Shown here: positions 1-64,000 of the stretch, piece by piece
Layout of the letters: every line of letters begins with the position of its first letter
How positions within the stretch are numbered: the stretch's first letter is position 1
NCBI RefSeq assembly: GCF_002261355.1
Contig: NZ_NEVU01000002.1
Span: 558,001 to 622,000, forward strand
DNA length: 64,000 bases
Reading direction: 5' to 3'
Source of the DNA: Bordetella genomosp. 12
Lineage (GTDB): Bacteria; Pseudomonadota; Gammaproteobacteria; Burkholderiales; Burkholderiaceae_B
Made by a program: the position numbers and the translations under genes
Notes under the pieces: model-generated
What the model saw: only the letters and a program-made list of their open reading frames with translations
What the model was told of the DNA's origin: nothing
The model's database searches: none

Positions 1-1376
1 TGGCCCGCGCTTTGGGCGAAATCTTCGCTCACAAGGTCGATTATGCGGACCTGTATTTCCAGTACACCCGCAGCGAGGGCTGGAGCCTAGAAGAGGGGAT
101 CGTGAAGACGGGCAGTTTTTCCATTGGCCAAGGCGTGGGGGTGCGGGCCATCAGCGGCGAGAAAACCGCGTTTGCTTACTCGGACTCACTGTCGCCCGCG
201 GCGTTGCTGTCTTCGGCGCATGCGGTGCGAAGCATTGCGCGCCAGGGCGCGGGCAAGGTCAAGGTCGCCGCTCACCGCCCGGTTCAAGACAGCCGCAGCC
301 TCTATGCTGATATCGATCCGCTGGCCACGCTCAGCGCGGCCGACAAAGTGGCCTTGCTCGAACGTCTCGAACGCATGGCCCGGGCGCGTGATCCACATGT
401 CATTCAAGTGATGGCTGGATTGGGTGCGGAGTATGACGTCGTACTTGTTGCCGGCAGTGACGGGCGCCTGGCGGCGGATGTCCGGCCGCTGGTACGGCTG
501 TCCTTGACCGTGATCGCCGAGCGCAACGGGCGGCGCGAAATGGGGCACGCGGGCGGCGGCGGGCGCAGCGGCCTGGCGTATTTTTCGGATGAAATCCTGC
601 GCGATTACGTCGAGCGCGCCGTGCACGAAGCCCTGGTAAACCTCGAGGCGCGGCCGGCCCCGGCGGGAGAAATGCCTGTTGTGCTGGGTTCGGGTTGGCC
701 CGGCATTCTGTTGCATGAAGCCGTCGGTCATGGCTTGGAAGGCGATTTCAACCGCAAGGGTTCGAGCGTGTTTTCGGGCCGTATCGGCCAGCGCGTGGCT
801 TCCAAAGGCGTGACGGTCATCGATGACGGTACCCTGGAGGGCCGGCGCGGTTCGCTCAATATCGATGACGAAGGCAATGCCTCGCAACGCAATGTCCTCA
901 TCGAAGACGGGATTTTGCGGGGGTATATGCAGGACACGCTCAACGCCCGGCTGATGAAGACCCAGGCCACCGGCAATGGCCGGCGCGAGTCCTTCGCTCA
1001 CCTGCCCATGCCGCGCATGACCAACACCTATATGTTGAGTGGCGACAAAGTCCCCGAGGAGATCATCGCATCGGTCAAGAAAGGTCTGTACGCCGTCAAT
1101 TTCGGGGGCGGCCAGGTCGACATCACCAGCGGTAAATTCGTGTTTTCCGCTTCCGAAGCCTACATGATCGAAAACGGCAAGGTGACCTATCCGGTCAAGG
1201 GTGCGACGCTGATCGGCAATGGCCCTGATGCGATGAACCGGGTCAGCATGATCGGCAACGACATGCGCCTGGATTCCGGCGTGGGCACGTGCGGCAAAGA
1301 AGGCCAGAGCGTGCCAGTCGGCGTCGGTATGCCGACGTTGCGCATGGATGGCCTGACGGTCGGCGGCACGGCCTGA
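1..1376 (+). CDS. tldD: TldD metalloprotease subunit (5' end outside window)
   Basis: This is the C-terminal ~457 codons of TldD, the zinc-protease subunit that works with TldE/PmbA in the cytosol to degrade unfolded or modified peptides such as microcin precursors and antitoxins. The reading frame is open to the left edge (codons before the first possible start read A-R-A-L-G-E), so the true start lies upstream; E. coli TldD is about 481 residues, hence only 20-30 residues are missing. The metal-binding HEAVGH (HExxxH) motif is encoded at 714-731. The start of the protein (VDYADLYFQ) and the [16 protein letters not shown] block are typical of TldD rather than TldE. The stop is followed about 60 bases later by the leader region of the DAHP synthase gene. 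Confidence 0.93.
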
Positions 1377-1401
1377 GGGCCAGGCCGCGTAAGACTTCCG
1401 G

Positions 1402-1430
1402 ATGACGGGGGCGTTTTTTTGTGCTAGAGT
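1402..1430 (+). promoter_or_regulatory. Candidate promoter for the aroG leader transcript
   Basis: A -35-like ATGACG (1402-1407) and a -10-like TAGAGT (1425-1430) are 17 bases apart, and a TG one base before the -10 box makes it an extended -10. Initiation about 7-9 bases downstream would fall at 1437-1439, right at the ATG of the leader peptide, so the leader mRNA could be leaderless. This is inference from consensus similarity only. Confidence 0.4.
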
Positions 1431-1438
1431 TTTTCCCT

Positions 1439-1522
1439 ATGAAATTCGCGTCCCCCGCCTTTTATTTTTATTTTTATGGTTTTCTGAAGCCGCTGGCGGA
1501 GGAAGGGACGCGCTCAACCTAG
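1439..1522 (+). CDS. Phe/Tyr-rich leader peptide of the DAHP synthase gene
   Basis: A 27-codon open frame, ATG at 1439 and TAG at 1520-1522, encodes a peptide whose residues 8-15 are F-Y-F-Y-F-Y-G-F, with a further Phe at position 3. Eight aromatic codons in 27, clustered 5' of an intrinsic terminator and directly upstream of a DAHP synthase gene, is the layout of the classic transcription-attenuation leaders (compare PheL of enterobacteria). The peptide itself probably has no function: its translation reports Phe-tRNA and Tyr-tRNA charging. Ribosome binding is weak (an AGAG at 1426-1429) or the message is leaderless. It is too short for ordinary gene callers. Confidence 0.85.
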   Translation: MKFASPAFYFYFYGFLKPLAEEGTRST

Positions 1523-1569
1523 TACAGAATCCCCCCGAAAAAGCCGCCAGCGTCACTGGCGGCTTTTTT
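1447..1569 (+). promoter_or_regulatory. Transcription attenuator (pause hairpin, antiterminator, terminator) of aroG
   Basis: Three mutually exclusive pairings can be read directly. (1:2) CGCGTCCC at 1447-1454 pairs with GGGACGCG at 1505-1512, and the inner CCGCC at 1455-1459 pairs with GGCGG at 1495-1499. (2:3) CGCTGGCGG at 1491-1499 pairs perfectly with CCGCCAGCG at 1544-1552 as antiterminator. (3:4) AAGCCGCCAG at 1541-1550 pairs with CTGGCGGCTT at 1556-1565 to give the terminator. A ribosome stalled on the Phe/Tyr codons (about 1460-1485) would cover strand 1, free strand 2 and block the terminator, so aroG is expressed when aromatic aminoacyl-tRNAs are scarce. Confidence 0.85.
1541..1569 (+). 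terminator. Intrinsic terminator of the aroG attenuator
   Basis: A perfect 10-bp stem (1541-1550 with 1556-1565), a 5-base loop and a run of six T form a strong rho-independent terminator about 75 bases before the aroG start. Its 5' arm is also the target of the antiterminator. Confidence 0.9.
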
Positions 1570-1643
1570 GTTGCCGTCAGCCTGGTGGGTTTGCGGGAAC
1601 GACCCCAAGCAATCCATACCGACCCCACCCCAGGAGTACAACC

Positions 1644-2717
1644 GTGTCACATAATACCGACGACCTTCGCATTCGAGAAATCAAAGAACTGAACCCGCCC
1701 GCGCACGTCATGCGCGAGTTCCAGTGCACCAAGGAAGTGTCGGAAACGGTGTTTGCGTCCCGCAATGCCATGCACCGCATCCTGCACGGCATGGATGACC
1801 GCCTGATCGTCGTCATCGGCCCGTGTTCCATCCACGACACCGAAGCGGCGCTGGAGTACGCACGCCGGCTCAAGCCGCTGCGTGACAAACTGGCGGCCGA
1901 TCTCGAGATCGTGATGCGCGTCTATTTCGAGAAGCCGCGCACCACCGTGGGCTGGAAGGGGCTGATCAACGATCCCAACCTGGATGGCAGCTTCGACATC
2001 AACAAGGGGGTGCGGGTGGCGCGGGAACTGCTGCTCGAAATCAACAGCCTGGGCTTGCCGGCGGGGTGCGAGTTCCTGGACATGATCACGCCGCAGTACA
2101 TCGCGGACCTGGTGGCCTGGGGGGCGATAGGCGCGCGCACGACGGAAAGCCAGGTGCACCGTGAACTGGCCTCCGGTTTGTCTTGCCCGGTGGGTTTCAA
2201 AAACGGTACGGACGGTAATGTGAAGATCGCCGTGGATGCCATCAAGGCCGCCTCGCAGCCGCATCATTTCCTGTCGGTGACCAAGGGCGGCCACTCGGCC
2301 ATCGTGTCGACGGCGGGCAACGAAGACTGTCATGTCATTTTGCGCGGCGGCAAGGTCCCCAACTACGACGCCGCCAGCATCGAAGCGGCCTGCCAGGATC
2401 TGTCCAAGGCGGGCCTGGCGCAGCGCATCATGGTCGATGCCAGCCACGCCAACAGCAGCAAGAAGCCCGAGAACCAGCCACTGGTCGCCGACGACATCGC
2501 GCGCCAGATGGAGCGGGGCGATTCGCGCATCGTGGGCATCATGATCGAGAGCCATCTGGTCGGCGGTCGGCAAGACCTCGTGCCCGGGCAGGCTCTCACC
2601 TATGGTCAAAGCATCACCGACGGCTGCATTGATTGGGAGGCGTCGGTTCAGACGCTGGAGCGACTGGCGCAGGGCGTGCGCGAGCGCCGCCGTGTGGCGC
2701 TGGTCAGCGGCAAATAA
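1644..2717 (+). CDS. aroG: 3-deoxy-7-phosphoheptulonate (DAHP) synthase, class I
   Basis: Condenses phosphoenolpyruvate and erythrose 4-phosphate in the first step of the shikimate pathway. The 357 residues match the usual length of E. coli AroF/G/H (~350). All four metal ligands of the E. coli enzyme are at the same numbers: Cys61 (GPCSIHD), His268 (DASHANSSK), Glu302 (MIESH) and Asp326 (SITDG). Ser180, the position tied to Phe feedback in E. coli AroG, is also Ser here, which hints at but does not prove Phe sensitivity. The start is GTG at 1644, preceded by AGGAG at 1630-1634. The gene lies behind a Phe/Tyr attenuator and is followed by a hairpin, so it is probably monocistronic. The isozyme letter is uncertain. 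Confidence 0.95.
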   Translation: MSHNTDDLRIREIKELNPPAHVMREFQCTKEVSETVFASRNAMHRILHGMDDRLIVVIGPCSIHDTEAALEYARRLKPLRDKLAADLEIVMRVYFEKPRTTVGWKGLINDPNLDGSFDINKGVRVARELLLEINSLGLPAGCEFLDMITPQYIADLVAWGAIGARTTESQVHRELASGLSCPVGFKNGTDGNVKIAVDAIKAASQPHHFLSVTKGGHSAIVSTAGNEDCHVILRGGKVPNYDAASIEAACQDLSKAGLAQRIMVDASHANSSKKPENQPLVADDIARQMERGDSRIVGIMIESHLVGGRQDLVPGQALTYGQSITDGCIDWEASVQTLERLAQGVRERRRVALVSGK

Positions 2718-2724
2718 AGCTCCG

Positions 2725-2750
2725 GGAAAGCCCGCGTACCGGGCTTTTCC
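2725..2750 (+). terminator. Hairpin terminator after aroG
   Basis: GGAAAGCCC (2725-2733) pairs with GGGCTTTTCC (2741-2750) with one bulged base. It is followed at once by a second inverted repeat (TTCCGGCCTG / CAGGCCGGAA, 2747-2770). The T tract is short. Confidence 0.6.
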
Positions 2751-2822
2751 GGCCTGCCAGCAGGCCGGAATCGCTGGCGGTCGGCGTAGAATGGCCGGAT
2801 ACCAACCTCTCTTTTTCTCGCC

Positions 2823-4232
2823 ATGAACGCACCCCTGCATTCCGAAACCCTGCGCCGCCCCGTACCCGCCGCCTGTCTGGACGGGCTGAAAGCGATTTTT
2901 GGCGAGCGCTTGTCGGTGGCTGCGGCGGTGCGCGAGCATCATGGCCGGGATGAATCGCCTTACCCGCCCATGCTGCCCGACGCGGTGGTCTTTGCCCACT
3001 CGACCGAAGAGGTCGCGCAGGTGGCCCAGCTGTGCAATACGCACCGCGTGCCCCTGATTCCTTACGGTGCCGGCTCTTCGCTGGAGGGCCATTTGCTGGC
3101 GGTGCAGGGCGGCATCAGCCTGGATCTGTCGCAGATGAACCAGGTGCTGGCCGTCAATGCCGAAGACCTCACCGCCACGGTGCAGGCAGGCGTGACGCGC
3201 AAGCAACTGAACGAGGAAATCCGCAGCACCGGCTTGTTCTTCCCGATTGACCCGGGCGCGGATGCCAGCCTGGGCGGGATGGCGGCGACGCGGGCCTCGG
3301 GCACGAACGCCGTGCGCTACGGCACCATGCGCGAAAACGTCATGTCGCTGACCGTGGTCACGGCAGACGGCCGCATCGTGCGCACCGCCGGTCGCGCGCG
3401 CAAGTCGTCGGCAGGCTACGACCTGACGCGTATCTTCGTCGGTAGCGAAGGCACGCTGGGCATCATCACCGAAGTCACCATCCGGCTCTATCCGCAGCCC
3501 GAAGCGGTGTCGGCGGCCATCTGCAACTTCCCGTCCCTGGACGACGCGGTGCAAAGCGTCATCGAGATCATTCAGATGGGCGTGCCCGTGGCGCGGGTCG
3601 AGTTCATGGATGCGGCGGCAGTCAAGGCGGTCAATCTCCACAGCAAGCTGTCGCTGCGTGAGACACCCATGCTGGTGTTCGAGTTTCATGGCAGCCCGGC
3701 TGGCGTGCAGGAGCAGGCCGAGACGGTGCAGGCCATCACTGCCGAGCACAGCGGTATGGATTTCGAGTGGGCCGAGCGGCCCGAGGATCGCAACCGCCTC
3801 TGGACCGCGCGGCACAACGCGTATTTCGCGGGGCTGCAGCTGCGCCCGGGCTGCCGTGCCAGCACGACCGATGTGTGCGTGCCGATTTCACGCCTGGCCG
3901 ATTGCGTGCGCGAAACCGTAGACGAACTGGACCGCGCCAGTTTCCCCTACACCATCGTCGGCCATGTGGGAGACGGCAATTTCCACGTGCTCATGCTGCT
4001 CGATGGCGACAATGAGACCGAGTGGCAGGAGTCGGAAACCATTAATCACAATTTGGTGCGCCGCGCGATCGCCGCCGATGGCACCTGCACCGGCGAGCAC
4101 GGCGTCGGCCTGCACAAGATGCAGTTCATGGCCGAGGAGCACGGCGAAGACGCCCTGGCGCTCATGCGCAGCCTCAAGCATGCCTTCGACCCCAACAACA
4201 TCCTCAACCCCGGCAAGATCTTCGCCTGGTGA
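2823..4232 (+). CDS. FAD-linked D-lactate dehydrogenase-like oxidoreductase
   Basis: A 469-residue member of the vanillyl-alcohol-oxidase flavoprotein superfamily, closest by eye to D-lactate dehydrogenase (cytochrome)/GlcD-type enzymes that oxidise 2-hydroxyacids. The N-terminal FAD_binding_4 part has the pyrophosphate loop PYGAGSSLEGH and the GADASLGGMAATRASGTN segment. The C-terminal FAD-oxidase domain has GHVGDGNFH and TCTGEHGVGLHK, which in the family hold the catalytic and metal-binding His and Glu residues, and it ends in the usual DPNNILNPGKIF. The 469 residues fit LDHD-like proteins. It stands alone between two terminators, just before the glcDEF operon, so a role in 2-hydroxyacid metabolism is plausible; the substrate cannot be told from sequence. 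Confidence 0.85.
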   Translation: MNAPLHSETLRRPVPAACLDGLKAIFGERLSVAAAVREHHGRDESPYPPMLPDAVVFAHSTEEVAQVAQLCNTHRVPLIPYGAGSSLEGHLLAVQGGISLDLSQMNQVLAVNAEDLTATVQAGVTRKQLNEEIRSTGLFFPIDPGADASLGGMAATRASGTNAVRYGTMRENVMSLTVVTADGRIVRTAGRARKSSAGYDLTRIFVGSEGTLGIITEVTIRLYPQPEAVSAAICNFPSLDDAVQSVIEIIQMGVPVARVEFMDAAAVKAVNLHSKLSLRETPMLVFEFHGSPAGVQEQAETVQAITAEHSGMDFEWAERPEDRNRLWTARHNAYFAGLQLRPGCRASTTDVCVPISRLADCVRETVDELDRASFPYTIVGHVGDGNFHVLMLLDGDNETEWQESETINHNLVRRAIAADGTCTGEHGVGLHKMQFMAEEHGEDALALMRSLKHAFDPNNILNPGKIFAW

Positions 4233-4255
4233 GCATGCGGTTCTGGCTTTGATAG

Positions 4256-4283
4256 GGCGCCCCGGGTCGGGGCGCCTTTTCTT
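4256..4283 (+). terminator. Intrinsic terminator before glcD
   Basis: An 8-bp perfect GC stem (4256-4263 with 4269-4276), a 5-base loop and TTTTCTTT. It ends the D-lactate dehydrogenase-like transcript and separates it from glcDEF. Confidence 0.8.
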
Positions 4284-4355
4284 TGGATGATGGAAAACCC
4301 GCTCTGCGGGTAAATACCGGCATGAACAACGCGTCGGGCGCGCTATCTTTCCATC

Positions 4356-5855
4356 ATGACTTCACTCGTCGAAGCCGGCCTGAGCCATACCCAGGCGCCA
4401 TTTTCTCCGCGGACGCTGGTACAGGCACTGCAGGCTGTCTTGCCGGCGCATTGCGTGCTGCATCGGGAGGAAGATACGCGTCCATACGAGTGCGATGGCC
4501 TGTCTTTATTCAGGGCGCTGCCGGCAGCGGTCGTGTTGCCGGAAACCGAAGCCCAGCTGCGCGACGTGTTGCGCCTGTGTAAACGGCTCAACGTGCCCGT
4601 GGTGGCGCGAGGCGCGGGCACGGGATTGTCGGGCGGTTCGATGCCGCATGCGCAGGGCGTCCTGCTGGGCATGTCCAAATTCAACCGCATCCGGCGTATC
4701 GATCCGGCGGCCGGCCTGGCCGTGGTCGAACCGGGGGTGCGCAATCTGGCGATATCGGAGGCGGCCGCGGCCTATGGCCTGTACTACGCGCCGGACCCCT
4801 CGAGCCAGATCGCATGTTCGATCGGCGGAAACGTGGCCGAGAATTCCGGGGGGGTGCATTGCCTGAAGTACGGCCTGACGGTGCACAACGTGCTCAAGGT
4901 CCGCCTCATCACCATCGACGGTGAGGTGGTCGAGTTGGGTAGCGAGGCGCCGGACGCGCCCGGGCCCGAACTCTTGCCTCTGTTCATCGGTTCCGAGGGT
5001 ATGCTGGGCGTGGTCAGTGAAGTGACGGTAAAGCTCATTCCCAAGCCGGCCTGCGCGCAGGTGGTGATGGCGAGTTTTTCCAGCGTGGAGGCCGCGGGCA
5101 ATGCGGTCACGCAGATCATTGCCGCGGGCATCATTCCGGCCGGGCTGGAGATGATGGACCGGCAGGCGACGCACATGGTCGAGCCTTTTGTTCGCGCCGG
5201 CTATGACCTGGATGCGCAGGCCATCCTGCTGTGCGAGTCGGATGGCACGGCAGAGGAAGTCGCTCACGAGATCGAGCGGATGGAAGCCATCTTCCGCGCC
5301 GCGGGGTCCACGCGTTGCCAGGTGTCGGCATCGGAGGCCGAACGTCTGCGGTTCTGGGCCGGCCGTAAAAATGCCTTTCCGGCGGCGGGCCGTGTCTCGC
5401 CGGATTACTACTGCATGGATGGCACGATTCCGCGCCGCCATCTGGCGCGGGTGCTCAACGCCATCGAGCAGATGGAAGATGAGTTCGGCCTGCGTTGCGC
5501 CAACGTGTTTCATGCGGGGGACGGCAATCTGCATCCCCTGATTCTGTTCGATTCCAACAAGCCGGACGAGGTCGAGCGCGCTGAAAAATTCGGCGCCGCC
5601 ATCCTCGAACTGTGTGTGCAAGTCGGAGGCACCGTGACAGGAGAGCACGGTGTGGGTATGGAGAAAATAAATCAAATGTGCGTGCAATTTTCGCGTGACG
5701 AGCTTGACGCATTTCTGGCGGTCAAGCGGGCATTCGACCCGCCCGGCCTGCTGAATCCCGAAAAAGTGATTCCAACCCTGGCACGCTGCGCCGAGTACGG
5801 CAAGATGCATGTGCACGCGGGAGAGATGCGGTTTCCTGATCTGGCACGATTCTAA
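4356..5855 (+). CDS. glcD: Glycolate oxidase subunit GlcD
   Basis: The FAD-binding subunit of membrane-associated glycolate oxidase, which turns glycolate into glyoxylate and passes electrons to the respiratory chain. The 499 residues equal E. coli GlcD. The FAD pyrophosphate loop reads ARGAGTGLSGG, followed by PSSQIACSIGGNVAENSGG; the C-terminal half has FHAGDGNLHPL and TVTGEHGVGMEK. It is the first gene of glcD-glcE-glcF: glcE begins 13 bases downstream with its Shine-Dalgarno (AAGAGG) overlapping the glcD stop, so the genes are translationally linked. No GlcC-type regulator or glcB is next to it. Confidence 0.95.
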   Translation: MTSLVEAGLSHTQAPFSPRTLVQALQAVLPAHCVLHREEDTRPYECDGLSLFRALPAAVVLPETEAQLRDVLRLCKRLNVPVVARGAGTGLSGGSMPHAQGVLLGMSKFNRIRRIDPAAGLAVVEPGVRNLAISEAAAAYGLYYAPDPSSQIACSIGGNVAENSGGVHCLKYGLTVHNVLKVRLITIDGEVVELGSEAPDAPGPELLPLFIGSEGMLGVVSEVTVKLIPKPACAQVVMASFSSVEAAGNAVTQIIAAGIIPAGLEMMDRQATHMVEPFVRAGYDLDAQAILLCESDGTAEEVAHEIERMEAIFRAAGSTRCQVSASEAERLRFWAGRKNAFPAAGRVSPDYYCMDGTIPRRHLARVLNAIEQMEDEFGLRCANVFHAGDGNLHPLILFDSNKPDEVERAEKFGAAILELCVQVGGTVTGEHGVGMEKINQMCVQFSRDELDAFLAVKRAFDPPGLLNPEKVIPTLARCAEYGKMHVHAGEMRFPDLARF

Positions 5856-5868
5856 GAGGCGGGTTCTG

Positions 5869-6972
5869 ATGGAATTCGTCCTGTCGGATTTGTGCGATCA
5901 GGTCATGACCGCGCGCGCCGGCCACAAGCAGCTCATCATCGCGGGAGGAGGCAGCAAGCGCTTCTACGGCAATGCGCGCCATGGCCCGCCCGGTCACTAT
6001 GTCCTGGACATGACCGCCTATCGTGGCATCGTGAATTACCAGCCCTCGGAGTTGGTGGTGACTGCGCGAGCGGGCACGCCGCTGGCCGAGCTGGAGGCCG
6101 CGCTGGCGCAAGAGGGCCAGATGCTGGCCTTTGAACCCCCGCATTTCGAGTCGGGCGCGACCGTGGGCGGCTGCGTGGCAGCAGGGCTGGCCGGGCCACG
6201 GCGCCAGGCTTGCGGCGGTGTGCGGGATTATGTGCTGGGTGTGCGGCTGCTGGACTCGCAGGGCCGCTTGCTGTCTTTCGGCGGCGAGGTCATGAAAAAC
6301 GTCGCCGGCTACGATGTGTCGCGTCTGATGAGCGGATCGCTGGGTATTTTCGGTGCCTTGCTCGAGGTCTCCCTGAAGGTGGTGCCCAAGCCGGTGCAAG
6401 AGATCACGCTGCAGGGCCGGGGCACGCAGGCCGAGGCGCTGCAGCGCTTTGCCCAATGGCGCCGGCTGCCATTGCCGCTATCGGCGACGGCCTGGGTGCC
6501 GGATGGCGATGGCGGAGAGGGGGGAAGCTGGACGGCGCGGCTGTCCGGATCCGCGCCCGCCTTGCGCGCCGCGCGGCAGCAGGTGGGCGGGACCGAAGTC
6601 GAAACTGCCGCGGCCGGCGCTTTCTGGCAGGCGCTGCGTGAGCAGACGCATGCATTTTTTCAGGGCGGGGTGCCGCTGTGGCGCCTGGCGGTCGCGCCAA
6701 CCGCCCCGCCGCTGGCATTGGGGCCGATGTTGCTGGAATGGGGCGGGGGGCAGCGCTGGCTGAGCGCGCGCGCCGATGCGCAGACGGTGCGTGCTGCGGC
6801 CCAGGCCGCTGGCGGCCATGCCACCTTGTTCCGCGCCCAGGGCGGGGCAGTGCCTGCCGATGGCGTTTTTCATCCTCTGGCACCCGCCGTGGCGCAGATC
6901 ACCCGCCGCCTCAAACAGGAGCTCGATCCCGCGGGCCTGTTCAACCCCGGCCGCATGGTGCTGGAGTTATAG
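5869..6972 (+). CDS. glcE: Glycolate oxidase subunit GlcE
   Basis: The second flavin-binding subunit of glycolate oxidase. The 367 residues (E. coli GlcE is 350) contain an FAD_binding_4 domain with IIAGGGSKRFYG as nucleotide-binding loop and SGATVGGCVAAGLAGP. It lacks most of the C-terminal oxidase domain of GlcD, as expected, and ends in DPAGLFNPGRM. ATG 5869 is chosen over the longer open frame from 5809 because it has an AAGAGG ribosome site and starts with the conserved part of the protein. It lies 9 bases before glcF. Confidence 0.93.
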   Translation: MEFVLSDLCDQVMTARAGHKQLIIAGGGSKRFYGNARHGPPGHYVLDMTAYRGIVNYQPSELVVTARAGTPLAELEAALAQEGQMLAFEPPHFESGATVGGCVAAGLAGPRRQACGGVRDYVLGVRLLDSQGRLLSFGGEVMKNVAGYDVSRLMSGSLGIFGALLEVSLKVVPKPVQEITLQGRGTQAEALQRFAQWRRLPLPLSATAWVPDGDGGEGGSWTARLSGSAPALRAARQQVGGTEVETAAAGAFWQALREQTHAFFQGGVPLWRLAVAPTAPPLALGPMLLEWGGGQRWLSARADAQTVRAAAQAAGGHATLFRAQGGAVPADGVFHPLAPAVAQITRRLKQELDPAGLFNPGRMVLEL

Positions 6973-6981
6973 ACAAAACCA

Positions 6982-8232
6982 ATGCAGACAAATCTCGCTT
7001 CCTGGGCGCGCGATACCGATCTGGGCCAAGAGGCCGACGCCATCTTGCGCCGTTGTGTGCATTGCGGGTTCTGTACCGCCACCTGCCCGACTTATCAGGT
7101 CCTGGGCGACGAGCGCGACAGTCCGCGAGGCCGCATCTACCTCATCAAACAGGTGCTCGAGGGCGCGCAACCCACTCAGGCCACGCAATCGCATCTGGAT
7201 CGTTGCCTGACTTGCCGCAATTGCGAAAGCACCTGTCCGTCGGGCGTGGAATACGGCCATTTGATAGACCTGGGGCGCAAGGCGGTCGATGAGCGCGTGA
7301 CCCGCGCCTGGCCGGATCGTCTGCGGCGCTGGTTGCTGCGCAAGGGCATGAATTCCCGCCTGTTCGCGCCCGCCATGCGTCTGGCGCAATCCGTGCGCCC
7401 GGTGTTGCCTCGCGCGCTCAAACCGAAGGTGCCGGCCTGGCGCGCGCCCGGGCTGCTGCCCGACACGACGCGTCATGCCCGGCAAGTGCTGATGCCGCTG
7501 GGGTGCGTGCAGCCCAGCATGATGCCTGCCATCGATGCGGCCACGCTGCGGGTGCTCGATGCCGTGGGCATAGGCGTGCGTCAGGTGCCCGGCGCGGGAT
7601 GTTGTGGCGCGGTGAATTTTCATCTCGACGCCCAGGACGATGCCCTGGCTCAGATGCGCGCCAATATCGACGTCTGGTGGCCGATGCTGCAGGATGGCCG
7701 TGTGCAGGCCATCGTCATGAATGCCTCGGGCTGCGGGGCCATGGTCAAAGATTACGCGCACCACCTGCGGCACGATCCGCAGTACGCCGCCAAGGCTGCG
7801 CAGGTCGTGGAGCGGGTCAAGGATGTGGCCGAGCTGCTCGCCCCGCATGCCGCCGAGCTGGCCGCCAAGCTCGGGCCCGCGCCTGCGGCGGCGTTTCATC
7901 CGCCGTGCACCTTGCAGCATTGGCAGGGGCTGCGGCCGCTGAGTGAGCGGCTGCTGGCCGATCTGGGTTTTGTGCTGCAACCCTTCGCCGAGGCGCATCT
8001 GTGCTGCGGGTCCGCGGGCGCCTACTCGGTGCTCAACCCGGCCATCGCGCAGTCATTGCGCGATCGCAAAGTGGCTGCGATGGCCGGCGCCCAGGCTCAG
8101 GTCATCCTGTCGTCCAATGTCGGCTGCATCGGCCATTTGCAAGGCGGTACCGATACCCCCGTGCGGCATTGGGTGGAAGTGGTCGACGAGCGGCTGCGCG
8201 CGGGAGGGGCCCAGCCGCCCGTGGCGGCCTAG
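6982..8232 (+). CDS. glcF: Glycolate oxidase iron-sulfur subunit GlcF
   Basis: The electron-transfer subunit of glycolate oxidase. Two ferredoxin-type 4Fe-4S motifs lie in the first quarter, CVHCGFCTATCP and CLTCRNCESTCP, followed by two CCG domains (GAGCCGAVNFH and LCCGSAGAYSV) that usually carry a further cluster and interact with the quinone. The 416 residues match the family (E. coli 407). It is last in glcDEF. Its stop codon overlaps the stop of pntB on the other strand by four bases, so the two operons converge with no terminator between them. Confidence 0.95.
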   Translation: MQTNLASWARDTDLGQEADAILRRCVHCGFCTATCPTYQVLGDERDSPRGRIYLIKQVLEGAQPTQATQSHLDRCLTCRNCESTCPSGVEYGHLIDLGRKAVDERVTRAWPDRLRRWLLRKGMNSRLFAPAMRLAQSVRPVLPRALKPKVPAWRAPGLLPDTTRHARQVLMPLGCVQPSMMPAIDAATLRVLDAVGIGVRQVPGAGCCGAVNFHLDAQDDALAQMRANIDVWWPMLQDGRVQAIVMNASGCGAMVKDYAHHLRHDPQYAAKAAQVVERVKDVAELLAPHAAELAAKLGPAPAAAFHPPCTLQHWQGLRPLSERLLADLGFVLQPFAEAHLCCGSAGAYSVLNPAIAQSLRDRKVAAMAGAQAQVILSSNVGCIGHLQGGTDTPVRHWVEVVDERLRAGGAQPPVAA

Positions 8233-9674
8233 TCGATCGCCCGGCCCATTTCTTCGACGACTTTTTTCGCGTCGCCGAACACCATCATGGTGCGGTCCAT
8301 GTAGAAAAGCTCATTGTCCAGGCCGGCGTAGCCGGCTGCCATCGAGCGTTTGTTCACGATGATGTTGCGCGCTTTGTAAGCGTCGAGGATGGGCATGCCC
8401 GCGATGGGCGAGGCCGGATCGTTCTTGGCGGCGGGGTTCACCACATCGTTGGCGCCGAGCACGAGCACGACATCGGTCTGGCCGAATTCGCCGTTGATCT
8501 CGTCCATCTCGAAGACCTGGTCGTAAGGTACCTCGGCCTCGGCAAGCAGCACATTCATATGGCCCGGCATGCGGCCAGCCACGGGGTGAATGGCATATTT
8601 GACGGAGATGCCCTTGGCACTGAGTTTGGCGGCCAACTCCTTGAGCGCGTGTTGCGCCCGGGCCACGGCCAGGCCATAGCCCGGCACGATGATCACGGAT
8701 TCGGCGTTGGCCAGCAAAAAGGCCGCATCTTCGGGGCTGCCCGATTTGACCGGTCGTTGGGCCTGCTCGCCAGCGCTGCCCGCGGCGGCCGGCTGCGCGC
8801 CAAAACCGCCCAGAATCACATTGAAGAAAGACCGGTTCATCGCCCGGCACATGATGTACGACAGGATCGCGCCGGAGGAGCCGACCAGTGAGCCGGCGAT
8901 GATGAGCATGGGATTGTTCAGCGAAAAGCCGATGCCCGCGGCGGCCCAGCCGGAGTAACTGTTCAGCATGGACACGACCACGGGCATGTCCGCGCCGCCG
9001 ATCGGAATGATGATGAGCACGCCCAGCAGGAAGGCCAGCACGGTCATGATCACAAACGGGGTCCAGGACTGCGTGGCCATGAACCAGAATCCGCTGGCCA
9101 GCATCAGCAGGGCCAGCAGCAGATTGAGCATGTGCTGGCCGCGGAAGGTGACGGGCGCGCCCTGGAAGAGCCGGAACTTGTACTTTCCGGAGAGTTTGCC
9201 GAAGGCGATGACCGAGCCGGAGAAAGTGATGGCTCCGACAAAGGTGCCGATGAACAGCTCCAAACGGTTGCCGGTGGGAATGGGCATGCCAGGTGCGGCG
9301 ATGCCAAACGCATGCGGCTCGGCGACCACGGCGGTGGCGATGGCCACTGCCGCCAGGCCGATCATGCTGTGCATGAAGGCGACCAGCTCCGGCATCTTGG
9401 TCATCTCCACGCGTTTGGCCATCAATGTGCCGACGCTGCCGCCGATCAACAGACCCAGCAGCACCCAGCCCAGGCCCAGCGCGGGGTTGGCGCCGTCCTG
9501 GCGGGCGAGGCCGACGATAAGGGCCGCCGTCGTGAGTACCGCGATGGCCATGCCGGCCATGCCGAAGGCGTTGCCCAGGCGCGAGGTCGACGGATGCGAC
9601 AAGCCTTTCAAGGCCTGGATGAAGCACACCGAGGCGATCAGATAGCAGAGCGTGACCAGGTTCAGTGAGATCAT
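8229..9674 (-). CDS. pntB: NAD(P) transhydrogenase subunit beta PntB
   Basis: The NADP(H)-binding (dIII) and half of the membrane (dII) part of the proton-translocating transhydrogenase, which uses the proton motive force to make NADPH from NADH. The 481 residues carry about nine hydrophobic helices followed by the soluble dIII domain, with the NADP site GYGLAVARAQ, HPVAGRMPGHMNVLLAEA and GANDVVNPAA. Length and ends match E. coli PntB (462). It is the last gene of pntAa-pntAb-pntB; its start overlaps the pntAb stop by four bases. Confidence 0.95.
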   Translation of the reverse strand: MISLNLVTLCYLIASVCFIQALKGLSHPSTSRLGNAFGMAGMAIAVLTTAALIVGLARQDGANPALGLGWVLLGLLIGGSVGTLMAKRVEMTKMPELVAFMHSMIGLAAVAIATAVVAEPHAFGIAAPGMPIPTGNRLELFIGTFVGAITFSGSVIAFGKLSGKYKFRLFQGAPVTFRGQHMLNLLLALLMLASGFWFMATQSWTPFVIMTVLAFLLGVLIIIPIGGADMPVVVSMLNSYSGWAAAGIGFSLNNPMLIIAGSLVGSSGAILSYIMCRAMNRSFFNVILGGFGAQPAAAGSAGEQAQRPVKSGSPEDAAFLLANAESVIIVPGYGLAVARAQHALKELAAKLSAKGISVKYAIHPVAGRMPGHMNVLLAEAEVPYDQVFEMDEINGEFGQTDVVLVLGANDVVNPAAKNDPASPIAGMPILDAYKARNIIVNKRSMAAGYAGLDNELFYMDRTMMVFGDAKKVVEEMGRAID

Positions 9675-9985
9675 TGGCTGCGCTCCTTGGCCGGCCGGTC
9701 TTTTTTGCGGAACATCTCCAGCATGCGACGAGTCACCAGAAAGCCGCCGAAGACGTTGACCGCCGCCAGGGCGACGGCCAGCACGCCCATGGTGCGAGCC
9801 AGTCCGCCCTCGGTGAGCGCGGCCGCGAGCATGGCACCGACGATGATGATGGCCGAGATCGCGTTGGTCACGGCCATGAGCGGGGTGTGCAGGGCGGGGG
9901 TGACATTCCAGACGACGTGGTAGCCGACATAGATCGCCAGCACGAAGATGATCAGATTGATCAGGGTGGGGCTGATGCCTTCCAT
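9671..9985 (-). CDS. pntAb: NAD(P) transhydrogenase subunit PntAb (membrane part of alpha)
   Basis: A 104-residue hydrophobic protein with three or four helices that corresponds to the C-terminal membrane segment of E. coli PntA, encoded separately as in Rhodospirillum and many betaproteobacteria. The open frame reaches up to 10132, but the upstream part is only an out-of-frame reading of pntAa. ATG at 9985 (MEGISPTLINL) is preceded by GGAGG and lies one base beyond the pntAa stop, so the start is well supported. Confidence 0.92.
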   Translation of the reverse strand: MEGISPTLINLIIFVLAIYVGYHVVWNVTPALHTPLMAVTNAISAIIIVGAMLAAALTEGGLARTMGVLAVALAAVNVFGGFLVTRRMLEMFRKKDRPAKERSQ

Positions 9986-9986
9986 C

Positions 9987-11105
9987 TTAGGACCTCCGCG
10001 TGGGCTGGCCGGCTTCGCAGACCAGGCAGGCCGCGACGATGTCGTCGTCGCGCCGGATGGTGAGCGTGGCACCGTCGCCGGTGATGAGTTTGAGAAAATC
10101 CAGCAGGTTGCGTGCATAGAGCGCCGAAGCATCGGTGGCCAGCATGCCCGGCAGATTGCTCAGGCCGATCAGCGTCACGCCATGTTTTTGCACGATCTTG
10201 CCCTTTTCGCTCAGCGGGCAGTTGCCGCCGCGTTCGACCGCCAGGTCGACCAGCACCGCGCCCGGCTTCATGGCTGCGACGGTCTCCGCGCTGATGAGCA
10301 CCGGCGCGGGGCGGCCAGGGATGAGCGCGGTGGCAATCACCACATCGGCCTGTTGGCAGCGCTGGGCCACCAGCGCCGCTTGCCGCGCCATCCAGCCGGC
10401 GGGCATGGGCCGGGCATAGCCGCCTGTGCCCTGAGCGATCTCGCGTTCTTCGTCGGTTTCGAACGGCACATCGATGAACTTCGCGCCCAGCGACTCAATC
10501 TGCTCCCGAACGGCGGGACGCACGTCGGAGGCTTCGACCACGGCACCCAGGCGTCTGGCCGTGGCGATGGCCTGCAGTCCGGCTACGCCAGCGCCCAGGA
10601 CCACGACGCGAGCGGCCTTCACCGTACCGGCGGCCGTCATCATCATGGGAAACAGGCGCGCGCTGTGGTCGGCGGCCAGGAGCACCGCCTTGTACCCGGC
10701 CAGATTGGCCTGCGATGACAGGACGTCCAGGCTTTGGGCGCGTGTCGTGCGAGGCGCGGCCTCCAGGGCGAAGGCAGTCAGGCCGGCCTGCGCCATGCGG
10801 GCGATGCCCTCGGCGTCGAAAGGGTCCAGCATGCCGACCAGCACGGTGCCTGGCCGCAGCGTCTGCAGCTCCGTGCTCGAGGGCGCGCGCACTTTGAGAA
10901 CGACCTCGGCGCTCAAAGCGCTTGCCGCATCGGCCAGTTCGGCGCCTGCGGCGCGGTACTCCTCATCGGCATAGCGGGCGGCGGCTCCGGCTTGCTGCTC
11001 GACGATGACGCGATGGCCTGCCGTCACGTACTTCTTGACCGTTTCGGGTGTCGCGGCGACCCGCGGCTCTCCGTCTCGGGTTTCTTTGGGTATCCCGATC
11101 TGCAT
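9987..11105 (-). CDS. pntAa: NAD(P) transhydrogenase subunit alpha part 1 PntAa
   Basis: The cytosolic NAD(H)-binding dI domain of the transhydrogenase, 372 residues. It starts MQIGIPKETRDGEPRVA, as alanine dehydrogenase/PNT N-terminal domains do. The Rossmann fold is at VVVLGAGVAGLQAIATARRLG, and the conserved GYAR and PVLISAETVAAMKPGAVLVDLA blocks follow. The frame is open to 11285, but ATG 11105 has a good ribosome site (GGAGGAG) and fits the family start. It is first gene of the operon; a terminator of the preceding gene lies ~100 bases upstream, so the promoter should be between 11106 and 11200. Confidence 0.94.
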   Translation of the reverse strand: MQIGIPKETRDGEPRVAATPETVKKYVTAGHRVIVEQQAGAAARYADEEYRAAGAELADAASALSAEVVLKVRAPSSTELQTLRPGTVLVGMLDPFDAEGIARMAQAGLTAFALEAAPRTTRAQSLDVLSSQANLAGYKAVLLAADHSARLFPMMMTAAGTVKAARVVVLGAGVAGLQAIATARRLGAVVEASDVRPAVREQIESLGAKFIDVPFETDEEREIAQGTGGYARPMPAGWMARQAALVAQRCQQADVVIATALIPGRPAPVLISAETVAAMKPGAVLVDLAVERGGNCPLSEKGKIVQKHGVTLIGLSNLPGMLATDASALYARNLLDFLKLITGDGATLTIRRDDDIVAACLVCEAGQPTRRS

Positions 11106-11200
11106 CTGCGCTTCTCCTCCGAAGGCTTGCGTAGTTATACACGAAAGCCTTCGGCGGCCGCCGCAGGCCGACCTGGGCCGACGTCGGGCAGGCGGAGAAG

Positions 11201-11235
11201 AAAAACACCCCCTGGGCCTTATGGAACCCAGGGGG
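11201..11235 (-). terminator. Intrinsic terminator after the N-formylglutamate amidohydrolase gene
   Basis: On the minus strand CCCCCTGGG (11235-11227) pairs with CCCAGGGGG (11216-11208), loop of 10, followed by TGTTTTTCTT. It separates this transcript from the pnt operon. Confidence 0.85.
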
Positions 11236-11295
11236 TCGAACGGATGACCGGGGCCGTGGCCGCCGGGTCCATCCCGAGCACGCAAGCGTCCGGCG

Positions 11296-12162
11296 TCAGG
11301 CCGTTTGCGCGCGCGTCCAGTCGATCAGCGCGGCCGTCAGGTCGCGCAGATCCGATTTGAGTTTGGCGTAGCCCTCATTGGGGCGCAGGCTGACTTCGTC
11401 CATGTACAGCTTGCGGTTGATCTCGATCTGCAGGCTGTGGCGGCCTTGCGCCGGGTTGCCAAAGGCACGCACCAATTCCACGCCCTTGTAGGGATCGTTG
11501 ACGGTGACGTTGTAGCCCCGCTCGCGCAACCATTTGGCGATGAATTCGCGGAAGGCCGGATCGCTGGTCGAGCCGTCGCGATCGCCCAGCACGAAATCGG
11601 GATGCACCAGGCCGGGCCGGTCGGTGGCGAAGGCGCCCGCCACACTGGGCATGGAGTGGCAATTGATATGCCAGACCTTGCCAAAGTGGGCGTGGGTCTG
11701 GTCCAGCACTTCCGCAAGCTTGGCGTGATACGGCTTCCAGCAGGCATCGATGCGATGCCGGACTTCGGCGGCCGAGAGCTTGCGGTCATAAAGCGGGGTG
11801 CCGTCATCGAGCATGCGCCAGATCAGTCCCTTGCCCAGTTTGACCTTGGGCGAATCGCTCATGGGGCCATCCCAGGGCGCATCGAGCAAGAGCGGATCGA
11901 CTTCTTCGGCCGAGCGGTTGGCGTCGATGTAGGCGCGCGGAAAGCTGGCGGCAATCAGCGGTACGCCCAGGCCGATGGCGTCGCCCCAGAGGTCGTCCAC
12001 CCAGGTGTCCTCTGCGGTGCGCAGGGCGCCGAAATCGACCGAGGGCGCGAAATCCGGCGGGTAGCTCGTGCCGCTGTGCGGCGAGTCGAGCACCAGGGGT
12101 GCGGCTTGCGGAAAATGCTGCGGCAGGTCGAGGCGGTAGGACAGGGGATGGATGATAGGCAT
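11296..12162 (-). CDS. N-formylglutamate amidohydrolase family protein
   Basis: A 288-residue member of the FGase family (zinc-dependent), which removes the N-formyl group from N-formyl-L-glutamate in histidine degradation or acts on related N-acyl amino acids. The N-terminal DSPHSGTSYP, the WHINCHSMPS and the SLQIEINRKLYMDE stretches are the family's metal/substrate motifs. No other hut genes are in the window. It lies 59 bases downstream of a Bug-type binding protein on the same strand, so both may serve uptake and hydrolysis of an N-acylated amino acid; this link is inference. Confidence 0.85.
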   Translation of the reverse strand: MPIIHPLSYRLDLPQHFPQAAPLVLDSPHSGTSYPPDFAPSVDFGALRTAEDTWVDDLWGDAIGLGVPLIAASFPRAYIDANRSAEEVDPLLLDAPWDGPMSDSPKVKLGKGLIWRMLDDGTPLYDRKLSAAEVRHRIDACWKPYHAKLAEVLDQTHAHFGKVWHINCHSMPSVAGAFATDRPGLVHPDFVLGDRDGSTSDPAFREFIAKWLRERGYNVTVNDPYKGVELVRAFGNPAQGRHSLQIEINRKLYMDEVSLRPNEGYAKLKSDLRDLTAALIDWTRAQTA

Positions 12163-12221
12163 GACTGAAGGTGCGACAGGAATGGGGTGGGTCCCCGCGA
12201 CACGCGGGGACCGGAGATCGA

Positions 12222-13205
12222 TTAGTCGATCTTCACGTTGGCTTCTTTGGCGATGCGCTTGTTCTTGGCGATTTCATCGGAAATCTGCTTGGAAAACTCG
12301 GCAGGCTTGTTGCCCACCGGCGCGGCGCCCAGGCTTTCCAGACGGCTCTTCACATCGGGATCGGCGCTGACCTTGGCCACGGCGGCGTAGACCTTGTCGG
12401 TCACGGCTTGCGGCAGCTTGGCCGGGCCGACCAGGCCAAACCAGGAGGAGTCGTTGACCGGGGTCAGGCCGACTTCGGCAAAGGTGGGCACGTTGGGCAG
12501 ATTGGCCACACGATGGGGGGCGGCCACCGCCAGCGCGATCAGCGCGCCGGACTGGATGTGCGGCAGCGAGGACGGCAGGTTGTCGAACAGCACGTCGACC
12601 TGACCGGCCAGCGTGTCGTTCAGCGCCGGGCCCACGCCACGGTAAGGCACGTGCATCAGATCCACGCCGGCCGACATCTTGAACAGTTCGCCCATCATGT
12701 GCGAGACCGAGCCGTTACCGGCCGAAGCGTAGGTGATCTTGCCCGGCTGGCTCTTGGCCAGTTTGACGAACTCGCCCATGTCCTTGGCGTGAACCTTGGG
12801 ATTGATGGACATCACGTTGGGCACGGCGGCCAGATTCGAGATGGGGGTGAAGTCCTTCTCGGCGTCAAAGGCCAGGTTGGAATAGATGGCCGGGTTGATG
12901 CCGTGGGTCGAGACCGTGGCGATGCCCAGGGTGTAGCCGTCCGGCGCGCTGTTGGCGATGAAGGCCGAGCCGATCGAGCCGCCGGCGCCGCCGCGGTTTT
13001 CCACCACCACGGTCTGGCCCAGTTCCTTGCCGAGCTTGTCGGCAAACAGGCGGCCGACGATGTCGGTCGTGCCTCCGGGCGGGAAGGGGACGATCAGGCG
13101 GATGGGCTTGCTGGGATAGTTGTCTTCGGCGTGGACGGCGGTCAAGGGCGCGGCCAGGGTGGCGGCGGCCAGGGACAGGCCCAGGATGAGATGGCGACGT
13201 TGCAT
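12222..13205 (-). CDS. Bug/TctC family tripartite-tricarboxylate-type binding protein
   Basis: A periplasmic solute-binding protein of 327 residues with a clear Sec signal peptide (about residues 1-26, ending AVHA) and the Bug family start YPSKPIRLIVPFPPGGTTDI. Such proteins are hugely expanded in Bordetella and relatives and bind carboxylates or amino acids. There are no TctA/TctB membrane genes here, so it may be an orphan or share a permease. A perfect stem (GTCCCCGCG / CGCGGGGAC, 12191-12211) without a T run follows its stop. A LysR-type gene is divergently transcribed from the 146-base upstream gap and is the best candidate regulator. Confidence 0.92.
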   Translation of the reverse strand: MQRRHLILGLSLAAATLAAPLTAVHAEDNYPSKPIRLIVPFPPGGTTDIVGRLFADKLGKELGQTVVVENRGGAGGSIGSAFIANSAPDGYTLGIATVSTHGINPAIYSNLAFDAEKDFTPISNLAAVPNVMSINPKVHAKDMGEFVKLAKSQPGKITYASAGNGSVSHMMGELFKMSAGVDLMHVPYRGVGPALNDTLAGQVDVLFDNLPSSLPHIQSGALIALAVAAPHRVANLPNVPTFAEVGLTPVNDSSWFGLVGPAKLPQAVTDKVYAAVAKVSADPDVKSRLESLGAAPVGNKPAEFSKQISDEIAKNKRIAKEANVKID

Positions 13206-13351
13206 GATTTCCCCTGATTGGATGTGGGTCTTTGTGACTAACTGCGCGATTCTGAGAGCCGCAGGCAGGTTTGCGCAAACGAAAGATTCTCCGTAAGCTA
13301 TTACTTTTTTTCATGCCAGGGCATTCTGTATTTCCGGCCCGGGCTTAAACC

Positions 13352-14272
13352 ATGCGCCGATTCTGCCCCTCGCTTACCGACCTGCAAGCTTTCGAAGTGG
13401 CTGCACGGCATAGCAGTTTTACCCGCGCGGCCCAGGAACTATGCGTCACGCAGGGCGCGGTCAGCAAACAAGTGAAACATCTTGAAGAATTTGTTGGCGT
13501 CGAATTATTCCTGCGGATCAGGCAAGGCCTGGTTTTGACCGAGGCCGGCCGCAGCTATCTCAAACAGGTGCAGGCCGGGTTGAGCCAGATCGAAGCCGCC
13601 ACGGTGGAGCTCATCGCCCACCAGGGCCGGGGGGGCACAGTACGCCTGACGTCCATGCCGACTTTCGGGGCGCGCTGGCTGATTCCGCGCCTGACGGCAT
13701 TCCGGCGCCTGCGGCCGGACATCCATGTGGAATTCCTGCCGCACCGGCAGGGCTACGATTTCTCCACGCCCGAGCTCGACGCGGCGGTGCGTTTCGGCGA
13801 AGGCGTCTGGCCCGGCAGCGGCGCGGACTATATCGTTGGCCGCGAGATCCTGCCCGTCTGTAGCCCGCGCTTGATTCCACAGTCCTGTAGCGAGGCCGAG
13901 GAGCTGCTGCGTTATCCGCTGCTGCACCATACTTCGGCGCTCGAGGGTTGGCGCGACTGGTTCGAGCAGGCCGGCTGTGACGCGCGCCGGGCGCTGGAAG
14001 GCGCGCGCTTCGATCAGTATTCGCTCTTGTCGCAGGCGGCCGCGGCCGGCTTTGGGATTGCCCTCATCCCGCGCTGCCTGATCGAGGATGAGTTGCGCGA
14101 CGGCAAGCTCGTCGTGCCGCTGCAACTGCCCATCCGGGCCCGCCAGGGCTATTACCTCTGCTATCCCGAGCAGAAAGCCAGTTCGCCGACCTTGCAGGCC
14201 TTCCGCTCCTGGCTCATGGAGGTCTCGCGCGCGGCCGAGCCCGCGCCGGACAATGCTCTGCCCTTAAAATAA
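13352..14272 (+). CDS. LysR-family transcriptional regulator (GcvA-like)
   Basis: A 306-residue LysR-type regulator. The N-terminal winged helix-turn-helix (residues ~7-65) reads [35 protein letters not shown] in successive blocks typical of the family, and the rest is the periplasmic-binding-like effector domain with the LPHRQGYDF and RYPLLHH segments seen in the GcvA subgroup. It is divergent from the Bug gene and 8 bases before mnmA. The divergent layout suggests it controls the Bug/amidohydrolase pair; the effector is unknown. Confidence 0.9.
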
Positions 14273-14280
14273 GCTGCATC

Positions 14281-15393
14281 ATGGTTCACACATCACCAAA
14301 GAAAGGCCGTGTCGTGGTCGGCATGTCCGGCGGGGTCGACTCCTCGGTCACTGCCTGGCTGCTCAAGCAACAGGGCTATGAAGTCATCGGCCTGTTCATG
14401 AAGAACTGGGAGGATGACGACGACTCCGAATACTGCTCGACGCGCCAGGATCTGCTGGATGCGGCCAGTGTGGCCGATCTGGTCGGGGTGGAGTTCGAGT
14501 ACGTCAACTTTGCGACGGAATACAAGGATCGCGTGTTTGCGGATTTCCTGCGCGAGTACTCCGCTGGCCGTACGCCCAACCCCGACGTCCTGTGCAATGC
14601 CGAGATCAAGTTCAAGGCCTTCCTGGATCATGCGATGGCGCTGGGCGCCGAACATATCGCCACGGGCCATTACGCGCGCGTGCGCGCCGTCGACAGCGAC
14701 CGCGGGCGGCGCTTTCAGTTGCTCAAGGCGCTCGACGGCAGCAAGGATCAGAGCTATTTCCTGCACCGCCTGAATCAGGCGCAGTTGGCGCGCACCTTGT
14801 TTCCGCTGGGCGAGCTGCACAAGACCGAAGTGCGCCGCATCGCCCATGAGATCGGGCTGCACAATGCCGCCAAGAAAGACTCCACGGGCATCTGCTTTAT
14901 CGGCGAGCGGCCGTTTCGCGAGTTCCTCAGCCGCTATCTGCCGACCGCGCCGGGTCCCATCCTCACGCCCGAAGGCAAGCGCCTGGGCCAGCATCATGGC
15001 CTGGCGTTCTACACATTGGGCCAGCGCAAAGGGCTGGGCATCGGCGGCGTCAAGGGGCAGCAGCGCGAAGACGGCACGGCCGACGCCTGGTATACCGCTC
15101 GCAAAGACCTGAAGCACAACGCGCTGTATGTGGTGCAGGGGCATGACCATCCCTGGTTGTTGAGCCGCAGCCTGCACGCGCAGGACGTCAGCTGGATTGA
15201 CGGCCAGGCGCCCGCGCCCGGCGACTATGCCGCCAAGACCCGCTACCGCCAGGCCGACGCCGCCTGCCGCCTCGAGGCCGATGCGCAAGGATTCGCTTTG
15301 TCGTTTGCCCAGGATCAATGGGCGGTCACGCCGGGTCAGTCCGCCGTGCTCTACGACGGCGAGGTTTGCCTCGGCGGCGGCATCATCAACTGA
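14281..15393 (+). CDS. mnmA: tRNA-specific 2-thiouridylase MnmA
   Basis: Catalyses 2-thiolation of U34 in tRNA-Lys, -Glu and -Gln. The 370 residues are the normal length. The PP-loop ATP site is [13 protein letters not shown] near the N-terminus; the two catalytic cysteines are in [12 protein letters not shown] and [10 protein letters not shown]. It starts with ATG 14281, eight bases after the LysR gene stop (a ribosome site is not obvious), so it may share its transcript. A terminator follows. Confidence 0.96.
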
Positions 15394-15418
15394 TTGCCTG
15401 GCGGCGCTGGGGCCTTGA

Positions 15419-15450
15419 GGCCGGCCGCAGGGGCCTGCCGGCCGCTTTTT
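15419..15450 (+). terminator. Intrinsic terminator after mnmA
   Basis: GGCCGGC (15419-15425) pairs with GCCGGCC (15437-15443), with partial extra pairing inside, followed by GCTTTTTAA. Confidence 0.75.
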
Positions 15451-15473
15451 AACAATAACGATAGGAGACGAGC

Positions 15474-16295
15474 GTGGATGTGACGATGGTGGTTTGCCTG
15501 CTGATTCTGGGAGGGATCGTGGGCTTTGCGGCCGGTCTGCTGGGAATCGGCGGCGGCATGATGCTGGTGCCGTTCTTGACCATGTTGTTCAGCTGGAAGG
15601 GGATCGTGCCGGCGGACATGGTCGTGCATGCGGCCATCGCGACCTCCATGACTTCGATCCTGTTCACCTCGATCTCCAGTGTGCGCGCGCACCAGAAGAA
15701 AGGCACGATCGACTGGAAGATCGTGTTCGCGCTGGCGCCCGGGATCATCGTGGGGGGGCTGCTGTCCGGGGGCGCCGCGTTCGCGGCCATCAGCACGGCC
15801 TGGCTGTCGCTCTTTTTTGCCTTGTTCGTGGGTTATTCGGCCTGGAGCATGCTACGCAGCAAAAAGCCCAAGCCCAGCCGCCATATGCCTGGGGTAGCGG
15901 GCACGACGGCGGCGGGAGCGGGCATAGGCTTTGTCTCCGGGCTGGTGGGCGCCGGCGGCGGCTTTCTGTCGGTGCCGTTCATGGTCTGGTGCAATGTGTC
16001 GCTGCTCGTGGCTGTCTCGACCTCGGCCGCGCTCGGGTTTCCGATCGCGTTGGCCAACAGCATCGGTTATGTGGCCTCGGGGCTGGCCGAAGGCGTGCAT
16101 CGGCCCGGGATGTTGGGTTTCATCTACTGGCCGGCGCTGCTGGCGCTGATCTGCACCAGCGTGTTGACCGCGCCCATGGGCGCGCGCCTGGCGCATCGCT
16201 TGCCGGTGGCCACGCTCAAACGCGTGTTCTCGGGCCTGTTGTTCTGCCTGGCCGCCTACATGCTGTTCAAAGCCTGCCAGGCGTTCATGGCGTAA
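15474..16295 (+). CDS. TauE/SafE (TSUP) family membrane transporter
   Basis: A 273-residue polytopic protein with about eight hydrophobic helices in two similar halves. Each half has the family's glycine-rich hairpin (FAAGLLGIGGGMMLVP and FVSGLVGAGGGFLSVP). TSUP members export sulfite, sulfoacetate or other organosulfonates, or take up thiosulfate; the substrate cannot be assigned. The start is GTG 15474 with AGGAG at 15463-15467. It ends at a strong bidirectional terminator. Confidence 0.88.
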   Translation: MDVTMVVCLLILGGIVGFAAGLLGIGGGMMLVPFLTMLFSWKGIVPADMVVHAAIATSMTSILFTSISSVRAHQKKGTIDWKIVFALAPGIIVGGLLSGGAAFAAISTAWLSLFFALFVGYSAWSMLRSKKPKPSRHMPGVAGTTAAGAGIGFVSGLVGAGGGFLSVPFMVWCNVSLLVAVSTSAALGFPIALANSIGYVASGLAEGVHRPGMLGFIYWPALLALICTSVLTAPMGARLAHRLPVATLKRVFSGLLFCLAAYMLFKACQAFMA

Positions 16296-16322
16296 GGCCG
16301 CGCCGCGTCGTGCTCGAAACAA

Positions 16323-16354
16323 AACGCCCCTGGCATGCGGATGCCAGGGGCGTT
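16323..16354. terminator. Bidirectional terminator between the TauE and GST genes
   Basis: A perfect 14-bp stem (16323-16336 with 16341-16354) with a GCGG loop lies between two convergent genes. A-rich sequence at 16318-16324 supplies the T run on the minus strand; on the plus strand only TT-CTGCTG follows. Confidence 0.85.
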
Positions 16355-16377
16355 CTGCTGACTGAGCGTTGCCGGTA

Positions 16378-18504
<2,127 letters not shown>

Positions 18505-18566
18505 TGAGTGACACGCCGGCGCGGCCGTCAGCCCGCCGGCGCTTCGCCCCGCCTCAGGAGATCTCC

Positions 18567-19010
18567 GTGAAGAAGCTGATTGCCCTCATTGCCCTGGCCT
18601 GTACGGCCGCGGCTGCTCCGGCAGCCGCACAGTTCGCCAAGCCCGAAGACGCTGTCAAGTACCGCCAGGCCGCGCTGACCGTGATGGCTTCACACTTCAG
18701 CCGCATGCAACCGGTGGTGCGGGGGCAGGCGCCTTATGACGCGGCCCAGATCAAGGCCAACGTGGACATTCTCAAAACGCTGGCCGCGCTGCCCTGGGCC
18801 GGCTTTGGTCCGGGTACCGAGGGGGGCGGCGCCAGGCCCGAGGTCTGGGCCGACGCGGCCGGTTTCAAAGCGAAGCAGCAGCAATTCATGGCCAACGTCG
18901 ACAAGCTGTCGGTCGCGGCTGACAGCGGCGATCTGGCCAAGGTGCGGGCCGCTTTTGGCGACGTCGGGGCCAGTTGCAAGGCCTGTCATGACGCCTACCG
19001 CAAAAAGTAA
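18567..19010 (+). CDS. Class II c-type cytochrome (cytochrome c'/c556-like)
   Basis: A periplasmic haem protein of 147 residues. A Sec signal peptide (VKKLIALIALACTAAAAPAAAQ, with GTG start read as Met) precedes a four-helix-bundle type sequence, and the haem motif CKACHDAYRKK sits at the extreme C-terminus, which defines class II cytochromes c. GTG 18567 is chosen because CAGGAG lies six bases upstream and because it exposes the signal peptide; the longer frame from 18504 would bury it. It converges with a cytochrome b561 gene, a common partner, across a shared terminator. Cytochromes c' bind NO and other ligands or act as electron carriers. Confidence 0.9.
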   Translation: MKKLIALIALACTAAAAPAAAQFAKPEDAVKYRQAALTVMASHFSRMQPVVRGQAPYDAAQIKANVDILKTLAALPWAGFGPGTEGGGARPEVWADAAGFKAKQQQFMANVDKLSVAADSGDLAKVRAAFGDVGASCKACHDAYRKK

Positions 19011-19015
19011 GCCTG

Positions 19016-19070
19016 CCCCGCCTGCAAAACACAACGCCCCGTCATGGGGCGTTGTGTTTTGCAGGCGGGG
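19016..19070. terminator. 25-bp perfect hairpin, bidirectional terminator
   Basis: Bases 19016-19040 are exactly complementary to 19046-19070 around a five-base loop GTCAT. It lies between the convergent cytochrome c' and cytochrome b561 genes. The T/A-rich middle of the stem (TTGTGTTTTG) may serve as the release tract in either direction. Confidence 0.8.
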
Positions 19071-19079
19071 CCGTTGTGC

Positions 19080-19745
19080 TCAATAGGCGGGCAGCGTGTC
19101 CAGGCTGTTGAGCCACAGCACCAGTGCGGCGCAGCAGGCGGCGAGCAGCAGCGCCCGCAAGCGCAATGACAGATCGTCCCGCGCCGGGACGAGGCCGGGG
19201 GATGCGGCGCCGTCTCCCGTGATCATGCTCTTGATCAGTGGCTGGCGCAGAACGAGGGCATGCCATAGCACGGCCAGCACATGCAGGCCGACCAATGCCA
19301 GCAGCAGCCATTCGTTGGCTTTGTGCAGTCGGGTGAGTCTGGCCGCCAGCTCGGGGGCGATGGCGCTATTGAGCGGCCCTTGAATCATGATGTCATCGCT
19401 GACGAACAGGCCGCTGACTGCCTGAAAGCCCAGCGCAAGCAGCATGGCCAGCACGGATAGCGCGCCCAGCGGGTTGTGGCCAGCCGTGCGTAACTGTCCG
19501 CGCAAATAGGCCGCCAGGGCGCGGGGGCCGCGCACAAACTGGGTAAAGCGCGCATACCGCGAGCCGCACACGCCCCACAGCAGGCGAAACAGGATCAGCC
19601 CCAGCGTGGCCAGCCCGAAGCGGACATGCCAGTCCATGTACAGGCCGCCCAGCTTGACGGTGACGAAAGCGCCTGTCACACAGGCCACCAGGGCCCAATG
19701 AAACAATCGGGTGGGAAGATCCCAGATGCGCAGCGTGGAAGGCAT
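19080..19745 (-). CDS. Cytochrome b561-family membrane protein
   Basis: A 221-residue protein with four main transmembrane helices plus a C-terminal hydrophobic stretch. It begins with the family block IRIWDLPTRLFHW (here LRIWDLPTRLFHW), where the His is a haem ligand; further histidines in DWHVRFG, RLHKANEW and LVGLHVLAVLWHALV fit two b-type haems. Such proteins move electrons between the quinone pool and periplasmic c cytochromes, and genes for cytochrome c' and b561 often lie together, as here (but convergent). Confidence 0.88.
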   Translation of the reverse strand: MPSTLRIWDLPTRLFHWALVACVTGAFVTVKLGGLYMDWHVRFGLATLGLILFRLLWGVCGSRYARFTQFVRGPRALAAYLRGQLRTAGHNPLGALSVLAMLLALGFQAVSGLFVSDDIMIQGPLNSAIAPELAARLTRLHKANEWLLLALVGLHVLAVLWHALVLRQPLIKSMITGDGAASPGLVPARDDLSLRLRALLLAACCAALVLWLNSLDTLPAY

Positions 19746-19813
19746 GATGCTTCAGTCCCGCAGTGTCAGACGCGGCCAATGTAGCATGGGGCCCGCGCCG
19801 CGGATCCGGGGGT

Positions 19814-20095
19814 TCAGGCCGAAAGCCGGCGTTGACGCGACACGGATTCGATGCGGTGCACATGCTCATGGCGAAAGCGAATGCGCTGGCCGAGCTTGGC
19901 GCCGCAAGGTTGAATCAGTTCGGTCGTGTACGTGGTCGTGCCGTTGATGGGCGCGTTGAAAATGACCGCGGCGCGAATGGCTTTGCCATCGGCGAGCTTC
20001 AGGTGAACGACATCTCCCACGTTGATGGGCATGTCATTCAGCTTGGACTGGATCGGGCGGCGCACCAGGTCCTGGGTGTTGAACAGCTTATTCAT
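19814..20095 (-). CDS. Hypothetical 93-residue protein
   Basis: The start MNKLFNTQDLVRRPIQ follows an AGGAAAA ribosome site at suitable distance, and the composition is normal for a soluble basic protein (no signal peptide or membrane segment; basic, Arg-rich C-terminal tail HRIESVSRQRRLSA). The middle, MPINVGDVVHLKLADGKAIRAAVI, suggests a small beta-rich fold. No family was recognised. It is flanked upstream by a ~750-base non-coding gap that probably contains its promoter. Confidence 0.6.
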   Translation of the reverse strand: MNKLFNTQDLVRRPIQSKLNDMPINVGDVVHLKLADGKAIRAAVIFNAPINGTTTYTTELIQPCGAKLGQRIRFRHEHVHRIESVSRQRRLSA

Positions 20096-20847
20096 ATGTT
20101 TTCCTCGTTAAAGTTGTTGTATGGAAACACGGCTCCGGTTTGACCGGTTTGCGTACTTCTATGTTGGCGCGGGTGGCGCGCCGGTGCCCGCTTAGGGCGG
20201 TGGCCAATATGGCCGTTGCGGGACGCAGGTTTCCCTGGCGTTGCGATGGCCAATATGGCCGTACCTGGTTTGCTGGCGGAAACACCGCAGGGGTCAACGT
20301 GTTGCGGGTGTAAAGCGAAACATGCTGCTTGCCCGGCGCAAACCTCCCGAGCGATACCGATGTTGTTGCCGCAGAATAGATATTGGAAGTGGCGGCGGCC
20401 CATGAGGGCCAACATCGATGTGGATTGGCTGCCGGCGCCAGGTGAGGGCGTCGGCGGGGGCGAGGGGCGCAAAGTGTGCGCAAAACGCCTTACGGCAAAC
20501 ACCGCGGGCGGGCCTTAAGGCCTAATGCCAGGGGCGGTGATCGATCCGTAGTTGATATCGGCCTTGTGCCTGGCAGCGTTCTTGAGGGCTTGAAAGCGAC
20601 TCGTTTTGCTTGGGCTAAAAGGCGATGATCATGCCAATCCAATCGATGATATGGCTAAGTATTTGTTTTGTCAAGCCTTGTTGTGACAGCTGGCTTACGT
20701 TCGCAACAAAATCCTCTGCGCTGGCGAGAATGGGGACGGGTTAGGCTAAGCTCTGAGTTCCGCGTTGGATAGGTAGACGCCTACTTGTTGACTTCCGTGT
20801 TGCCACCCTTGCTGCACCGCCTGTCCCTGTTTTCGGGAGGGGCTTAT
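20096..20847. other. Gene-poor gap with short inverted repeats
   Basis: No convincing gene was seen. It holds two copies of TGGCCAATATGGCCG (20201-20215 and 20247-20261), a hairpin-like ACACCGCA / TGCGGGTGT (20282-20311), and the 12-bp palindrome GGCCTTAAGGCC (20512-20523). Several open frames exist on both strands, but none has a ribosome site or recognisable protein. Confidence 0.6.
20201..20261. repeat. Pair of TGGCCAATATGGCCG inverted-repeat elements
   Basis: The two 15-base copies start 46 bases apart. Each is itself an inverted repeat (GGCCA, spacer ATA, TGGCC). They lie about 110-165 bases upstream of the 93-residue protein gene on the minus strand and may be paired operator sites; no regulator is known for them. 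Confidence 0.5.
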
Positions 20848-21573
20848 GTGCTGCGCGCGGCATTGCTTGCCGCGCTCGCCCTGAGCGTGGCGGCCTGCTC
20901 ACAGAACGAACCGCGGGAGCGTGCCGCGCTCATTGCCTGGTTGCAGCAGGACAGTCCTGCCGCGCCCGATACGGAGACGCTCAAGCAATTCGGCGAGTAC
21001 CAGCGGCAATATGCGGTGATCGGTGATTATCGGCAGGCGCTGGCGCACGCGGCGCACGGAATGAGTCAGGCACTGGCCGAGTTGCCGGCCCACAGCCTGG
21101 CAGAAATCTCGGCTCGCCGCGAACGTTTGCTGGCACTGCGAGCCAGTATCCACCGCGAACAACAGCGCCTCGAACAGGCTTATCGGCAAGCTTTATCGCA
21201 GCGGGCCGACCTGTTGCAGGCCGCGGACCTCAAGACGGCCTATGATCAGGCCTTCGAACGCCTGGTGATCGGGCCGCAGGCCGCCATCGGGCCGGTTTGG
21301 GACCTGCTGGAAGGGCCGCTGTCGGCGTCGCTGAAAGTCGCCGATTTTGCTGCCTTGCATCAGGATCAGATCGCCACCACCGGCCCCTTGACCCAGGTGC
21401 AGGATCCCTCGGTGCGTGATGCACTCAATGCCTTGCTGGATACACTCAATGCGCAATCGCGCAATCTGGAGCGTGCCGCCGCGCGCTGCCAGGAATTGGG
21501 TCTGTGTCCGCCCGAGCCCGACGGGGCTTCCCCCTCACAGGCGCCCGCGCCGCGTTTTCAGGACGACTCATGA
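20848..21573 (+). CDS. DUF3053-like lipoprotein
   Basis: A 241-residue predicted lipoprotein. GTG 20848 has GGGAGGGG 5-12 bases upstream and gives a compact signal peptide with lipobox VAAC, followed by SQNEPRERAALIAWLQ. The pattern Cys-x-x-x-E-x-R-x-A-x-I-x-W/F-LQ, then a helical domain with DLKTAYDQAFERLVIGP, resembles the E. coli YiaF/DUF3053 family, whose function is unknown. A longer frame starts at 20785, but it would displace the signal peptide. Its stop overlaps the start of the next gene by four bases (ATGA), so the two are co-translated. Confidence 0.75.
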   Translation: MLRAALLAALALSVAACSQNEPRERAALIAWLQQDSPAAPDTETLKQFGEYQRQYAVIGDYRQALAHAAHGMSQALAELPAHSLAEISARRERLLALRASIHREQQRLEQAYRQALSQRADLLQAADLKTAYDQAFERLVIGPQAAIGPVWDLLEGPLSASLKVADFAALHQDQIATTGPLTQVQDPSVRDALNALLDTLNAQSRNLERAAARCQELGLCPPEPDGASPSQAPAPRFQDDS

Positions 21574-22676
21574 CGCAATCGCCTCTTCTGCACAACCGGA
21601 CGTTCATCGTCCTGCTGATCGCCGTTACCCTGGCTTTTCTCTGGCTGCTCTGGCCTTTCTTCGGTGCCGTATTCTGGGGCACCATCCTCGCCATCATCTT
21701 CGCGCCCCTGCATCGCAAAATCGCCCGCAGGCTGGCGCCGCGGACCAATCTGGCGGCCTTGCTTTCGCTGGGCCTGGTGTTGCTGGTGGTGATCATTCCG
21801 CTGGCGCTGATCACGGGTTCCCTGGTGCAGGAAGGCGCCAGTCTCTATCAGCGCATGCGGTCGGGCTCGCTGAATTTCGGCGCCTATTTCCAGCAAATCA
21901 TGGATGCCATGCCGCCCATGGTGCATGACCTGCTGGCGCGCTTTGACCTGGATGATCTGGGCAGCATCGAGGAAAAACTGTCCGCCGGCGCCATGCAGGT
22001 GAGCCAGTTCCTGGCGACGCAATTGGTCAATATCGGGCAGGACACGGCGCAGTTTCTGGTCAGCTTCGGGGTGATGCTCTATCTGCTTTACTTCCTCTTG
22101 CGTGACGGCTCGCGTCTGTCGCGCCGCCTGCGGCGCGCTGTTCCGCTGGATGAGGATTACAAACAGCATCTGTTCCGCAAGTTCACCACGGTGGTGCGTG
22201 CCACCGTCAAGGGCAATATCGCCGTGGCGGCGGTGCAAGGCGCGCTGGGCGGCATCATTTTCTGGGTGCTCGATATCCAGGGGGCATTGCTCTGGGGTGT
22301 CATCATGGGCTTTCTGTCTTTGCTGCCGGCCGTGGGGGCAGGGCTGATCTGGGCGCCGGTGGCGATCTATTTCCTCGTGACAGGGGCCATCTGGCAGGGC
22401 GTGGTGTTGATTCTGTTCAGCGTCCTGGTCATCGGTATGGTCGACAATGTGTTGCGGCCCATTCTGGTTGGCAAGGACACCAAGCTGCCGGACTACGTCA
22501 TTCTGATCTCCACGCTGGGCGGCATGGCATTGTTCGGCTTGAATGGCTTTGTCATCGGACCGCTGATCGCGGCCCTGTTCGTGGCCTGCTGGGATCTGTT
22601 TTCGCCGCCGGCTCCGGAGGATCTGCCCAAGGACGCCGACAGCTTGCCGGAAACCACCAAGCGCGCCCGGTCCTGA
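21570..22676 (+). CDS. AI-2E family transporter (PerM/YdiK-like)
   Basis: A 368-residue inner-membrane protein with about eight helices. It begins with two hydrophobic hairpins ([20 protein letters not shown]), has a long amphipathic middle section, and the second half shows [26 protein letters not shown]-type helices and [19 protein letters not shown], hallmark of the family. Members include the AI-2 exporter TqsA and Na+/H+ antiporters; the substrate here is unknown. It starts inside the stop codon of the DUF3053 gene and is followed by speG after 28 bases. Confidence 0.9.
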
Positions 22677-22704
22677 TCCGAGCCCGCCGCAGGAGAACCC
22701 CCAC

Positions 22705-23292
22705 ATGACAGCCATTGCCAGTGATATCCAGTTGCGGCCGCTCGAGCGGGGTGACCTGCATTTCGTGCACGCGCTCAACAACAACGACGCCATCATGCGT
22801 TATTGGTTCGAAGAGCCTTACGAGGCCTATGACGAGTTGATGGCGCTGTATGACCGGCACATCCATGATCAGTTCGAGCGGCGTTTCATCGTCGAGCGCG
22901 AAGCCGGGCAGATGGTGGGGCTGGTCGAGTTGGTGGAGATCAATCACATCCACCGGCGGGCCGAGTTCCAGATCATCATCGCGCCCGGATTCCAGGGGCA
23001 TGGCTATGCCAAAGCCGCCACGCGCATCGCCATCGGCTATGCCTTCCGGGTCCTCAACCTGCACAAAGTCTATCTGGTGGTGGATAAGCAGAATGCGGCC
23101 GCCGTGCACATCTACCAGGCTTGCGGCTTCTCGGTGGAGGGCGAGCTGCGTGAAGAGTTCTTCTCCAATGGGCGCTACCGCGATGCCTATCGCATGAGCC
23201 TACTGCAGGCCGAGTACCTGCACACCTACGGCACGATCCCCGAGCACGCCTCGGTATTGCGCGACTGGCTGCCGCAAGCCCCGCAGGCCTGA
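22705..23292 (+). CDS. speG: Spermidine N1-acetyltransferase SpeG
   Basis: A GNAT enzyme that acetylates spermidine/spermine when polyamines are in excess. The 195 residues align closely with E. coli SpeG from the start: [43 protein letters not shown], then [19 protein letters not shown] and the acetyl-CoA loop [10 protein letters not shown], and [12 protein letters not shown]. It starts with ATG 22705 behind AGGAG, downstream of the AI-2E gene in an apparent operon. Confidence 0.96.
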
Positions 23293-23314
23293 CCCCGGGG
23301 CGGTGGCGGCCGCT

Positions 23315-24673
23315 TCAGTCGGCCAGCACACAGGTGTTGCGGCCACGGGCTTTGGCGGCGTAGAGCGCATCGTCGGCGCGTTTGAGCAGGCGCTGGTAGT
23401 CCGGATGGCCATCGTGGGTGGCCACGCCCACGCTCATCGTGACGCGCCGCTGGGTGCCGTCGGGCAGCAGCAGAGCCTTGTCGGCCAGGCGTTGGCGCAG
23501 GCTTTCGGCGACATTGAGCGCCTGCACGGCATCGGCGTCGACCAGCACCACCAGGAATTCTTCGCCGCCCAGACGGAAGGTGTAGTCGCCGCCACGGCTA
23601 TAGGTGGACACCAGTGTGGCCACCTGTTGCAGCACGACGTCGCCGGCGTCGTGGCCATGCTCGTCATTGACGCTCTTGAAGTAGTCGATATCGACCATCA
23701 GCACGGACAACGCTGAGTCCGTCTTGCGCGCGTAGGCGACTTCCTTGCTCATTACGACGTGCAGAAACTTGCGGTTGAGCAAGTGGGTCAGCGTATCGCG
23801 CCCGGAATCCAGGTGCGCGGCTTTCTCAAACAGCGCGTCGATGAGATAGGCCAGGGTCTTGGTGGCTTCGCGCACCGCATGCAGCAGGCGAATTCTGTCC
23901 TGCGGTTCAGCGGGTGCGTCGAGCAGTTTGTCGATGGCTTCGATCTGTACCCGGGCCTGAGCGGCCTCCTTGGCGCCTTCGAAGGCATGCGCGGCCTTGT
24001 GGGTAAACCACAGGCCGAACTCGGATTTGCGCAGCCGGCGGAGTTTGTCGGCACTGTCGCCGACAGACAGGCCGAATAACAATTGGTTTTCCCAATCCAG
24101 CAGGGCGGCGCGCTGACGTTCCTTCTCTGTGCCGACGTTCTGCGACAGGCTCAGCAGGCGATAGCCTTCCTCGGCGCGCGCATTGCGGTCATGCGAGTTG
24201 GCGTAGGCCAGCGACATGAGTTCGATGGCAAACAGCATGATCTCGCCGAGATAATCCGACAGCGGCCAGCGCAGCGCGGCGGGGATATCCGGGTCGCGTG
24301 CCAGCGTGGCACGCATGCGACAGATCAGCATGCGAGTGCCTTGCAGCACCAGATAGACGGGGATGTCGATGCGGGCGTGCACGTCTCCGACCCGTTGCTG
24401 GAAGGCGACCGCGGTCACGTAGTCTTGGTGGACGGCCGCGCCGAACACCGAACGCAACCAGGCCTGCATGGAAGCGTGCAGTTTCTGATGGACGATCTGA
24501 TCCGACAGAAAATAGGCGGCCGCGTCGTCGGCCAGCATGGTTTCGTAAAACGTATCGGCCAGTTCGGCGGCTTGCTTGTCGACGCGTTCAAAGGCCAGAT
24601 TGAGGATGTCGCGGGAATACGGCGCGCAGGTTTCCTTCCAGCGCGCCACGAACGTATCGGTAGAGAGTTTCAA
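23315..24673 (-). CDS. dosC: Globin-coupled haem-sensor diguanylate cyclase (DosC/BpeGReg type)
   Basis: Makes cyclic di-GMP in response to O2 bound at a globin haem. The N-terminal sensor globin (residues ~1-155) has the proximal His99 (GDVHARIDIP), the distal Tyr43 (DTFYETML) and Ser68, the same three positions reported for Bordetella pertussis BpeGReg. A helical middle domain (~165-290) links to the GGDEF domain: DTLTHLLNR at ~293, VDIDYFKSVND, active site GGEEF at 369-373, and a complete inhibitory site RGGD at 360-363. The 452 residues fit the family (E. coli DosC 460). It is followed downstream of a second diguanylate cyclase on the same strand. Confidence 0.95.
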   Translation of the reverse strand: MKLSTDTFVARWKETCAPYSRDILNLAFERVDKQAAELADTFYETMLADDAAAYFLSDQIVHQKLHASMQAWLRSVFGAAVHQDYVTAVAFQQRVGDVHARIDIPVYLVLQGTRMLICRMRATLARDPDIPAALRWPLSDYLGEIMLFAIELMSLAYANSHDRNARAEEGYRLLSLSQNVGTEKERQRAALLDWENQLLFGLSVGDSADKLRRLRKSEFGLWFTHKAAHAFEGAKEAAQARVQIEAIDKLLDAPAEPQDRIRLLHAVREATKTLAYLIDALFEKAAHLDSGRDTLTHLLNRKFLHVVMSKEVAYARKTDSALSVLMVDIDYFKSVNDEHGHDAGDVVLQQVATLVSTYSRGGDYTFRLGGEEFLVVLVDADAVQALNVAESLRQRLADKALLLPDGTQRRVTMSVGVATHDGHPDYQRLLKRADDALYAAKARGRNTCVLAD

Positions 24674-24710
24674 GACGGGAAGTACTTAAAAGAGAAAGGC
24701 TGTGCTGCGC

Positions 24711-25868
24711 TCAAGCCGTGGCGGCTTGCAGCACCACGCGATTGCGTCCGTCGCGCTTGGCCTGGTAGAGCAGGACATCGGCGCGCCGCATCCAGAGGGA
24801 TACGGTATCGCCGAGTTGTAGCATAGTCAGGCCCGTGCTGGCGGTGATGACATGATCATCTTCCAGTTCGGGGATGCGGGTCTGGGCCAGGATGTGGCGT
24901 AGACGCTGCGCCAGGGTATGCGCCTCGGCCAATTCGGCCGGCACGACAATCGCGAACTCTTCTCCGCCGACCCGGCCTGCCAGCGCATCTCCCCCAGCGC
25001 AGTCGCGGATCAGGCGGCTGACCGTGCGCAACACGTTATCGCCCGCCGCGTGGCCATACCGGTCGTTGATCGCCTTGAAGTGGTCGATATCGATGAGCAG
25101 GAGTGCAAAGGGGCGCAGGCCGGCGCCCGAGATCAGGTTCTCCAGGCGCTCGTCGAGGGCGCGCCGGTTCCATAGCCCGGTCAGGCCGTCGATGTCCCTG
25201 TCATCGCGCAGGCGCGTGATCATATCGGTCAGGCTGGCGGCGAACAGCAGCAGCGCCAGGATCAGGCCGGTCAACACCAGCAGCAACTGCAGGACGAACC
25301 AGAACGCCAGGCTGTCGAAGCCCTGTGGCGCGAGTTGCGCGGGCAAGGCCAGAATGAGCAGCGTGCGGACAAAGAAGCTCAACGCAAAAAGCGTGAAAAC
25401 CCAGTGGACCGTCTTATCGATGGCGCTGATGCCGCTGGCGATGCGGATACGCCACGCGGCCACGCTGAGAATGGTGCCGATGCCGCAGTTCAGTACATGG
25501 CTGCGTAAGGCGTCTTCGGGCTGGGCGTAGCAGAGATAGGCGACTGCCAGCCAGGTAATCAGGGCGGCCCCGCCCAAGGCCAGGCCGGCGCGCTGGTGGT
25601 AGCGGCGCAACAACCCTTCGGCCATGCAGGAGATGCTCAATAGATAGACGGCCGAGGAAGTCAGGCTGCTGAGCGGCTGGTCTCTCGGCCACTGCAGAAT
25701 CTGCATGGCCGCGCCCGCAGCATAAAGTAGAAACGCGCAGGCCAGCAGTGCGAGGTAGGCACGGCGATCCAGAAACTTCCAGATGCACAGGAAGCTTCCC
25801 GAGATGACCAGTGCGATGGCAGGGCTGCCCAGCGTGAGCACCTGGGTAGCGCTTAAGTTCAGATTCAC
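24711..25868 (-). CDS. Membrane-bound GGDEF diguanylate cyclase
   Basis: A 385-residue protein with a membrane sensor of about seven hydrophobic helices (residues ~10-213) and a C-terminal GGDEF domain: DIDGLTGLWNRRALDE at ~225, LIDIDHFKAINDRYGHAAGD, active site GGEEF at 301-305. The inhibitory RxxD site is absent (residues 292-295 are GGDA), so product inhibition may be weak. The signal sensed by the membrane part is unknown; it resembles other uncharacterised seven-helix sensors. It lies 37 bases upstream of the haem-sensing cyclase in the same direction, and both may be on one transcript. Confidence 0.9.
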   Translation of the reverse strand: MNLNLSATQVLTLGSPAIALVISGSFLCIWKFLDRRAYLALLACAFLLYAAGAAMQILQWPRDQPLSSLTSSAVYLLSISCMAEGLLRRYHQRAGLALGGAALITWLAVAYLCYAQPEDALRSHVLNCGIGTILSVAAWRIRIASGISAIDKTVHWVFTLFALSFFVRTLLILALPAQLAPQGFDSLAFWFVLQLLLVLTGLILALLLFAASLTDMITRLRDDRDIDGLTGLWNRRALDERLENLISGAGLRPFALLLIDIDHFKAINDRYGHAAGDNVLRTVSRLIRDCAGGDALAGRVGGEEFAIVVPAELAEAHTLAQRLRHILAQTRIPELEDDHVITASTGLTMLQLGDTVSLWMRRADVLLYQAKRDGRNRVVLQAATA

Positions 25869-26111
25869 GGCGGTAGAACAAGGAGGGTGGCACTGCGGCT
25901 GCGGCCCGTCCGAGTAGATATTGAGTCCTGTGATGTCGCTTGAATGAAAAGAGCGCTGCCCGGTGGTTCAGCAGCCACTTCCGGCCTTGATTCCCATCGT
26001 GGCGTCCGTGGCTGTGGCGCCTTCAAACCTTGTGCTATGCCCGCAGCGAGAGGGCGATCGGGGCGTCATGCGGGACGCCGCCGGATACAGGTGAGTTAAA
26101 CCGCGCCTGCT

Positions 26112-26143
26112 CAAAAATAATACAGGCCTCCAAAAGGCCTGTA
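26112..26143 (-). terminator. Intrinsic terminator, minus strand
   Basis: TACAGGCCT and AGGCCTGTA (26121-26129 / 26135-26143) form a 9-bp perfect stem. Read on the minus strand it is followed by TTATTTTTGA. It is ~310 bases beyond the stop of the 138-residue gene at 26456-26872, and could end that transcript or an untranslated RNA from the AT-rich stretch. Confidence 0.75.
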
Positions 26144-26455
26144 TGCGTGGCAATCGTATCGCAGTAAGCGGAATATTAATATAAATACTTGAGGTTTATA
26201 TTAATTTGATAATGTGATCAATAAGCCAGTAAGTAATATAACTCAATGTTTTTTATGGGATAATTTCAAAAATTGCATTTCCTTCCGGAGAAATGGCGCC
26301 GTGATGGGCCGTATGGGCTGATTTTTGAAAATATAGGAAATAAAAGTATTTTTTTCGACGCCGGCGGATTTCAAATTCGCTTGTTTGCAGAGAATTTCCG
26401 CGGGCGGCGCCATCTAGGGATTGTCCCTAGCGTGGCAATCCTTACTGCGTCGGCC
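26144..26455. other. AT-rich non-coding island
   Basis: This ~300-base stretch is far more AT-rich than its surroundings, especially 26160-26370. It holds an 11-bp perfect A/T-only inverted repeat (26175-26185 with 26195-26205) and a CTAGGGA / TCCCTAG hairpin (26414-26430). A short plus-strand frame (TTG at 26273) has no support and runs into the neighbouring gene on the other strand. No gene is called. Confidence 0.6.
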
Positions 26456-26872
26456 TCACTGGGGCTGCAGGCGGCCCAGCACGAAGCCATCCACTTCCGC
26501 CAGGCGTCCGCGCCACAGCGTGGGCTGCAGGCTGATCGGCTCGCCGTCAGTGGTAAAGAAGAGTGCATCGGCCAGATGGATGTAGTTCGGTAGCGGATCG
26601 ACGGGCTGGGGTTGGCGAAACACATCACCCAGTTGGGCCAGGGCGTTACGCACCGCCTGCCGATCCGATGCCGAATCGACCTCGCTGGCGAAGTTGTCGG
26701 CGAAACGGTCGAAATAGCCCGCGCCGGACACGATGGTGCCTCCCACCAGGATGCCGCCCATCTGGAGCGTGACACCGATGCCTTGCAGGGCGTCGCCGCT
26801 GTTGACCAAATTGACCAGAAATTGCAGGAAGGCGTCGGCGCGCGGGGTTTGATGATCGGGCAAAGATGGCAT
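26456..26872 (-). CDS. Hypothetical protein, possibly GvpU-like
   Basis: A 138-residue soluble protein without signal peptide or membrane helix. It starts MPSLPDHQTPRADAFLQFLVNLVNSGDALQ and continues with GVTLQMGGILVGGTIVSGAGYFDRFADNF; this beta-rich GG-x-L-x-x-GT-hydroxyl/Ser-G-x-x-YF pattern recalls proteins annotated as gas-vesicle accessory protein GvpU, which also occur in species without gas vesicles. No gas-vesicle structural gene is in the window, so the name says little about function. The middle has YIHLADALFFTTDGEPISLQPTLWRGRLAEVDGFVLG, a plausible second sheet, which is a real-protein feature. Confidence 0.7.
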   Translation of the reverse strand: MPSLPDHQTPRADAFLQFLVNLVNSGDALQGIGVTLQMGGILVGGTIVSGAGYFDRFADNFASEVDSASDRQAVRNALAQLGDVFRQPQPVDPLPNYIHLADALFFTTDGEPISLQPTLWRGRLAEVDGFVLGRLQPQ

Positions 26873-27063
26873 GGCAGGCCTCGGGCAGGGAAAGAGGCGT
26901 CATTATCGAAGTGCGGTGGGAAGGGCAATGCGCTGATCAGCCCATCAATTGCAGGTTTATTGAGCGGATGTGAGGGCGGGCAGGCGGGCCGAGCATGGCT
27001 TCGTGGCCACTGAGCGCGGCGCGTGCGGTAAGGCGTGGCATCCCCCATGCAATAATTCAGGGC

Positions 27064-27240
27064 ATGAATGCCTTTCTTCCCGTTTCGCTCTCTCTGCTTT
27101 GCGTCGGTGTGGTCTTTCTGGCCATTGGCATCGCGCGCAACGACACCACCTTTCTGACGCTGGGCGGCGTCTTCATGGCCTCGGCCGGACCGCTGTTGGC
27201 TATCGGCCTGGGCCGAAAACGGTTTGCCAAAACAAACTGA
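27064..27240 (+). CDS. Small two-helix membrane protein
   Basis: A 58-residue protein, nearly all of it two transmembrane segments (about residues 4-24 and 31-51) and a basic C-terminus (GLGRKRFAKTN, positive-inside). The frame is open from 26995, but the part before ATG 27064 is not membrane-like. No ribosome site is obvious beyond a weak CAGGG. Function is unknown. Confidence 0.5.
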   Translation: MNAFLPVSLSLLCVGVVFLAIGIARNDTTFLTLGGVFMASAGPLLAIGLGRKRFAKTN

Positions 27241-28015
27241 GTAGCCCGGCCGGTGCAAGGCAGAGCGAAGCGCAGATGATTCTTCTCGCCTTGGGCTGAA
27301 AGACCGCGCCAGCGCCGTCGAAGCGCGGGTCAGCCTTTGCCGCGGCAAGATCGTCGCCGGTAGCGGTGATGCTGCCGCACATTTTGAAGAAGATAAAGAC
27401 GCTCAGGGTGCGTGCCAGGCCATCGGCAAGTTGGCGAATGCCCCGTCTTAGCGACCGCGGGTAGGCCGGCGCCAGCTGCATCAATCATTCAGGATGCACC
27501 CCCGCGCAAACCCGGGGGTGAACGCAGCGCTCGGTTCAGTTTTCCCTTTGCCGGGGATAGCGGGGGTCCGAGCAGGCCTGCATTTACGGCGCCCCGCAGC
27601 GGCATGAGCGGACTCCCATGCGCAGCGGGGGGCGAGGGCGCGCGACACTGCCAATCTGCCCGCGGCCATGTATTGATCGCTTTTGCGCCCCGCAGGCATC
27701 GCCCTTCATGCTCGAGCGCGCCGCGCCGAACGCCGGTTCGCATCAGCGCGCGTTGATCCGTCGATGGGTCGCGCGCGGTGCGCCTCATCGCGCTATCGGG
27801 CGGCGTGGTCTCGCTCTGTTCCTCTCGCTCGACAGCGCTCGGGCCGCTCGTGCCCGGGGCGGCCAGGTCGATCGCCTGACGGAAGCCCTAGGTGTCTCGC
27901 TCGAGACCCTCATCGCTCTCGGCCTGGTCCGTCCCCTGCGGCTGCGGATTGGCCACATCGGGGCAGGGCAAGGGGGACAAAAACTTGCCAATATCAATGT
28001 CCTTATTGGAAAATT
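27241..28015. other. Gap without a convincing gene upstream of the fecI-like gene
   Basis: No recognised protein is encoded here in any frame; open frames are typical GC-rich chance frames. One hairpin (CACCCCC 27497-27503 with GGGGGTG 27514-27520) is visible. The stretch could contain gene remnants or the regulatory region of the iron-uptake module, since the Fur-box candidate begins at 28016. Confidence 0.5.
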
Positions 28016-28034
28016 GATATTAATTCTCATTATT
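28016..28034 (+). promoter_or_regulatory. Candidate Fur box of the fecI-like gene
   Basis: The 19 bases GATATTAATTCTCATTATT agree with the Fur consensus GATAATGATAATCATTATC at 14 positions and lie 22 bases before the sigma-factor start, inside an AT-rich promoter-like stretch. Iron-replete repression of the sigma factor would follow. Confidence 0.65.
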
Positions 28035-28056
28035 TGTTGTCAATCCGGAGCATCTG

Positions 28057-28596
28057 ATGCCCGCCACACCCCCTGCCGACGCATCATCGATGCACACGCT
28101 TTACAGCGCCAATCATCGTTGGCTGCTGGGTTGGCTGCGCCGCCGCGTGGGCGACCCTTTCGATGCCGCAGATCTGGTGCAGGATACTTTCGTGCGCGTG
28201 CTCAAGACGCACACCAACCCCAGTGGCGACATCGGCAGCATCCCTCCCGGTACCCCCATTCGTGAACCCCGGGCGTATCTCGCCACGATCGCCAAGAGCT
28301 TGATGATCGATTTTTTTCGACGTCAAACCTTGGAACGCACCTATCTGGAAGTCCTCGCCGCGCTCCCGCCCCAAGAGGTTCCCTCGCTGGAAGACCAAGC
28401 CGTACTGCGTAGTGCGCTGATGGACATTGACACGATGCTCGATGGGCTCGGTGTGAAGGTCAAGCAAGCCTTTCTGATGGCGCAATGCGAAGACCTGCCC
28501 TACGCGGAGATCGCAAGCCGTTTAGGGGTATCGCGCCGCACCGTGGACAATTATTTGGCCCGAGCAATGACGCATTGCTGCCTGCTGCTACCGTAG
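28057..28596 (+). CDS. FecI-like ECF sigma factor
   Basis: A 179-residue extracytoplasmic-function sigma factor. Region 2 (residues ~13-85) has LYSANHRWLLGWLRRRVGDPFDAADLVQDTFVRVL and PRAYLATIAKSLMIDFFRRQ; region 4 (~115-175) has LPYAEIASRLGVSRRTVDNYLARAM. This is the iron-starvation type that directs transcription of a TonB-dependent receptor gene. The start is ATG 28057 behind CCGGAG. It stands first in a sigma factor / anti-sigma factor / receptor cluster, with 11 bases to the next gene. Confidence 0.93.
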   Translation: MPATPPADASSMHTLYSANHRWLLGWLRRRVGDPFDAADLVQDTFVRVLKTHTNPSGDIGSIPPGTPIREPRAYLATIAKSLMIDFFRRQTLERTYLEVLAALPPQEVPSLEDQAVLRSALMDIDTMLDGLGVKVKQAFLMAQCEDLPYAEIASRLGVSRRTVDNYLARAMTHCCLLLP

Positions 28597-28607
28597 GGGC
28601 CGCCGTC

Positions 28608-29579
28608 ATGCCTTCGGACGCAACGTCAAAGCCGAGCGCGCAGGCCCTGCGGGCGATCAACGAAGCCGCAGCCTGGTATGTGCGGCTAGGCTCAGAAACG
28701 GTCAGCCAGGAAGACCAGCAAGCATGGCGTCACTGGCTTGGCCACAACGATGCCAACCGCGCCGCTTGGGACAAAGTCGAACAAGTCTGCCGTCAACTCG
28801 GTCGCCTGCCGGGCAGTATCGCCCGGCCTACCCTTGCCGCGACCAAGGTAACGCGTCGTGCGGTGCTAAGCAGCATCGGCCTGCTGGCGGGCGTGGGAGG
28901 CACATCGTGGCTGGGCTGGCAGACGCTGCCCTGGCATAGCTGGGTAGCGGATTACCGCAGCGCGGTCGGTGAGCGGCGCAACATATCATTGGCTGACGGC
29001 TCATCCATGCTGCTGGATACGGATACCGCCGTAGACGTCACGTTCGACGCAGAGGCGCGCATTCTGGATCTACGGTCTGGCGCCATCTTCGTCACGACGC
29101 ACCCCGATCCCCACCATACGCCTCGCCCCTTTATCGTGCGGACGCGCCAAGGTACGGTGATTGCCCTGGGTACCCGCTTCACCGTCAAAGCCGAAGGCGA
29201 CTGGACGAACGTCGCTGTCCTGGAGAAATCGGTTCGGATTGCCCCGAATCAGGGGCACGACACCCTGACCCTGCACGCCGGCCAGCAAACACAATTTAGC
29301 GACAGCGCCATTTCGCCGCCTCAGAACAGCGATCTCACCACGGCATCGTGGGTGACGGGGAACCTGGTGGTATTCGACATGCCGCTGGGCGAGCTGGCCG
29401 CCGAATTGGGCCGATACCGGCGCGGCGGCCTGACGTGTGATACGGACATCGCGCATTTGCTGGTCTCGGGCTCATTCCCCTTGAACAATACCGATCAGGC
29501 ATTGGCGTCCCTCACGCAAAGCTTCCCAATCAAGGCATCGCGGTTTCTGGGTTACTGGACGCGGCTCGTCGCCCGCTAG
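28608..29579 (+). CDS. FecR-like anti-sigma/signal transducer
   Basis: A 323-residue inner-membrane regulator. The N-terminal cytosolic DUF4880 part (residues ~10-65: INEAAAWYVRLGSE, WRHWLGHNDANRAAWDKVE) holds the sigma factor; a single hydrophobic segment at about 82-103 follows the twin arginines in VTRRAVLSSIGLLAG; the periplasmic FecR domain (ERRNISLADGSSMLLDTDT, VRTRQGTVIALGTRF) and C-terminal STN-like part (DMPLGELAAELGRY) contact the receptor's signalling domain. ATG 28608 is used because the longer frame overlaps the sigma factor gene. A twin-arginine motif in this position is known for FecR proteins. Confidence 0.92.
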   Translation: MPSDATSKPSAQALRAINEAAAWYVRLGSETVSQEDQQAWRHWLGHNDANRAAWDKVEQVCRQLGRLPGSIARPTLAATKVTRRAVLSSIGLLAGVGGTSWLGWQTLPWHSWVADYRSAVGERRNISLADGSSMLLDTDTAVDVTFDAEARILDLRSGAIFVTTHPDPHHTPRPFIVRTRQGTVIALGTRFTVKAEGDWTNVAVLEKSVRIAPNQGHDTLTLHAGQQTQFSDSAISPPQNSDLTTASWVTGNLVVFDMPLGELAAELGRYRRGGLTCDTDIAHLLVSGSFPLNNTDQALASLTQSFPIKASRFLGYWTRLVAR

Positions 29580-29655
29580 TCGCCCACTCCTCGCCCACTT
29601 ATCGCCCACGATTCGGGCCCGCGCCATCGCCTCGGAATTTTTTTTCGAAAAAATT
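29580..29655 (+). repeat. Three phased TCGCCCAC repeats and an A/T hairpin before the receptor gene
   Basis: TCGCCCAC occurs at 29580, 29591 and 29602, each 11 bases apart, i.e. on one face of the helix. It is followed by AATTTTTT (29636-29643) pairing with AAAAAATT (29648-29655). The stretch lies between the anti-sigma gene stop and the receptor gene and could be its regulatory region. No Fur box and no convincing FecI-type promoter was found in it. Confidence 0.5.
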
Positions 29656-29723
29656 GCGCATTTGACTCGCCTCGCTCGTCCTCTCAGGCAGATCCCTTAT
29701 TTCATGTTCATCTGAGAGACTTC

Positions 29724-32201
29724 ATGTCAGCTAGTCGGTCCGTTCCCGCTGTCCCGCCCCTGCGTTTTCGCCTTCGTACCATGCCGTCGCAGCTGGCGCT
29801 GCTCTTCATGGCATCGGCCACGCTGGCCTCACCCTTGCTCCATGCACAATCGGTCAACGCCGTGTCCGACAGTGCGACCCGGCGCTTCGATATTCCTGCC
29901 GGCTCCCTGACCCAAGTGATCAGCCAATATGCCAGCGCGGCGCGCGTCGCCATTTCGTTTGACAGTGCGCAAACGCGCGGCCTGAATTCCGCGGGCGTGC
30001 ACGGGACGTACACGGTCGATGCGGGCTTTGCGGTCGCGCTGGCGGGCAGCGGGCTGCAGGCCGTGCGCGGCGACCAGGGCGCCTATACCTTGCGTGCCGC
30101 ACCCCAGACGGGTGCGGTTGCGACCTTGCCGACGGTCGCAGTGACGGGCTCCACCGGGGCTTCAGAAGGCGATGGCTTCGTGGCATTGCGCACCTCCACG
30201 GGGATGAAAACCAACACCCCGATCATCGAAATTCCGCAAGCGATCAGCATCGTCACGCGTGAGGAGATGGATCAGCGCGGTGTTCAGAATTTCAACGCCG
30301 CGGTTGCCTATACGCCAGGGATTCGCGCCATCGACTACCCGGGTGGTCAGGGTGCGCCCGATATCTATCTGCGGGGTTTCCGCGCTTTTAACCTGTTCTC
30401 TACTTATCGCGATGGCCTGCGTGCCGGGTTCAATCAGTACGACATCGACATCGAGACATACGGCTTAGAGCGCATCGACGTCATCAAGGGGCCGTCATCG
30501 GTCCTGTATGGCCAGATTTCGCCGGGCGGCCTGGTGGACATGAGAACCAAGCGCCCCACGGAAACACCGCTGCATGAGATCGAATTGCAGGGCGGTAATT
30601 TCGATCGCCGTCAGGCGGCCTTCGACTTCGGCGGGCCCTTGGATGACGAGGGAAAATGGCTTTACCGCGTTACGGGCGTTGCCCGCGACAGCGGCACCCA
30701 AGTCGATCACTCACCCGATGACCGCCTGTACTTTGCGCCGTCGCTGACATGGCGGCCCACCGACCAGACGAGCGTGACGGTCTACGCCAGCTATCAAAAG
30801 TCCAAGCGTGGCGGCTCAGAGCAGAGCCTCCCGCTGATCGGGACGGTCAAAGACAACCCGGCTGGCCGTTTCCCGTCCGACGTCTTCCTGGGCCAACCGG
30901 ATTTAACGCATTACACGGTTGAAAATACGTCGGTCGGTTATGATGTCGAACATCAGGCCTCGCAGAACTGGACCATTCGTCAGAAAGCAAGATATCTGCA
31001 TTCCGACGTGGATTACATTTCCAGTGGCGCGCGCAATAGCGCACAACTCACGGGCGGCCGCTACTACACGTTCGGCATGCAAGACCGACCGAAAAGCACC
31101 GATACCTTCCTCATCGATACCAGCATCGAAGGCCGCCTTTCCACGGGGGTGATCCAGCACACGGTACTGACCGGGCTGGACTATGGCTATTACTCCGGCC
31201 GGGAATCCCGCCGGGGCGGCACTAACGGCACGATTGATATCTTCAATCCCGTTTATACCAATACCACCACCTGGAACAGCTTCAAATCGGTCGATGGCAA
31301 AAGCCAGGTTTATCAAACGGGTTTGTACGCGCAAGACCAGATGCGTTATGACCGCTGGATACTGACGCTGGGTGGCCGCTACGATTGGGCTACCAACAAA
31401 GAGACCGATTATCTGTCGCATGCCGCGAGCAAAGTCGATTCAGAAGCGCTCACCGGCCGGGCCGGGCTGACCTATCTGTTTGATAACGGCGTTGCGCCTT
31501 ATCTCAGTTATTCAACGTCGTTCCAACCCGGTTCGGGCACCTTGGCCCCGGCTCGCGGGGGTGGCACGTTTGACCCGACCAAAGGCAAGCAGTATGAAGT
31601 GGGCGTGAAGTACCAGCCCCCCGGCTCCGACAGCTTGCTCACGGCGTCCCTGTTCCAGTTGACCCAGTCGAATGTCTCCACCGCCGACCCGCTGTATTCC
31701 GGATATTCGGTGCAAGATGGTGAGGTTCGCTCCCGAGGACTGGAGCTGGAGGCCAAGACCGCGCTGACCCCAAGTTTGAATGTCGGCGCCTCATATACCT
31801 ATGTCGATGCCGAGATCACCAAAGACAATGCCAACCTCGTCACCGGGATCAGCAAAAAAGGCCTGCATCCTGCTTCGGTGCCGCGCCATATGGCCGGTTT
31901 GTTTGCTGACTACGCGATCCATGGCGGCCCTCTGGCCGGGTTGGAGATTGGCGGCGGTATCCGATATGTGGGCTCGTCTTACAACGCGGCCAATACCGTC
32001 AAAATTGGGGGCTACACCTTGTTTGACGCCATCCTGCGCTATGACCTGGGGCAGTTGAGCCCCAGCCTGAAAGGCTTCCGGGCCTCTTTGAGCGCGACCA
32101 ATTTGTTCGACAAACGCTATTTCACGCCGGGCTTCTATGATCAATCCGTGTTTTACGGCAATCGCCGTACCATCGTCGGGACGCTGAACTACCGTTGGTA
32201 A
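29724..32201 (+). CDS. TonB-dependent siderophore receptor with N-terminal signalling domain
   Basis: An 825-residue outer-membrane receptor. A long signal peptide ends at about LLHAQS (residues ~40-45); the secretin/TonB N-terminal (STN) domain follows (RRFDIPAGSLTQVISQYA, then GLNSAGVHGTYTVDAGFAVALAGSGLQA); a TonB-box-like PTVAVTG precedes the plug (IPQAISIVTREEMDQRG, YGLERIDVIKGPSSVLYGQISPGGLVDM); the rest is the 22-stranded barrel ending LNYRW. The STN domain and the upstream sigma/anti-sigma genes show that it senses its own ligand. The plug resembles receptors for hydroxamate/xenosiderophores; haem-receptor motifs (FRAP, NPNL) are absent. The ligand is unknown. Confidence 0.93.
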   Translation: MSASRSVPAVPPLRFRLRTMPSQLALLFMASATLASPLLHAQSVNAVSDSATRRFDIPAGSLTQVISQYASAARVAISFDSAQTRGLNSAGVHGTYTVDAGFAVALAGSGLQAVRGDQGAYTLRAAPQTGAVATLPTVAVTGSTGASEGDGFVALRTSTGMKTNTPIIEIPQAISIVTREEMDQRGVQNFNAAVAYTPGIRAIDYPGGQGAPDIYLRGFRAFNLFSTYRDGLRAGFNQYDIDIETYGLERIDVIKGPSSVLYGQISPGGLVDMRTKRPTETPLHEIELQGGNFDRRQAAFDFGGPLDDEGKWLYRVTGVARDSGTQVDHSPDDRLYFAPSLTWRPTDQTSVTVYASYQKSKRGGSEQSLPLIGTVKDNPAGRFPSDVFLGQPDLTHYTVENTSVGYDVEHQASQNWTIRQKARYLHSDVDYISSGARNSAQLTGGRYYTFGMQDRPKSTDTFLIDTSIEGRLSTGVIQHTVLTGLDYGYYSGRESRRGGTNGTIDIFNPVYTNTTTWNSFKSVDGKSQVYQTGLYAQDQMRYDRWILTLGGRYDWATNKETDYLSHAASKVDSEALTGRAGLTYLFDNGVAPYLSYSTSFQPGSGTLAPARGGGTFDPTKGKQYEVGVKYQPPGSDSLLTASLFQLTQSNVSTADPLYSGYSVQDGEVRSRGLELEAKTALTPSLNVGASYTYVDAEITKDNANLVTGISKKGLHPASVPRHMAGLFADYAIHGGPLAGLEIGGGIRYVGSSYNAANTVKIGGYTLFDAILRYDLGQLSPSLKGFRASLSATNLFDKRYFTPGFYDQSVFYGNRRTIVGTLNYRW

Positions 32202-32223
32202 ATGAGGGGGCGTTGATCCGGCT

Positions 32224-32255
32224 TGAACACCTCGTGCAAGAGGATAAGGTGTTCA
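32224..32255 (+). terminator. Hairpin just after the receptor gene
   Basis: TGAACACCT (32224-32232) pairs with AGGTGTTCA (32247-32255), followed by GGCTTTAT. It has only a short T run and may be a weak terminator or 3'-end protecting stem. Confidence 0.5.
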
Positions 32256-32328
32256 GGCTTTATCGGAGGCGCCGACCGCCCCGCGATGATCGCCGCGCCT
32301 GTGGCAGCCGGCCGAGTCAATGGCCAGC

Positions 32329-32363
32329 AAGCGCTGCTACCCCTAGGGTAGCAGCGCTTTTTT
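32329..32363 (+). terminator. Strong intrinsic terminator after the receptor gene
   Basis: A self-complementary stem (AAGCGCTGCTACCC, 32329-32343 region, with GGGTAGCAGCGCTT) followed by six T and CTT ends the iron-uptake transcript about 130 bases after the receptor stop. The remaining ~250 bases to the tRNA-Met terminator hold nothing recognised. Confidence 0.85.
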
Positions 32364-32605
32364 CTTGGAAAGGCAAGGGGGCCCCCTCGTCAATGAGGCG
32401 AAGCGGGGGCCGGGACGGCCGATCAGCGGAGCGTTAGAAAATGCCACCCGGCGCCGGCCTACGCTTGGTAGCCTGCCAGCCTGTGGCACTTGAGGCCCGT
32501 CTACTGAGGCATCATTTATGCTGTGTTTTGGCGTGGGCAGGATGCACGGGCAGGGCAATCGATCACACCGTGCGAAATGGCGAAGCGGAAGGAATATTGC
32601 GAAGC

Positions 32606-32639
32606 AAAACAAAAGGCCCGCAAGCGATTGCGGGCCTTT
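32606..32639 (-). terminator. Intrinsic terminator of tRNA-Met
   Basis: AAAGGCCCGCAA (32612-32623) and TTGCGGGCCTTT (32628-32639) form a perfect 12-bp stem with loop GCGA. On the minus strand it is followed by TGTTTTGC, immediately downstream of the tRNA. Confidence 0.85.
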
Positions 32640-32646
32640 GAATTCT

Positions 32647-32723
32647 TGGTGGCGCATCCCTGATTCGAACAGGGGACCTGCGGATTATGATTCCGTCGCT
32701 CTAACCGGCTGAGCTAATGCGCC
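32647..32723 (-). tRNA. tRNA-Met (CAT anticodon)
   Basis: A complete cloverleaf on the minus strand: acceptor GGCGCAT / ATGCGCC, D-arm GCTCAGCCGGTTAGAGC, anticodon loop ATCATAA (anticodon CAT), T-arm with GTTCGAATC, discriminator A and an encoded CCA. It is the elongator type by its 5' end; a tRNA-Ile2 whose CAT is changed to lysidine-AT is the alternative and cannot be excluded by eye. Confidence 0.9.
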
Positions 32724-32787
32724 AATGCGGCTTGCGCTGCATTTTTTCGCCAACCTCGCAAGCACTGCGTGATCAACGAAGAACGAA

Positions 32788-32817
32788 ATTCTAGCACAAA
32801 GATTTTTCCGTGTGCAA
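32788..32817 (-). promoter_or_regulatory. Candidate sigma-70 promoter of tRNA-Met
   Basis: Read on the minus strand: TTGCAC (-35, 32817-32812), 18-base spacer, TAGAAT (-10, 32793-32788). The start would be ~60 bases before the tRNA 5' end, leaving a leader to be trimmed by RNase P. Confidence 0.55.
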
Positions 32818-32837
32818 GTGCACTCTCGCGATTGTAT

Positions 32838-34163
32838 TTAGTTGTCGCGCGCCAGCCGGATGCCGCTGAATTGCCAGCGCGCTTCGGGCGGGAAGAAGTT
32901 GCGGTAGCTGTTGCGGATGTGGCGCGCGGGGGTGACGCAGGAGCCGCCGCGCAAGACGTACTGGTTGCACATGAATTTGCCGTTGTACTCGCCGATGGCG
33001 CCGGCGGCCGGTTTGAAACCGGGATAGGCGTCGTAGGCGCTCGCGGTCCATTCCCAGACGTCGCCAAAGAACTGCACCGGGCCGCCCGCCATGCCTGGAC
33101 GCGGCGCGGGGCAGGGCGCGAAACGGCCGCTTTCGAGCAGGTTGGGCGCCGCGCCTGCATGGCGTCTGGCGGCGAGTTCCCATTCCGCTTCGCGCGGCAG
33201 GCGCACCCGCGCCCAGCGGGCATAGGCGTCCGCCTCGAAGTAGCTGACGTGGCACACGGGCGCCTGTAGATCCAGCGCCTGCAAGCCGGCGAGGGTGAAT
33301 GCCTGCCACTCGTCTTTCTGGCCTTGCCAATAAAGCGGGGCGCGCCACCCCTGGGCGCACACCAGATCCCATCCCTGCGAGAGCCAGAGCTCCGGGCGGC
33401 GGTAGCCGCCGTCGAGAATGAACTGGAGGTACTCGTGCTGGGTGACCAGTCGGTTGGCCAGGTGAAAAGGCGGCAGCAGCACGTCATGCGCGGGGCCTTC
33501 ATTGTCGAAGGCGAACCCGGGCCCGGTGTGCCCGATGCGGGTCTGGCCGCCGGCATAGTAGGTCCAGCCCGCCGGGGTGCCTGGCGGCAGCGTCAGGACG
33601 GGGGCGGGCAAATAGGCCGGCAGGCAGGGGTTGCAGGACAGCAAGTGTTTCAGGTCGGTAAGGATGAGTTCCTGATGTTGCTCTTCATGGTTCATGCCCA
33701 GCTCGACCATGTGGTGCAGGGCGGGGTCATCGGGTCTGCGCGCCAGCAGATTGGCCACGGCCTGTTCGACCTCATGGCGGTAGGCCATCACGGCGTCGAG
33801 GCTGGGCCGGGTGAGCAGGCCGCGCTGGGGCCGGGGGTGCCGGTCTCCCACGCTTTGGTAGTAGGAGTTGAACAGCACGCGATATTCGGGGTGCCGGGGG
33901 CGGTAGCCCGGGTCCTGACGCGCCAGGATAAAGGTCTCGAAGAACCATGTCGTATGTGCCAGATGCCATTTGACCGGGCTGCAATCGGGCATGGACTGAG
34001 CCTGGCAGTCTTCCGGCGACAGCGGCGCGGCCAGCGCTTCGGTGGCTGCGCGCAGGTGCAGCAGCCGCGCTGCGGAGTCAGCCGGCGGGGCGGCCGGCAG
34101 CGGGTGAGTCAATGCGCAGGACAGGGGGTCGGCGGCGAAAGGGCGGATAGGCATGGGCGGCAC
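32838..34163 (-). CDS. egtB: Ergothioneine biosynthesis sulfoxide synthase EgtB
   Basis: The non-haem iron enzyme that joins a thiol (gamma-Glu-Cys or Cys) to hercynine in ergothioneine synthesis. The 441 residues have an N-terminal DinB_2 domain with the iron-binding histidines (VKWHLAHTTWFFE, and MNHEEQHQE with HxxxH) and a C-terminal FGE-sulfatase domain (GPVQFFGDVWEWTASAY, YVLRGGSCVTPARHIRNSYRNFFPPEARWQFSGIRLA in pieces). It lies two bases downstream of egtD, so the two genes are one operon; no egtA, egtC or egtE is nearby, as in the short egtBD arrangement of many proteobacteria. Confidence 0.93.
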   Translation of the reverse strand: MPPMPIRPFAADPLSCALTHPLPAAPPADSAARLLHLRAATEALAAPLSPEDCQAQSMPDCSPVKWHLAHTTWFFETFILARQDPGYRPRHPEYRVLFNSYYQSVGDRHPRPQRGLLTRPSLDAVMAYRHEVEQAVANLLARRPDDPALHHMVELGMNHEEQHQELILTDLKHLLSCNPCLPAYLPAPVLTLPPGTPAGWTYYAGGQTRIGHTGPGFAFDNEGPAHDVLLPPFHLANRLVTQHEYLQFILDGGYRRPELWLSQGWDLVCAQGWRAPLYWQGQKDEWQAFTLAGLQALDLQAPVCHVSYFEADAYARWARVRLPREAEWELAARRHAGAAPNLLESGRFAPCPAPRPGMAGGPVQFFGDVWEWTASAYDAYPGFKPAAGAIGEYNGKFMCNQYVLRGGSCVTPARHIRNSYRNFFPPEARWQFSGIRLARDN

Positions 34164-34165
34164 CG

Positions 34166-35179
34166 TCAGACGCGAGCGTGATAGACGGTGAACCAGTCGC
34201 GCGCATCCGACCAGTGCTGTACCTCGCTGAAGCCCGCCTCATGCAGCAAGGCTTGGAAGTCCTCGGTGCTGTATTTGTATGAGCTTTCGGTATGGATGGT
34301 TTCGTCAGGCTGGAATTGCCGGCGTTCTCCCGGCCACTGCACCTGCACCTCGCGCACGGCACGCAAATGCATTTCCACGCGTTGTTTGGCGGCATCGTAG
34401 CGCGCCAGATGCTCCCAATCGCGCGCGTCGAAGTTGCTCTGCAGGATCTGATTGACGTGGCGCAACAGGTTGAGGTTGAAGGCCGCGGTCAGATGCAGGG
34501 CATCGTCGTAAGCCTGCTCCAGAATGTCGCGCGGCTTGATGCGATCCACGCCGATGAGCGCCTGGGCACCGAGTTGCGCCATGCTGCGCAGCAGCGCCAG
34601 GGCGCGTTGGCGGTCCAGATTGCCGATACTCGAGCCCGGAAAGAACACCAGGCGGTCTTGCGGCGCGGTGAACGCCGGCAGGCGCAATCCGCCGCTGAAA
34701 TCCTGTTCGATGGGGACAATCTCCAGATCGGGATGGCTGCGCGTGAGGCGCTGCACTGCCTGGCGGAGATAGTCGGTGGAAATATCCACCGGCATATAGC
34801 ACTGCGGTTGCAATGCCGGCAGCAGCTTTTCGGCTTTGGCGCAGTCCCCCGCGCCCAGGTCGATGAGGGTGCGCACCGGGCCGGTGCGGGCCGCGATGGC
34901 CTGGCTCTGCTCGGCCAGGATTTCCGCTTCGCACCGGGTGGGGTAATACTCGGGCAGGAGCGTGATGGCGCTAAACAGCGTCGAGCCCAGGGCGTCGTAC
35001 AGATACTTGGGGTCAACATGCGCCGCCGGCGCGAGCAAGCCGGCTTGCAGCGCGAGGTGTTCGGGCGATTTGCTGGGGGGCTGGCCCGGGTCTATCAAGC
35101 GCAGCCGGGCGGTGTGCGAAGCGGAGGTGCTTACCAGCGGGGGTCTTGCTTGCTGCGGGTGCTTCTGTGGGTGGGCCAT
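34166..35179 (-). CDS. egtD: L-histidine N-alpha-methyltransferase EgtD
   Basis: A SAM-dependent enzyme that trimethylates histidine to hercynine, the first step to ergothioneine. About 337 residues from ATG 35179, which has AAGGGA upstream; another in-frame ATG at 35215 would add 12 residues. The SAM-binding motif is LIDLGAGDCAKAEKLL; PKYLYDALGSTLFSAIT, LVFFPGSSIGNL and the C-terminal IHTESSYKYS are typical of EgtD (DUF2260). Forms an operon with egtB. Confidence 0.93.
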   Translation of the reverse strand: MAHPQKHPQQARPPLVSTSASHTARLRLIDPGQPPSKSPEHLALQAGLLAPAAHVDPKYLYDALGSTLFSAITLLPEYYPTRCEAEILAEQSQAIAARTGPVRTLIDLGAGDCAKAEKLLPALQPQCYMPVDISTDYLRQAVQRLTRSHPDLEIVPIEQDFSGGLRLPAFTAPQDRLVFFPGSSIGNLDRQRALALLRSMAQLGAQALIGVDRIKPRDILEQAYDDALHLTAAFNLNLLRHVNQILQSNFDARDWEHLARYDAAKQRVEMHLRAVREVQVQWPGERRQFQPDETIHTESSYKYSTEDFQALLHEAGFSEVQHWSDARDWFTVYHARV

Positions 35180-35441
35180 GATGGGTTCCCTTTGAAGTCG
35201 CGCGGAAAAAGCCATTGTCAGCGGATGGGCCTACGCGCTGTCAACCGGAAAACCCTGCCCTGCAATGGATTTTTACGAAATGCGGGCGTTGCGCAGGCGT
35301 TGCATGCTGCAACATGGTCTTGCTGTAGCGGCGGCATCCGGGCCCTCGGAAATAAGGCTTTACGGCTGGTTGCGAAACCAGAGGACTGAAGCCCGAGGGA
35401 GCGGGAAAATGAGGGTCAGGTAATTCCGCTAGGGAGGCCAT

Positions 35442-36008
35442 ATGACTCGCATTGTGCTCGCGCGTTTTGACAGTATGGCTTCGGCTCGCAGTGCGGCGCA
35501 TGCGCTCATCGCCGACGGGATCGCTGAGCAAGCCGTAAGCCTTCTACTGGAGGATAGCCGTCAACCGGTGTATAGCCGCCGGGGGACAGATCTACGTTCA
35601 CCCTCGGCCCGGTATGGGGCCATCGCTACCGCCGCTGCGTTGGCCATGCTGGGCGCCATCCTGGGCGCCTTCACGCCGCTTTTGCTGCATGCCGCGGACG
35701 TGGGGTTGATGCTTATCGGGGCAGCCGTCGGTGCCTATCTCGGTGCCATGGCGGGCGCCATTTTCCTGCTGCGTGCCTTGCGGCTGACCCGTTTGCGGCT
35801 GGCACAGGCCGAGGATGAGGCCGTGAGCCGCGGCGTGGTGCTGGCCGCGCAGGTGCATCCGGATGAAGAGCTGGCCGTGCTCAGCTTGCTCAATGATGCG
35901 GGCGGGCGGCATATTCAGCGGCAGCAACATCTCGGCCGTGCCCCGGTGGGGTGGGCGGCACGCGATCACACCATGAGTCAGGCGCGCCGCACGCAATGGC
36001 AGAGCTGA
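35442..36008 (+). CDS. Small two-helix membrane protein with glycine zipper
   Basis: 188 residues. A soluble N-terminal part (TRIVLARFDSMASARSAAHALIADG, ferredoxin-fold-like as in DUF1269/stress-type proteins) precedes two transmembrane helices at about 59-83 and 87-110, rich in Gly/Ala (LGAILGAFTPL, GAAVGAYLGAMAGAIF), then a cytosolic tail with VHPDEELAVLSLLNDAGG. It starts with ATG behind AGGGAGG. Its last 13 bases overlap the phospholipase D-type lipoprotein gene, so the two are likely co-expressed. Function unknown. Confidence 0.75.
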   Translation: MTRIVLARFDSMASARSAAHALIADGIAEQAVSLLLEDSRQPVYSRRGTDLRSPSARYGAIATAAALAMLGAILGAFTPLLLHAADVGLMLIGAAVGAYLGAMAGAIFLLRALRLTRLRLAQAEDEAVSRGVVLAAQVHPDEELAVLSLLNDAGGRHIQRQQHLGRAPVGWAARDHTMSQARRTQWQS

Positions 36009-37384
36009 GCAGGTTCGCGCGCTGCGGCCTGTCCTGTCTGTTGCTGCTGCTGGCAGCCTGCGCCAGCGTGCCCAGCCCGCGTGTGCTGCAGGAGCGGCGG
36101 GAGCAGGCGGCATTGTCGGCGGGGTCGGCCCGCCAGAGCCAATTGGCGGGTCAGCGTCTCGCCGCACGCACGGCTGGCGCTGAGGGCGCCTCCGAACAAG
36201 CCCGTTTTCTGGCGCGCCACCTGGCCGTCGAAAGCGCCATCTCGGGCAGCCCGCTCGTGCCGGGTAATGAGGTCAAACTGCTGGCCGATGGGCAGGCCGC
36301 GTATGCGGCCATGCTGCACGCCATCGAGCGGGCAGCGCGCTATGTCCACATGGAAACCTATATTTTTGACGAAGGAGCGGCCGGTGAGGCGTTCGTCAGT
36401 GCGCTGATCGCGGCGCGCCAGCGCGGCGTGCCCGTCGCGGTCACGGTCGACGCGGTGGGCACCTTGCAGACGCCCGAGTCGCTTTTCGATCGCTTGCGGG
36501 CCGCGGGTGTGCAGGTGGTGGTCTTCAACCCCGTCAACCCGGTGCGGTCGCGCAAGGGCTGGTCGCCCAATCAGCGCAATCACCGCAAGTTGTTGGTCGT
36601 TGATGGCGAGGTGGGCTTTCTCGGCGGGATCAATGTCAGCGATGTGTATGCGGCCTCGGGCAGTTCGCCCGGGGGCGACGAGCCGGGGCAAGCACCTTGG
36701 CGCGACACGCATATGGAGGTCCGCGGGCCGGCCGTGACACAGATCGAGGAAGTGTTGCTGGCCGGCTGGCAGGCGCAGCGCGGGCCGCCGCTGGACGGGG
36801 GGCGTTTTCTGCGCGTCGTGCCTCGGCAGGGCGATACGGTGTTGCGGATTCTCGCCAATGATCCGCAAAGTCAGGATGGGTATGCGGTCTATCTCACCCT
36901 GATGTCGGCCTTCGAGAGCGCGCAACATGCCATTCACATCACCATGGCTTACTTCGTGCCGGATCCGGCGTTTGTCCAGGCCCTGGCCCAGGCCGCTCGC
37001 CGCGGCGTGGATGTGGTGCTCGTGCTGCCCGGCTTTAGCGACAGCGCCATCGTCTGGCACGCGGGCCGCTCGCATTACACGGCGCTGCTGCAAGCGGGCG
37101 TGAAAATTTATGAGCGGCGCGACGCGCTGCTGCACGCCAAAACCACGGTTGTGGACGGCGTCTGGGCCACCGTGGGGTCCAGCAATATGGATTGGCGCAG
37201 TTTCGGCTTGAATTACGAGATCAATGCTGTCGTCCTGGGACCGGCTTTCGCGCAGGAAATGGAAGCCTTGTTCGAGCGCGACCGGCAGGCTTCGGTCCGG
37301 GTGGACGCTGCGCAATGGGGCGATCGCCCGGCGGGCGACCGCTTCATGGAGTCATTTTCGCGCCTGTTCGAGCGCTGGCTCTAG
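35996..37384 (+). CDS. Phospholipase D/cardiolipin synthase-type lipoprotein
   Basis: A 462-residue protein with two phospholipase D motifs: HRKLLVVDGEVGFLGGIN in the first half and LHAKTTVVDGVWATVGSSN in the second (HxKx4D). A lipobox (LLLAAC at about residue 20) makes it a lipoprotein facing the periplasm. The order of elements fits the cardiolipin synthase (ClsB/ClsC) group; an alternative is a phosphatidyl-transferase of other specificity. ATG 35996 is chosen because the longer frame from 35951 would not give a signal peptide. It ends with a four-base overlap with the next, convergent gene. Confidence 0.88.
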   Translation: MAELSRFARCGLSCLLLLLAACASVPSPRVLQERREQAALSAGSARQSQLAGQRLAARTAGAEGASEQARFLARHLAVESAISGSPLVPGNEVKLLADGQAAYAAMLHAIERAARYVHMETYIFDEGAAGEAFVSALIAARQRGVPVAVTVDAVGTLQTPESLFDRLRAAGVQVVVFNPVNPVRSRKGWSPNQRNHRKLLVVDGEVGFLGGINVSDVYAASGSSPGGDEPGQAPWRDTHMEVRGPAVTQIEEVLLAGWQAQRGPPLDGGRFLRVVPRQGDTVLRILANDPQSQDGYAVYLTLMSAFESAQHAIHITMAYFVPDPAFVQALAQAARRGVDVVLVLPGFSDSAIVWHAGRSHYTALLQAGVKIYERRDALLHAKTTVVDGVWATVGSSNMDWRSFGLNYEINAVVLGPAFAQEMEALFERDRQASVRVDAAQWGDRPAGDRFMESFSRLFERWL

Positions 37385-39039
37385 GCCGGCTGGGCATGAT
37401 CGCGCTGCAGTTCGGCCAGCGCGGTGGTGATGTCGGTGACAGGCTGGAAAGAGTCGGCCGTCGCCATGCTCCAGCCCACCTTGAACACATTGTGGCGGAA
37501 CTCGCCACGCAACAGTTCGCCCGGCGTCAGCTCGGGAAACAGCGCCGACAGCAGGCGCACTTCGCTGGACGAAATGCGGCGAGCGATATGGTGGGTGCGA
37601 AGCTGATTGGGATGCGTGAGCCCCGCGGCCTCGAGGAGTTCGGCCAGCGCATGCAGGGTGTTCTGGTGGAAGTGGGCCACGCGTTGGGCTTTGTCAGGCA
37701 CGACGAGGGCGCGTTGCCGCACGGGGTCTTGCGTGGTCACGCCAGTCGGGCATTTGCCGGTATGGCAGGCCTGAGCCTGGATGCAACCGATGGCAAACAT
37801 GAACCCGCGCGCGGCATTGCACCAGTCCGCGCCCATGGCCATGACGCGCGCCATGTCGAATGCGGTAATGATCTTGCCCGAGGCGCCGATGCGGATGCGG
37901 TCGCGCAGGTTCACGCCAACCAGGGTGTTGTGAACCAGCCGCAAGGCTTCGCGCAGCGGGGTGCCCACATGATCGACGAACTCCACCGGCGCGGCGCCCG
38001 TGCCGCCCTCGGCGCCGTCGACCACGATAAAGTCAGGTGTAATGCCGGTTTTGAGCATGGCCTTGACGATGGCGAACCATTCCCAAGGATGGCCCATACA
38101 GAACTTGAAGCCGACGGGTTTGCCGCCCGACAGTTCGCGCAGGCGCGCCACGAAATGCATCAGGCCAACCGGCGTATCGAACGCGCTGTGGCTGGACGGC
38201 GAGTTGCAGTCCTGCCAGGCGGGCACGCCGCGCGCCTCGGCGATCTCGAGCGTGACCTTGCCCGCGGGCAGAATGCCGCCGTGACCGGGCTTGGCGCCTT
38301 GAGAAAGCTTGATCTCGATCATCTTGACCTGCGGCGTACAGGCGTTACGCACGAAAGCCTCTTCGGAGAAATTGCCTTGCTCGTCGCGGCATCCGAAATA
38401 GCCCGAGCCGATATTCCAGATCAGCGCGCCGCCCGGCTGGCGGTGGTAGCGGCTGATGCCGCCTTCGCCGGTGTCATGGGCGAAATTGCCGATGCGCGCG
38501 CCGTCATTGAGGGCCAGCACGGCGTTGGCCGACAGGGCGCCAAAGCTCATCGCCGAGACATTGAAAACCGACATGGCGTACGGCTGGGTGCAATCCGGCC
38601 CGCCTACCTGAACGCGAAAATCGGGTTCGGTGATATGGGAGGGCGACATGGAGTGGTTGATCCACTCATACCGATCGCCATAGACATCTTCCTGCGTGCC
38701 GAACGGGCGCTTGTCGATCTCCTGTTTGGCGCGCTGATAGACGATGGAGCGCTGGGCCCGCGAAAAGGGCGCGGCGTTGGTGTCGTCTTCCAGGAAGTAT
38801 TGGCGGATTTCCGGACGGATGAATTCGAACAGAAAGCGCAGATTGCCGATGACGGGATAGTTGCGGCGAATCGCATGGCGGGTCTGGATGAGGTCATAGA
38901 CCCCTAGCAGGCTGAGTGCCGCCAGCGGCAACGCTGCCCAAAGCCAGGCGGGGCCGCGCAGTTCTGCCAGGGCGATGCTCGCTGCCGTGCCTATGAGAAT
39001 GAGGGCGAAGGCCGAGTAGCGGCCAGCGATCCAGTGCAT
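37381..39039 (-). CDS. FMN-binding glutamate synthase family protein
   Basis: A 552-residue protein made of the FMN/central glutamate-synthase domain only, without the amidotransferase domain. Two N-terminal hydrophobic segments (about 8-27 and 30-48) anchor it in the membrane. The flavin/Fe-S region is visible as GEGGISRYHRQPGGALIWNIG, IVVDGAEGGTGAAP and CIQAQACHTGKCPTGVTTQDP, where the cysteines would bind a 3Fe-4S cluster. Homologues are annotated as GltB2 or alternative glutamate synthases but their substrate is not established. It converges with the phospholipase D-type gene. Confidence 0.9.
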   Translation of the reverse strand: MHWIAGRYSAFALILIGTAASIALAELRGPAWLWAALPLAALSLLGVYDLIQTRHAIRRNYPVIGNLRFLFEFIRPEIRQYFLEDDTNAAPFSRAQRSIVYQRAKQEIDKRPFGTQEDVYGDRYEWINHSMSPSHITEPDFRVQVGGPDCTQPYAMSVFNVSAMSFGALSANAVLALNDGARIGNFAHDTGEGGISRYHRQPGGALIWNIGSGYFGCRDEQGNFSEEAFVRNACTPQVKMIEIKLSQGAKPGHGGILPAGKVTLEIAEARGVPAWQDCNSPSSHSAFDTPVGLMHFVARLRELSGGKPVGFKFCMGHPWEWFAIVKAMLKTGITPDFIVVDGAEGGTGAAPVEFVDHVGTPLREALRLVHNTLVGVNLRDRIRIGASGKIITAFDMARVMAMGADWCNAARGFMFAIGCIQAQACHTGKCPTGVTTQDPVRQRALVVPDKAQRVAHFHQNTLHALAELLEAAGLTHPNQLRTHHIARRISSSEVRLLSALFPELTPGELLRGEFRHNVFKVGWSMATADSFQPVTDITTALAELQRDHAQPA

Positions 39040-39124
39040 ATGCGTCTCCGAGGTACTGATTTGCCGCCAACCTTAACAGAATCCCCTGACACCTCTCTCA
39101 ATGGGGCGCACGCGCGCTCCCAAG

Positions 39125-39166
39125 AAAAAAACCCCCGCAGGCCGGATCTGCTCCAGCTTGCGGGGG
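39125..39166 (-). terminator. Intrinsic terminator of the YeeE-type transporter gene
   Basis: Minus-strand stem of CCCCCGCA and TGCGGGGG (39166-39159 with 39139-39132), followed by seven T. Confidence 0.8.
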
Positions 39167-39190
39167 CGTCGCGCTGTGCGCGCTTCGTTG

Positions 39191-40411
39191 TCAGCAGCTC
39201 GACGGCGCGGGGGTTTTCTCGACCGCCAGCCCAAAGTAGGGGCGTAGCCGCACGCCCAGGGCGCTGCCCAGGAAGGCGGCCGGCAGCCACAGCCAGGCAT
39301 GCAGGCTGCCCGACAGAATGCCGCTGAAATAGGCGCCGATGTTGCAACCGAATGCCAGGCGCGAACCGTAGCCCAGCAACAAGCCGCCGATGATGGCGCC
39401 CGCCAGCGAGCGGGCCGGCACCTTCCAGATGGGGGCAAACTTGCCTGCGGCCGATGCAGCGGCCAGCGCGCCCAGCATCAGGCCGATGTCCATGACCGAG
39501 GTGACATCGCGGCTGACCGGTGCGGCCAGGGCGGCCTGTTGCTTGGTCCAATAGGCCCAGGTGGAGACATCGCCACCGAAAGCGTCGAGGGTCTTGGCTC
39601 CCCACAGCGCGAAGGCCGACGTGATGCCCCAGGGGCGGCCGGCCAGCGCCAGGGTGGCGAAGTTGAGAATGACCAGCGCGACACCGCCCCAAACCAGCGG
39701 CCAGGGGCCTTGCAGCAGGGTCGCCGGCCGGCTGGTGTGCGCCGCGGAGGAAATCAGATGACCGTGCCGGCGTTTTTCCAGCACGGTGGTCAGCCAGGCA
39801 ATGAAGGCGAATACCGCCAGATTCGCCACCAGGGCCGTGGGCAAGCCCCAGGTCTTGATGAGCGAGGTGGGGGGCAGCGCCGGCAGGTTGGACCACCAAG
39901 GGAAGTTGGCCGTTGCCAGCACCGACCCGATGATGAAGAACAACAGGGTGACGATCATGCGGGTGTTGCCGCCACCGACCGCAAACAAGGTGCCCGACGC
40001 GCAGCCGCCGCCCAGTTGCATGCCGATGCCGAACAGAAAAGCTCCCAGCAATACGGAGACACCCGGGGGCGACACCAGGCCGTTGACCGGCATGCCGAAC
40101 AGCGTGCCCGAGGCCAGAAAGGGGAAAAACAGAATGACGCCGAAAGCCAGCATGACCATCTGCCCACGCAGGCCGGCGCCCCGCCGATCGGAGACGAAGA
40201 CGCGCCAGGCTTGAGTAAAGCCGAAAGAGGCGTGATAGAGCGTCACACCCAGCAGGGCGCCCACGATCCACAGCGCGCTCTGACGCCAACTGACGGTTTG
40301 CAGCAGGTAGATGGCACCGGCCAGAACCAGCAGCAAGGCGACCAAAAGTGGCTTGCGGTTGATCTGGATGGCGGCAGAGGGAAAGGGCAGGGTGGAGGCG
40401 GGTGTGCTCAT
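39191..40411 (-). CDS. YeeE/YedE family sulfur transporter (TsuA-like)
   Basis: A 406-residue membrane protein with about ten helices in two repeats. Each half has the Gly/Cys motif of the family, GGGCASGTLFAVG and FGCNIGAYFSG, whose cysteines relay thiosulfate in TsuA. The function is therefore uptake of thiosulfate or a related sulfur compound; no TsuB (TusA-like) partner gene is adjacent. ATG 40411 (MSTPAS) is used instead of the upstream extension to 40483, which lies in the AT-rich intergenic region. Confidence 0.88.
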   Translation of the reverse strand: MSTPASTLPFPSAAIQINRKPLLVALLLVLAGAIYLLQTVSWRQSALWIVGALLGVTLYHASFGFTQAWRVFVSDRRGAGLRGQMVMLAFGVILFFPFLASGTLFGMPVNGLVSPPGVSVLLGAFLFGIGMQLGGGCASGTLFAVGGGNTRMIVTLLFFIIGSVLATANFPWWSNLPALPPTSLIKTWGLPTALVANLAVFAFIAWLTTVLEKRRHGHLISSAAHTSRPATLLQGPWPLVWGGVALVILNFATLALAGRPWGITSAFALWGAKTLDAFGGDVSTWAYWTKQQAALAAPVSRDVTSVMDIGLMLGALAAASAAGKFAPIWKVPARSLAGAIIGGLLLGYGSRLAFGCNIGAYFSGILSGSLHAWLWLPAAFLGSALGVRLRPYFGLAVEKTPAPSSC

Positions 40412-40533
40412 GGATACACGCAAAAAAGCGGCGGAAATGGGGCGCGTAGGCGCCCCAAAATCGCAGTATAGGAGTCCGAACAAATAATAAAAAACAATTA
40501 TTTATTGTTTTTATATATCCAAAAGATATATTG

Positions 40534-41817
40534 CTAGAGGCTCAAGCGCCACGCCAGCGCTACCAGGGTAGCCAGCAATACCGGCACGGTCAGCACCAGG
40601 CCCACCCGGAAGTAATAGCCCCAGGTTATGACCAGCCCCTTGCGTGCAAGGACGTGCAGCCACAGCAAGGTGGCCAGGCTGCCTATCGGTGTGATCTTCG
40701 GGCCCAGATCGCTGCCGATCACGTTGGCGTAGATCATGGCCAGCCGGCTGCTGTCGTGCGCGACCTGCGCATCCGCGATGGACAGGGCACCGATCAGGAC
40801 CGTGGGCAGATTGTTCATGATCGAGGACAGCACGGCGGTGGCGATGCCAGTGCCCATGGCCGCTCCCCAAACGCCGTATGCGGCGCAATGCTCCAGCAGT
40901 GCGGTCAGGGCCTGGGTCAGGCCGGCATTGCGCAGACCATAAACCACCAGGTACATGCCCAACGAGAACACCACGATATGCCAGGGGGCCTCGCGCATGA
41001 TGCGGCGGGTGCCGACGATGTGCCGGCGGCCGGCGATCAGCAGCAGGCCGGCTGCTCCCAGCGCGGCGATGGCGCTGACCGGCACGCCCAGTGGTTCGAG
41101 CAGAAAAAAACCGGCCAGCAGCAATGCCAGCACGACCCAGCCGACGCGAAACGTCAGGCTGTCTCGAATGGCGGTATGCGGCGGCGGCAGGCTGGCCACC
41201 TCGTAGCGCGCGGGCAGGTCACGGCGGAAAAACAGCCACAGCATGGCCAGCGAGGCGCCCACGGCGACGAGGTTGACCGGCGCCATGACCGACGCGTATT
41301 CGCCGAAGCCCAGCCCGAAGAAGTCGGCCGAGACGATGTTGACCAGATTGGAGACGATGAGCGGAATGCTGCCGGTATCGGCAATGAAGCCGGCCGCCAT
41401 CACGAAGGCCAGGGTGGCGGCCGGGCCAAAGCCCAGCGCCAACAACATCTCCATCACGATGGGCGTGAGAATGAGCGCGGCGCCGTCATTGGCAAACAGT
41501 GCCGTGACGGTGGCGCCGAGCAGCACGATGAGGACGAAGAGGCGATGGCCGCTGCCGCGGCCCCAGCGCGCCACATGCAGGGCTGCCCATTCGAAAAAGC
41601 CCGCCTCGTCGAGGATGAGGCTGGTGATGATGATGGCGATGAAGGTGGCCGTGGCATTCCAGACGATGTGCCACACCACCCCGATGTCTGTCCACTGAAC
41701 CACGCCAGTCAGCAAGGCCAATGCGGCGCCGATGCACGCGCTCCACCCGACATTCAGCCCGCGCGGCTGCCAGATGACCAGGGTGAGTGTCAGGACGAAA
41801 AGGGCGAGCGCCAGCAT
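40534..41817 (-). CDS. arsB: Arsenite efflux membrane protein ArsB
   Basis: A 427-residue carrier with about 12 helices. Sequence agreement with E. coli ArsB is easy to follow: LVIWQPRGL near the start, [52 protein letters not shown] and [17 protein letters not shown], ending [14 protein letters not shown]. It extrudes arsenite or antimonite, and would need ArsA only if present. There is no arsR, arsC or arsH next to it; instead it lies three bases downstream of an AEC carrier gene. An AT-rich palindrome follows its stop. Confidence 0.9.
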
Positions 41818-41820
41818 GAT

Positions 41821-42762
41821 TCAGAGCGGATGGAATTGTTGAATCCAGGCGACCAGGGCCGAGATCGTGATGACTGACAGCAGGGTCGACAGTAGGATGG
41901 CGCGCGATGTGTTGCCAGCGGCGCGGCCATAGAGCTGGGCCAGCATGAACGGCCCGGTGCCCATGGGCAGGGCGCTGATGAGCACCGCGCACCAGGCCCA
42001 CAACGGCGGCATGGAAAACACCCAGAAAGCCAGGATGGCCGTGATGAGGGGCTGCAGCAGCAATTTGCCCGCGACCAGTCGGCCCACGGATGTACTGCCT
42101 ACGGCCGGTTGCGCCTGGGCGAGAAACAGCCCGATGGTGATGAGCGCGCAAGGGCTGGCCGAGGCACCCAGCAATTCCACATAGCGGTCCAGGCCTTGCG
42201 GCAGGGAAACGTCCAGCCCGGCCACCAGGGCGCCGGCCACGGGCGCGATCAGCAGCGGATTGCGCGCCAGCGCGCGCCCCACTTTGTAGAGCGTGGCGCC
42301 CCAATGCCGCTGGCGATGCTGGTCATACTCGATCAGGGCAATGGCGCAGGCAAACAAGGCGCAGGCGGTCAGCAAGGTGGTGATGATGGCCGGCGGCAGG
42401 CTATCCGGGCCCAGCACCACCAGGCAGAGCGGGATGCCCATATAGCCGGCGTTGGCGTAGGCCGCGGCCAGGCCTTCTATTGTCCGGTCGGTCAGCGGGG
42501 CACGTCGTCCGGCCACCGCCATCGTCACGCCGAAGGTGATGCAGATGCCGCCCCAGAACGCCGCGATAAATCCCCAATGCAGCATGTCATCCATCCTGGC
42601 CTGGGCCATGGCGCGAAACAGCAGGGCGGGCAAGGAAAGGTAGGCGACATACCGGTTCAGGGCGTCGGTGGCGGTGGGCCCGAGCACACGCATGCGGGCA
42701 GCCAGCCAACCGGTCAGTATCAAGGCAAAGACCGGCAGCGTAGCGTTGACGACGGCGGACAT
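41821..42762 (-). CDS. AEC (auxin efflux carrier) family transporter
   Basis: A 313-residue membrane protein with about ten helices in two five-helix halves (ATLPVFALILTGWLAA at the start; GKLLLQPLITAILAFWVF in the second half), conserved NAGYMGIPL and PVAGAL motifs, as in the AEC/MdcF family of carboxylate or amino-acid carriers. Substrate unknown. It is followed after three bases by arsB on the same strand, so the two are probably in one transcript. Confidence 0.88.
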   Translation of the reverse strand: MSAVVNATLPVFALILTGWLAARMRVLGPTATDALNRYVAYLSLPALLFRAMAQARMDDMLHWGFIAAFWGGICITFGVTMAVAGRRAPLTDRTIEGLAAAYANAGYMGIPLCLVVLGPDSLPPAIITTLLTACALFACAIALIEYDQHRQRHWGATLYKVGRALARNPLLIAPVAGALVAGLDVSLPQGLDRYVELLGASASPCALITIGLFLAQAQPAVGSTSVGRLVAGKLLLQPLITAILAFWVFSMPPLWAWCAVLISALPMGTGPFMLAQLYGRAAGNTSRAILLSTLLSVITISALVAWIQQFHPL

Positions 42763-42874
42763 GGCGCGGGGGGAGGGGGAAAAGCCAGCATTTTACTGAA
42801 TGACGCGCGGGGGCTTGGAGGCTGCGGTCTGGCCTGAGACAATCGGGTAAGAACAACTTGCTGGAATCATCGTC

Positions 42875-43324
42875 ATGAGTGCTGTGTCCGCCACGCCTGT
42901 GCGTATTGTCATCGGAACCTGGGATCGTCTGCGCGACCATGCCGCGCAAGTGCGGCATGAGGTTTTCGTGCTCGAGCAGAAAGTGCCGCCCGAGATCGAA
43001 CTCGACGACGAGGATGCGGTCTCCGTGCATGCGGTGGCCTATGACGCCGCCGGGCAGCCTATCGGCACGGGCCGGTTGCTGCCGGACGGCCATATCGGGC
43101 GCATGGCGGTACGCCGGCAGGCGCGCGGCGCCGGGGTGGGGGGCCAGGTGCTGGACGCGCTCATCGCGCAAGGCCACGGCGACGGGCATCGCGTGCTGGT
43201 GCTGCACGCGCAGACCCACGCGAAGTCATTTTATGAGGCGCATGGCTTTCAGGCCGACGGCGAGGAGTTCGTCGAAGCCGGCATTCCGCATGTGGCCATG
43301 ACGAGGGAGATCGTTCGCGCTTGA
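42875..43324 (+). CDS. GNAT family N-acetyltransferase
   Basis: A 149-residue GNAT protein. The core is visible as VRHEVFVLEQKVPPEIELDDED, GTGRLLPDGHIGRMAVRRQARGAGVGGQVLDAL (acetyl-CoA loop RQARGAGVG) and SFYEAHGFQADGEEFVEAGIPHVAM. This pattern fits the ElaA/YitI-like subgroup. Substrate unknown. It is divergent from the AEC gene and is followed by a tRNA-Leu cluster on the other strand. Confidence 0.88.
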   Translation: MSAVSATPVRIVIGTWDRLRDHAAQVRHEVFVLEQKVPPEIELDDEDAVSVHAVAYDAAGQPIGTGRLLPDGHIGRMAVRRQARGAGVGGQVLDALIAQGHGDGHRVLVLHAQTHAKSFYEAHGFQADGEEFVEAGIPHVAMTREIVRA

Positions 43325-43403
43325 AGGCCGGCGTGGAGGGGGCGGGTTCAGCGTGGCCGCGGCCTGCCCGGCCCTTGCCGGGGCAAACGCGCCGCGCAGG
43401 CAA

Positions 43404-43440
43404 CAAAAAACCCAGCCTAACCATTCGTTATGCTGGGTTT
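43404..43440 (-). terminator. Intrinsic terminator of tRNA-Leu copy 1
   Basis: AAACCCAGC (43408-43416) and GCTGGGTTT (43432-43440) form a 9-bp stem; on the minus strand it is followed by TTTGTTGCC. Confidence 0.8.
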
Positions 43441-43454
43441 GTTGTCTTAAGCGG

Positions 43455-43539
43455 TGGTGCCCAGGAGAGGACTCGAACCTCCACACCTTGCGGCACATGG
43501 ACCTGAACCATGCGCGTCTACCAATTCCGCCACCTGGGC
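43455..43539 (-). tRNA. tRNA-Leu (CAG), copy 1
   Basis: An 85-base class II tRNA: acceptor GCCCAGG / CCTGGGC, D-arm region TGGCGGAATTGGTAGACGC, anticodon loop TTCAGGT (CAG), long variable arm, T-arm GGTTCGAGTCC, encoded CCA. Identical to the copies at 43685 and 44675. Confidence 0.96.
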
Positions 43540-43624
43540 ACGATCTGTCATGCTGAGTCGTTTTGCTCACCGTCAAGCGCACGACCATGCTGTTTGGGGC
43601 CGGGCATGAGCCGGCGATCCTGAA

Positions 43625-43651
43625 AGAAAAACCCGAATAGGCTTCGGGTTT
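43625..43651 (-). terminator. Intrinsic terminator after tRNA-Leu copy 2
   Basis: AAACCCGAA (43629-43637) and TTCGGGTTT (43643-43651) pair; T-rich on the minus strand. It suggests that copies 1 and 2 are separate transcripts or partly read through. Confidence 0.75.
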
Positions 43652-43684
43652 GGCGCGCCGTGCGGATCATCACGACGTTGTTAT

Positions 43685-43769
43685 TGGTGCCCAGGAGAGG
43701 ACTCGAACCTCCACACCTTGCGGCACATGGACCTGAACCATGCGCGTCTACCAATTCCGCCACCTGGGC
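43685..43769 (-). tRNA. tRNA-Leu (CAG), copy 2
   Basis: Identical in all 85 bases to copy 1, including the encoded CCA. It differs only in flanking sequence (an A instead of T directly 5' of G1). A promoter candidate lies 41 bases upstream. Confidence 0.96.
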
Positions 43770-43809
43770 TCTGTCGATCTTGCGTTGCCGCGCAATCAGC
43801 AGGACGCGA

Positions 43810-43838
43810 ATTATGCACATTTTTCAGGGCGTGCGCAA
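43810..43838 (-). promoter_or_regulatory. Candidate promoter of tRNA-Leu copy 2
   Basis: Minus strand TTGCGC (-35) and CATAAT (-10), 17 bases apart, ending ~40 bases before the tRNA 5' end. Confidence 0.55.
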
Positions 43839-43916
43839 GTCAATAACGCCCGCCCGGCCGGGCGCGGCTATGCTTAGGGCTTGGCTGCCGCGCGCAGCAT
43901 TGTTTAGCCCTTATTC

Positions 43917-44525
43917 ATGACTCGTCCGCATTGCCTCCGTTGCGACCGTCCGCTCACCCATTGTCTGTGTGCGGTGCTGCCCAAATTGTGGTCGCAGACG
44001 CGCGTATTGATTCTGCAGGATCCGCGGGAGGCGGGGCATGCGCTCAATACCGCCCGCCTGGCATGTCTGGGGCTGGCCCGGGCCAGGCGCGTGGTGGCCG
44101 AGCATTTCGACGCGGGGCTGTGGTCGCAGCCGGGGCAGCAGGCGTTTTTGTTGTTTCCGGGGGCGGCGGCCGTTGCGGCCGGGCCGGCGTTGCCGCCAGC
44201 GCTGCCGCGCTTGTTGGTTGTGCCGGATGCGACCTGGCGCCGTGCGCGCAGCATGATTGCGCGGCATCCGGCGCTGGCGGCCTTGCCCCGGCTCGATCTG
44301 CCCCACGCCGGGCCAGGACGCTACCGTGTCAGGCATGCGGATCTGCCGGGTGCGCTTTCTACGCTGGAAGCGGTGGCCGCGGCGCTCAATGCGATGGAGG
44401 GCACGGATCGTTTTGATGCCTTGCTCGCGCCTTTGGAGCGCCTGGTTCAGGGTCAGATCGACGCCATGGGGCAGGGGCGCTATGAGGCGCATCATGTGCG
44501 CCGCGAAGGCAGCCGGTCGCGATAA
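43917..44525 (+). CDS. DTW-domain tRNA-uridine aminocarboxypropyltransferase (TapT-like)
   Basis: A 202-residue protein with the DTW-domain features: CLRCDRPLTHCLC (four cysteines, metal site) at residues ~6-18, LQDPREAGHALNTARL, and the DxTW motif as PDATWRRARSM, which replaces the more common DGTW. Family members such as E. coli TapT (YfiP) add the acp group to U47 in the variable loop of some tRNAs with short variable arms. The gene lies between copies 2 and 3 of tRNA-Leu but on the opposite strand; tRNA-Leu has a long variable arm, so it is not an expected substrate. Confidence 0.88.
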   Translation: MTRPHCLRCDRPLTHCLCAVLPKLWSQTRVLILQDPREAGHALNTARLACLGLARARRVVAEHFDAGLWSQPGQQAFLLFPGAAAVAAGPALPPALPRLLVVPDATWRRARSMIARHPALAALPRLDLPHAGPGRYRVRHADLPGALSTLEAVAAALNAMEGTDRFDALLAPLERLVQGQIDAMGQGRYEAHHVRREGSRSR

Positions 44526-44564
44526 GTCTGCCGGCTGATCGGGCACGAAAAGCGCACGAAAAGC

Positions 44565-44598
44565 AAAACCCCGAGTCGCTTGCGCGGCTCGGGGTTTT
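44565..44598. terminator. Terminator between the TapT-like gene and tRNA-Leu copy 3
   Basis: AAAACCCCGAG (44565-44575) and CTCGGGGTTTT (44588-44598) pair with further inner pairs; it lies 40 bases after the TapT-like stop and 77 bases after tRNA-Leu copy 3 on the other strand, so it can serve both. Confidence 0.8.
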
Positions 44599-44638
44599 GA
44601 ATCCCACCAGGCGAATCGATAAATCAATTTGCCTTTAC

Positions 44639-44664
44639 CAGGCAGTTTGCGGGCAAACTGCCTG
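44639..44664. other. Second perfect hairpin next to tRNA-Leu copy 3
   Basis: CAGGCAGTTTGC (44639-44650) and GCAAACTGCCTG (44653-44664) are fully complementary with a two-base centre. No T run follows on the minus strand, so it may protect the 3' end of the precursor rather than terminate. Confidence 0.5.
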
Positions 44665-44674
44665 AAAAAAACTG

Positions 44675-44759
44675 TGGTGCCCAGGAGAGGACTCGAACCT
44701 CCACACCTTGCGGCACATGGACCTGAACCATGCGCGTCTACCAATTCCGCCACCTGGGC
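44675..44759 (-). tRNA. tRNA-Leu (CAG), copy 3
   Basis: The same 85 bases as copies 1 and 2 (anticodon CAG, encoded CCA). It is divergent from rnr, whose start lies ~130 bases away. Confidence 0.96.
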
Positions 44760-44888
44760 ACTGTGTCTGACAACATTTTTGCGCTGGATTTCACGTAGAC
44801 TAGCTACTTCGCAAATCGCTGTGCTTGACTTTCAGTGTCGCACTGGGCTGACCACAGAAGCTGCGCATTATATACGGGATTTTCAGCT

Positions 44889-47363
44889 TTGGCAAAACGA
44901 TCGAACAACGACGCAAACAAAAATAATAGATCTACTCCGGTCCTGCCCGATGCTCCACCGGATTTTGATCCGGACGTCCCGTCTCGCGAAGAGATTCTCA
45001 ATGCCTTGCGCACGGCCGGCGCGCCTTTGGCACCGGCCGAACTCGCGCAGCGCATGGGTGTCGAGCGCGAGGCGACCGTGGTCGGCTTCGAGCGCCGCCT
45101 TGCCGCGATGGAGCGCGACGGCCAGTTGCTGCCCAATCGCAAGGGTGTGTTGTTGCTCGCCACCAAACTGGATTTCGTCGCCGGCCGCGTCCAGGGCCAC
45201 CGCGACGGCTTCGGTTTTCTCGTGCGTGATGACGGCGGCCAGGATATTTTCCTGTCTCCGCGCGAAATGCTGAAGGTGCTGCACGGCGACCGGGTGTTGG
45301 TCAAGCCGTCTGGTGAGTATCGCGGCAAGCCCGAGGGCACCATCGTCGAGGTCATCGAGCGGCGCACCAACAAACTGGTGGGCCGGTTTCTGCACGAGCA
45401 TGGCTTGTCCATCGTCGTGCCCGAAGATCAGCGCATCAAACATGACATCCTGATTCCCCCGAGCGACACCAATGGCGCGCAGCATGGCCAGGTCGTGTCG
45501 GTCGAAATCATCGAGCAGCCGACGCGGCACACCCAGCCCCTGGGCAAGGTGTTCGAGGTCCTGGGCGAGATCGATGATCCCGGCATGGAGATCGAAATCG
45601 CGGTGCGCAAGTTTGACGTACCGGTCGATTTTTCCGAGGCGGCGCGCAAGCAGGCCGCCCGCCTGCCCGACAGCGTGCGCAAGAGCGACCTCAAGCAGCG
45701 CGTGGATTTGCGTGATGTTCCGCTGATCACGATTGATGGCGAAGATGCGCGCGACTTCGATGACGCCGTCTACTGTGAACCGGTCGATCTCGGCACGGGG
45801 CAGCGCAAGCGCCCGGGCTGGCGCCTGTTGGTGGCCATCGCCGATGTCAGCCACTACGTCCAGCCTGGCGATGCCATCGACGACGATGCGATCGAGCGCG
45901 GCACCAGCGTGTACTTCCCGCGCCGCGTCATTCCCATGCTGCCGGAGTCGCTGTCCAACGGACTGTGCTCGCTCAACCCCGATGTGGATCGCCTGGTGCT
46001 GGTCTGCGACATGGTGATCCCCGCCACGGGAGCCAAGGCCGGCACGGTCACGGCCTATCAGTTCTACAACGCCGTGATGCACTCGCATGCGCGCACCACG
46101 TACACCAGCATCTGGGAGGCCTTGCAGCAGCCGGGGGGGCCGGCTGCGCTGGCCCTGGGCAAGCTGTTGCCGGATGTGCAGCATCTGTACGAGCTCTACC
46201 AGTTGCTGTCACAGCAGCGCAAAAAGCGTGGCGCCATCGATTTCGAAACCATCGAGACGCGCATCGTGTGCAATGAGCTGGGGCGCATCGAACAGATCGT
46301 GCCCATGGTGCGCAATGACGCCCATAAGCTCATCGAAGAATGCATGCTGGCGGCCAATACCTGCGCTGCGGACTTCATGCTGCGCAGCAAACATCCGGGC
46401 CTGTACCGTATCCACGAGGGCCCGACCCCTGAGCGGCTGCAGGCTCTGCGTGATTTTCTGCGCACGATGGCGCTGTCTTTGGGGGGCGGCGACACGCCCA
46501 CGGCCAAGGATTACGGCGAATTTCTCGATACGGTGCGCGGGCGCCCGGATTTCCCGCTGCTGCAGACCATGAGCTTGCGCTCCATGCAGCAGGCTGTTTA
46601 CAGCCCCGACAACATGGGCCACTTCGGTCTGGCTTATCCGGCCTATTCGCATTTCACCTCGCCTATTCGGCGCTATCCCGATCTGCTGACGCACCGCGTC
46701 ATCAAGGCATTGCTGGAAGGGCGGCGCTACGTCCCCGAGCTGCAATCGCAGCCGGTGGTCATCGGGCGCAGCCAGCGCGACCACGAGCACGCCATTTGGG
46801 AGAAGCTTGGCTTGCTCCTGTCGGCCAGCGAGCGCCGGGCCGACGAGGCCTCGCGCGACGTGGAGGCCTGGCTCAAATGCTGGTTCGTGAAGGAGCGCGT
46901 GGGCGAGGACTTCAGCGGCACGGTGACGGGCGTGGCGAGCTTCGGCATTTTCGTGACGCTGGATACGCTGCATGTGGAGGGGTTGGTGCACGTCTCCGAG
47001 CTCGGCGGCGAATATTTCCAGTTCAACGACTCGCTGCACGAACTGCGCGGCGAACGCACCGGCATGCGCTATCGCCTCACCGATAAAGTGCAAGTGCAGG
47101 TGGCGCGTGTCGATCTCGAAGCCCGGCGTATCGAATTCCGGCTGGTCAAAGGGACGAGCTACGAATCCTTGCGCAAGCAGAGCGCGCGCAATCCGGACGA
47201 GCCGCGTCGCATCAAGAAGGCCGCCGCGCCCAAACCCGCTGCGCTCAAGGGGCAAACCGCCAAACAGCGCCGCGCCGAAGCCAAGAAGGCCAATAAAGTG
47301 CCGCCGACGCCCGCCAAGCGGCCCGCGGCGCCAGCCAAGAAGGCCACGCGCGGGCGCCGCTAG
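44889..47363 (+). CDS. rnr: Ribonuclease R
   Basis: A 3'-5' exoribonuclease that degrades structured RNA. About 824 residues from TTG 44889 (AKRSNNDANKNN), which is preferred because the preceding bases look like promoter/5' UTR (TATATAC) and the N-terminus then matches RNase R; the frame is open from GTG 44835. Order: HTH_12 and cold-shock domains, RNB catalytic domain with the DGEDARDFDDAV motif (four aspartates), SYFPRRVIPMLPE-type loop (here SVYFPRRVIPMLPE), S1 domain (GTVTGVASFGIFVTL) and a long Lys/Ala/Pro-rich tail. rlmB follows after a terminator-like hairpin, as in E. coli. Confidence 0.95.
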   Translation: MAKRSNNDANKNNRSTPVLPDAPPDFDPDVPSREEILNALRTAGAPLAPAELAQRMGVEREATVVGFERRLAAMERDGQLLPNRKGVLLLATKLDFVAGRVQGHRDGFGFLVRDDGGQDIFLSPREMLKVLHGDRVLVKPSGEYRGKPEGTIVEVIERRTNKLVGRFLHEHGLSIVVPEDQRIKHDILIPPSDTNGAQHGQVVSVEIIEQPTRHTQPLGKVFEVLGEIDDPGMEIEIAVRKFDVPVDFSEAARKQAARLPDSVRKSDLKQRVDLRDVPLITIDGEDARDFDDAVYCEPVDLGTGQRKRPGWRLLVAIADVSHYVQPGDAIDDDAIERGTSVYFPRRVIPMLPESLSNGLCSLNPDVDRLVLVCDMVIPATGAKAGTVTAYQFYNAVMHSHARTTYTSIWEALQQPGGPAALALGKLLPDVQHLYELYQLLSQQRKKRGAIDFETIETRIVCNELGRIEQIVPMVRNDAHKLIEECMLAANTCAADFMLRSKHPGLYRIHEGPTPERLQALRDFLRTMALSLGGGDTPTAKDYGEFLDTVRGRPDFPLLQTMSLRSMQQAVYSPDNMGHFGLAYPAYSHFTSPIRRYPDLLTHRVIKALLEGRRYVPELQSQPVVIGRSQRDHEHAIWEKLGLLLSASERRADEASRDVEAWLKCWFVKERVGEDFSGTVTGVASFGIFVTLDTLHVEGLVHVSELGGEYFQFNDSLHELRGERTGMRYRLTDKVQVQVARVDLEARRIEFRLVKGTSYESLRKQSARNPDEPRRIKKAAAPKPAALKGQTAKQRRAEAKKANKVPPTPAKRPAAPAKKATRGRR

Positions 47364-47420
47364 CCTTCTGGCGCGGTAACATTGCGGGATTGCAGGGGTG
47401 GGCCCAGGGGGCCACGCCCC

Positions 47421-47455
47421 GGCCCGTCGCCGTTGCGGCGGGCCTTCCTGTTTTC
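47421..47455 (+). terminator. Terminator-like hairpin between rnr and rlmB
   Basis: Ten pairs (47421-47430 with 47435-47444, one G-T) and loop CGTT, then TTCCTGTTTT. The rlmB start is only 17 bases further on, so it may reduce rather than stop read-through. Confidence 0.55.
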
Positions 47456-47471
47456 AAAGGTAGTCATCACC

Positions 47472-48209
47472 ATGGCGTCGACCCAAGTCCTGGCGGGGTT
47501 TCACGCAGTCGTGGCGCGTTTGCGCCACGCCCCTGAGTCCATCAAGGAAATCTATGTCGAGGCATCCCGCCGCGACAAGCGCATGCAGACGCTGATCGAA
47601 CAGGCCGAGCGCGCCGGGCGCCGGGTCCATCCGGTGCCGGCCGAGCGCCTTGACGGCATGGCGCGCGGCACCCGTCACCAGGGCGTTCTGGCCGTGGCCG
47701 ACGAACGGCCGCTGGCCGTCGGCGTGGCCGAGGTGCTCGACGAAATCGAAGGGCCGGCCTTTCTGCTCATCCTGGATGGCGTGACCGATCCGCACAACCT
47801 GGGCGCCTGCCTGCGTACCGCCGATGCGGCGGGCGTGCATGCCGTCATCGCGCCGCGTGATCGCGCGGTCGGCCTGAATGCCACGGTGCAGCGCGTGGCC
47901 TGCGGCGCGGCCGATACGGTTCCCTACATCATGGTCACCAATCTGGCGCGCACCATGCGCGAATTGAAAGAGCGCGGCGTGTGGCTGGTGGGGACCGATG
48001 ATCAGGCCGGTCATGACATGCATGCGGTCGATGCGCGTCAACCCATGGCGTGGGTCATGGGCGCCGAGGGCGAGGGCATTCGCCGCCTGACGCGCGAGAC
48101 CTGCGATGAGTTGGTCAGTATTCCCATGTTGGGCTCGGTCGAGAGCCTCAACGTCAGCGTCGCCAGCGCGGTCTGCCTCTACGAGACCGTGCGCCAGCGG
48201 CGTCATTGA
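47472..48209 (+). CDS. rlmB: 23S rRNA (guanosine(2251)-2'-O)-methyltransferase RlmB
   Basis: A SPOUT methyltransferase of 245 residues. N-terminal substrate-binding part ([24 protein letters not shown]), then the knotted SPOUT domain with [39 protein letters not shown] and [22 protein letters not shown], the three classical motifs. The start is ATG 47472; the open frame reaches 47382 but that is the rnr terminator region. Confidence 0.95.
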
Positions 48210-48258
48210 TTTTCATTTTTTGCCACTTTCCTGCCGGCTATCCGGCTCCGGGCACACC

Positions 48259-49503
48259 ATGCACCAAAACGGCTTTACCACCACGATTCTCCATTCCGAT
48301 CGCACCCAGGCTGTCGAGCACGGCGCGGTGCACAAGCCCATGCATCCGTCCTCCGAGTTCGCCTACGAAGACTCGCGCGAGCTGGCGGCCGTGTTTCAGG
48401 GTAAGGCCGGGTTCACCTATGCGCGCCAGGGAACGCCGACCACCAACGCCCTGGAAGCCAAGATCAGTCAGATGGAGGGCGGCAAGAGCTCGGTGAGCTT
48501 TGCCACCGGCATGGCCGCGCTGGCGGCGATTTTCACGACCTTGCTGCGCCGTGGCGATCACCTCATATCGAGCCAGTTCATCTTCGGCAATACCAACAGC
48601 CTGCTGGGCACCTTGGTCGAACTCGGCGTTGAGGTCACCTCGGTCGATGCCACGGATGCGGAACAAGTGCGCGCCGCCGTACGTCCGAACACCCGCATGG
48701 TATTTACCGAAACCATCGCCAACCCTGGCACGCAGATCGCGGATCTGGCCGCCATCGGCGAGATCTGCCGCGAGCAGGGGCTGGTGTACGTGGTGGACAA
48801 TACGCTGACGTCGCCCTGGCTGTTTCAGCCGCGCGAAGTCGGTGCGTCGCTGGTGATGAATTCGCTGTCGAAGTACATCGGCGGCCATGGTCACGCACTG
48901 GGCGGCTCGGTGACGGACACGGGGCTGTTCGACTGGTCGGGGTACACGAATATCTTCGAGACCTATCGCAAAGGCGCGCCGACGAGCTGGGGGCTGACCC
49001 AGATCAAGAAGAAGGGCCTGCGCGATATGGGGGGCACGCTGGCGGCCGAGCCGGCGCATCGCATCGCCATCGGTGCCGAGACGCTGGCGCTGCGCATGGA
49101 CAGGCATTGCAGCAATGCGCTCGCGCTGGCGCACCTGCTGCAGTCGCATCCCGGCGTGGCCAAAGTGCATTACCCGGGCTTGGCGGCCCACCCGCAGCAC
49201 GCGCGGGCCGGCAGCCTGTTTCGCCAGGGACGCTATGGGGGCTTGCTGGGCGTGGAGCTGGCTGATGGCATCGATTGCTTTGACTTTCTGAATCGCCTGA
49301 ACATCGTGCTCAATGCCACGCATCTTGGCGACACGCGCAGCCTGGCGCTGCCGGCCGCGCACACCATTTATTACGAGATGGGCGCCGAGCGGCGTGCGCA
49401 GATGGGTATCGCCGACAGTCTCATTCGCGTCTCCGTGGGCATCGAGGACGAAGCGGACCTGTTGCATGATTTTGATCAAGCGCTCAAAGGCTCGATGGCC
49501 TGA
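48259..49503 (+). CDS. Cys/Met-metabolism PLP-dependent enzyme (O-acyl-homoserine sulfhydrylase-like)
   Basis: A 414-residue fold-type I PLP enzyme. The PLP-binding Lys is in SLSKYIGGHGHALGG; RQGTPTTNALEAKISQMEGG, SVSFATGMAALAA and VVDNTLTSPWLFQP are conserved in MetB/MetZ/MetY proteins. It may add sulfide to O-succinyl- or O-acetylhomoserine, or act as cystathionine gamma-synthase; the choice cannot be made by eye. It starts with ATG 48259, about 50 bases after rlmB. Confidence 0.85.
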   Translation: MHQNGFTTTILHSDRTQAVEHGAVHKPMHPSSEFAYEDSRELAAVFQGKAGFTYARQGTPTTNALEAKISQMEGGKSSVSFATGMAALAAIFTTLLRRGDHLISSQFIFGNTNSLLGTLVELGVEVTSVDATDAEQVRAAVRPNTRMVFTETIANPGTQIADLAAIGEICREQGLVYVVDNTLTSPWLFQPREVGASLVMNSLSKYIGGHGHALGGSVTDTGLFDWSGYTNIFETYRKGAPTSWGLTQIKKKGLRDMGGTLAAEPAHRIAIGAETLALRMDRHCSNALALAHLLQSHPGVAKVHYPGLAAHPQHARAGSLFRQGRYGGLLGVELADGIDCFDFLNRLNIVLNATHLGDTRSLALPAAHTIYYEMGAERRAQMGIADSLIRVSVGIEDEADLLHDFDQALKGSMA

Positions 49504-49607
49504 TCATGCGTATGTCGCTTGGTGCGCGCAGCGGATGCCTGGCGTTTTTGTTTATTGCGTAAAGCGTTAAAAGCCAGTATCGGCGCGGTTTCTCGCTTGG
49601 GTAATGC

Positions 49608-49638
49608 TTGACAGTCGCAGACGCGCCGGGCCTAATAC
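49608..49638 (+). promoter_or_regulatory. Candidate hupB promoter P1
   Basis: A perfect -35 TTGACA (49608-49613) and, 18-19 bases on, CTAATA/TAATAC. Transcription from it would start at the base of the large inverted repeat. Confidence 0.5.
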
Positions 49639-49642
49639 GTCA

Positions 49643-49696
49643 CTGCGTCGCAGCTTTCCACAGCTTGAAAAAGCCTGCCAGGAAGCTGCGACGCAG
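49643..49696 (+). repeat. Large inverted repeat upstream of hupB
   Basis: A 16-bp stem with a single bulged T: CTGCGTCGCAGCTT-TCC (49643-49659) with GGAAGCTGCGACGCAG (49681-49696). The 21-base loop can fold into a smaller stem of its own. The stretch 49504-49828 otherwise holds no gene; the preceding bases 49504-49607 show nothing recognisable. Confidence 0.7.
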
Positions 49697-49707
49697 CAAT
49701 TAAAAGG

Positions 49708-49736
49708 TTGTGCTTTTGCAGCGCAAGAAATACTAA
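49708..49736 (+). promoter_or_regulatory. Candidate hupB promoter P2
   Basis: TTGTGC and TACTAA with a 17-base spacer, 92 bases before the hupB start and downstream of the inverted repeat. Confidence 0.4.
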
Positions 49737-49828
49737 ATCGTCACTCGTCAGTTCTGGCGCGAGCCCAACATCGGCGCTTTCGCGCTGCGCGGGGCGCGTA
49801 ATTCATACCTTGTGAGGGGTAATCCTGA

Positions 49829-50101
49829 ATGAACAAAACCGAACTCATCGATCACATCGCCAGCAAAGCCGATATCTCCAAGGCAGCTGCCGGTCGCACG
49901 CTTGACGCTTTGATCGGTGCCGTCAAGACCACGCTCAAAAAGGGGGGCACGGTCACCCTGGTGGGTTTCGGCACCTTCGCTGTGTCTGCACGCGCTGCCC
50001 GCACGGGCCGCAACCCGCGCACGGGTGAAACCATCAAGATCAAGAAAGCCAAGGTGCCGAAGTTCCGTCCCGGCAAGGCCTTGAAGGACGCCGTCAATTA
50101 A
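49829..50101 (+). CDS. hupB: DNA-binding protein HU
   Basis: A 90-residue histone-like protein, beginning [23 protein letters not shown] with the DNA-bending arm [12 protein letters not shown] and end [13 protein letters not shown]. It works as homodimer or heterodimer in nucleoid packing. GAGGGG lies ten bases before the ATG. It is monocistronic and followed by tRNA-Val. Confidence 0.97.
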
Positions 50102-50151
50102 GCGTTTGTATTGGCGGGTCGGCGGCTCGTTGCGTATCGCGAGCAATCGAT

Positions 50152-50180
50152 TTGCCGACTCATGCGAGGTTCGCTATACT
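50152..50180 (+). promoter_or_regulatory. Promoter of tRNA-Val
   Basis: TTGCCG (50152-50157), 17-base spacer, TATACT (50175-50180), followed by a GC-rich discriminator TCGGGCCGCG, typical of stringently controlled stable-RNA promoters. Confidence 0.75.
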
Positions 50181-50217
50181 TCGGGCCGCGCAAGACTTTG
50201 AGTGGCCCCGCGCATAC

Positions 50218-50293
50218 GGGTGCTTAGCTCAGTTGGTAGAGCGGCGCCCTTACAAGGCGTAGGTCACAGGTTCGACCCCTGTAGCACCCACCA
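50218..50293 (+). tRNA. tRNA-Val (TAC)
   Basis: A 76-base tRNA: acceptor GGGTGCT / AGCACCC, D-arm GCTCAGTTGGTAGAGC, anticodon loop CTTACAA (TAC), T-arm with GGTTCGACC, encoded ACCA. Confidence 0.97.
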
Positions 50294-50311
50294 AAGCTGC
50301 GCATCACGCTC

Positions 50312-50349
50312 AAGGCCCTTGGACCACCGGTTCAAGGGCTTTTTGTTTT
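50312..50349 (+). terminator. Intrinsic terminator of tRNA-Val
   Basis: GCCCTTG (50315-50321) pairs with CAAGGGC (50333-50339), with outer G-T and A-T pairs, followed by TTTTTGTTTT. Confidence 0.85.
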
Positions 50350-50450
50350 GGGGCTCGTGATTCGCCTGGCCTTGGCCATTTCCCGCCGTTGAGTCCGTCA
50401 GGGGTGTGGGCCGCAGAGGTTTCGCGATGGGCAAGGGCAGGGCGGCCGGG

Positions 50451-50495
50451 TTGGGAGCATAATATAGGCCAGAGTAAACTTGCGAATCATTCGCA
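50451..50495 (+). promoter_or_regulatory. tonB promoter with perfect palindromic Fur box
   Basis: TTGGGA (50451-50456), 18 bases, TAAACT (50475-50480) make a likely promoter. Directly after the -10 box lies the exact 7-1-7 palindrome TGCGAATCATTCGCA (50481-50495), matching 11 of 14 arm positions of the Fur consensus. Iron repression of tonB-exbBD is expected. Confidence 0.75.
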
Positions 50496-50592
50496 TTTGA
50501 TATATCGTAGTGGACTTGGAAACGCCAGCCGGTGGCCGGGATAATTCTCCCGGTTGCATGCTGGCGTACTCGTTAATGTTTCTGGCTGATTC

Positions 50593-51378
50593 ATGCCTAG
50601 CCTTCAATACGGTTGGACTTCTACCCCGCAAGCGTCGATGGGGTTACGCGTGGGGGCCGGCATTGCCGTGCTTGCCGTGCACGCAGCGGTGATTGGTGCC
50701 ATTTTCTTCAACGACACCGAAGCGCCTGTCATGCTCGACCAAGAGCCTGTCATGGTGAGCGTCATCGAAGCCCCTGTGCCTCAGGTCGCCAAGGCCGAGC
50801 CCAATCCCGAACCCCCCGTGGAAGAGATACCGCCTCCCGAGCCGGTCGTCGACCCTACGCCTGAGCCGGATCCCGAGCCTGAGATCGAGCCTGAGCCCGA
50901 GCCGGAGCCCGTGGTGGAAAAGCCGCCCGTGCCCGCGCCGCCTCCGCCGCCCAAGCCTAAGCCCAAGCCGAAACCTCAGCCCAAGCCGCAACCCAAAACC
51001 GAGGTCAAGCCCGATCCGACGCCCAAGCCGCCGGCCGGTGAGACCGACGGCGAACAGGTCACGCAAGCGCCCAAGCAAGGCCCCGCTCCTGACGAGCCGG
51101 TCTTCATGTCCAGCGTGGAGTATCTGGGTGACCGCCCGGCGCCCAAGTACCCGTCGGAGTCCATCCGGCGCCGCGAACAAGGGCGTGTGATCGTGCTGGT
51201 CACGATCAATCCGCAAGGGTATGTCGACAAAGCGGTCGTCGACAGTTCGTCGGGCTTCCGCCGGCTGGATGCCTCGGCGATCGAAGCCGTGCGCAAGGCC
51301 CGCTTCAAACCATTGACACGCAACGGGGTTCCGCAAACGGCCATGGCCAGGATTCCGTTCGATTTCGGACTTAAGTGA
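50593..51378 (+). CDS. tonB: Energy transducer TonB
   Basis: Couples the proton motive force to outer-membrane receptors. 261 residues: one N-terminal helix (GAGIAVLAVHAAVIGAIFF, ~22-40), then a long periplasmic Pro/Glu and Pro/Lys-rich spacer (~60-150; EPEPEPEP and KPKPKPKP runs), and the C-terminal TonB domain (EYLGDRPAPKYPSESIRRREQGRVIVLVTINPQGYVDKAVV ... ARFKPLTRNG). It is first gene of tonB-exbB-exbD and serves the receptor at 29.7 kb among others. The start ATG 50593 gives a slightly long cytosolic end; Met36 is too late. Confidence 0.95.
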   Translation: MPSLQYGWTSTPQASMGLRVGAGIAVLAVHAAVIGAIFFNDTEAPVMLDQEPVMVSVIEAPVPQVAKAEPNPEPPVEEIPPPEPVVDPTPEPDPEPEIEPEPEPEPVVEKPPVPAPPPPPKPKPKPKPQPKPQPKTEVKPDPTPKPPAGETDGEQVTQAPKQGPAPDEPVFMSSVEYLGDRPAPKYPSESIRRREQGRVIVLVTINPQGYVDKAVVDSSSGFRRLDASAIEAVRKARFKPLTRNGVPQTAMARIPFDFGLK

Positions 51379-51399
51379 TTCAAGCAAAAGGGAACTGAA

Positions 51400-52317
51400 A
51401 TGTTCAACGCACTCCAAAACGCCATGATGGTCGTGGCCCAGGCCGCGGGCTCTGCAGCGCCCGCCGCGGGCGGCACCGCCACGCCGCCCGCCGCGCCCGA
51501 GACGCTGCAACCGGCCGCCGATACGCTCAACGCCGCCGCAGCCGCTTCCCTCGCGCCGCCGCCGCCCGCCGTGCCCGACATGGGGTTCATGCACTTCGTC
51601 GCCCAAAGCGACTTCGTCGGCAAGACGCTCTTCATCATTCTGATCCTGATGTCGGTGGTCACCTGGTACCTCATCGTCGTCAAGACGATCAGCAACGTGC
51701 GCATGCGCAACCGTGCCGCCGCCTTCCTGAATCACTTCTGGAACGCCGGTTCCCTCAAGCAGGTCGAAAATGAGATCGCCACGCATGGCGCCCGCGATCC
51801 CTTCTCGCATCTGGCCAGCCATGCCATCCACGCCCAGAGCCACCACGCCAAGTTCGGTGCGACCAAGCTCGAAGAGGCGGGCAGCAACGGCGAGTTCGTC
51901 ACCCGCACCATGCGCAAGGTCATCGACGAAGAAACCGCCAAGCTCGAAAACGGCCTGACCATTCTGGCTTCGGTGGGTTCGACCGCACCGTTCGTCGGCC
52001 TGTTCGGCACGGTCTGGGGCGTGTACCACGCGCTGGTGGGTATCGGCCTGTCCGATGGCGTCACCATCAACCGCATCGCCGGCCCCGTGGGCGAAGCGCT
52101 CATCATGACCGGCCTGGGTCTGGCCGTGGCCATTCCCGCCGTGCTTGCCTACAACGCTTTCGTGCGGAACAACCGCGTCTTCCTGTCGCGTCTGGATGCC
52201 TTCGCGCATGACCTGTTCGCCTTCCTGACGACCGGCCAGCAAGTCGCCGTGTCCGATGGCAAGGTGCGTGCGCTGCGTCGCCAGGGTGGCCAAGCCGATG
52301 CACGAGGGAGCGAATAA
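51400..52317 (+). CDS. exbB: Biopolymer transport protein ExbB
   Basis: Proton-channel subunit of the TonB motor. 305 residues: an unusual N-terminal Ala/Pro-rich stretch (~12-60), then three helices with TLFIILILMSVVTWYLIVVKT, and the channel helices TILASVGSTAPFVGLFGTVWGVYHAL and MTGLGLAVAIPAVLAYN. The next gene starts on the last base of its stop codon. Confidence 0.95.
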   Translation: MFNALQNAMMVVAQAAGSAAPAAGGTATPPAAPETLQPAADTLNAAAAASLAPPPPAVPDMGFMHFVAQSDFVGKTLFIILILMSVVTWYLIVVKTISNVRMRNRAAAFLNHFWNAGSLKQVENEIATHGARDPFSHLASHAIHAQSHHAKFGATKLEEAGSNGEFVTRTMRKVIDEETAKLENGLTILASVGSTAPFVGLFGTVWGVYHALVGIGLSDGVTINRIAGPVGEALIMTGLGLAVAIPAVLAYNAFVRNNRVFLSRLDAFAHDLFAFLTTGQQVAVSDGKVRALRRQGGQADARGSE

Positions 52318-52892
52318 TGGCTTTCGGCAGCTTCGACAATAAAGGGTCGGGCGGCCACACCGTGTCCGAGATCAACATGGTGCCGCTCATCGACGTGATG
52401 CTGGTGCTGCTGGTGATCTTCATCATCACGGCGCCGCTGCTGGCGCATTCGATCAAGATCAACATGCCGCAGGTTTCGGCCGAGCAGCTGCAGGAAGATC
52501 CGAAGACGATCGACCTGGCCATCGACGCGAGCGGCTCGATTTTCTGGGACGAGCAGCCGATCACCCTGGAAGACCTGCCTTTCCGCTTCCACGCGGTGGC
52601 AGGCGACAAGCCGCAACCCGAGATTCGTATCCGCGCTGACCAGAACACGCGCTACGAAACGCTGGCCAAGGTCATGGCGTCGGCGCGCCGCTCCGGCATG
52701 GGCCGTATCGGCTTTGTGACCACGCCGGCTCCGGCCGGCGCCGCCCCGGCGCCGGGCGCTGCCCAACCGGCCGCTCCGGGCGCTCAGCCCGCAGCCACGG
52801 GGGCTCACCCCGCGGCCCACCCGGCAGCCCAGCCTGCCAAGCCGGCGCCCGCCAAGGCCGGCGCCCAGCCCGCGGCTCAGCCCGCGCGCTGA
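52317..52892 (+). CDS. exbD: Biopolymer transport protein ExbD with long Ala/Pro tail
   Basis: Second channel subunit. One helix (MVPLIDVMLVLLVIFIITAPL) carries the essential Asp26; a periplasmic domain follows to about residue 136 (IRADQNTRYETLAKVMASARRSGMGRIGFVT). Then an extra tail of about 55 residues composed of Ala, Pro, Gly, Gln and Lys, which normal ExbD (~140 residues) lacks. The tail codons keep the local GC-rich style, and the frame is continuous to a TGA. Confidence 0.94.
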   Translation: MAFGSFDNKGSGGHTVSEINMVPLIDVMLVLLVIFIITAPLLAHSIKINMPQVSAEQLQEDPKTIDLAIDASGSIFWDEQPITLEDLPFRFHAVAGDKPQPEIRIRADQNTRYETLAKVMASARRSGMGRIGFVTTPAPAGAAPAPGAAQPAAPGAQPAATGAHPAAHPAAQPAKPAPAKAGAQPAAQPAR

Positions 52893-52898
52893 CCGGCA

Positions 52899-52936
52899 GG
52901 GGAGATGCTTCGGTTGTCCGGCCGAAACATCTCCCC
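52899..52936 (+). terminator. Hairpin after exbD
   Basis: A 15-bp stem with one mismatch (GGGGAGATGCTTCGG 52899-52913 with CCGAAACATCTCCCC 52922-52936) lies seven bases after the exbD stop. There is no T run, so it may be rho-aided or protective. Confidence 0.55.
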
Positions 52937-53006
52937 GCGGTCCATCTGGCAATGGCTCGCATATTTGATCTGGGCGTGCAGCCCGGGTTCGCGCTAGAAT
53001 CGCGGC

Positions 53007-53678
53007 ATGCGAGTACTCGTAATCGAAGATGACACCACCCTGGGCCATGCGCTCCAGGAATTCCTGTCCGACCAGGGCTATGCCGTGGACTGGCTCACCG
53101 AAGGTGACAAGGTCCAGGGAGCGCTGGCGGGGCAGCCGTACGATCTGCTTCTGCTGGATCTCAATCTCCCCGGCCAAAGCGGCCTGGACGTATTGCGCCA
53201 ATTGCGTCAGGAAGGCAACCAGGTTCCGGTGCTCATCCTGACCGCCCGCGATGGTCTGGACGATCGCGTGGCCGGCCTGGATGCCGGGGCGGACGACTAC
53301 GTCACCAAGCCCTTTGATCTGCCCGAGCTGGCAGCCCGCGTGCGGGCCTTGGGCCGCCGGCGGACGGGGCAGGCTCAGCCGCTCATCGAAGTCGGCCCCC
53401 TCGTGTTTGACACCGTCGGCCGCGAAGTCCGGGCCAATGGTCAGCGCCTGGCCTTGTCGGTGCGTGAGTTGTCCGTGCTGGAGATGCTCATGGCCCGTGT
53501 CGGCCGTGTCGTGACCAAGCGCCAGATCGTCAATTCGCTTTCTGCCTGGGATGCCGACTTCAGCGAGAACGCCGTTGAAGTGTATGTCTATCGCTTGCGC
53601 AAGCGCCTCGAGGGCACGGGCGCCAGCATCCAGACGGTGCGCGGTTTCGGCTATATGCTGGACGTCGAAGCTGCCTGA
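53007..53678 (+). CDS. OmpR-family response regulator
   Basis: A 223-residue two-component regulator. Receiver domain (1-115) with acidic pair ED-D at 7-9, phospho-acceptor Asp51 (LLLLDLNLPG) and Lys in VTKPFDLPEL; C-terminal winged helix (130-220) with LSVRELSVLEMLMA and VEVYVYRLRKRLEG. It resembles QseB/PmrA/TctD types. It is followed 55 bases later by its likely kinase. Confidence 0.94.
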   Translation: MRVLVIEDDTTLGHALQEFLSDQGYAVDWLTEGDKVQGALAGQPYDLLLLDLNLPGQSGLDVLRQLRQEGNQVPVLILTARDGLDDRVAGLDAGADDYVTKPFDLPELAARVRALGRRRTGQAQPLIEVGPLVFDTVGREVRANGQRLALSVRELSVLEMLMARVGRVVTKRQIVNSLSAWDADFSENAVEVYVYRLRKRLEGTGASIQTVRGFGYMLDVEAA

Positions 53679-53733
53679 CCCCGCCTGAAACGGACGCCGG
53701 CCCGCAAGGGTGGGCGCATACCGCTTTCTCACC

Positions 53734-54855
53734 ATGCCGGACTCAAGACCCGAACCTCTGCCGCAACAGCCGGGCTGGAAGCTGCCGGTTGGTTCGCTGG
53801 CGCGCCACCTGGTGGTGCGACTCATGCCGCCCATTCTGCTGCTGTTTCTGCTCGATCTGGCGGCGACCTGGGTCATCACGCACAAGATCGACATGTCCGT
53901 CTGGATGCTGGAGGATTTCTTCTGGCTCATGGTGGCGGGTCAGATCCTGTTGATCATTCTGTTTGCCGGGGTCATCGTGCAGGGCGTGCGCTCGGGCCTG
54001 CGCTCCGTCAATCATCTGTCGGAAGAAATACGCCAGCGATCCATCGACGATATGCAGCCCATGGCGGTGCAAGGCCTGCCCGCAGAGATCGCGCCGCTGG
54101 TCACGCATATCAATGATCTGTTGTTGCGCCTGGATGCCTCGCTGGCCGCGCAGCGCCGCTTCATCGGCCATGCTGCTCACCAATTGCGTACCCCCTTGAG
54201 CGGTCTGCGTCTGGAGTCCGAGCTCATGTTGGCGCGGCCGCTGCCCGAAGACGTGCGGGCTCGGGCTGAACGCATCAAGGTCGTGAGCGATCGCATGATC
54301 CGGCTGGGGCAGCAATTGCTGGTGCTGGCCAAGGCCGACCCCAACGCCAGGCCGCAGGATCGCTTCGTGCGCCTGGACCTGTGCGAGTGGGTGCGCGCCA
54401 GCGGCGCCGAGTGGATCCCCCGCACCCGGGCCTCGCAGGTCGAGCTGGACCTGCTGGCGCCCGACCATCCCATCTGGATCGATGGCGATCCTTTGCTGCT
54501 CGACGAGCTGCTGGGCAATCTGATCGACAATGCCCTGCGTTATGGGGCGGGCCTGGTGACACTGACCATCGGCGAGAATCCGCCGTCGCTCACGGTCGAG
54601 GATGATGGCCCGGGTATTGATCCGCAAGAGCGCGAGCGCGTCTTCGAGGCGTTTTACCGCTCGCCGTCGGCCAGTGCGGATGGTTCGGGCCTGGGTCTGG
54701 CCATCGTGCGCGAGATCGCGCACGCGCATGGCGCGTGGTGGAAGCTGAGCAGCCGCCCGGAGTTTGGCGGCACGCGGCTGACGGTTGTTTTCCCTGGTCC
54801 CCGCAAGGGCGCCCAACTTACACGCCATGAGCGTCCCTATGAGTCAGACCTCTGA
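53734..54855 (+). CDS. Two-component sensor histidine kinase
   Basis: A 373-residue kinase. Two transmembrane helices (~30-48 and 64-84) enclose a periplasmic loop of only ~15 residues, so it likely senses within or near the membrane or through a partner. HisKA has the phospho-acceptor His149 (FIGHAAHQLRTPLSG); ATPase boxes are LLGNLIDNALRYG (N), VEDDGPGID (G1) and GSGLGLAIVREIA (G2). No HAMP motif is clear between TM2 and HisKA, though residues 85-140 have its length. ATG 53734 is used; GTG 53710 is possible. Its 3' end overlaps kup. Confidence 0.92.
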   Translation: MPDSRPEPLPQQPGWKLPVGSLARHLVVRLMPPILLLFLLDLAATWVITHKIDMSVWMLEDFFWLMVAGQILLIILFAGVIVQGVRSGLRSVNHLSEEIRQRSIDDMQPMAVQGLPAEIAPLVTHINDLLLRLDASLAAQRRFIGHAAHQLRTPLSGLRLESELMLARPLPEDVRARAERIKVVSDRMIRLGQQLLVLAKADPNARPQDRFVRLDLCEWVRASGAEWIPRTRASQVELDLLAPDHPIWIDGDPLLLDELLGNLIDNALRYGAGLVTLTIGENPPSLTVEDDGPGIDPQERERVFEAFYRSPSASADGSGLGLAIVREIAHAHGAWWKLSSRPEFGGTRLTVVFPGPRKGAQLTRHERPYESDL

Positions 54856-56719
54856 AGCAGGCAAATCCCGGCGCATGGCCTTGATGATGGGGGCGCTGGG
54901 CGTGGTGTACGGGGACATCGGCACCAGCCCGCTGTATACGCTGCGGGCTTGCCTGACGGGCTTCGCCGATCTGGAGCCCGCGCATATTCTGGGCGTGCTG
55001 TCGATTCTGTTCTGGCTGCTCATGGTGGTCGTTTCGCTCAAATACGTGACGCTCATCCTGCGGGCGGACAACCAGGGCGAGGGCGGTACGCTGGCGCTGC
55101 TGGAGTTGGCGGTGCGCGGCCGCAGCGGCAAGATGCGCATGTTTCTTGTCATTCTGGGCATCTTCGGTGCCGCGCTCTTTTACGGCGACAGCATGATTAC
55201 GCCGGCGATCTCCGTGCTCTCCGCGATCGAGGGCATCGGCGTGGTGTCGCACACTATGGATCGCTGGGTCGTGCCGGCCGCCATCGTGGTGCTGGTGGCC
55301 TTGTTTGCCATCCAGTCGCGCGGCACGGGGGCCATGGGCAAGCTCTTCGGGCCGGTCATGGCGCTTTGGTTCGGCACGCTGGCCGTTCTGGGCGCCTGGC
55401 AGATCTGGCAGGCGCCGGAAGTTCTGGCGGCTCTCAACCCGATGTGGGGGCTGCGGTTCATCGTTGAGTTTCCCTTGATGAGTTTTCTGCTGCTCGGCGC
55501 GGTGGTGCTGGCCTTGACGGGAGCCGAGGCGCTGTATGCCGACATGGGCCACTTTGGCCGGCCGGCGATCCGGCGGGCCTGGTTCAGCATGGTGCTGCCG
55601 TCGCTGACGCTGTGCTATCTGGGGCAGGGGGCTTTGCTGCTGCGCGATCCCACGGCCATACGCAATCCCTTTTTCCTCATGGCACCGGAATGGGGTCTGG
55701 TGGCGCTGGTGGCGCTGGCCACGGTGGCCACGGTGGTGGCCTCTCAGGCCGTGATCTCGGGCGCCTTCTCGGTGACGCGGCAAGCGGTGCAGTTGGGCTT
55801 CTGGCCGCGCATGCAGATTTTGCACACGTCCGCCATTGAAAAAGGCCAGATCTATCTGCCGCAGGTCAATGCCTTGCTGTTGTGCGCCGTGCTCTTGCTG
55901 GTGCTGGCCTTTCGCAATTCCGAGAACCTGGCGGCGGCCTATGGTTTCGCTGTCACCGGCACCATGCTGACCACCTCGGTGCTGGCGTTTGCGGTGCTGC
56001 CCCGGGGCAGCACGGGCGGCAGAAGGCTGGCGTGGATGCTACTGTTGGGCGTGCTGCTGCTCATCGATGTGCTGCTTTTCGGCGCCAATATCTTCAAGAT
56101 CCACGAAGGCGGCTGGATGCCCTTGCTGGTCGGGGTGATCGTCTTTACGCTCATGATGACCTGGCGGCGCGGCCGCCTGCTGTTGGCGCAACTGCAGGCC
56201 CGTGATCGCCAGCCGCTTCAGGAATTCATGGAGCAGCTGGAAACCTACCCGCCGGCGCGCGTGCCTGGTACCGCCATTTTCATGACCATGAACAGCGGCA
56301 ACGTGCCGCCGGCGCTGTTGCACAACCTCAAGCACAACAAGGTGCTGCACGACCACGTGGTGTTCTTGTCCATCAGAGTGGCCGATGTCCCCTACATCCC
56401 GGATGACGGCCGCTTCGATGTGACGCAGATCAGCGCCTCGAGCTGGCAGGTCATCATTCATTATGGCTTCAAGGAAGATCCCGATGTGCCGGAGGCGCTG
56501 CGTGAGGTGGCGCAAGCCTACCCGGAGATCGATCTTGAGCCCATGCGGACCTCCTATTATCTGTCGCGCCAGACCGTGGTCTCGGGCAAGCGGTCGGCCA
56601 TGTCGCGCTGGCGCCGTGCGGTCTTTTCCTTCATGGCCCGCAACTCCACCCGCAGCACGCGCTTTTTCAAGATCCCGCCCAATCGGGTGGTTGAAATGGG
56701 CATGCAGGTCGAGCTGTGA
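54827..56719 (+). CDS. kup: Potassium transport protein Kup
   Basis: A K+ uptake symporter of ~630 residues with about 12 helices in the first 430 and a soluble C-terminus. The start VYGDIGTSPLYTL and GALFYGDSMITPAISVLSAIEG blocks and GTAIFMTMNSGNVPPALLHNLKHN are diagnostic (HAK/KUP family). The frame begins at 54785, but ATG 54827 gives a usual N-terminus; it overlaps the kinase gene by 29 bases, suggesting coupled expression and a possible link of the two-component system to K+ or osmotic state (inference). Confidence 0.95.
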   Translation: MSVPMSQTSEAGKSRRMALMMGALGVVYGDIGTSPLYTLRACLTGFADLEPAHILGVLSILFWLLMVVVSLKYVTLILRADNQGEGGTLALLELAVRGRSGKMRMFLVILGIFGAALFYGDSMITPAISVLSAIEGIGVVSHTMDRWVVPAAIVVLVALFAIQSRGTGAMGKLFGPVMALWFGTLAVLGAWQIWQAPEVLAALNPMWGLRFIVEFPLMSFLLLGAVVLALTGAEALYADMGHFGRPAIRRAWFSMVLPSLTLCYLGQGALLLRDPTAIRNPFFLMAPEWGLVALVALATVATVVASQAVISGAFSVTRQAVQLGFWPRMQILHTSAIEKGQIYLPQVNALLLCAVLLLVLAFRNSENLAAAYGFAVTGTMLTTSVLAFAVLPRGSTGGRRLAWMLLLGVLLLIDVLLFGANIFKIHEGGWMPLLVGVIVFTLMMTWRRGRLLLAQLQARDRQPLQEFMEQLETYPPARVPGTAIFMTMNSGNVPPALLHNLKHNKVLHDHVVFLSIRVADVPYIPDDGRFDVTQISASSWQVIIHYGFKEDPDVPEALREVAQAYPEIDLEPMRTSYYLSRQTVVSGKRSAMSRWRRAVFSFMARNSTRSTRFFKIPPNRVVEMGMQVEL

Positions 56720-56823
56720 GTGGGGCGGAAACGTTCCGCCTGGATCAGGCATCCTCCTACGCCGTGCGCTGTAGCGCCTGATTGCAGCCACCCCCGCGGC
56801 CGCGTCACACTCCCAGACTCCTG

Positions 56824-56880
56824 TTGACTGCCGGTGTGTTGACTGCCGGTGTGTTGACTGCCGGTGTGTTGACTGCCGGC
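56824..56880 (+). repeat. 15-bp tandem repeat, four units, in the kup-fkbM gap
   Basis: TTGACTGCCGGTGTG is repeated perfectly at 56824, 56839 and 56854, with a fourth unit (56869-56880) whose last bases diverge. It ends seven bases before the fkbM ribosome site (GGAGG). Each unit starts with TTGACT, a -35-like hexamer. It lies outside any supported coding frame. Confidence 0.9.
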
Positions 56881-56900
56881 TCTGCTATGGAGGCCGGTAG

Positions 56901-58088
56901 ATGGTCCTTGACGACTGGCGCGAGCTCAAACGCCTGGGTGATGAGCGCATGGCCCGGGTGCGCGCCCTGGAAGGCTTTTACGTGCTGTGGCCGCGCTATT
57001 GCAGCGCCTGGACCCAGCACTTGCACGAGGTGGCGCAAGGCTCCACCTATCGCGCAGATCCGCGATTCCTGGGGTTCTGTGAAGTGGGTGAGAAACCCAC
57101 GCTTCCCAATGCGATGATTCCGGTTCCGCCCAGCCAGGAAGGGGCGATCTCGATGCTGGAATACCTGCGGCAGCGCAGCCGCAATCCCCGTATCGGCTTG
57201 ATGTGCTTTCCGGGCACGCACGGCGAGTGGGCGTTGTGGCAGGGCGTGCAGGGTCAATTCGATTACCTGGCGCACATGGCGGCCAGCGGGGCCGCCCATA
57301 CCTATGTGCCCGTCATCGAAGAGCGCGAGCATTATCTGGCCGAGATCGCCAGCTATCAGGCCATGATGGCCGAGATGGACCTGTTGTCGCGACAGACGCT
57401 GGCAGCCCGGATCCACGCGTATCTGGCGCTGGATCGCGGTCCTTTGCTGCGCTACATGATCTCCGCCGACTACCAGTACTTCAACGGCGCCAGCCCGCAT
57501 TGCTCGTTCGTGCCGCGCGAACACGAAATCTACATCGATGTGGGCGCCAGCCAGGGAGAGTGCCTGGGCCGGATGGCGGGGCTGGTGGGCCCCGGTTCCG
57601 AGCTTTGGGGGCTGGAGCCCAATCGCCTGGACTTCGCCAGTTTGCGCAGCCTCTCCTGGTTGCTGCCCATCCGGGCCGAGCGCGTGGTGGCAGGACCGAC
57701 CCATGGCGGTTCGGTGGCCTTCTACACCGATCCCGACTATCCGCATGGGTCGCGTTTTGTACTGCCCTCGGATAGCGCGCAGTGGCGCGAGGCGCGCAAG
57801 GAGTGGATCGAAACCTTGCCCGCGGTGTCTCTGGATGGCCTGGTGCCGGGGCAGGCCACGATGATCAAGGCCGATGTCGAGGGCGGCGAACTCGGCATCC
57901 TGGAGGGCGCCACACGCCATTTGGCGCAGCCTGAGTGCCGCCTGAGTATCGCCGCCTACCATTACCCCAACGATCTGCTGGCCCTGAGCCGCTTTATGCG
58001 CGGGCTGGGTCGCAAGCGCCACGCCGTGCGCGGGCACCACGCCAGCGTGTGGGACCTCGTGCTGTACGTGCACGAGGAGGCGGCTTAA
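56901..58088 (+). CDS. FkbM family methyltransferase
   Basis: A 395-residue protein. The N-terminal ~195 residues resemble no domain I recognise; the C-terminal part is an FkbM methyltransferase fold: EIYIDVGASQGECLGRM (SAM motif), LWGLEPNRLDF, MIKADVEGGELGILEGA and a closing WDLVLYVHEE. Such enzymes often O-methylate sugars or polyketides and are found in surface-polysaccharide or glycosylation clusters. ATG 56901 has GGAGG upstream, and an in-frame TAG directly before it rules out a longer form. Confidence 0.85.
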   Translation: MVLDDWRELKRLGDERMARVRALEGFYVLWPRYCSAWTQHLHEVAQGSTYRADPRFLGFCEVGEKPTLPNAMIPVPPSQEGAISMLEYLRQRSRNPRIGLMCFPGTHGEWALWQGVQGQFDYLAHMAASGAAHTYVPVIEEREHYLAEIASYQAMMAEMDLLSRQTLAARIHAYLALDRGPLLRYMISADYQYFNGASPHCSFVPREHEIYIDVGASQGECLGRMAGLVGPGSELWGLEPNRLDFASLRSLSWLLPIRAERVVAGPTHGGSVAFYTDPDYPHGSRFVLPSDSAQWREARKEWIETLPAVSLDGLVPGQATMIKADVEGGELGILEGATRHLAQPECRLSIAAYHYPNDLLALSRFMRGLGRKRHAVRGHHASVWDLVLYVHEEAA

Positions 58089-58285
58089 TCCCGCCGGCAA
58101 GCGGGTCTGCTCGAGGCGCCCGGCGCGGGAGTTTTTCCGGCGCCGTGGCGCTATCGCGGCACGGATTCCGTACCGGGAGGCTTGCGCCGCCTGCAGGATG
58201 GCTGCCCGCGCGGGCCAGCTGGACGACCAGATTATCTTCGTCGGTTCCAGCGATTCATTCGGCAATCATTCTCCGGATGTTAAAT
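58089..58285 (+). pseudogene. Possible gene remnant behind the fkbM gene
   Basis: The fkbM frame stays open for about 64 codons after its TAA, to the next TAA near 58285. The translation has stretches such as VFPAPWRYRGTDSVPGGL and DYLRRFQRFIRQSFSG, which read like real protein, and the codon style is that of the neighbours up to ~58230. No start codon is linked to it. It could be the tail of a decayed gene or a lost C-terminal extension. I recognise no family. Confidence 0.3.
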
Positions 58286-58415
58286 ATAATGTTAAATCAT
58301 CAGAGAATAATAAATTATATAAATTGCGCGGCGGTAATTTTGTTTGTTACCCTGAATCGGTATTTTTCTTCGGGGTTCCTCCTGGGAATTCGATATCGAT
58401 TGTCTGGGAGAACTG
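58286..58415. other. AT-rich stretch before the acyltransferase gene
   Basis: The base composition drops sharply to A/T (AATATAATGTTAAATCATC and following, 58283-58350). A short open frame (58198-58419) crosses it and ends in the acyltransferase start codon, but lacks a good ribosome site. It probably contains the promoter of the next gene. Confidence 0.45.
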
Positions 58416-59468
58416 GTGAGGAATTATTACTGGATTTCATTGGTCAAGGCGGCGGCAATGATGGGCGTGGTCGGTATTCACGTCGCGGGATATACCGGTG
58501 TTGCCCCGGGCGCCAGAGATACTCTGGTGGGCAAGGTGGCGATCCTGATTGCAACGCTCGGACTGTGCGCGGTGCCTTTGTTCGTGATGGTCAGTGGCGC
58601 ATTGCTGCTCGATCCGGCCAGATTTCACGGCGTCAATGATTTCTTGAAGAAAAGAACGCTGAGAATACTCGTGCCCCTGGTTTTCTGGCACGTTGCCTAC
58701 TATCTCTTCATCGTTTTCTATCTGGGTTGGCATTTGTCACCGCTGCAGGCGGTAAAGAACGCCATGAATGGCAACCTGTATACAGCGCTGTACTATTTCT
58801 GGGTGATTCTGGGGTTGTCCGTGCTGACGCCGGTTTTAATCCCCTATGTGAGAGAGAAGAACAACAATATTTTAGGGTTCGGGGTGCTTGCCTGCTGTAT
58901 TCCTGTGCTCTCTGTCGCCCTGGTGTCCCTGCGGCCGGGGCAGCCGGTCTGGATTCATACACCGTGGACGTGGTGGATCCCCTACCTGGGCTACTTCATG
59001 CTCGGCTGGGCGCTCAAAGAGGTGGTGCTGCCGCGGCGATGGTCGGTGGTCGCGGTATGCTGCGCCGCTGTCATGGTGCTGGGGTTGTATTCCACCTGGA
59101 GCAATAGCAATGTCAGCATCCTGGCCGCCGCCGTTTGGCCGGCAAGCTATTACAGCCTCGCAACGCATTTGTTTACGATCTCAGCCTTTCTGATTATCAA
59201 GTCGCTTCCCTTCGTTCGAACGCAGGCCCAATGCCGGGTTGGCGCGCGTTTTGCGCAAGTGATAGGAAAACTGGGCGAAGGCACGTTGGGTGTTTTCGCC
59301 ATGCATTTGATCGTCTTGGCTGTCCTGCTGCGGCAGGAGTGGTTCGGGCGGAGTCCCGTCTCGCACAGCATCATGCAATTGCTGGCCAGGATCGTGATTG
59401 TCTACGTGCTCACCTATGCCATCGTGCTGGCGCTGCGGCAGGCGCCGGCATTGCGCAGGCTGCTGTGA
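58416..59468 (+). CDS. Membrane acyltransferase (acyltransferase 3/OatA-WecH type)
   Basis: A 350-residue protein with about ten transmembrane helices. It starts YYWISLVKAAAMMGVVGIHVAGY, where the early His is the catalytic residue of the family, and has RTLRILVPLVFWHVAYYLF and a late GEGTLGVFAMHLIV with a second conserved His. Such enzymes O-acetylate polysaccharides or peptidoglycan. It starts with GTG 58416 behind GGGAG. The first ~400 bases use AT-richer codons than neighbours, which may mean recent acquisition. With fkbM it may modify a cell-surface glycan. Confidence 0.86.
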   Translation: MRNYYWISLVKAAAMMGVVGIHVAGYTGVAPGARDTLVGKVAILIATLGLCAVPLFVMVSGALLLDPARFHGVNDFLKKRTLRILVPLVFWHVAYYLFIVFYLGWHLSPLQAVKNAMNGNLYTALYYFWVILGLSVLTPVLIPYVREKNNNILGFGVLACCIPVLSVALVSLRPGQPVWIHTPWTWWIPYLGYFMLGWALKEVVLPRRWSVVAVCCAAVMVLGLYSTWSNSNVSILAAAVWPASYYSLATHLFTISAFLIIKSLPFVRTQAQCRVGARFAQVIGKLGEGTLGVFAMHLIVLAVLLRQEWFGRSPVSHSIMQLLARIVIVYVLTYAIVLALRQAPALRRLL

Positions 59469-59530
59469 GCGGCGTCAGGCCGGGGGGGGGCGTGACCTCG
59501 GCGCCGGCCCGGTCTGGATAGGGACGAGGC

Positions 59531-59562
59531 GAAAAAAAACCTGGGCCAAGGCCCAGGTTTTT
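59531..59562. terminator. Bidirectional terminator between the acyltransferase and argG
   Basis: AAACCTGGGC (59537-59546) and GCCCAGGTTT (59551-59560), loop CAAG; T runs on both strands (TTTTTC on plus; TTTTTTTTC on minus). The two genes converge here. Confidence 0.9.
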
Positions 59563-59579
59563 CACGCCTGCCGGCAGGT

Positions 59580-60956
<1,377 letters not shown>

Positions 60957-61026
60957 TCAAGCGGGCTATTTTAGCGCGTTTGCCCCCCGCCGGCCGGGGT
61001 GGGTCAGGGGCGTGGCGGGCGGTGCT

Positions 61027-61968
61027 TCAGTGCACTTCGCCCAGCAACAGGAATTCCATCAGGGCCTTTTGCACGTGCATGCGGTTCTCGGCCTCATCCC
61101 AGACCACGCTTTGCGGGCCGTCGATGACTTCGCCGGTGACCTCTTCGCCCCGGTGCGCCGGCAGGCAATGCATGAACAGGGCTTTGGGGTCGGCGGCGGC
61201 CATCATTTCGGCGTCCACGCACCAGTCGGCGAAGGCGGCGCGCCGCTCTTCGTTCTCGGCTTCGTAGCCCATGCTGGTCCAGACGTCGGTGGTGACCAGA
61301 TGCGCGCCCTGGCAGGCCTGCATGGGATCCTTGAATTGCTTGAGTACCGAGGGCGGCGGGTTGCCGACGCGGGCGGTTTCGAGTTCATACCCGGCGGGCG
61401 TGGACACATGCAGCGTGAAACCGAGCATCTCGGCGGCCTGCAGCCAGGTGTAGGACATGTTATTGGCATCGCCCACCCAGGCCACGATCTTGCCGGCGAT
61501 GGGGCCGCGATGTTCGATATAGGTGAACAGGTCGGCGAGGATCTGGCAGGGATGGTACTCGTTGGTCAGGCCGTTGATGACCGGCACGCGCGAGTGCGAG
61601 GCAAAGCGCTCGATGCGGGTTTGCTCGAAGGTGCGGATCATGACGATGTCGACCATGCGCGAGATGACCCGGGCGGTGTCTTCGATGGGTTCGGAGCGCC
61701 CCAGTTGCGAGTCGTTGGACGTCAGGTTGATGACCGAGCCGCCCATCTGGTACATGCCGGCCTCGAAGGACACGCGGGTGCGCGTGCTGGCCTTCTCGAA
61801 CACCATGGCCAGCGTGCGGTCGTGCAGCGGCATATGGGGTTCGTAGCGCTTGAACTTATCCTTGATGATGCGGGCGCGGTCCAGGACATAGCCGATCTCG
61901 GCGGCGGTGAGGTCTTTGAACTGCAGGAAATGCCGCAGGGGGCCGTTTTGCGTCGTAGGAGGAGTCAT
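61027..61968 (-). CDS. argF: Ornithine carbamoyltransferase
   Basis: Makes citrulline from ornithine and carbamoyl phosphate. 313 residues. The carbamoyl-phosphate motif is EKASTRTRVSFEAG, the ornithine side MHCLPAHRGEEVTGEV (HCLPAH), and the middle VWTSMGYE. It lies 55 bases downstream of argD. Confidence 0.96.
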   Translation of the reverse strand: MTPPTTQNGPLRHFLQFKDLTAAEIGYVLDRARIIKDKFKRYEPHMPLHDRTLAMVFEKASTRTRVSFEAGMYQMGGSVINLTSNDSQLGRSEPIEDTARVISRMVDIVMIRTFEQTRIERFASHSRVPVINGLTNEYHPCQILADLFTYIEHRGPIAGKIVAWVGDANNMSYTWLQAAEMLGFTLHVSTPAGYELETARVGNPPPSVLKQFKDPMQACQGAHLVTTDVWTSMGYEAENEERRAAFADWCVDAEMMAAADPKALFMHCLPAHRGEEVTGEVIDGPQSVVWDEAENRMHVQKALMEFLLLGEVH

Positions 61969-62023
61969 GGTGAGGTCACAGGTCGATAGACGGCGGCCCG
62001 GCTCGTGGCCCGGCCGCCTGTGA

Positions 62024-63205
62024 TTATGCTTGTTCGGCCAGGAAGGTCTTGATCAGGGGCACGAGGATTGCGACGATTTGATCGGCTTGTTCGGCGTTGA
62101 GGATCAGCGGCGGCAGCAGGCGGATCACGCGGTCACGCGTGACGTTGATGAGCAGGCCGGCCTGCAGGGCCCGTAGGGCCAGCGCGGCGCAAGGGCGTTC
62201 GAGTTCGATGCCGATCATGAGGCCGCGCCCGCGCACTTCTTTCACGCCGGCGACACCGGCCAGCGCCTGGCGCAGCGCCTCTTGCAGCTGCGCGCCCACG
62301 CGTTCGGCGTTGCCCAGCAGATCGTCTTGTTCAAGCACATCCAGCACGGCCAGACCGGCGGCGCAAGCCAGCGGGCCGCCGCCGAAGGTGGTGCCGTGGC
62401 TGCCTGGGGTGAGGACCCCGGCGGCAGGGCCCCGGGCCAGCATGGCGCCGATCGGCACGCCGCCGGCCAGTCCCTTGGCCAGCGTCATGACATCGGGTTG
62501 AATGTCCGCCCACTGATGGGCGAACCATTTGCCCGTGCGGCCGATGCCGGACTGGACTTCGTCGATCATGAGCAGCCAGCCGCGCTCGGTGCAGAGCGCG
62601 CGCAGGGCTTGCAGATAGGCAATATCCGAGGGGCGGATGCCGCCTTCGCCTTGCAGGACCTCCAGCAGGACGGCAGTGACGCGCGATTCGCGGTCGCCGG
62701 CCTGGCGCACCGCTTCCAGGTCGTTGTAGGCAACCTGGATGAAGCCGGTGGGCAGGGGCTCGAAGCCTTTGCGCGCTTTCTCGCTGCCGGTGGCGGCCAG
62801 GGTGCCCAGCGTGCGGCCGTGCCAGGAAGACTCCATCGTGATGATGTGAGCGTGCGTGTTGCCGCGTTGATAACCGTAGTAGCGCGCCAGCTTGATGGCG
62901 GCCTCGTTGGCTTCGGAGCCGCTATTGTTGAAGGCGACTTCCTGCATGCCCGACAAGGCGTTCAGGCGGGCAGCCAGTTCGGTCTGCTGGGGGACTTCGT
63001 AGATGTTGGAGGTGTGAATGACCCGCCCGGCCTGCTCGGCGATGGCGCGCACCAGCCGGGGATGGGCGTGGCCCAGGCAGGACACCCCGATGCCGGCCAG
63101 CGCGTCGAGATACTTGCGGCCTTCCGGGTCCCAGAGCCAGATACCCTCGCCATGGGTAAAGGAGACCGGCAGGCGGGAATAGATATTGGCCAATGGCGAG
63201 TTCAT
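62024..63205 (-). CDS. argD: Acetylornithine aminotransferase
   Basis: A class III PLP transaminase of the arginine pathway (it may also do succinyldiaminopimelate). 393 residues. The PLP Lys is in MTLAKGLAGGVPIGAM; FNNSGSEANEAAIKLAR and IDEVQSGIGRTGKWFAHQ are characteristic. ATG 63205 (MNSPLANIYSRLPVSF) is chosen; the frame runs to 63280, but the added residues are not family-like. First gene of the arg cluster, divergent from the DUF3579 gene across ~160 bases. Confidence 0.95.
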   Translation of the reverse strand: MNSPLANIYSRLPVSFTHGEGIWLWDPEGRKYLDALAGIGVSCLGHAHPRLVRAIAEQAGRVIHTSNIYEVPQQTELAARLNALSGMQEVAFNNSGSEANEAAIKLARYYGYQRGNTHAHIITMESSWHGRTLGTLAATGSEKARKGFEPLPTGFIQVAYNDLEAVRQAGDRESRVTAVLLEVLQGEGGIRPSDIAYLQALRALCTERGWLLMIDEVQSGIGRTGKWFAHQWADIQPDVMTLAKGLAGGVPIGAMLARGPAAGVLTPGSHGTTFGGGPLACAAGLAVLDVLEQDDLLGNAERVGAQLQEALRQALAGVAGVKEVRGRGLMIGIELERPCAALALRALQAGLLINVTRDRVIRLLPPLILNAEQADQIVAILVPLIKTFLAEQA

Positions 63206-63363
63206 CGCGGCGTACTCCACGGGAAAAACCAGGGATAAGGCCCCCTCATGCCCCAGGGCGGAAGCGGACCAAAGGATCAATCATATACAATTCGCGGCGC
63301 GGGTCGCATGTTTGAGACGCGGCCGATCTGGCGTCCGCGCGCGCAGCCCGTTGTGAAGGTCCC

Positions 63364-63654
63364 ATGGCAACTCGCGTCAAACAATTCATTATTCATGGCG
63401 TCACCGAAAGCGGTGCGCGTTTCCGCCCCAGCGACTGGGCGGAGCGTCTCGCGGGCGTGATGGCGCAATTCCGGCCGCCTGGCAGCGCCGGCAATCACCT
63501 TACCTATTCGCCCTATGTCCTGCCCGTCGTGATCGATGGTGTGCGCGGCATCGTGGTCGACCAGCGCCTGCGCGAGCTCGAGCCCCTTGCGTTCAAGTTT
63601 GTGGTCGATTTTGCGCGCGATAACGGCCTGAAGACCGAAGAACGCGAAATTTGA
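63364..63654 (+). CDS. DUF3579 family protein
   Basis: A small 96-residue protein common in betaproteobacteria. FIIHGVTESGARFRPSDWAERLAGVMAQF, YSPYVLPVVIDGVRGIVVDQRLRELEP and DFARDNGLK are its conserved features. Function unknown. It lies next to arg genes in Bordetella and relatives, but a functional link is not established. Confidence 0.88.
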   Translation: MATRVKQFIIHGVTESGARFRPSDWAERLAGVMAQFRPPGSAGNHLTYSPYVLPVVIDGVRGIVVDQRLRELEPLAFKFVVDFARDNGLKTEEREI

Positions 63655-63675
63655 TGCCAAATTGGCGTATGGCAA

Positions 63676-63699
63676 CGAACCCCCCTCGGGGGCTTCGTG
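63676..63699. terminator. Hairpin between the DUF3579 and dehydrogenase genes
   Basis: CGAA-CCCCC and GGGGG-C-TTCG pair with one bulge around a CTC loop in the short gap between the two convergent genes. No T run is evident, so function as terminator is uncertain. Confidence 0.4.
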
Positions 63700-63708
63700 C
63701 ATGCGGCA

Positions 63709-64000
63709 CTACACCGGCGTGGTGACCTTGCCCGTGGCGAAGTAGGCGGCCAGGTTTTCCAGCATGAGGTTTTCCATGTCCATGCGGGTTTCGGTGGTGG
63801 CGCTGCCGATATGCGGCAGCACGACCGCCTGGTCCGTGGTCCGCAGAAACTCCGGCACCTTGGGCTCGTGCTCGAACACATCCAGGGCTGCGAAACCGAG
63901 CTCACCCGACTCCAGCAGGCTGACCATGGCGGCTTCGTCGATCACCGGGCCGCGGGCGATATTGACGATAATGCCCTTGGGGCCGAGGGCGCGCAGCACT
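63709..64000 (-). CDS. D-isomer-specific 2-hydroxyacid dehydrogenase (cut by window end)
   Basis: The C-terminal ~97 codons of a 2-hydroxyacid dehydrogenase (glyoxylate/hydroxypyruvate reductase type). GIIVNIARGPVIDEAAMVSLLESGELGFAALDVFEHEP is the NAD-domain block with the active-site Arg and Glu, and VVLPHIGSATTETR has the catalytic His. The 5' part lies beyond the right edge. Specific substrate cannot be told. Confidence 0.9.
   Translation of the reverse strand, partial: VLRALGPKGIIVNIARGPVIDEAAMVSLLESGELGFAALDVFEHEPKVPEFLRTTDQAVVLPHIGSATTETRMDMENLMLENLAAYFATGKVTTPV

Follow-up and report, generated by a model that had tools for sequence, protein, structure and literature searches.

A putative ribosome-mediated attenuator with an aromatic leader peptide upstream of DAHP synthase genes in Bordetella and other Proteobacteria

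The AroG-type DAHP synthase gene of Bordetella genomosp. 12 is preceded by a short open reading frame (ORF) rich in Phe and Tyr codons and by three alternative RNA pairings, and we consider it very probable that this element is a ribosome-mediated transcription attenuator setting the supply of the entry enzyme of the aromatic pathway. This reading is based on computed evidence, namely the ORF, the pairings, conservation, gene context, the geometry of a folding model and covariation. From these we infer a response to starvation, a response to each single amino acid (with Tyr and, elsewhere, Trp sensed by the leader) and a leaderless start of the transcript. The window analysed is the whole stretch of 64,000 nucleotides, and positions are counted from its first letter (table 1).

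Leader, pairings and switch geometry in the window

Both the 27-codon leader with its FYFYFYGF run and the aroG-type gene downstream, described in the first-pass annotation, were recovered. Indeed, the gene exceeds the cut-off of the NCBIfam AroG equivalog model NF006723 (583.1 bits versus 568), and 121 bases separate the leader stop from its start. The leader thus has a cluster of end-product codons, as in trp/phe/leu-type attenuators, and no Shine–Dalgarno-like tetramer was found in the sequence 5' of its ATG (1439). Downstream of aroG, an ORF at 2823-4232 matches glycolate oxidase GlcD models below their cut-offs, and the ORFs at 4356-5855 and 5809-6972 are GlcD/GlcE-like by eye.

Table 1. 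Position of the leader, its pairing strands and the flanking genes in the window.
Feature	Position	Strand	Basis or remark
tldD (upstream gene)	ends 1376		
Probable extended -10 promoter element, TGC-TAGAGT	1422..1430	+	sequence; family-wide -10 spacing
Predicted transcript start	1437-1439	+	at or adjoining the A of the leader ATG
Leader peptide ORF	1439..1522	+	27 codons plus TAG (1520-1522); homologues in relatives
Strand 1, at the start of the leader ORF	1447..1459	+	partners 1495-1499 and 1505-1512
Control codons F Y F Y F Y G F (codons 8-15)	1460..1483	+	sequence; stall simulation
Strand 2, CGCTGGCGG (1491-1499) and GGGACGCG	1491..1512	+	partner strand 1 or strand 3
Strand 3, AAAAAGCCGCCAGCG	1538..1552	+	partner strand 2 (antiterminator) or strand 4 (terminator)
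Strand 4, CTGGCGGC, and T run (3' half of intrinsic terminator)	1556..1569	+	
DAHP synthase, AroG type, GTG start	1644..2717	+	AGGAG at 1633-1637

The three mutually exclusive pairings proposed earlier (1:2, 2:3 and 3:4) are correctly placed, and folding provided their energies: -24.8 kcal/mol for the hairpin 1:2, -20.6 for the 2:3 duplex of 1491-1499 with 1544-1552 (-23.1 for 1486-1553), and -20.7 for 3:4, which joins 1538-1550 to 1556-1568 and continues into the T run. The arms of the intrinsic terminator are GCCGCCAG (1543-1550) and CTGGCGGC (1556-1563), followed by T. The region 1425-1575 folds 3.9 sd better than its dinucleotide shuffles, none of 200 being equal. The output of a generic terminator scan did not include the 3:4 terminator and reported instead a weaker hairpin (1395-1411; 1395-1420 with its T run), located 3' of tldD and immediately 5' of the probable -10 box.

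In the full-length RNA at equilibrium, 3:4 is preferred (P 1.00) at every ribosome position tried, so that antitermination must be kinetic. Before strand 4 is made and without a ribosome, 2:3 is predicted rather than 1:2 (P 0.98), and default termination therefore rests on 1:2 forming first. Real strand 1 pairs better than the mean of 10 strand-1 shuffles in 159 of 184 relatives, with 2:3 beating 1:2 at equilibrium in the window. A ribosome was modelled as masking the RNA as far as 12 bases beyond the first nucleotide of the codon in its A site. Under this stall model, before strand 4 is made, 2:3 has a probability of 1.00 when the A site holds any of codons 8-14, which drops to 0.83 at F15 and to 0.05 at L16, 2:3 being free over codons 1-14; the FY codons thus lie within the permissive zone, with the switch point directly behind them. 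When any upstream partner is counted, strand 3 of the window is paired again when the ribosome stands at codon 19 (P 1.0) or codon 20 (P 0.5).

We therefore propose a mechanism of a classical kind. RNA polymerase would begin at or next to the leader ATG, and the ribosome would initiate on the 5' AUG. When charged tRNA-Phe or tRNA-Tyr is short, the ribosome would wait on the FY run and cover strand 1, leaving strand 2 free to pair with strand 3 before strand 4 is made, and transcription would proceed into aroG. When both are plentiful, it would reach the stop codon and hide or disrupt strand 2, and 3:4 would terminate transcription. If no translation takes place, 1:2 would form first, making termination the default.

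Conservation, covariation and the start of the transcript

Within the GTDB family of the window, which includes Bordetella by name (locus L207), 121 genomes were searched, the enzyme was detected in 117 and 110 upstream regions were read. A leader was called when an ORF starting with ATG, 15-35 codons long and containing a stretch of 8 residues of which 4 or more are aromatic, was followed by a GGYGGY-T motif, and 97 of the 110 regions carried such an aromatic leader with its terminator end, including one weak leader (L108) that was kept. This conservation speaks against a chance ORF. A stem finder allowing no gaps did not recover the terminator in 14 of these 97 rows and picked only part of the stem in others; pattern search found the GGYGGY-T end in all 97. 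The 13 regions lacking the leader are spread over genera g8, g15, g23, g27 and g39, and genomes of g8 and g39 measure 0.8-0.9 Mb, a size typical of reduced symbionts. Four g8 genomes (G007, G048, G078 and G101; 0.8 Mb) keep DAHP synthase and have no leader, as might be expected at symbiont size. A covariance model built from 67 family leaders (R1) gave one full-length match in the window's own genome and, up to E 10, five further partial matches to the terminator end, none better than E 0.036 and one lying antisense to the window terminator. The second DAHP synthase of this genome (L002, G000:C2:1334400-1335440; 60% identical) shows no aromatic leader.

For geometry, covariation and composition we used 184 leaders: 97 from the family, 33 from other families of the order and 54 from named loci. 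A script counting any upstream partner of strand 3, and calling a codon permissive at P ≥ 0.5, classed as permissive 817 of 861 Phe, 391 of 413 Tyr and 75 of 82 Trp codons (95% of Phe and Tyr and 91% of Trp codons in this folding model), versus 1381 of 3205 other codons. A stall in the middle of the run gave a mean P of 0.92 in the family and 0.98 in the others, falling to 0.63 and 0.60 when the intervening segment was shuffled. With the ribosome at the stop codon, the mean P was 0.04 in the family and 0.14 in the others, and P stayed below 0.5 in 178 of 184 leaders. In the folding model, a stall at the control codons thus frees strand 2 and a ribosome at the stop codon does not, with 38 exceptions among the 184 leaders (22/97 in the family, 5/33 in the rest of the order and 11/54 at named loci) in which the first blocked codon precedes the last aromatic one.

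Strand 2 was located by its GGYGG core in 165 of the 184 leaders, 19 being without it. This core stands in one codon phase in 147 of the 165 and in the other two phases in 10 and 8, and the peptide ends around it differ (PLAEEG, AIGGG, SLRRR). RNAalifold on a 67-row alignment recovered the terminator and missed 2:3 and 1:2, as can happen with mutually exclusive structures; the pairs were consequently tested by anchoring on GGYGG and CCGCC. The covarying position involves three bases: in strand 2 the one immediately 5' of GGYGG, in strand 3 the one immediately 3' of CCGCC, and in strand 4 the partner of the latter. Over the 165 leaders, this triple reads U-A-U in 76, C-G-C in 13 (families f3, f9, f11, f39 and f49 and three named loci) and A-U-A in 2. 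In 22 of the 165 leaders, 3:4 is kept there and 2:3 is not (A-A-U 10, C-A-U 8, G-A-U 4), and the U-A-A triple of 30 family members corresponds, by reading of the alignment, to a bulged A in strand 4. Pairing at this position reaches 0.82 for 2:3 (shuffled 0.74) and 0.72 for 3:4 (0.61), a level equalled by none of 2000 column shuffles, which ignore relatedness; yet C-G-C recurs in several families. Outside the family, the values are 0.74 (shuffled 0.61) and 0.94 (0.73). At the next position outwards, 23 of 2000 shuffles equal the 2:3 pairing over all leaders, and outside the family covariation is not significant there (254/2000); on the other side of the core (y1-z1), no covariation was found over the 165 leaders (0.18 versus 0.19).

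A mutually exclusive terminator and antiterminator, as in ribosome-mediated attenuators, are thus indicated both by folding and by the covariation of strands 2-3-4. The first-pass annotation had asked whether the same leader and pairings recur in related genomes, and had named a lack of peptide conservation and covariation there as grounds against the attenuator; as the peptide is conserved and the base pairs covary, this computational part of the refutation did not come true.

Two readings lose most of their ground here. The hairpin could be a mere tldD terminator preceded by a chance ORF, with the aroG promoter further downstream; tldD does end just upstream (table 1), and a generic scan reported no consensus promoter in 1000-3500. 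However, leader, strand 2 and terminator are conserved as a set 5' of DAHP synthase in different lineages, and the spacing between a -10-like box and the leader ATG is maintained, so that we reject this reading as scarcely credible. Alternatively, the FYFYF peptide itself could stall the ribosome in response to free aromatic amino acids, after the precedent of TnaC, on which free Trp stalls ribosomes (PMC8429421). Here, the order of residues is not fixed, F, Y and W being permuted between lineages, whereas most leaders maintain the spacing to strand 2; moreover, a high amino acid level would then presumably turn a biosynthetic gene on, which is the wrong sign. Such a nascent-peptide arrest is very improbable and was likewise rejected.

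A hexamer was scored as a -10-like box when it agreed with TATAAT at 4 or more of its 6 positions and its 3' end lay 5-9 bases upstream of the ATG. Such a box occurs in 93 of 97 family leaders (12 and 11 at control distances; 19.0 in shuffles, maximum 30). The rhizobial or Devosia-like leaders have it in 11 of 13 cases (none at either control distance), the other leaders of the order in 17 of 33 (controls 5 and 4) and the named leaders in 23 of 53 (controls 3 and 7). Position -1 is a pyrimidine in 89/97 family, 27/33 other order and 48/53 named leaders, for control means of 53.4, 19.1 and 29.6, respectively. Shine–Dalgarno-like tetramers precede 2 of 86 leaders outside the family and 38 of 97 within it, many of the latter reading as the AGGA of a TAGGAT -10 box. 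These patterns suggest that leader transcripts start at the leader AUG, the indication being strong in the family and in rhizobia and less clear elsewhere.

Distribution and aromatic composition

R1 matched 39 of 200 genomes of the order and, outside the family, 26 of the 27 loci read lay just 5' of DAHP synthase. Sixty further order-level upstream regions, none previously returned as loci, were read; nine of them (L147, L148, L169, L177, L191, L195, L197, L202 and L205) carry, by reading, an aromatic leader with a CCGCC..GGCGG terminator, and the other 51 have no leader, indicating a patchy distribution. Five of the 60 (L148, L177, L191, L202 and L205) do have an R1 match upstream. As a null for the same 60 regions, ORFs with 5 aromatic residues in 8 were found in nine on the true strand and in none on the reverse strand, two of these nine (L187 and L198) having no CCGCC..GGCGG terminator.

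A broader model, R2, matched upstream of the enzyme at E 1.1e-4 or better in 59 of the best 80 named enzyme loci, a few of which come from the same genomes as rows behind the model. The matched loci belong to the Burkholderia group (Burkholderia, Paraburkholderia, Caballeronia, Trinickia, Cupriavidus), to Janthinobacterium, Rugamonas, Massilia and Oxalobacter (the leader thus also precedes the enzyme in Oxalobacteraceae), to Xanthomonas, Stenotrophomonas, Dyella and Rhodanobacter, and to Bradyrhizobium, Mesorhizobium and Devosia; among the best 80, none is labelled Achromobacter or Alcaligenes. R2 also matched 73 of 100 genomes in the family of G274, whose enzyme is a close relative of that of Cupriavidus lacunae in the enzyme tree, as well as 34 of 299 genomes across the phylum and, under stricter filters, 5 of 274 across the class. 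Of the matches from these three scans read with their neighbouring gene, 63 of 64 lie 5' of DAHP synthase. The remaining one (L346) is a Phe-only pheL leader before the chorismate mutase-prephenate dehydratase gene pheA, a useful contrast since a single-amino-acid leader there stands before a terminal-branch gene. A search of plasmids for the element found none.

In the enzyme tree (FastTree; 109 of 137 rows after removal of same-label near-copies), Xanthomonadales and rhizobial/Devosia sequences share one fork (support 87), which adjoins the fork of the window's family (38 rows, support 98); this tree marks L215, L261 and L276 as without a leader although R2 matches them. Such a topology fits either a sideways spread of gene and leader together or an old shared module. 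Three further loci were observed. L141 (G234, another family of the order) has an F/Y/W leader at 1570-1644 (-) with an attenuator-like terminator, and the gene behind it (826-1440 (-), 204 aa) is not a DAHP synthase and has no Pfam match above cut-off; it is possibly an unknown-function member of an aromatic regulon. Two DAHP synthase genes lie in tandem behind one leader match at G268:C1:2562486-2564626 and at G141:C1:2636366-2638529. Finally, in L270, from a metagenome-assembled genome labelled Anaerolineae, DAHP synthase is preceded by an ORF rich in F, Y and W (MSRYFSFFSWYGYFAAGQ...); the hairpin is of another kind, and R2 gives no match there up to E 1.

The composition of the 184 leaders, which were selected by aromatic density as such and not by any single residue, points beyond Phe and Tyr. 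The 54 named loci counted are those left of 80 after setting aside L207 and L221 as family members, L215, L261, L264 and L276 as giving no clear leader (three match R2 at 1.1e-4 or better, L264 at 0.025), L249 and L270 as having an aromatic ORF without the CCGCC..GGCGG terminator, and 18 more that had none; in the order, L147 and L202 are not counted, as their peptide, as typed, could not be recovered starting from an ATG. Leaders combining Phe, Tyr and Trp make up 14 of 97 in the family and 58 of 87 outside it (20/33 in other families of the order, 38/54 at named loci), including all 13 rhizobial or Devosia-like and all 9 Xanthomonadales leaders; an FYW leader is also present in genus g385 (L332-L334). 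In family leaders, Phe is mostly encoded by TTT (424 of 532 codons), whereas four neighbouring genes favour TTC (35 versus 17). Among the 64 leaders chosen by R2, a model trained on related leaders and with five genomes overlapping the 184 set, 52 have all three aromatics and 63 have Tyr.

These results bear on the main alternative, a Phe-only attenuator in which Tyr, and elsewhere Trp, would be tolerated neighbours without regulatory effect. Phe indeed outnumbers the other control residues in the family (97 leaders: 532 F, 217 Y and 15 W). In Corynebacterium glutamicum, the aroR leader (Phe-Tyr-Phe) precedes the DAHP synthase gene aroF (PMC11802643, PMC4046766), and Phe limitation raises transcription while Tyr availability is described as having no effect (PMC11802643); in Ralstonia solanacearum, lacZ fusions of aroG1 and aroG2 are repressed by 1 mM Phe (PMC6379268). 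Nevertheless, Tyr is present in 181 of 184 leaders (97/97 in the family, 84/87 in the others), 179 of these 181 place one or more Tyr codons within the permissive zone, and Tyr exceeds Phe in the 13 rhizobial or Devosia-like leaders (33 Y, 21 F, 16 W); the pheL leader of L346 shows that Tyr is dispensable in a leader of this type. A Phe-only response is therefore possible and, in our opinion, rather unlikely.

The attenuator with a Phe/Tyr leader before aroG, as annotated in the first pass, is thus well supported by the conserved peptide and the covarying pairings, whereas Phe and Tyr are probably not the whole signal, and a response of one switch to Tyr is a prediction, Tyr having had no effect on the C. 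glutamicum leader, the closest studied case. As the alternating F/Y run is one version of this wider F/Y/W leader, the natural signal is probably all three aromatics and, as many relatives combine their codons, the general device is probably a pan-aromatic sensor. Given the 58 of 87 non-family leaders with Phe, Tyr and Trp, the Phe/Tyr leader of the window is probably a form that lost Trp, which its family would mostly have dropped. We lean, with some reserve, towards a full model in which a leader mRNA devoid of a Shine–Dalgarno sequence and read from its own AUG would jointly sense the charging of tRNA-Phe, tRNA-Tyr and tRNA-Trp, would match the entry enzyme to the scarcest end product and would travel with aroG (Burkholderiales, Xanthomonadales, rhizobia), the window's family having later narrowed it to Phe and Tyr.

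Relation to known systems and biological meaning

The mechanism is of a classical kind; novelty lies in which gene is controlled, in the mixing of aromatic codons, in the wide occurrence of the leader and in a start that is probably leaderless. Leaders reading several amino acids are known from ilvGMEDA (Ile, Val, Leu) and thrA (Thr, Ile), in which a single attenuator likewise has codons for more than one end product of a branched pathway; in the aroG leader the end products are aromatic rather than aliphatic, and the target is the common-pathway entry. None of the literature matches listed (open-licence PMC papers) describes a proteobacterial aroG or DAHP-synthase leader. The C. glutamicum aroR leader (Neshat et al. 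2014) is alike in design, with Phe and Tyr codons directly 5' of DAHP synthase and ribosome stalling raising expression (PMC11802643, PMC4046766). It differs in belonging to an actinobacterium and in its short F-Y-F motif, the passages cited mentioning no Trp and reporting no Tyr effect; in most proteobacterial leaders the run is longer, and Trp is often part of it.

The pheL-pheA attenuator of gammaproteobacteria (Rfam Phe_leader, RF01859) likewise relies on a leader ORF with Phe codons and differs in reading Phe only and in preceding another gene; R2 reaches one pheL-type leader weakly (L346, MKLFPFFFAFFFTFP, E 5.1e-4). The window belongs neither to this Rfam family (21.7 bits, for a gathering score of 55) nor to Thr_leader (28.2 versus 55). 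Indeed, no Rfam leader family reaches its cut-off at the window or in 31 related loci, where the sole gathering matches are one SRP RNA and one tRNA. A putative attenuator before the pheA-tyrA operon of B. parapertussis appears in a table covering tyrA operons only (PMC1173090).

The trpL of Sinorhizobium meliloti is a leaderless leader ORF beginning at the AUG of its transcript (PMC10117765), as predicted here for the aroG leader, and differs in being a tryptophan attenuator before trpE. Its terminated RNA, rnTrpL, is a dual-function sRNA (PMC10117765), which raises the question of whether a trans-acting leader RNA could be the main product before aroG, attenuation being secondary. The conservation is however explained by attenuation in cis, and we regard a predominantly trans-acting role as very improbable.

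For the cis-acting attenuator, the two aroG genes of R. solanacearum offer a case of interest. They are 58% identical, each rises when the other is deleted, and aroG1 increases approximately 15-fold in rich and 10-fold in limited medium upon deletion of aroG2 (PMC6379268); the word 'leader' is absent from the main text of that paper. A leader of this kind could bear on the repression by Phe and on this mutual induction, though both genes react alike, so that another regulator may act there.

In Escherichia coli, DAHP synthase genes are controlled by TyrR and TrpR, and attenuation operates at pheA (PMC5343134), so that the contrast with the enterobacterial rule drawn in the first-pass annotation (TyrR at aroG/F, attenuation at pheA) holds. 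Many Proteobacteria appear to use one RNA switch before an enzyme that E. coli controls via TyrR/TrpR, and FY and FYW leaders constitute ready-made test pairs. If all three aromatics are read, this switch would be a compact answer to the problem of balancing a common-pathway enzyme against several end products.
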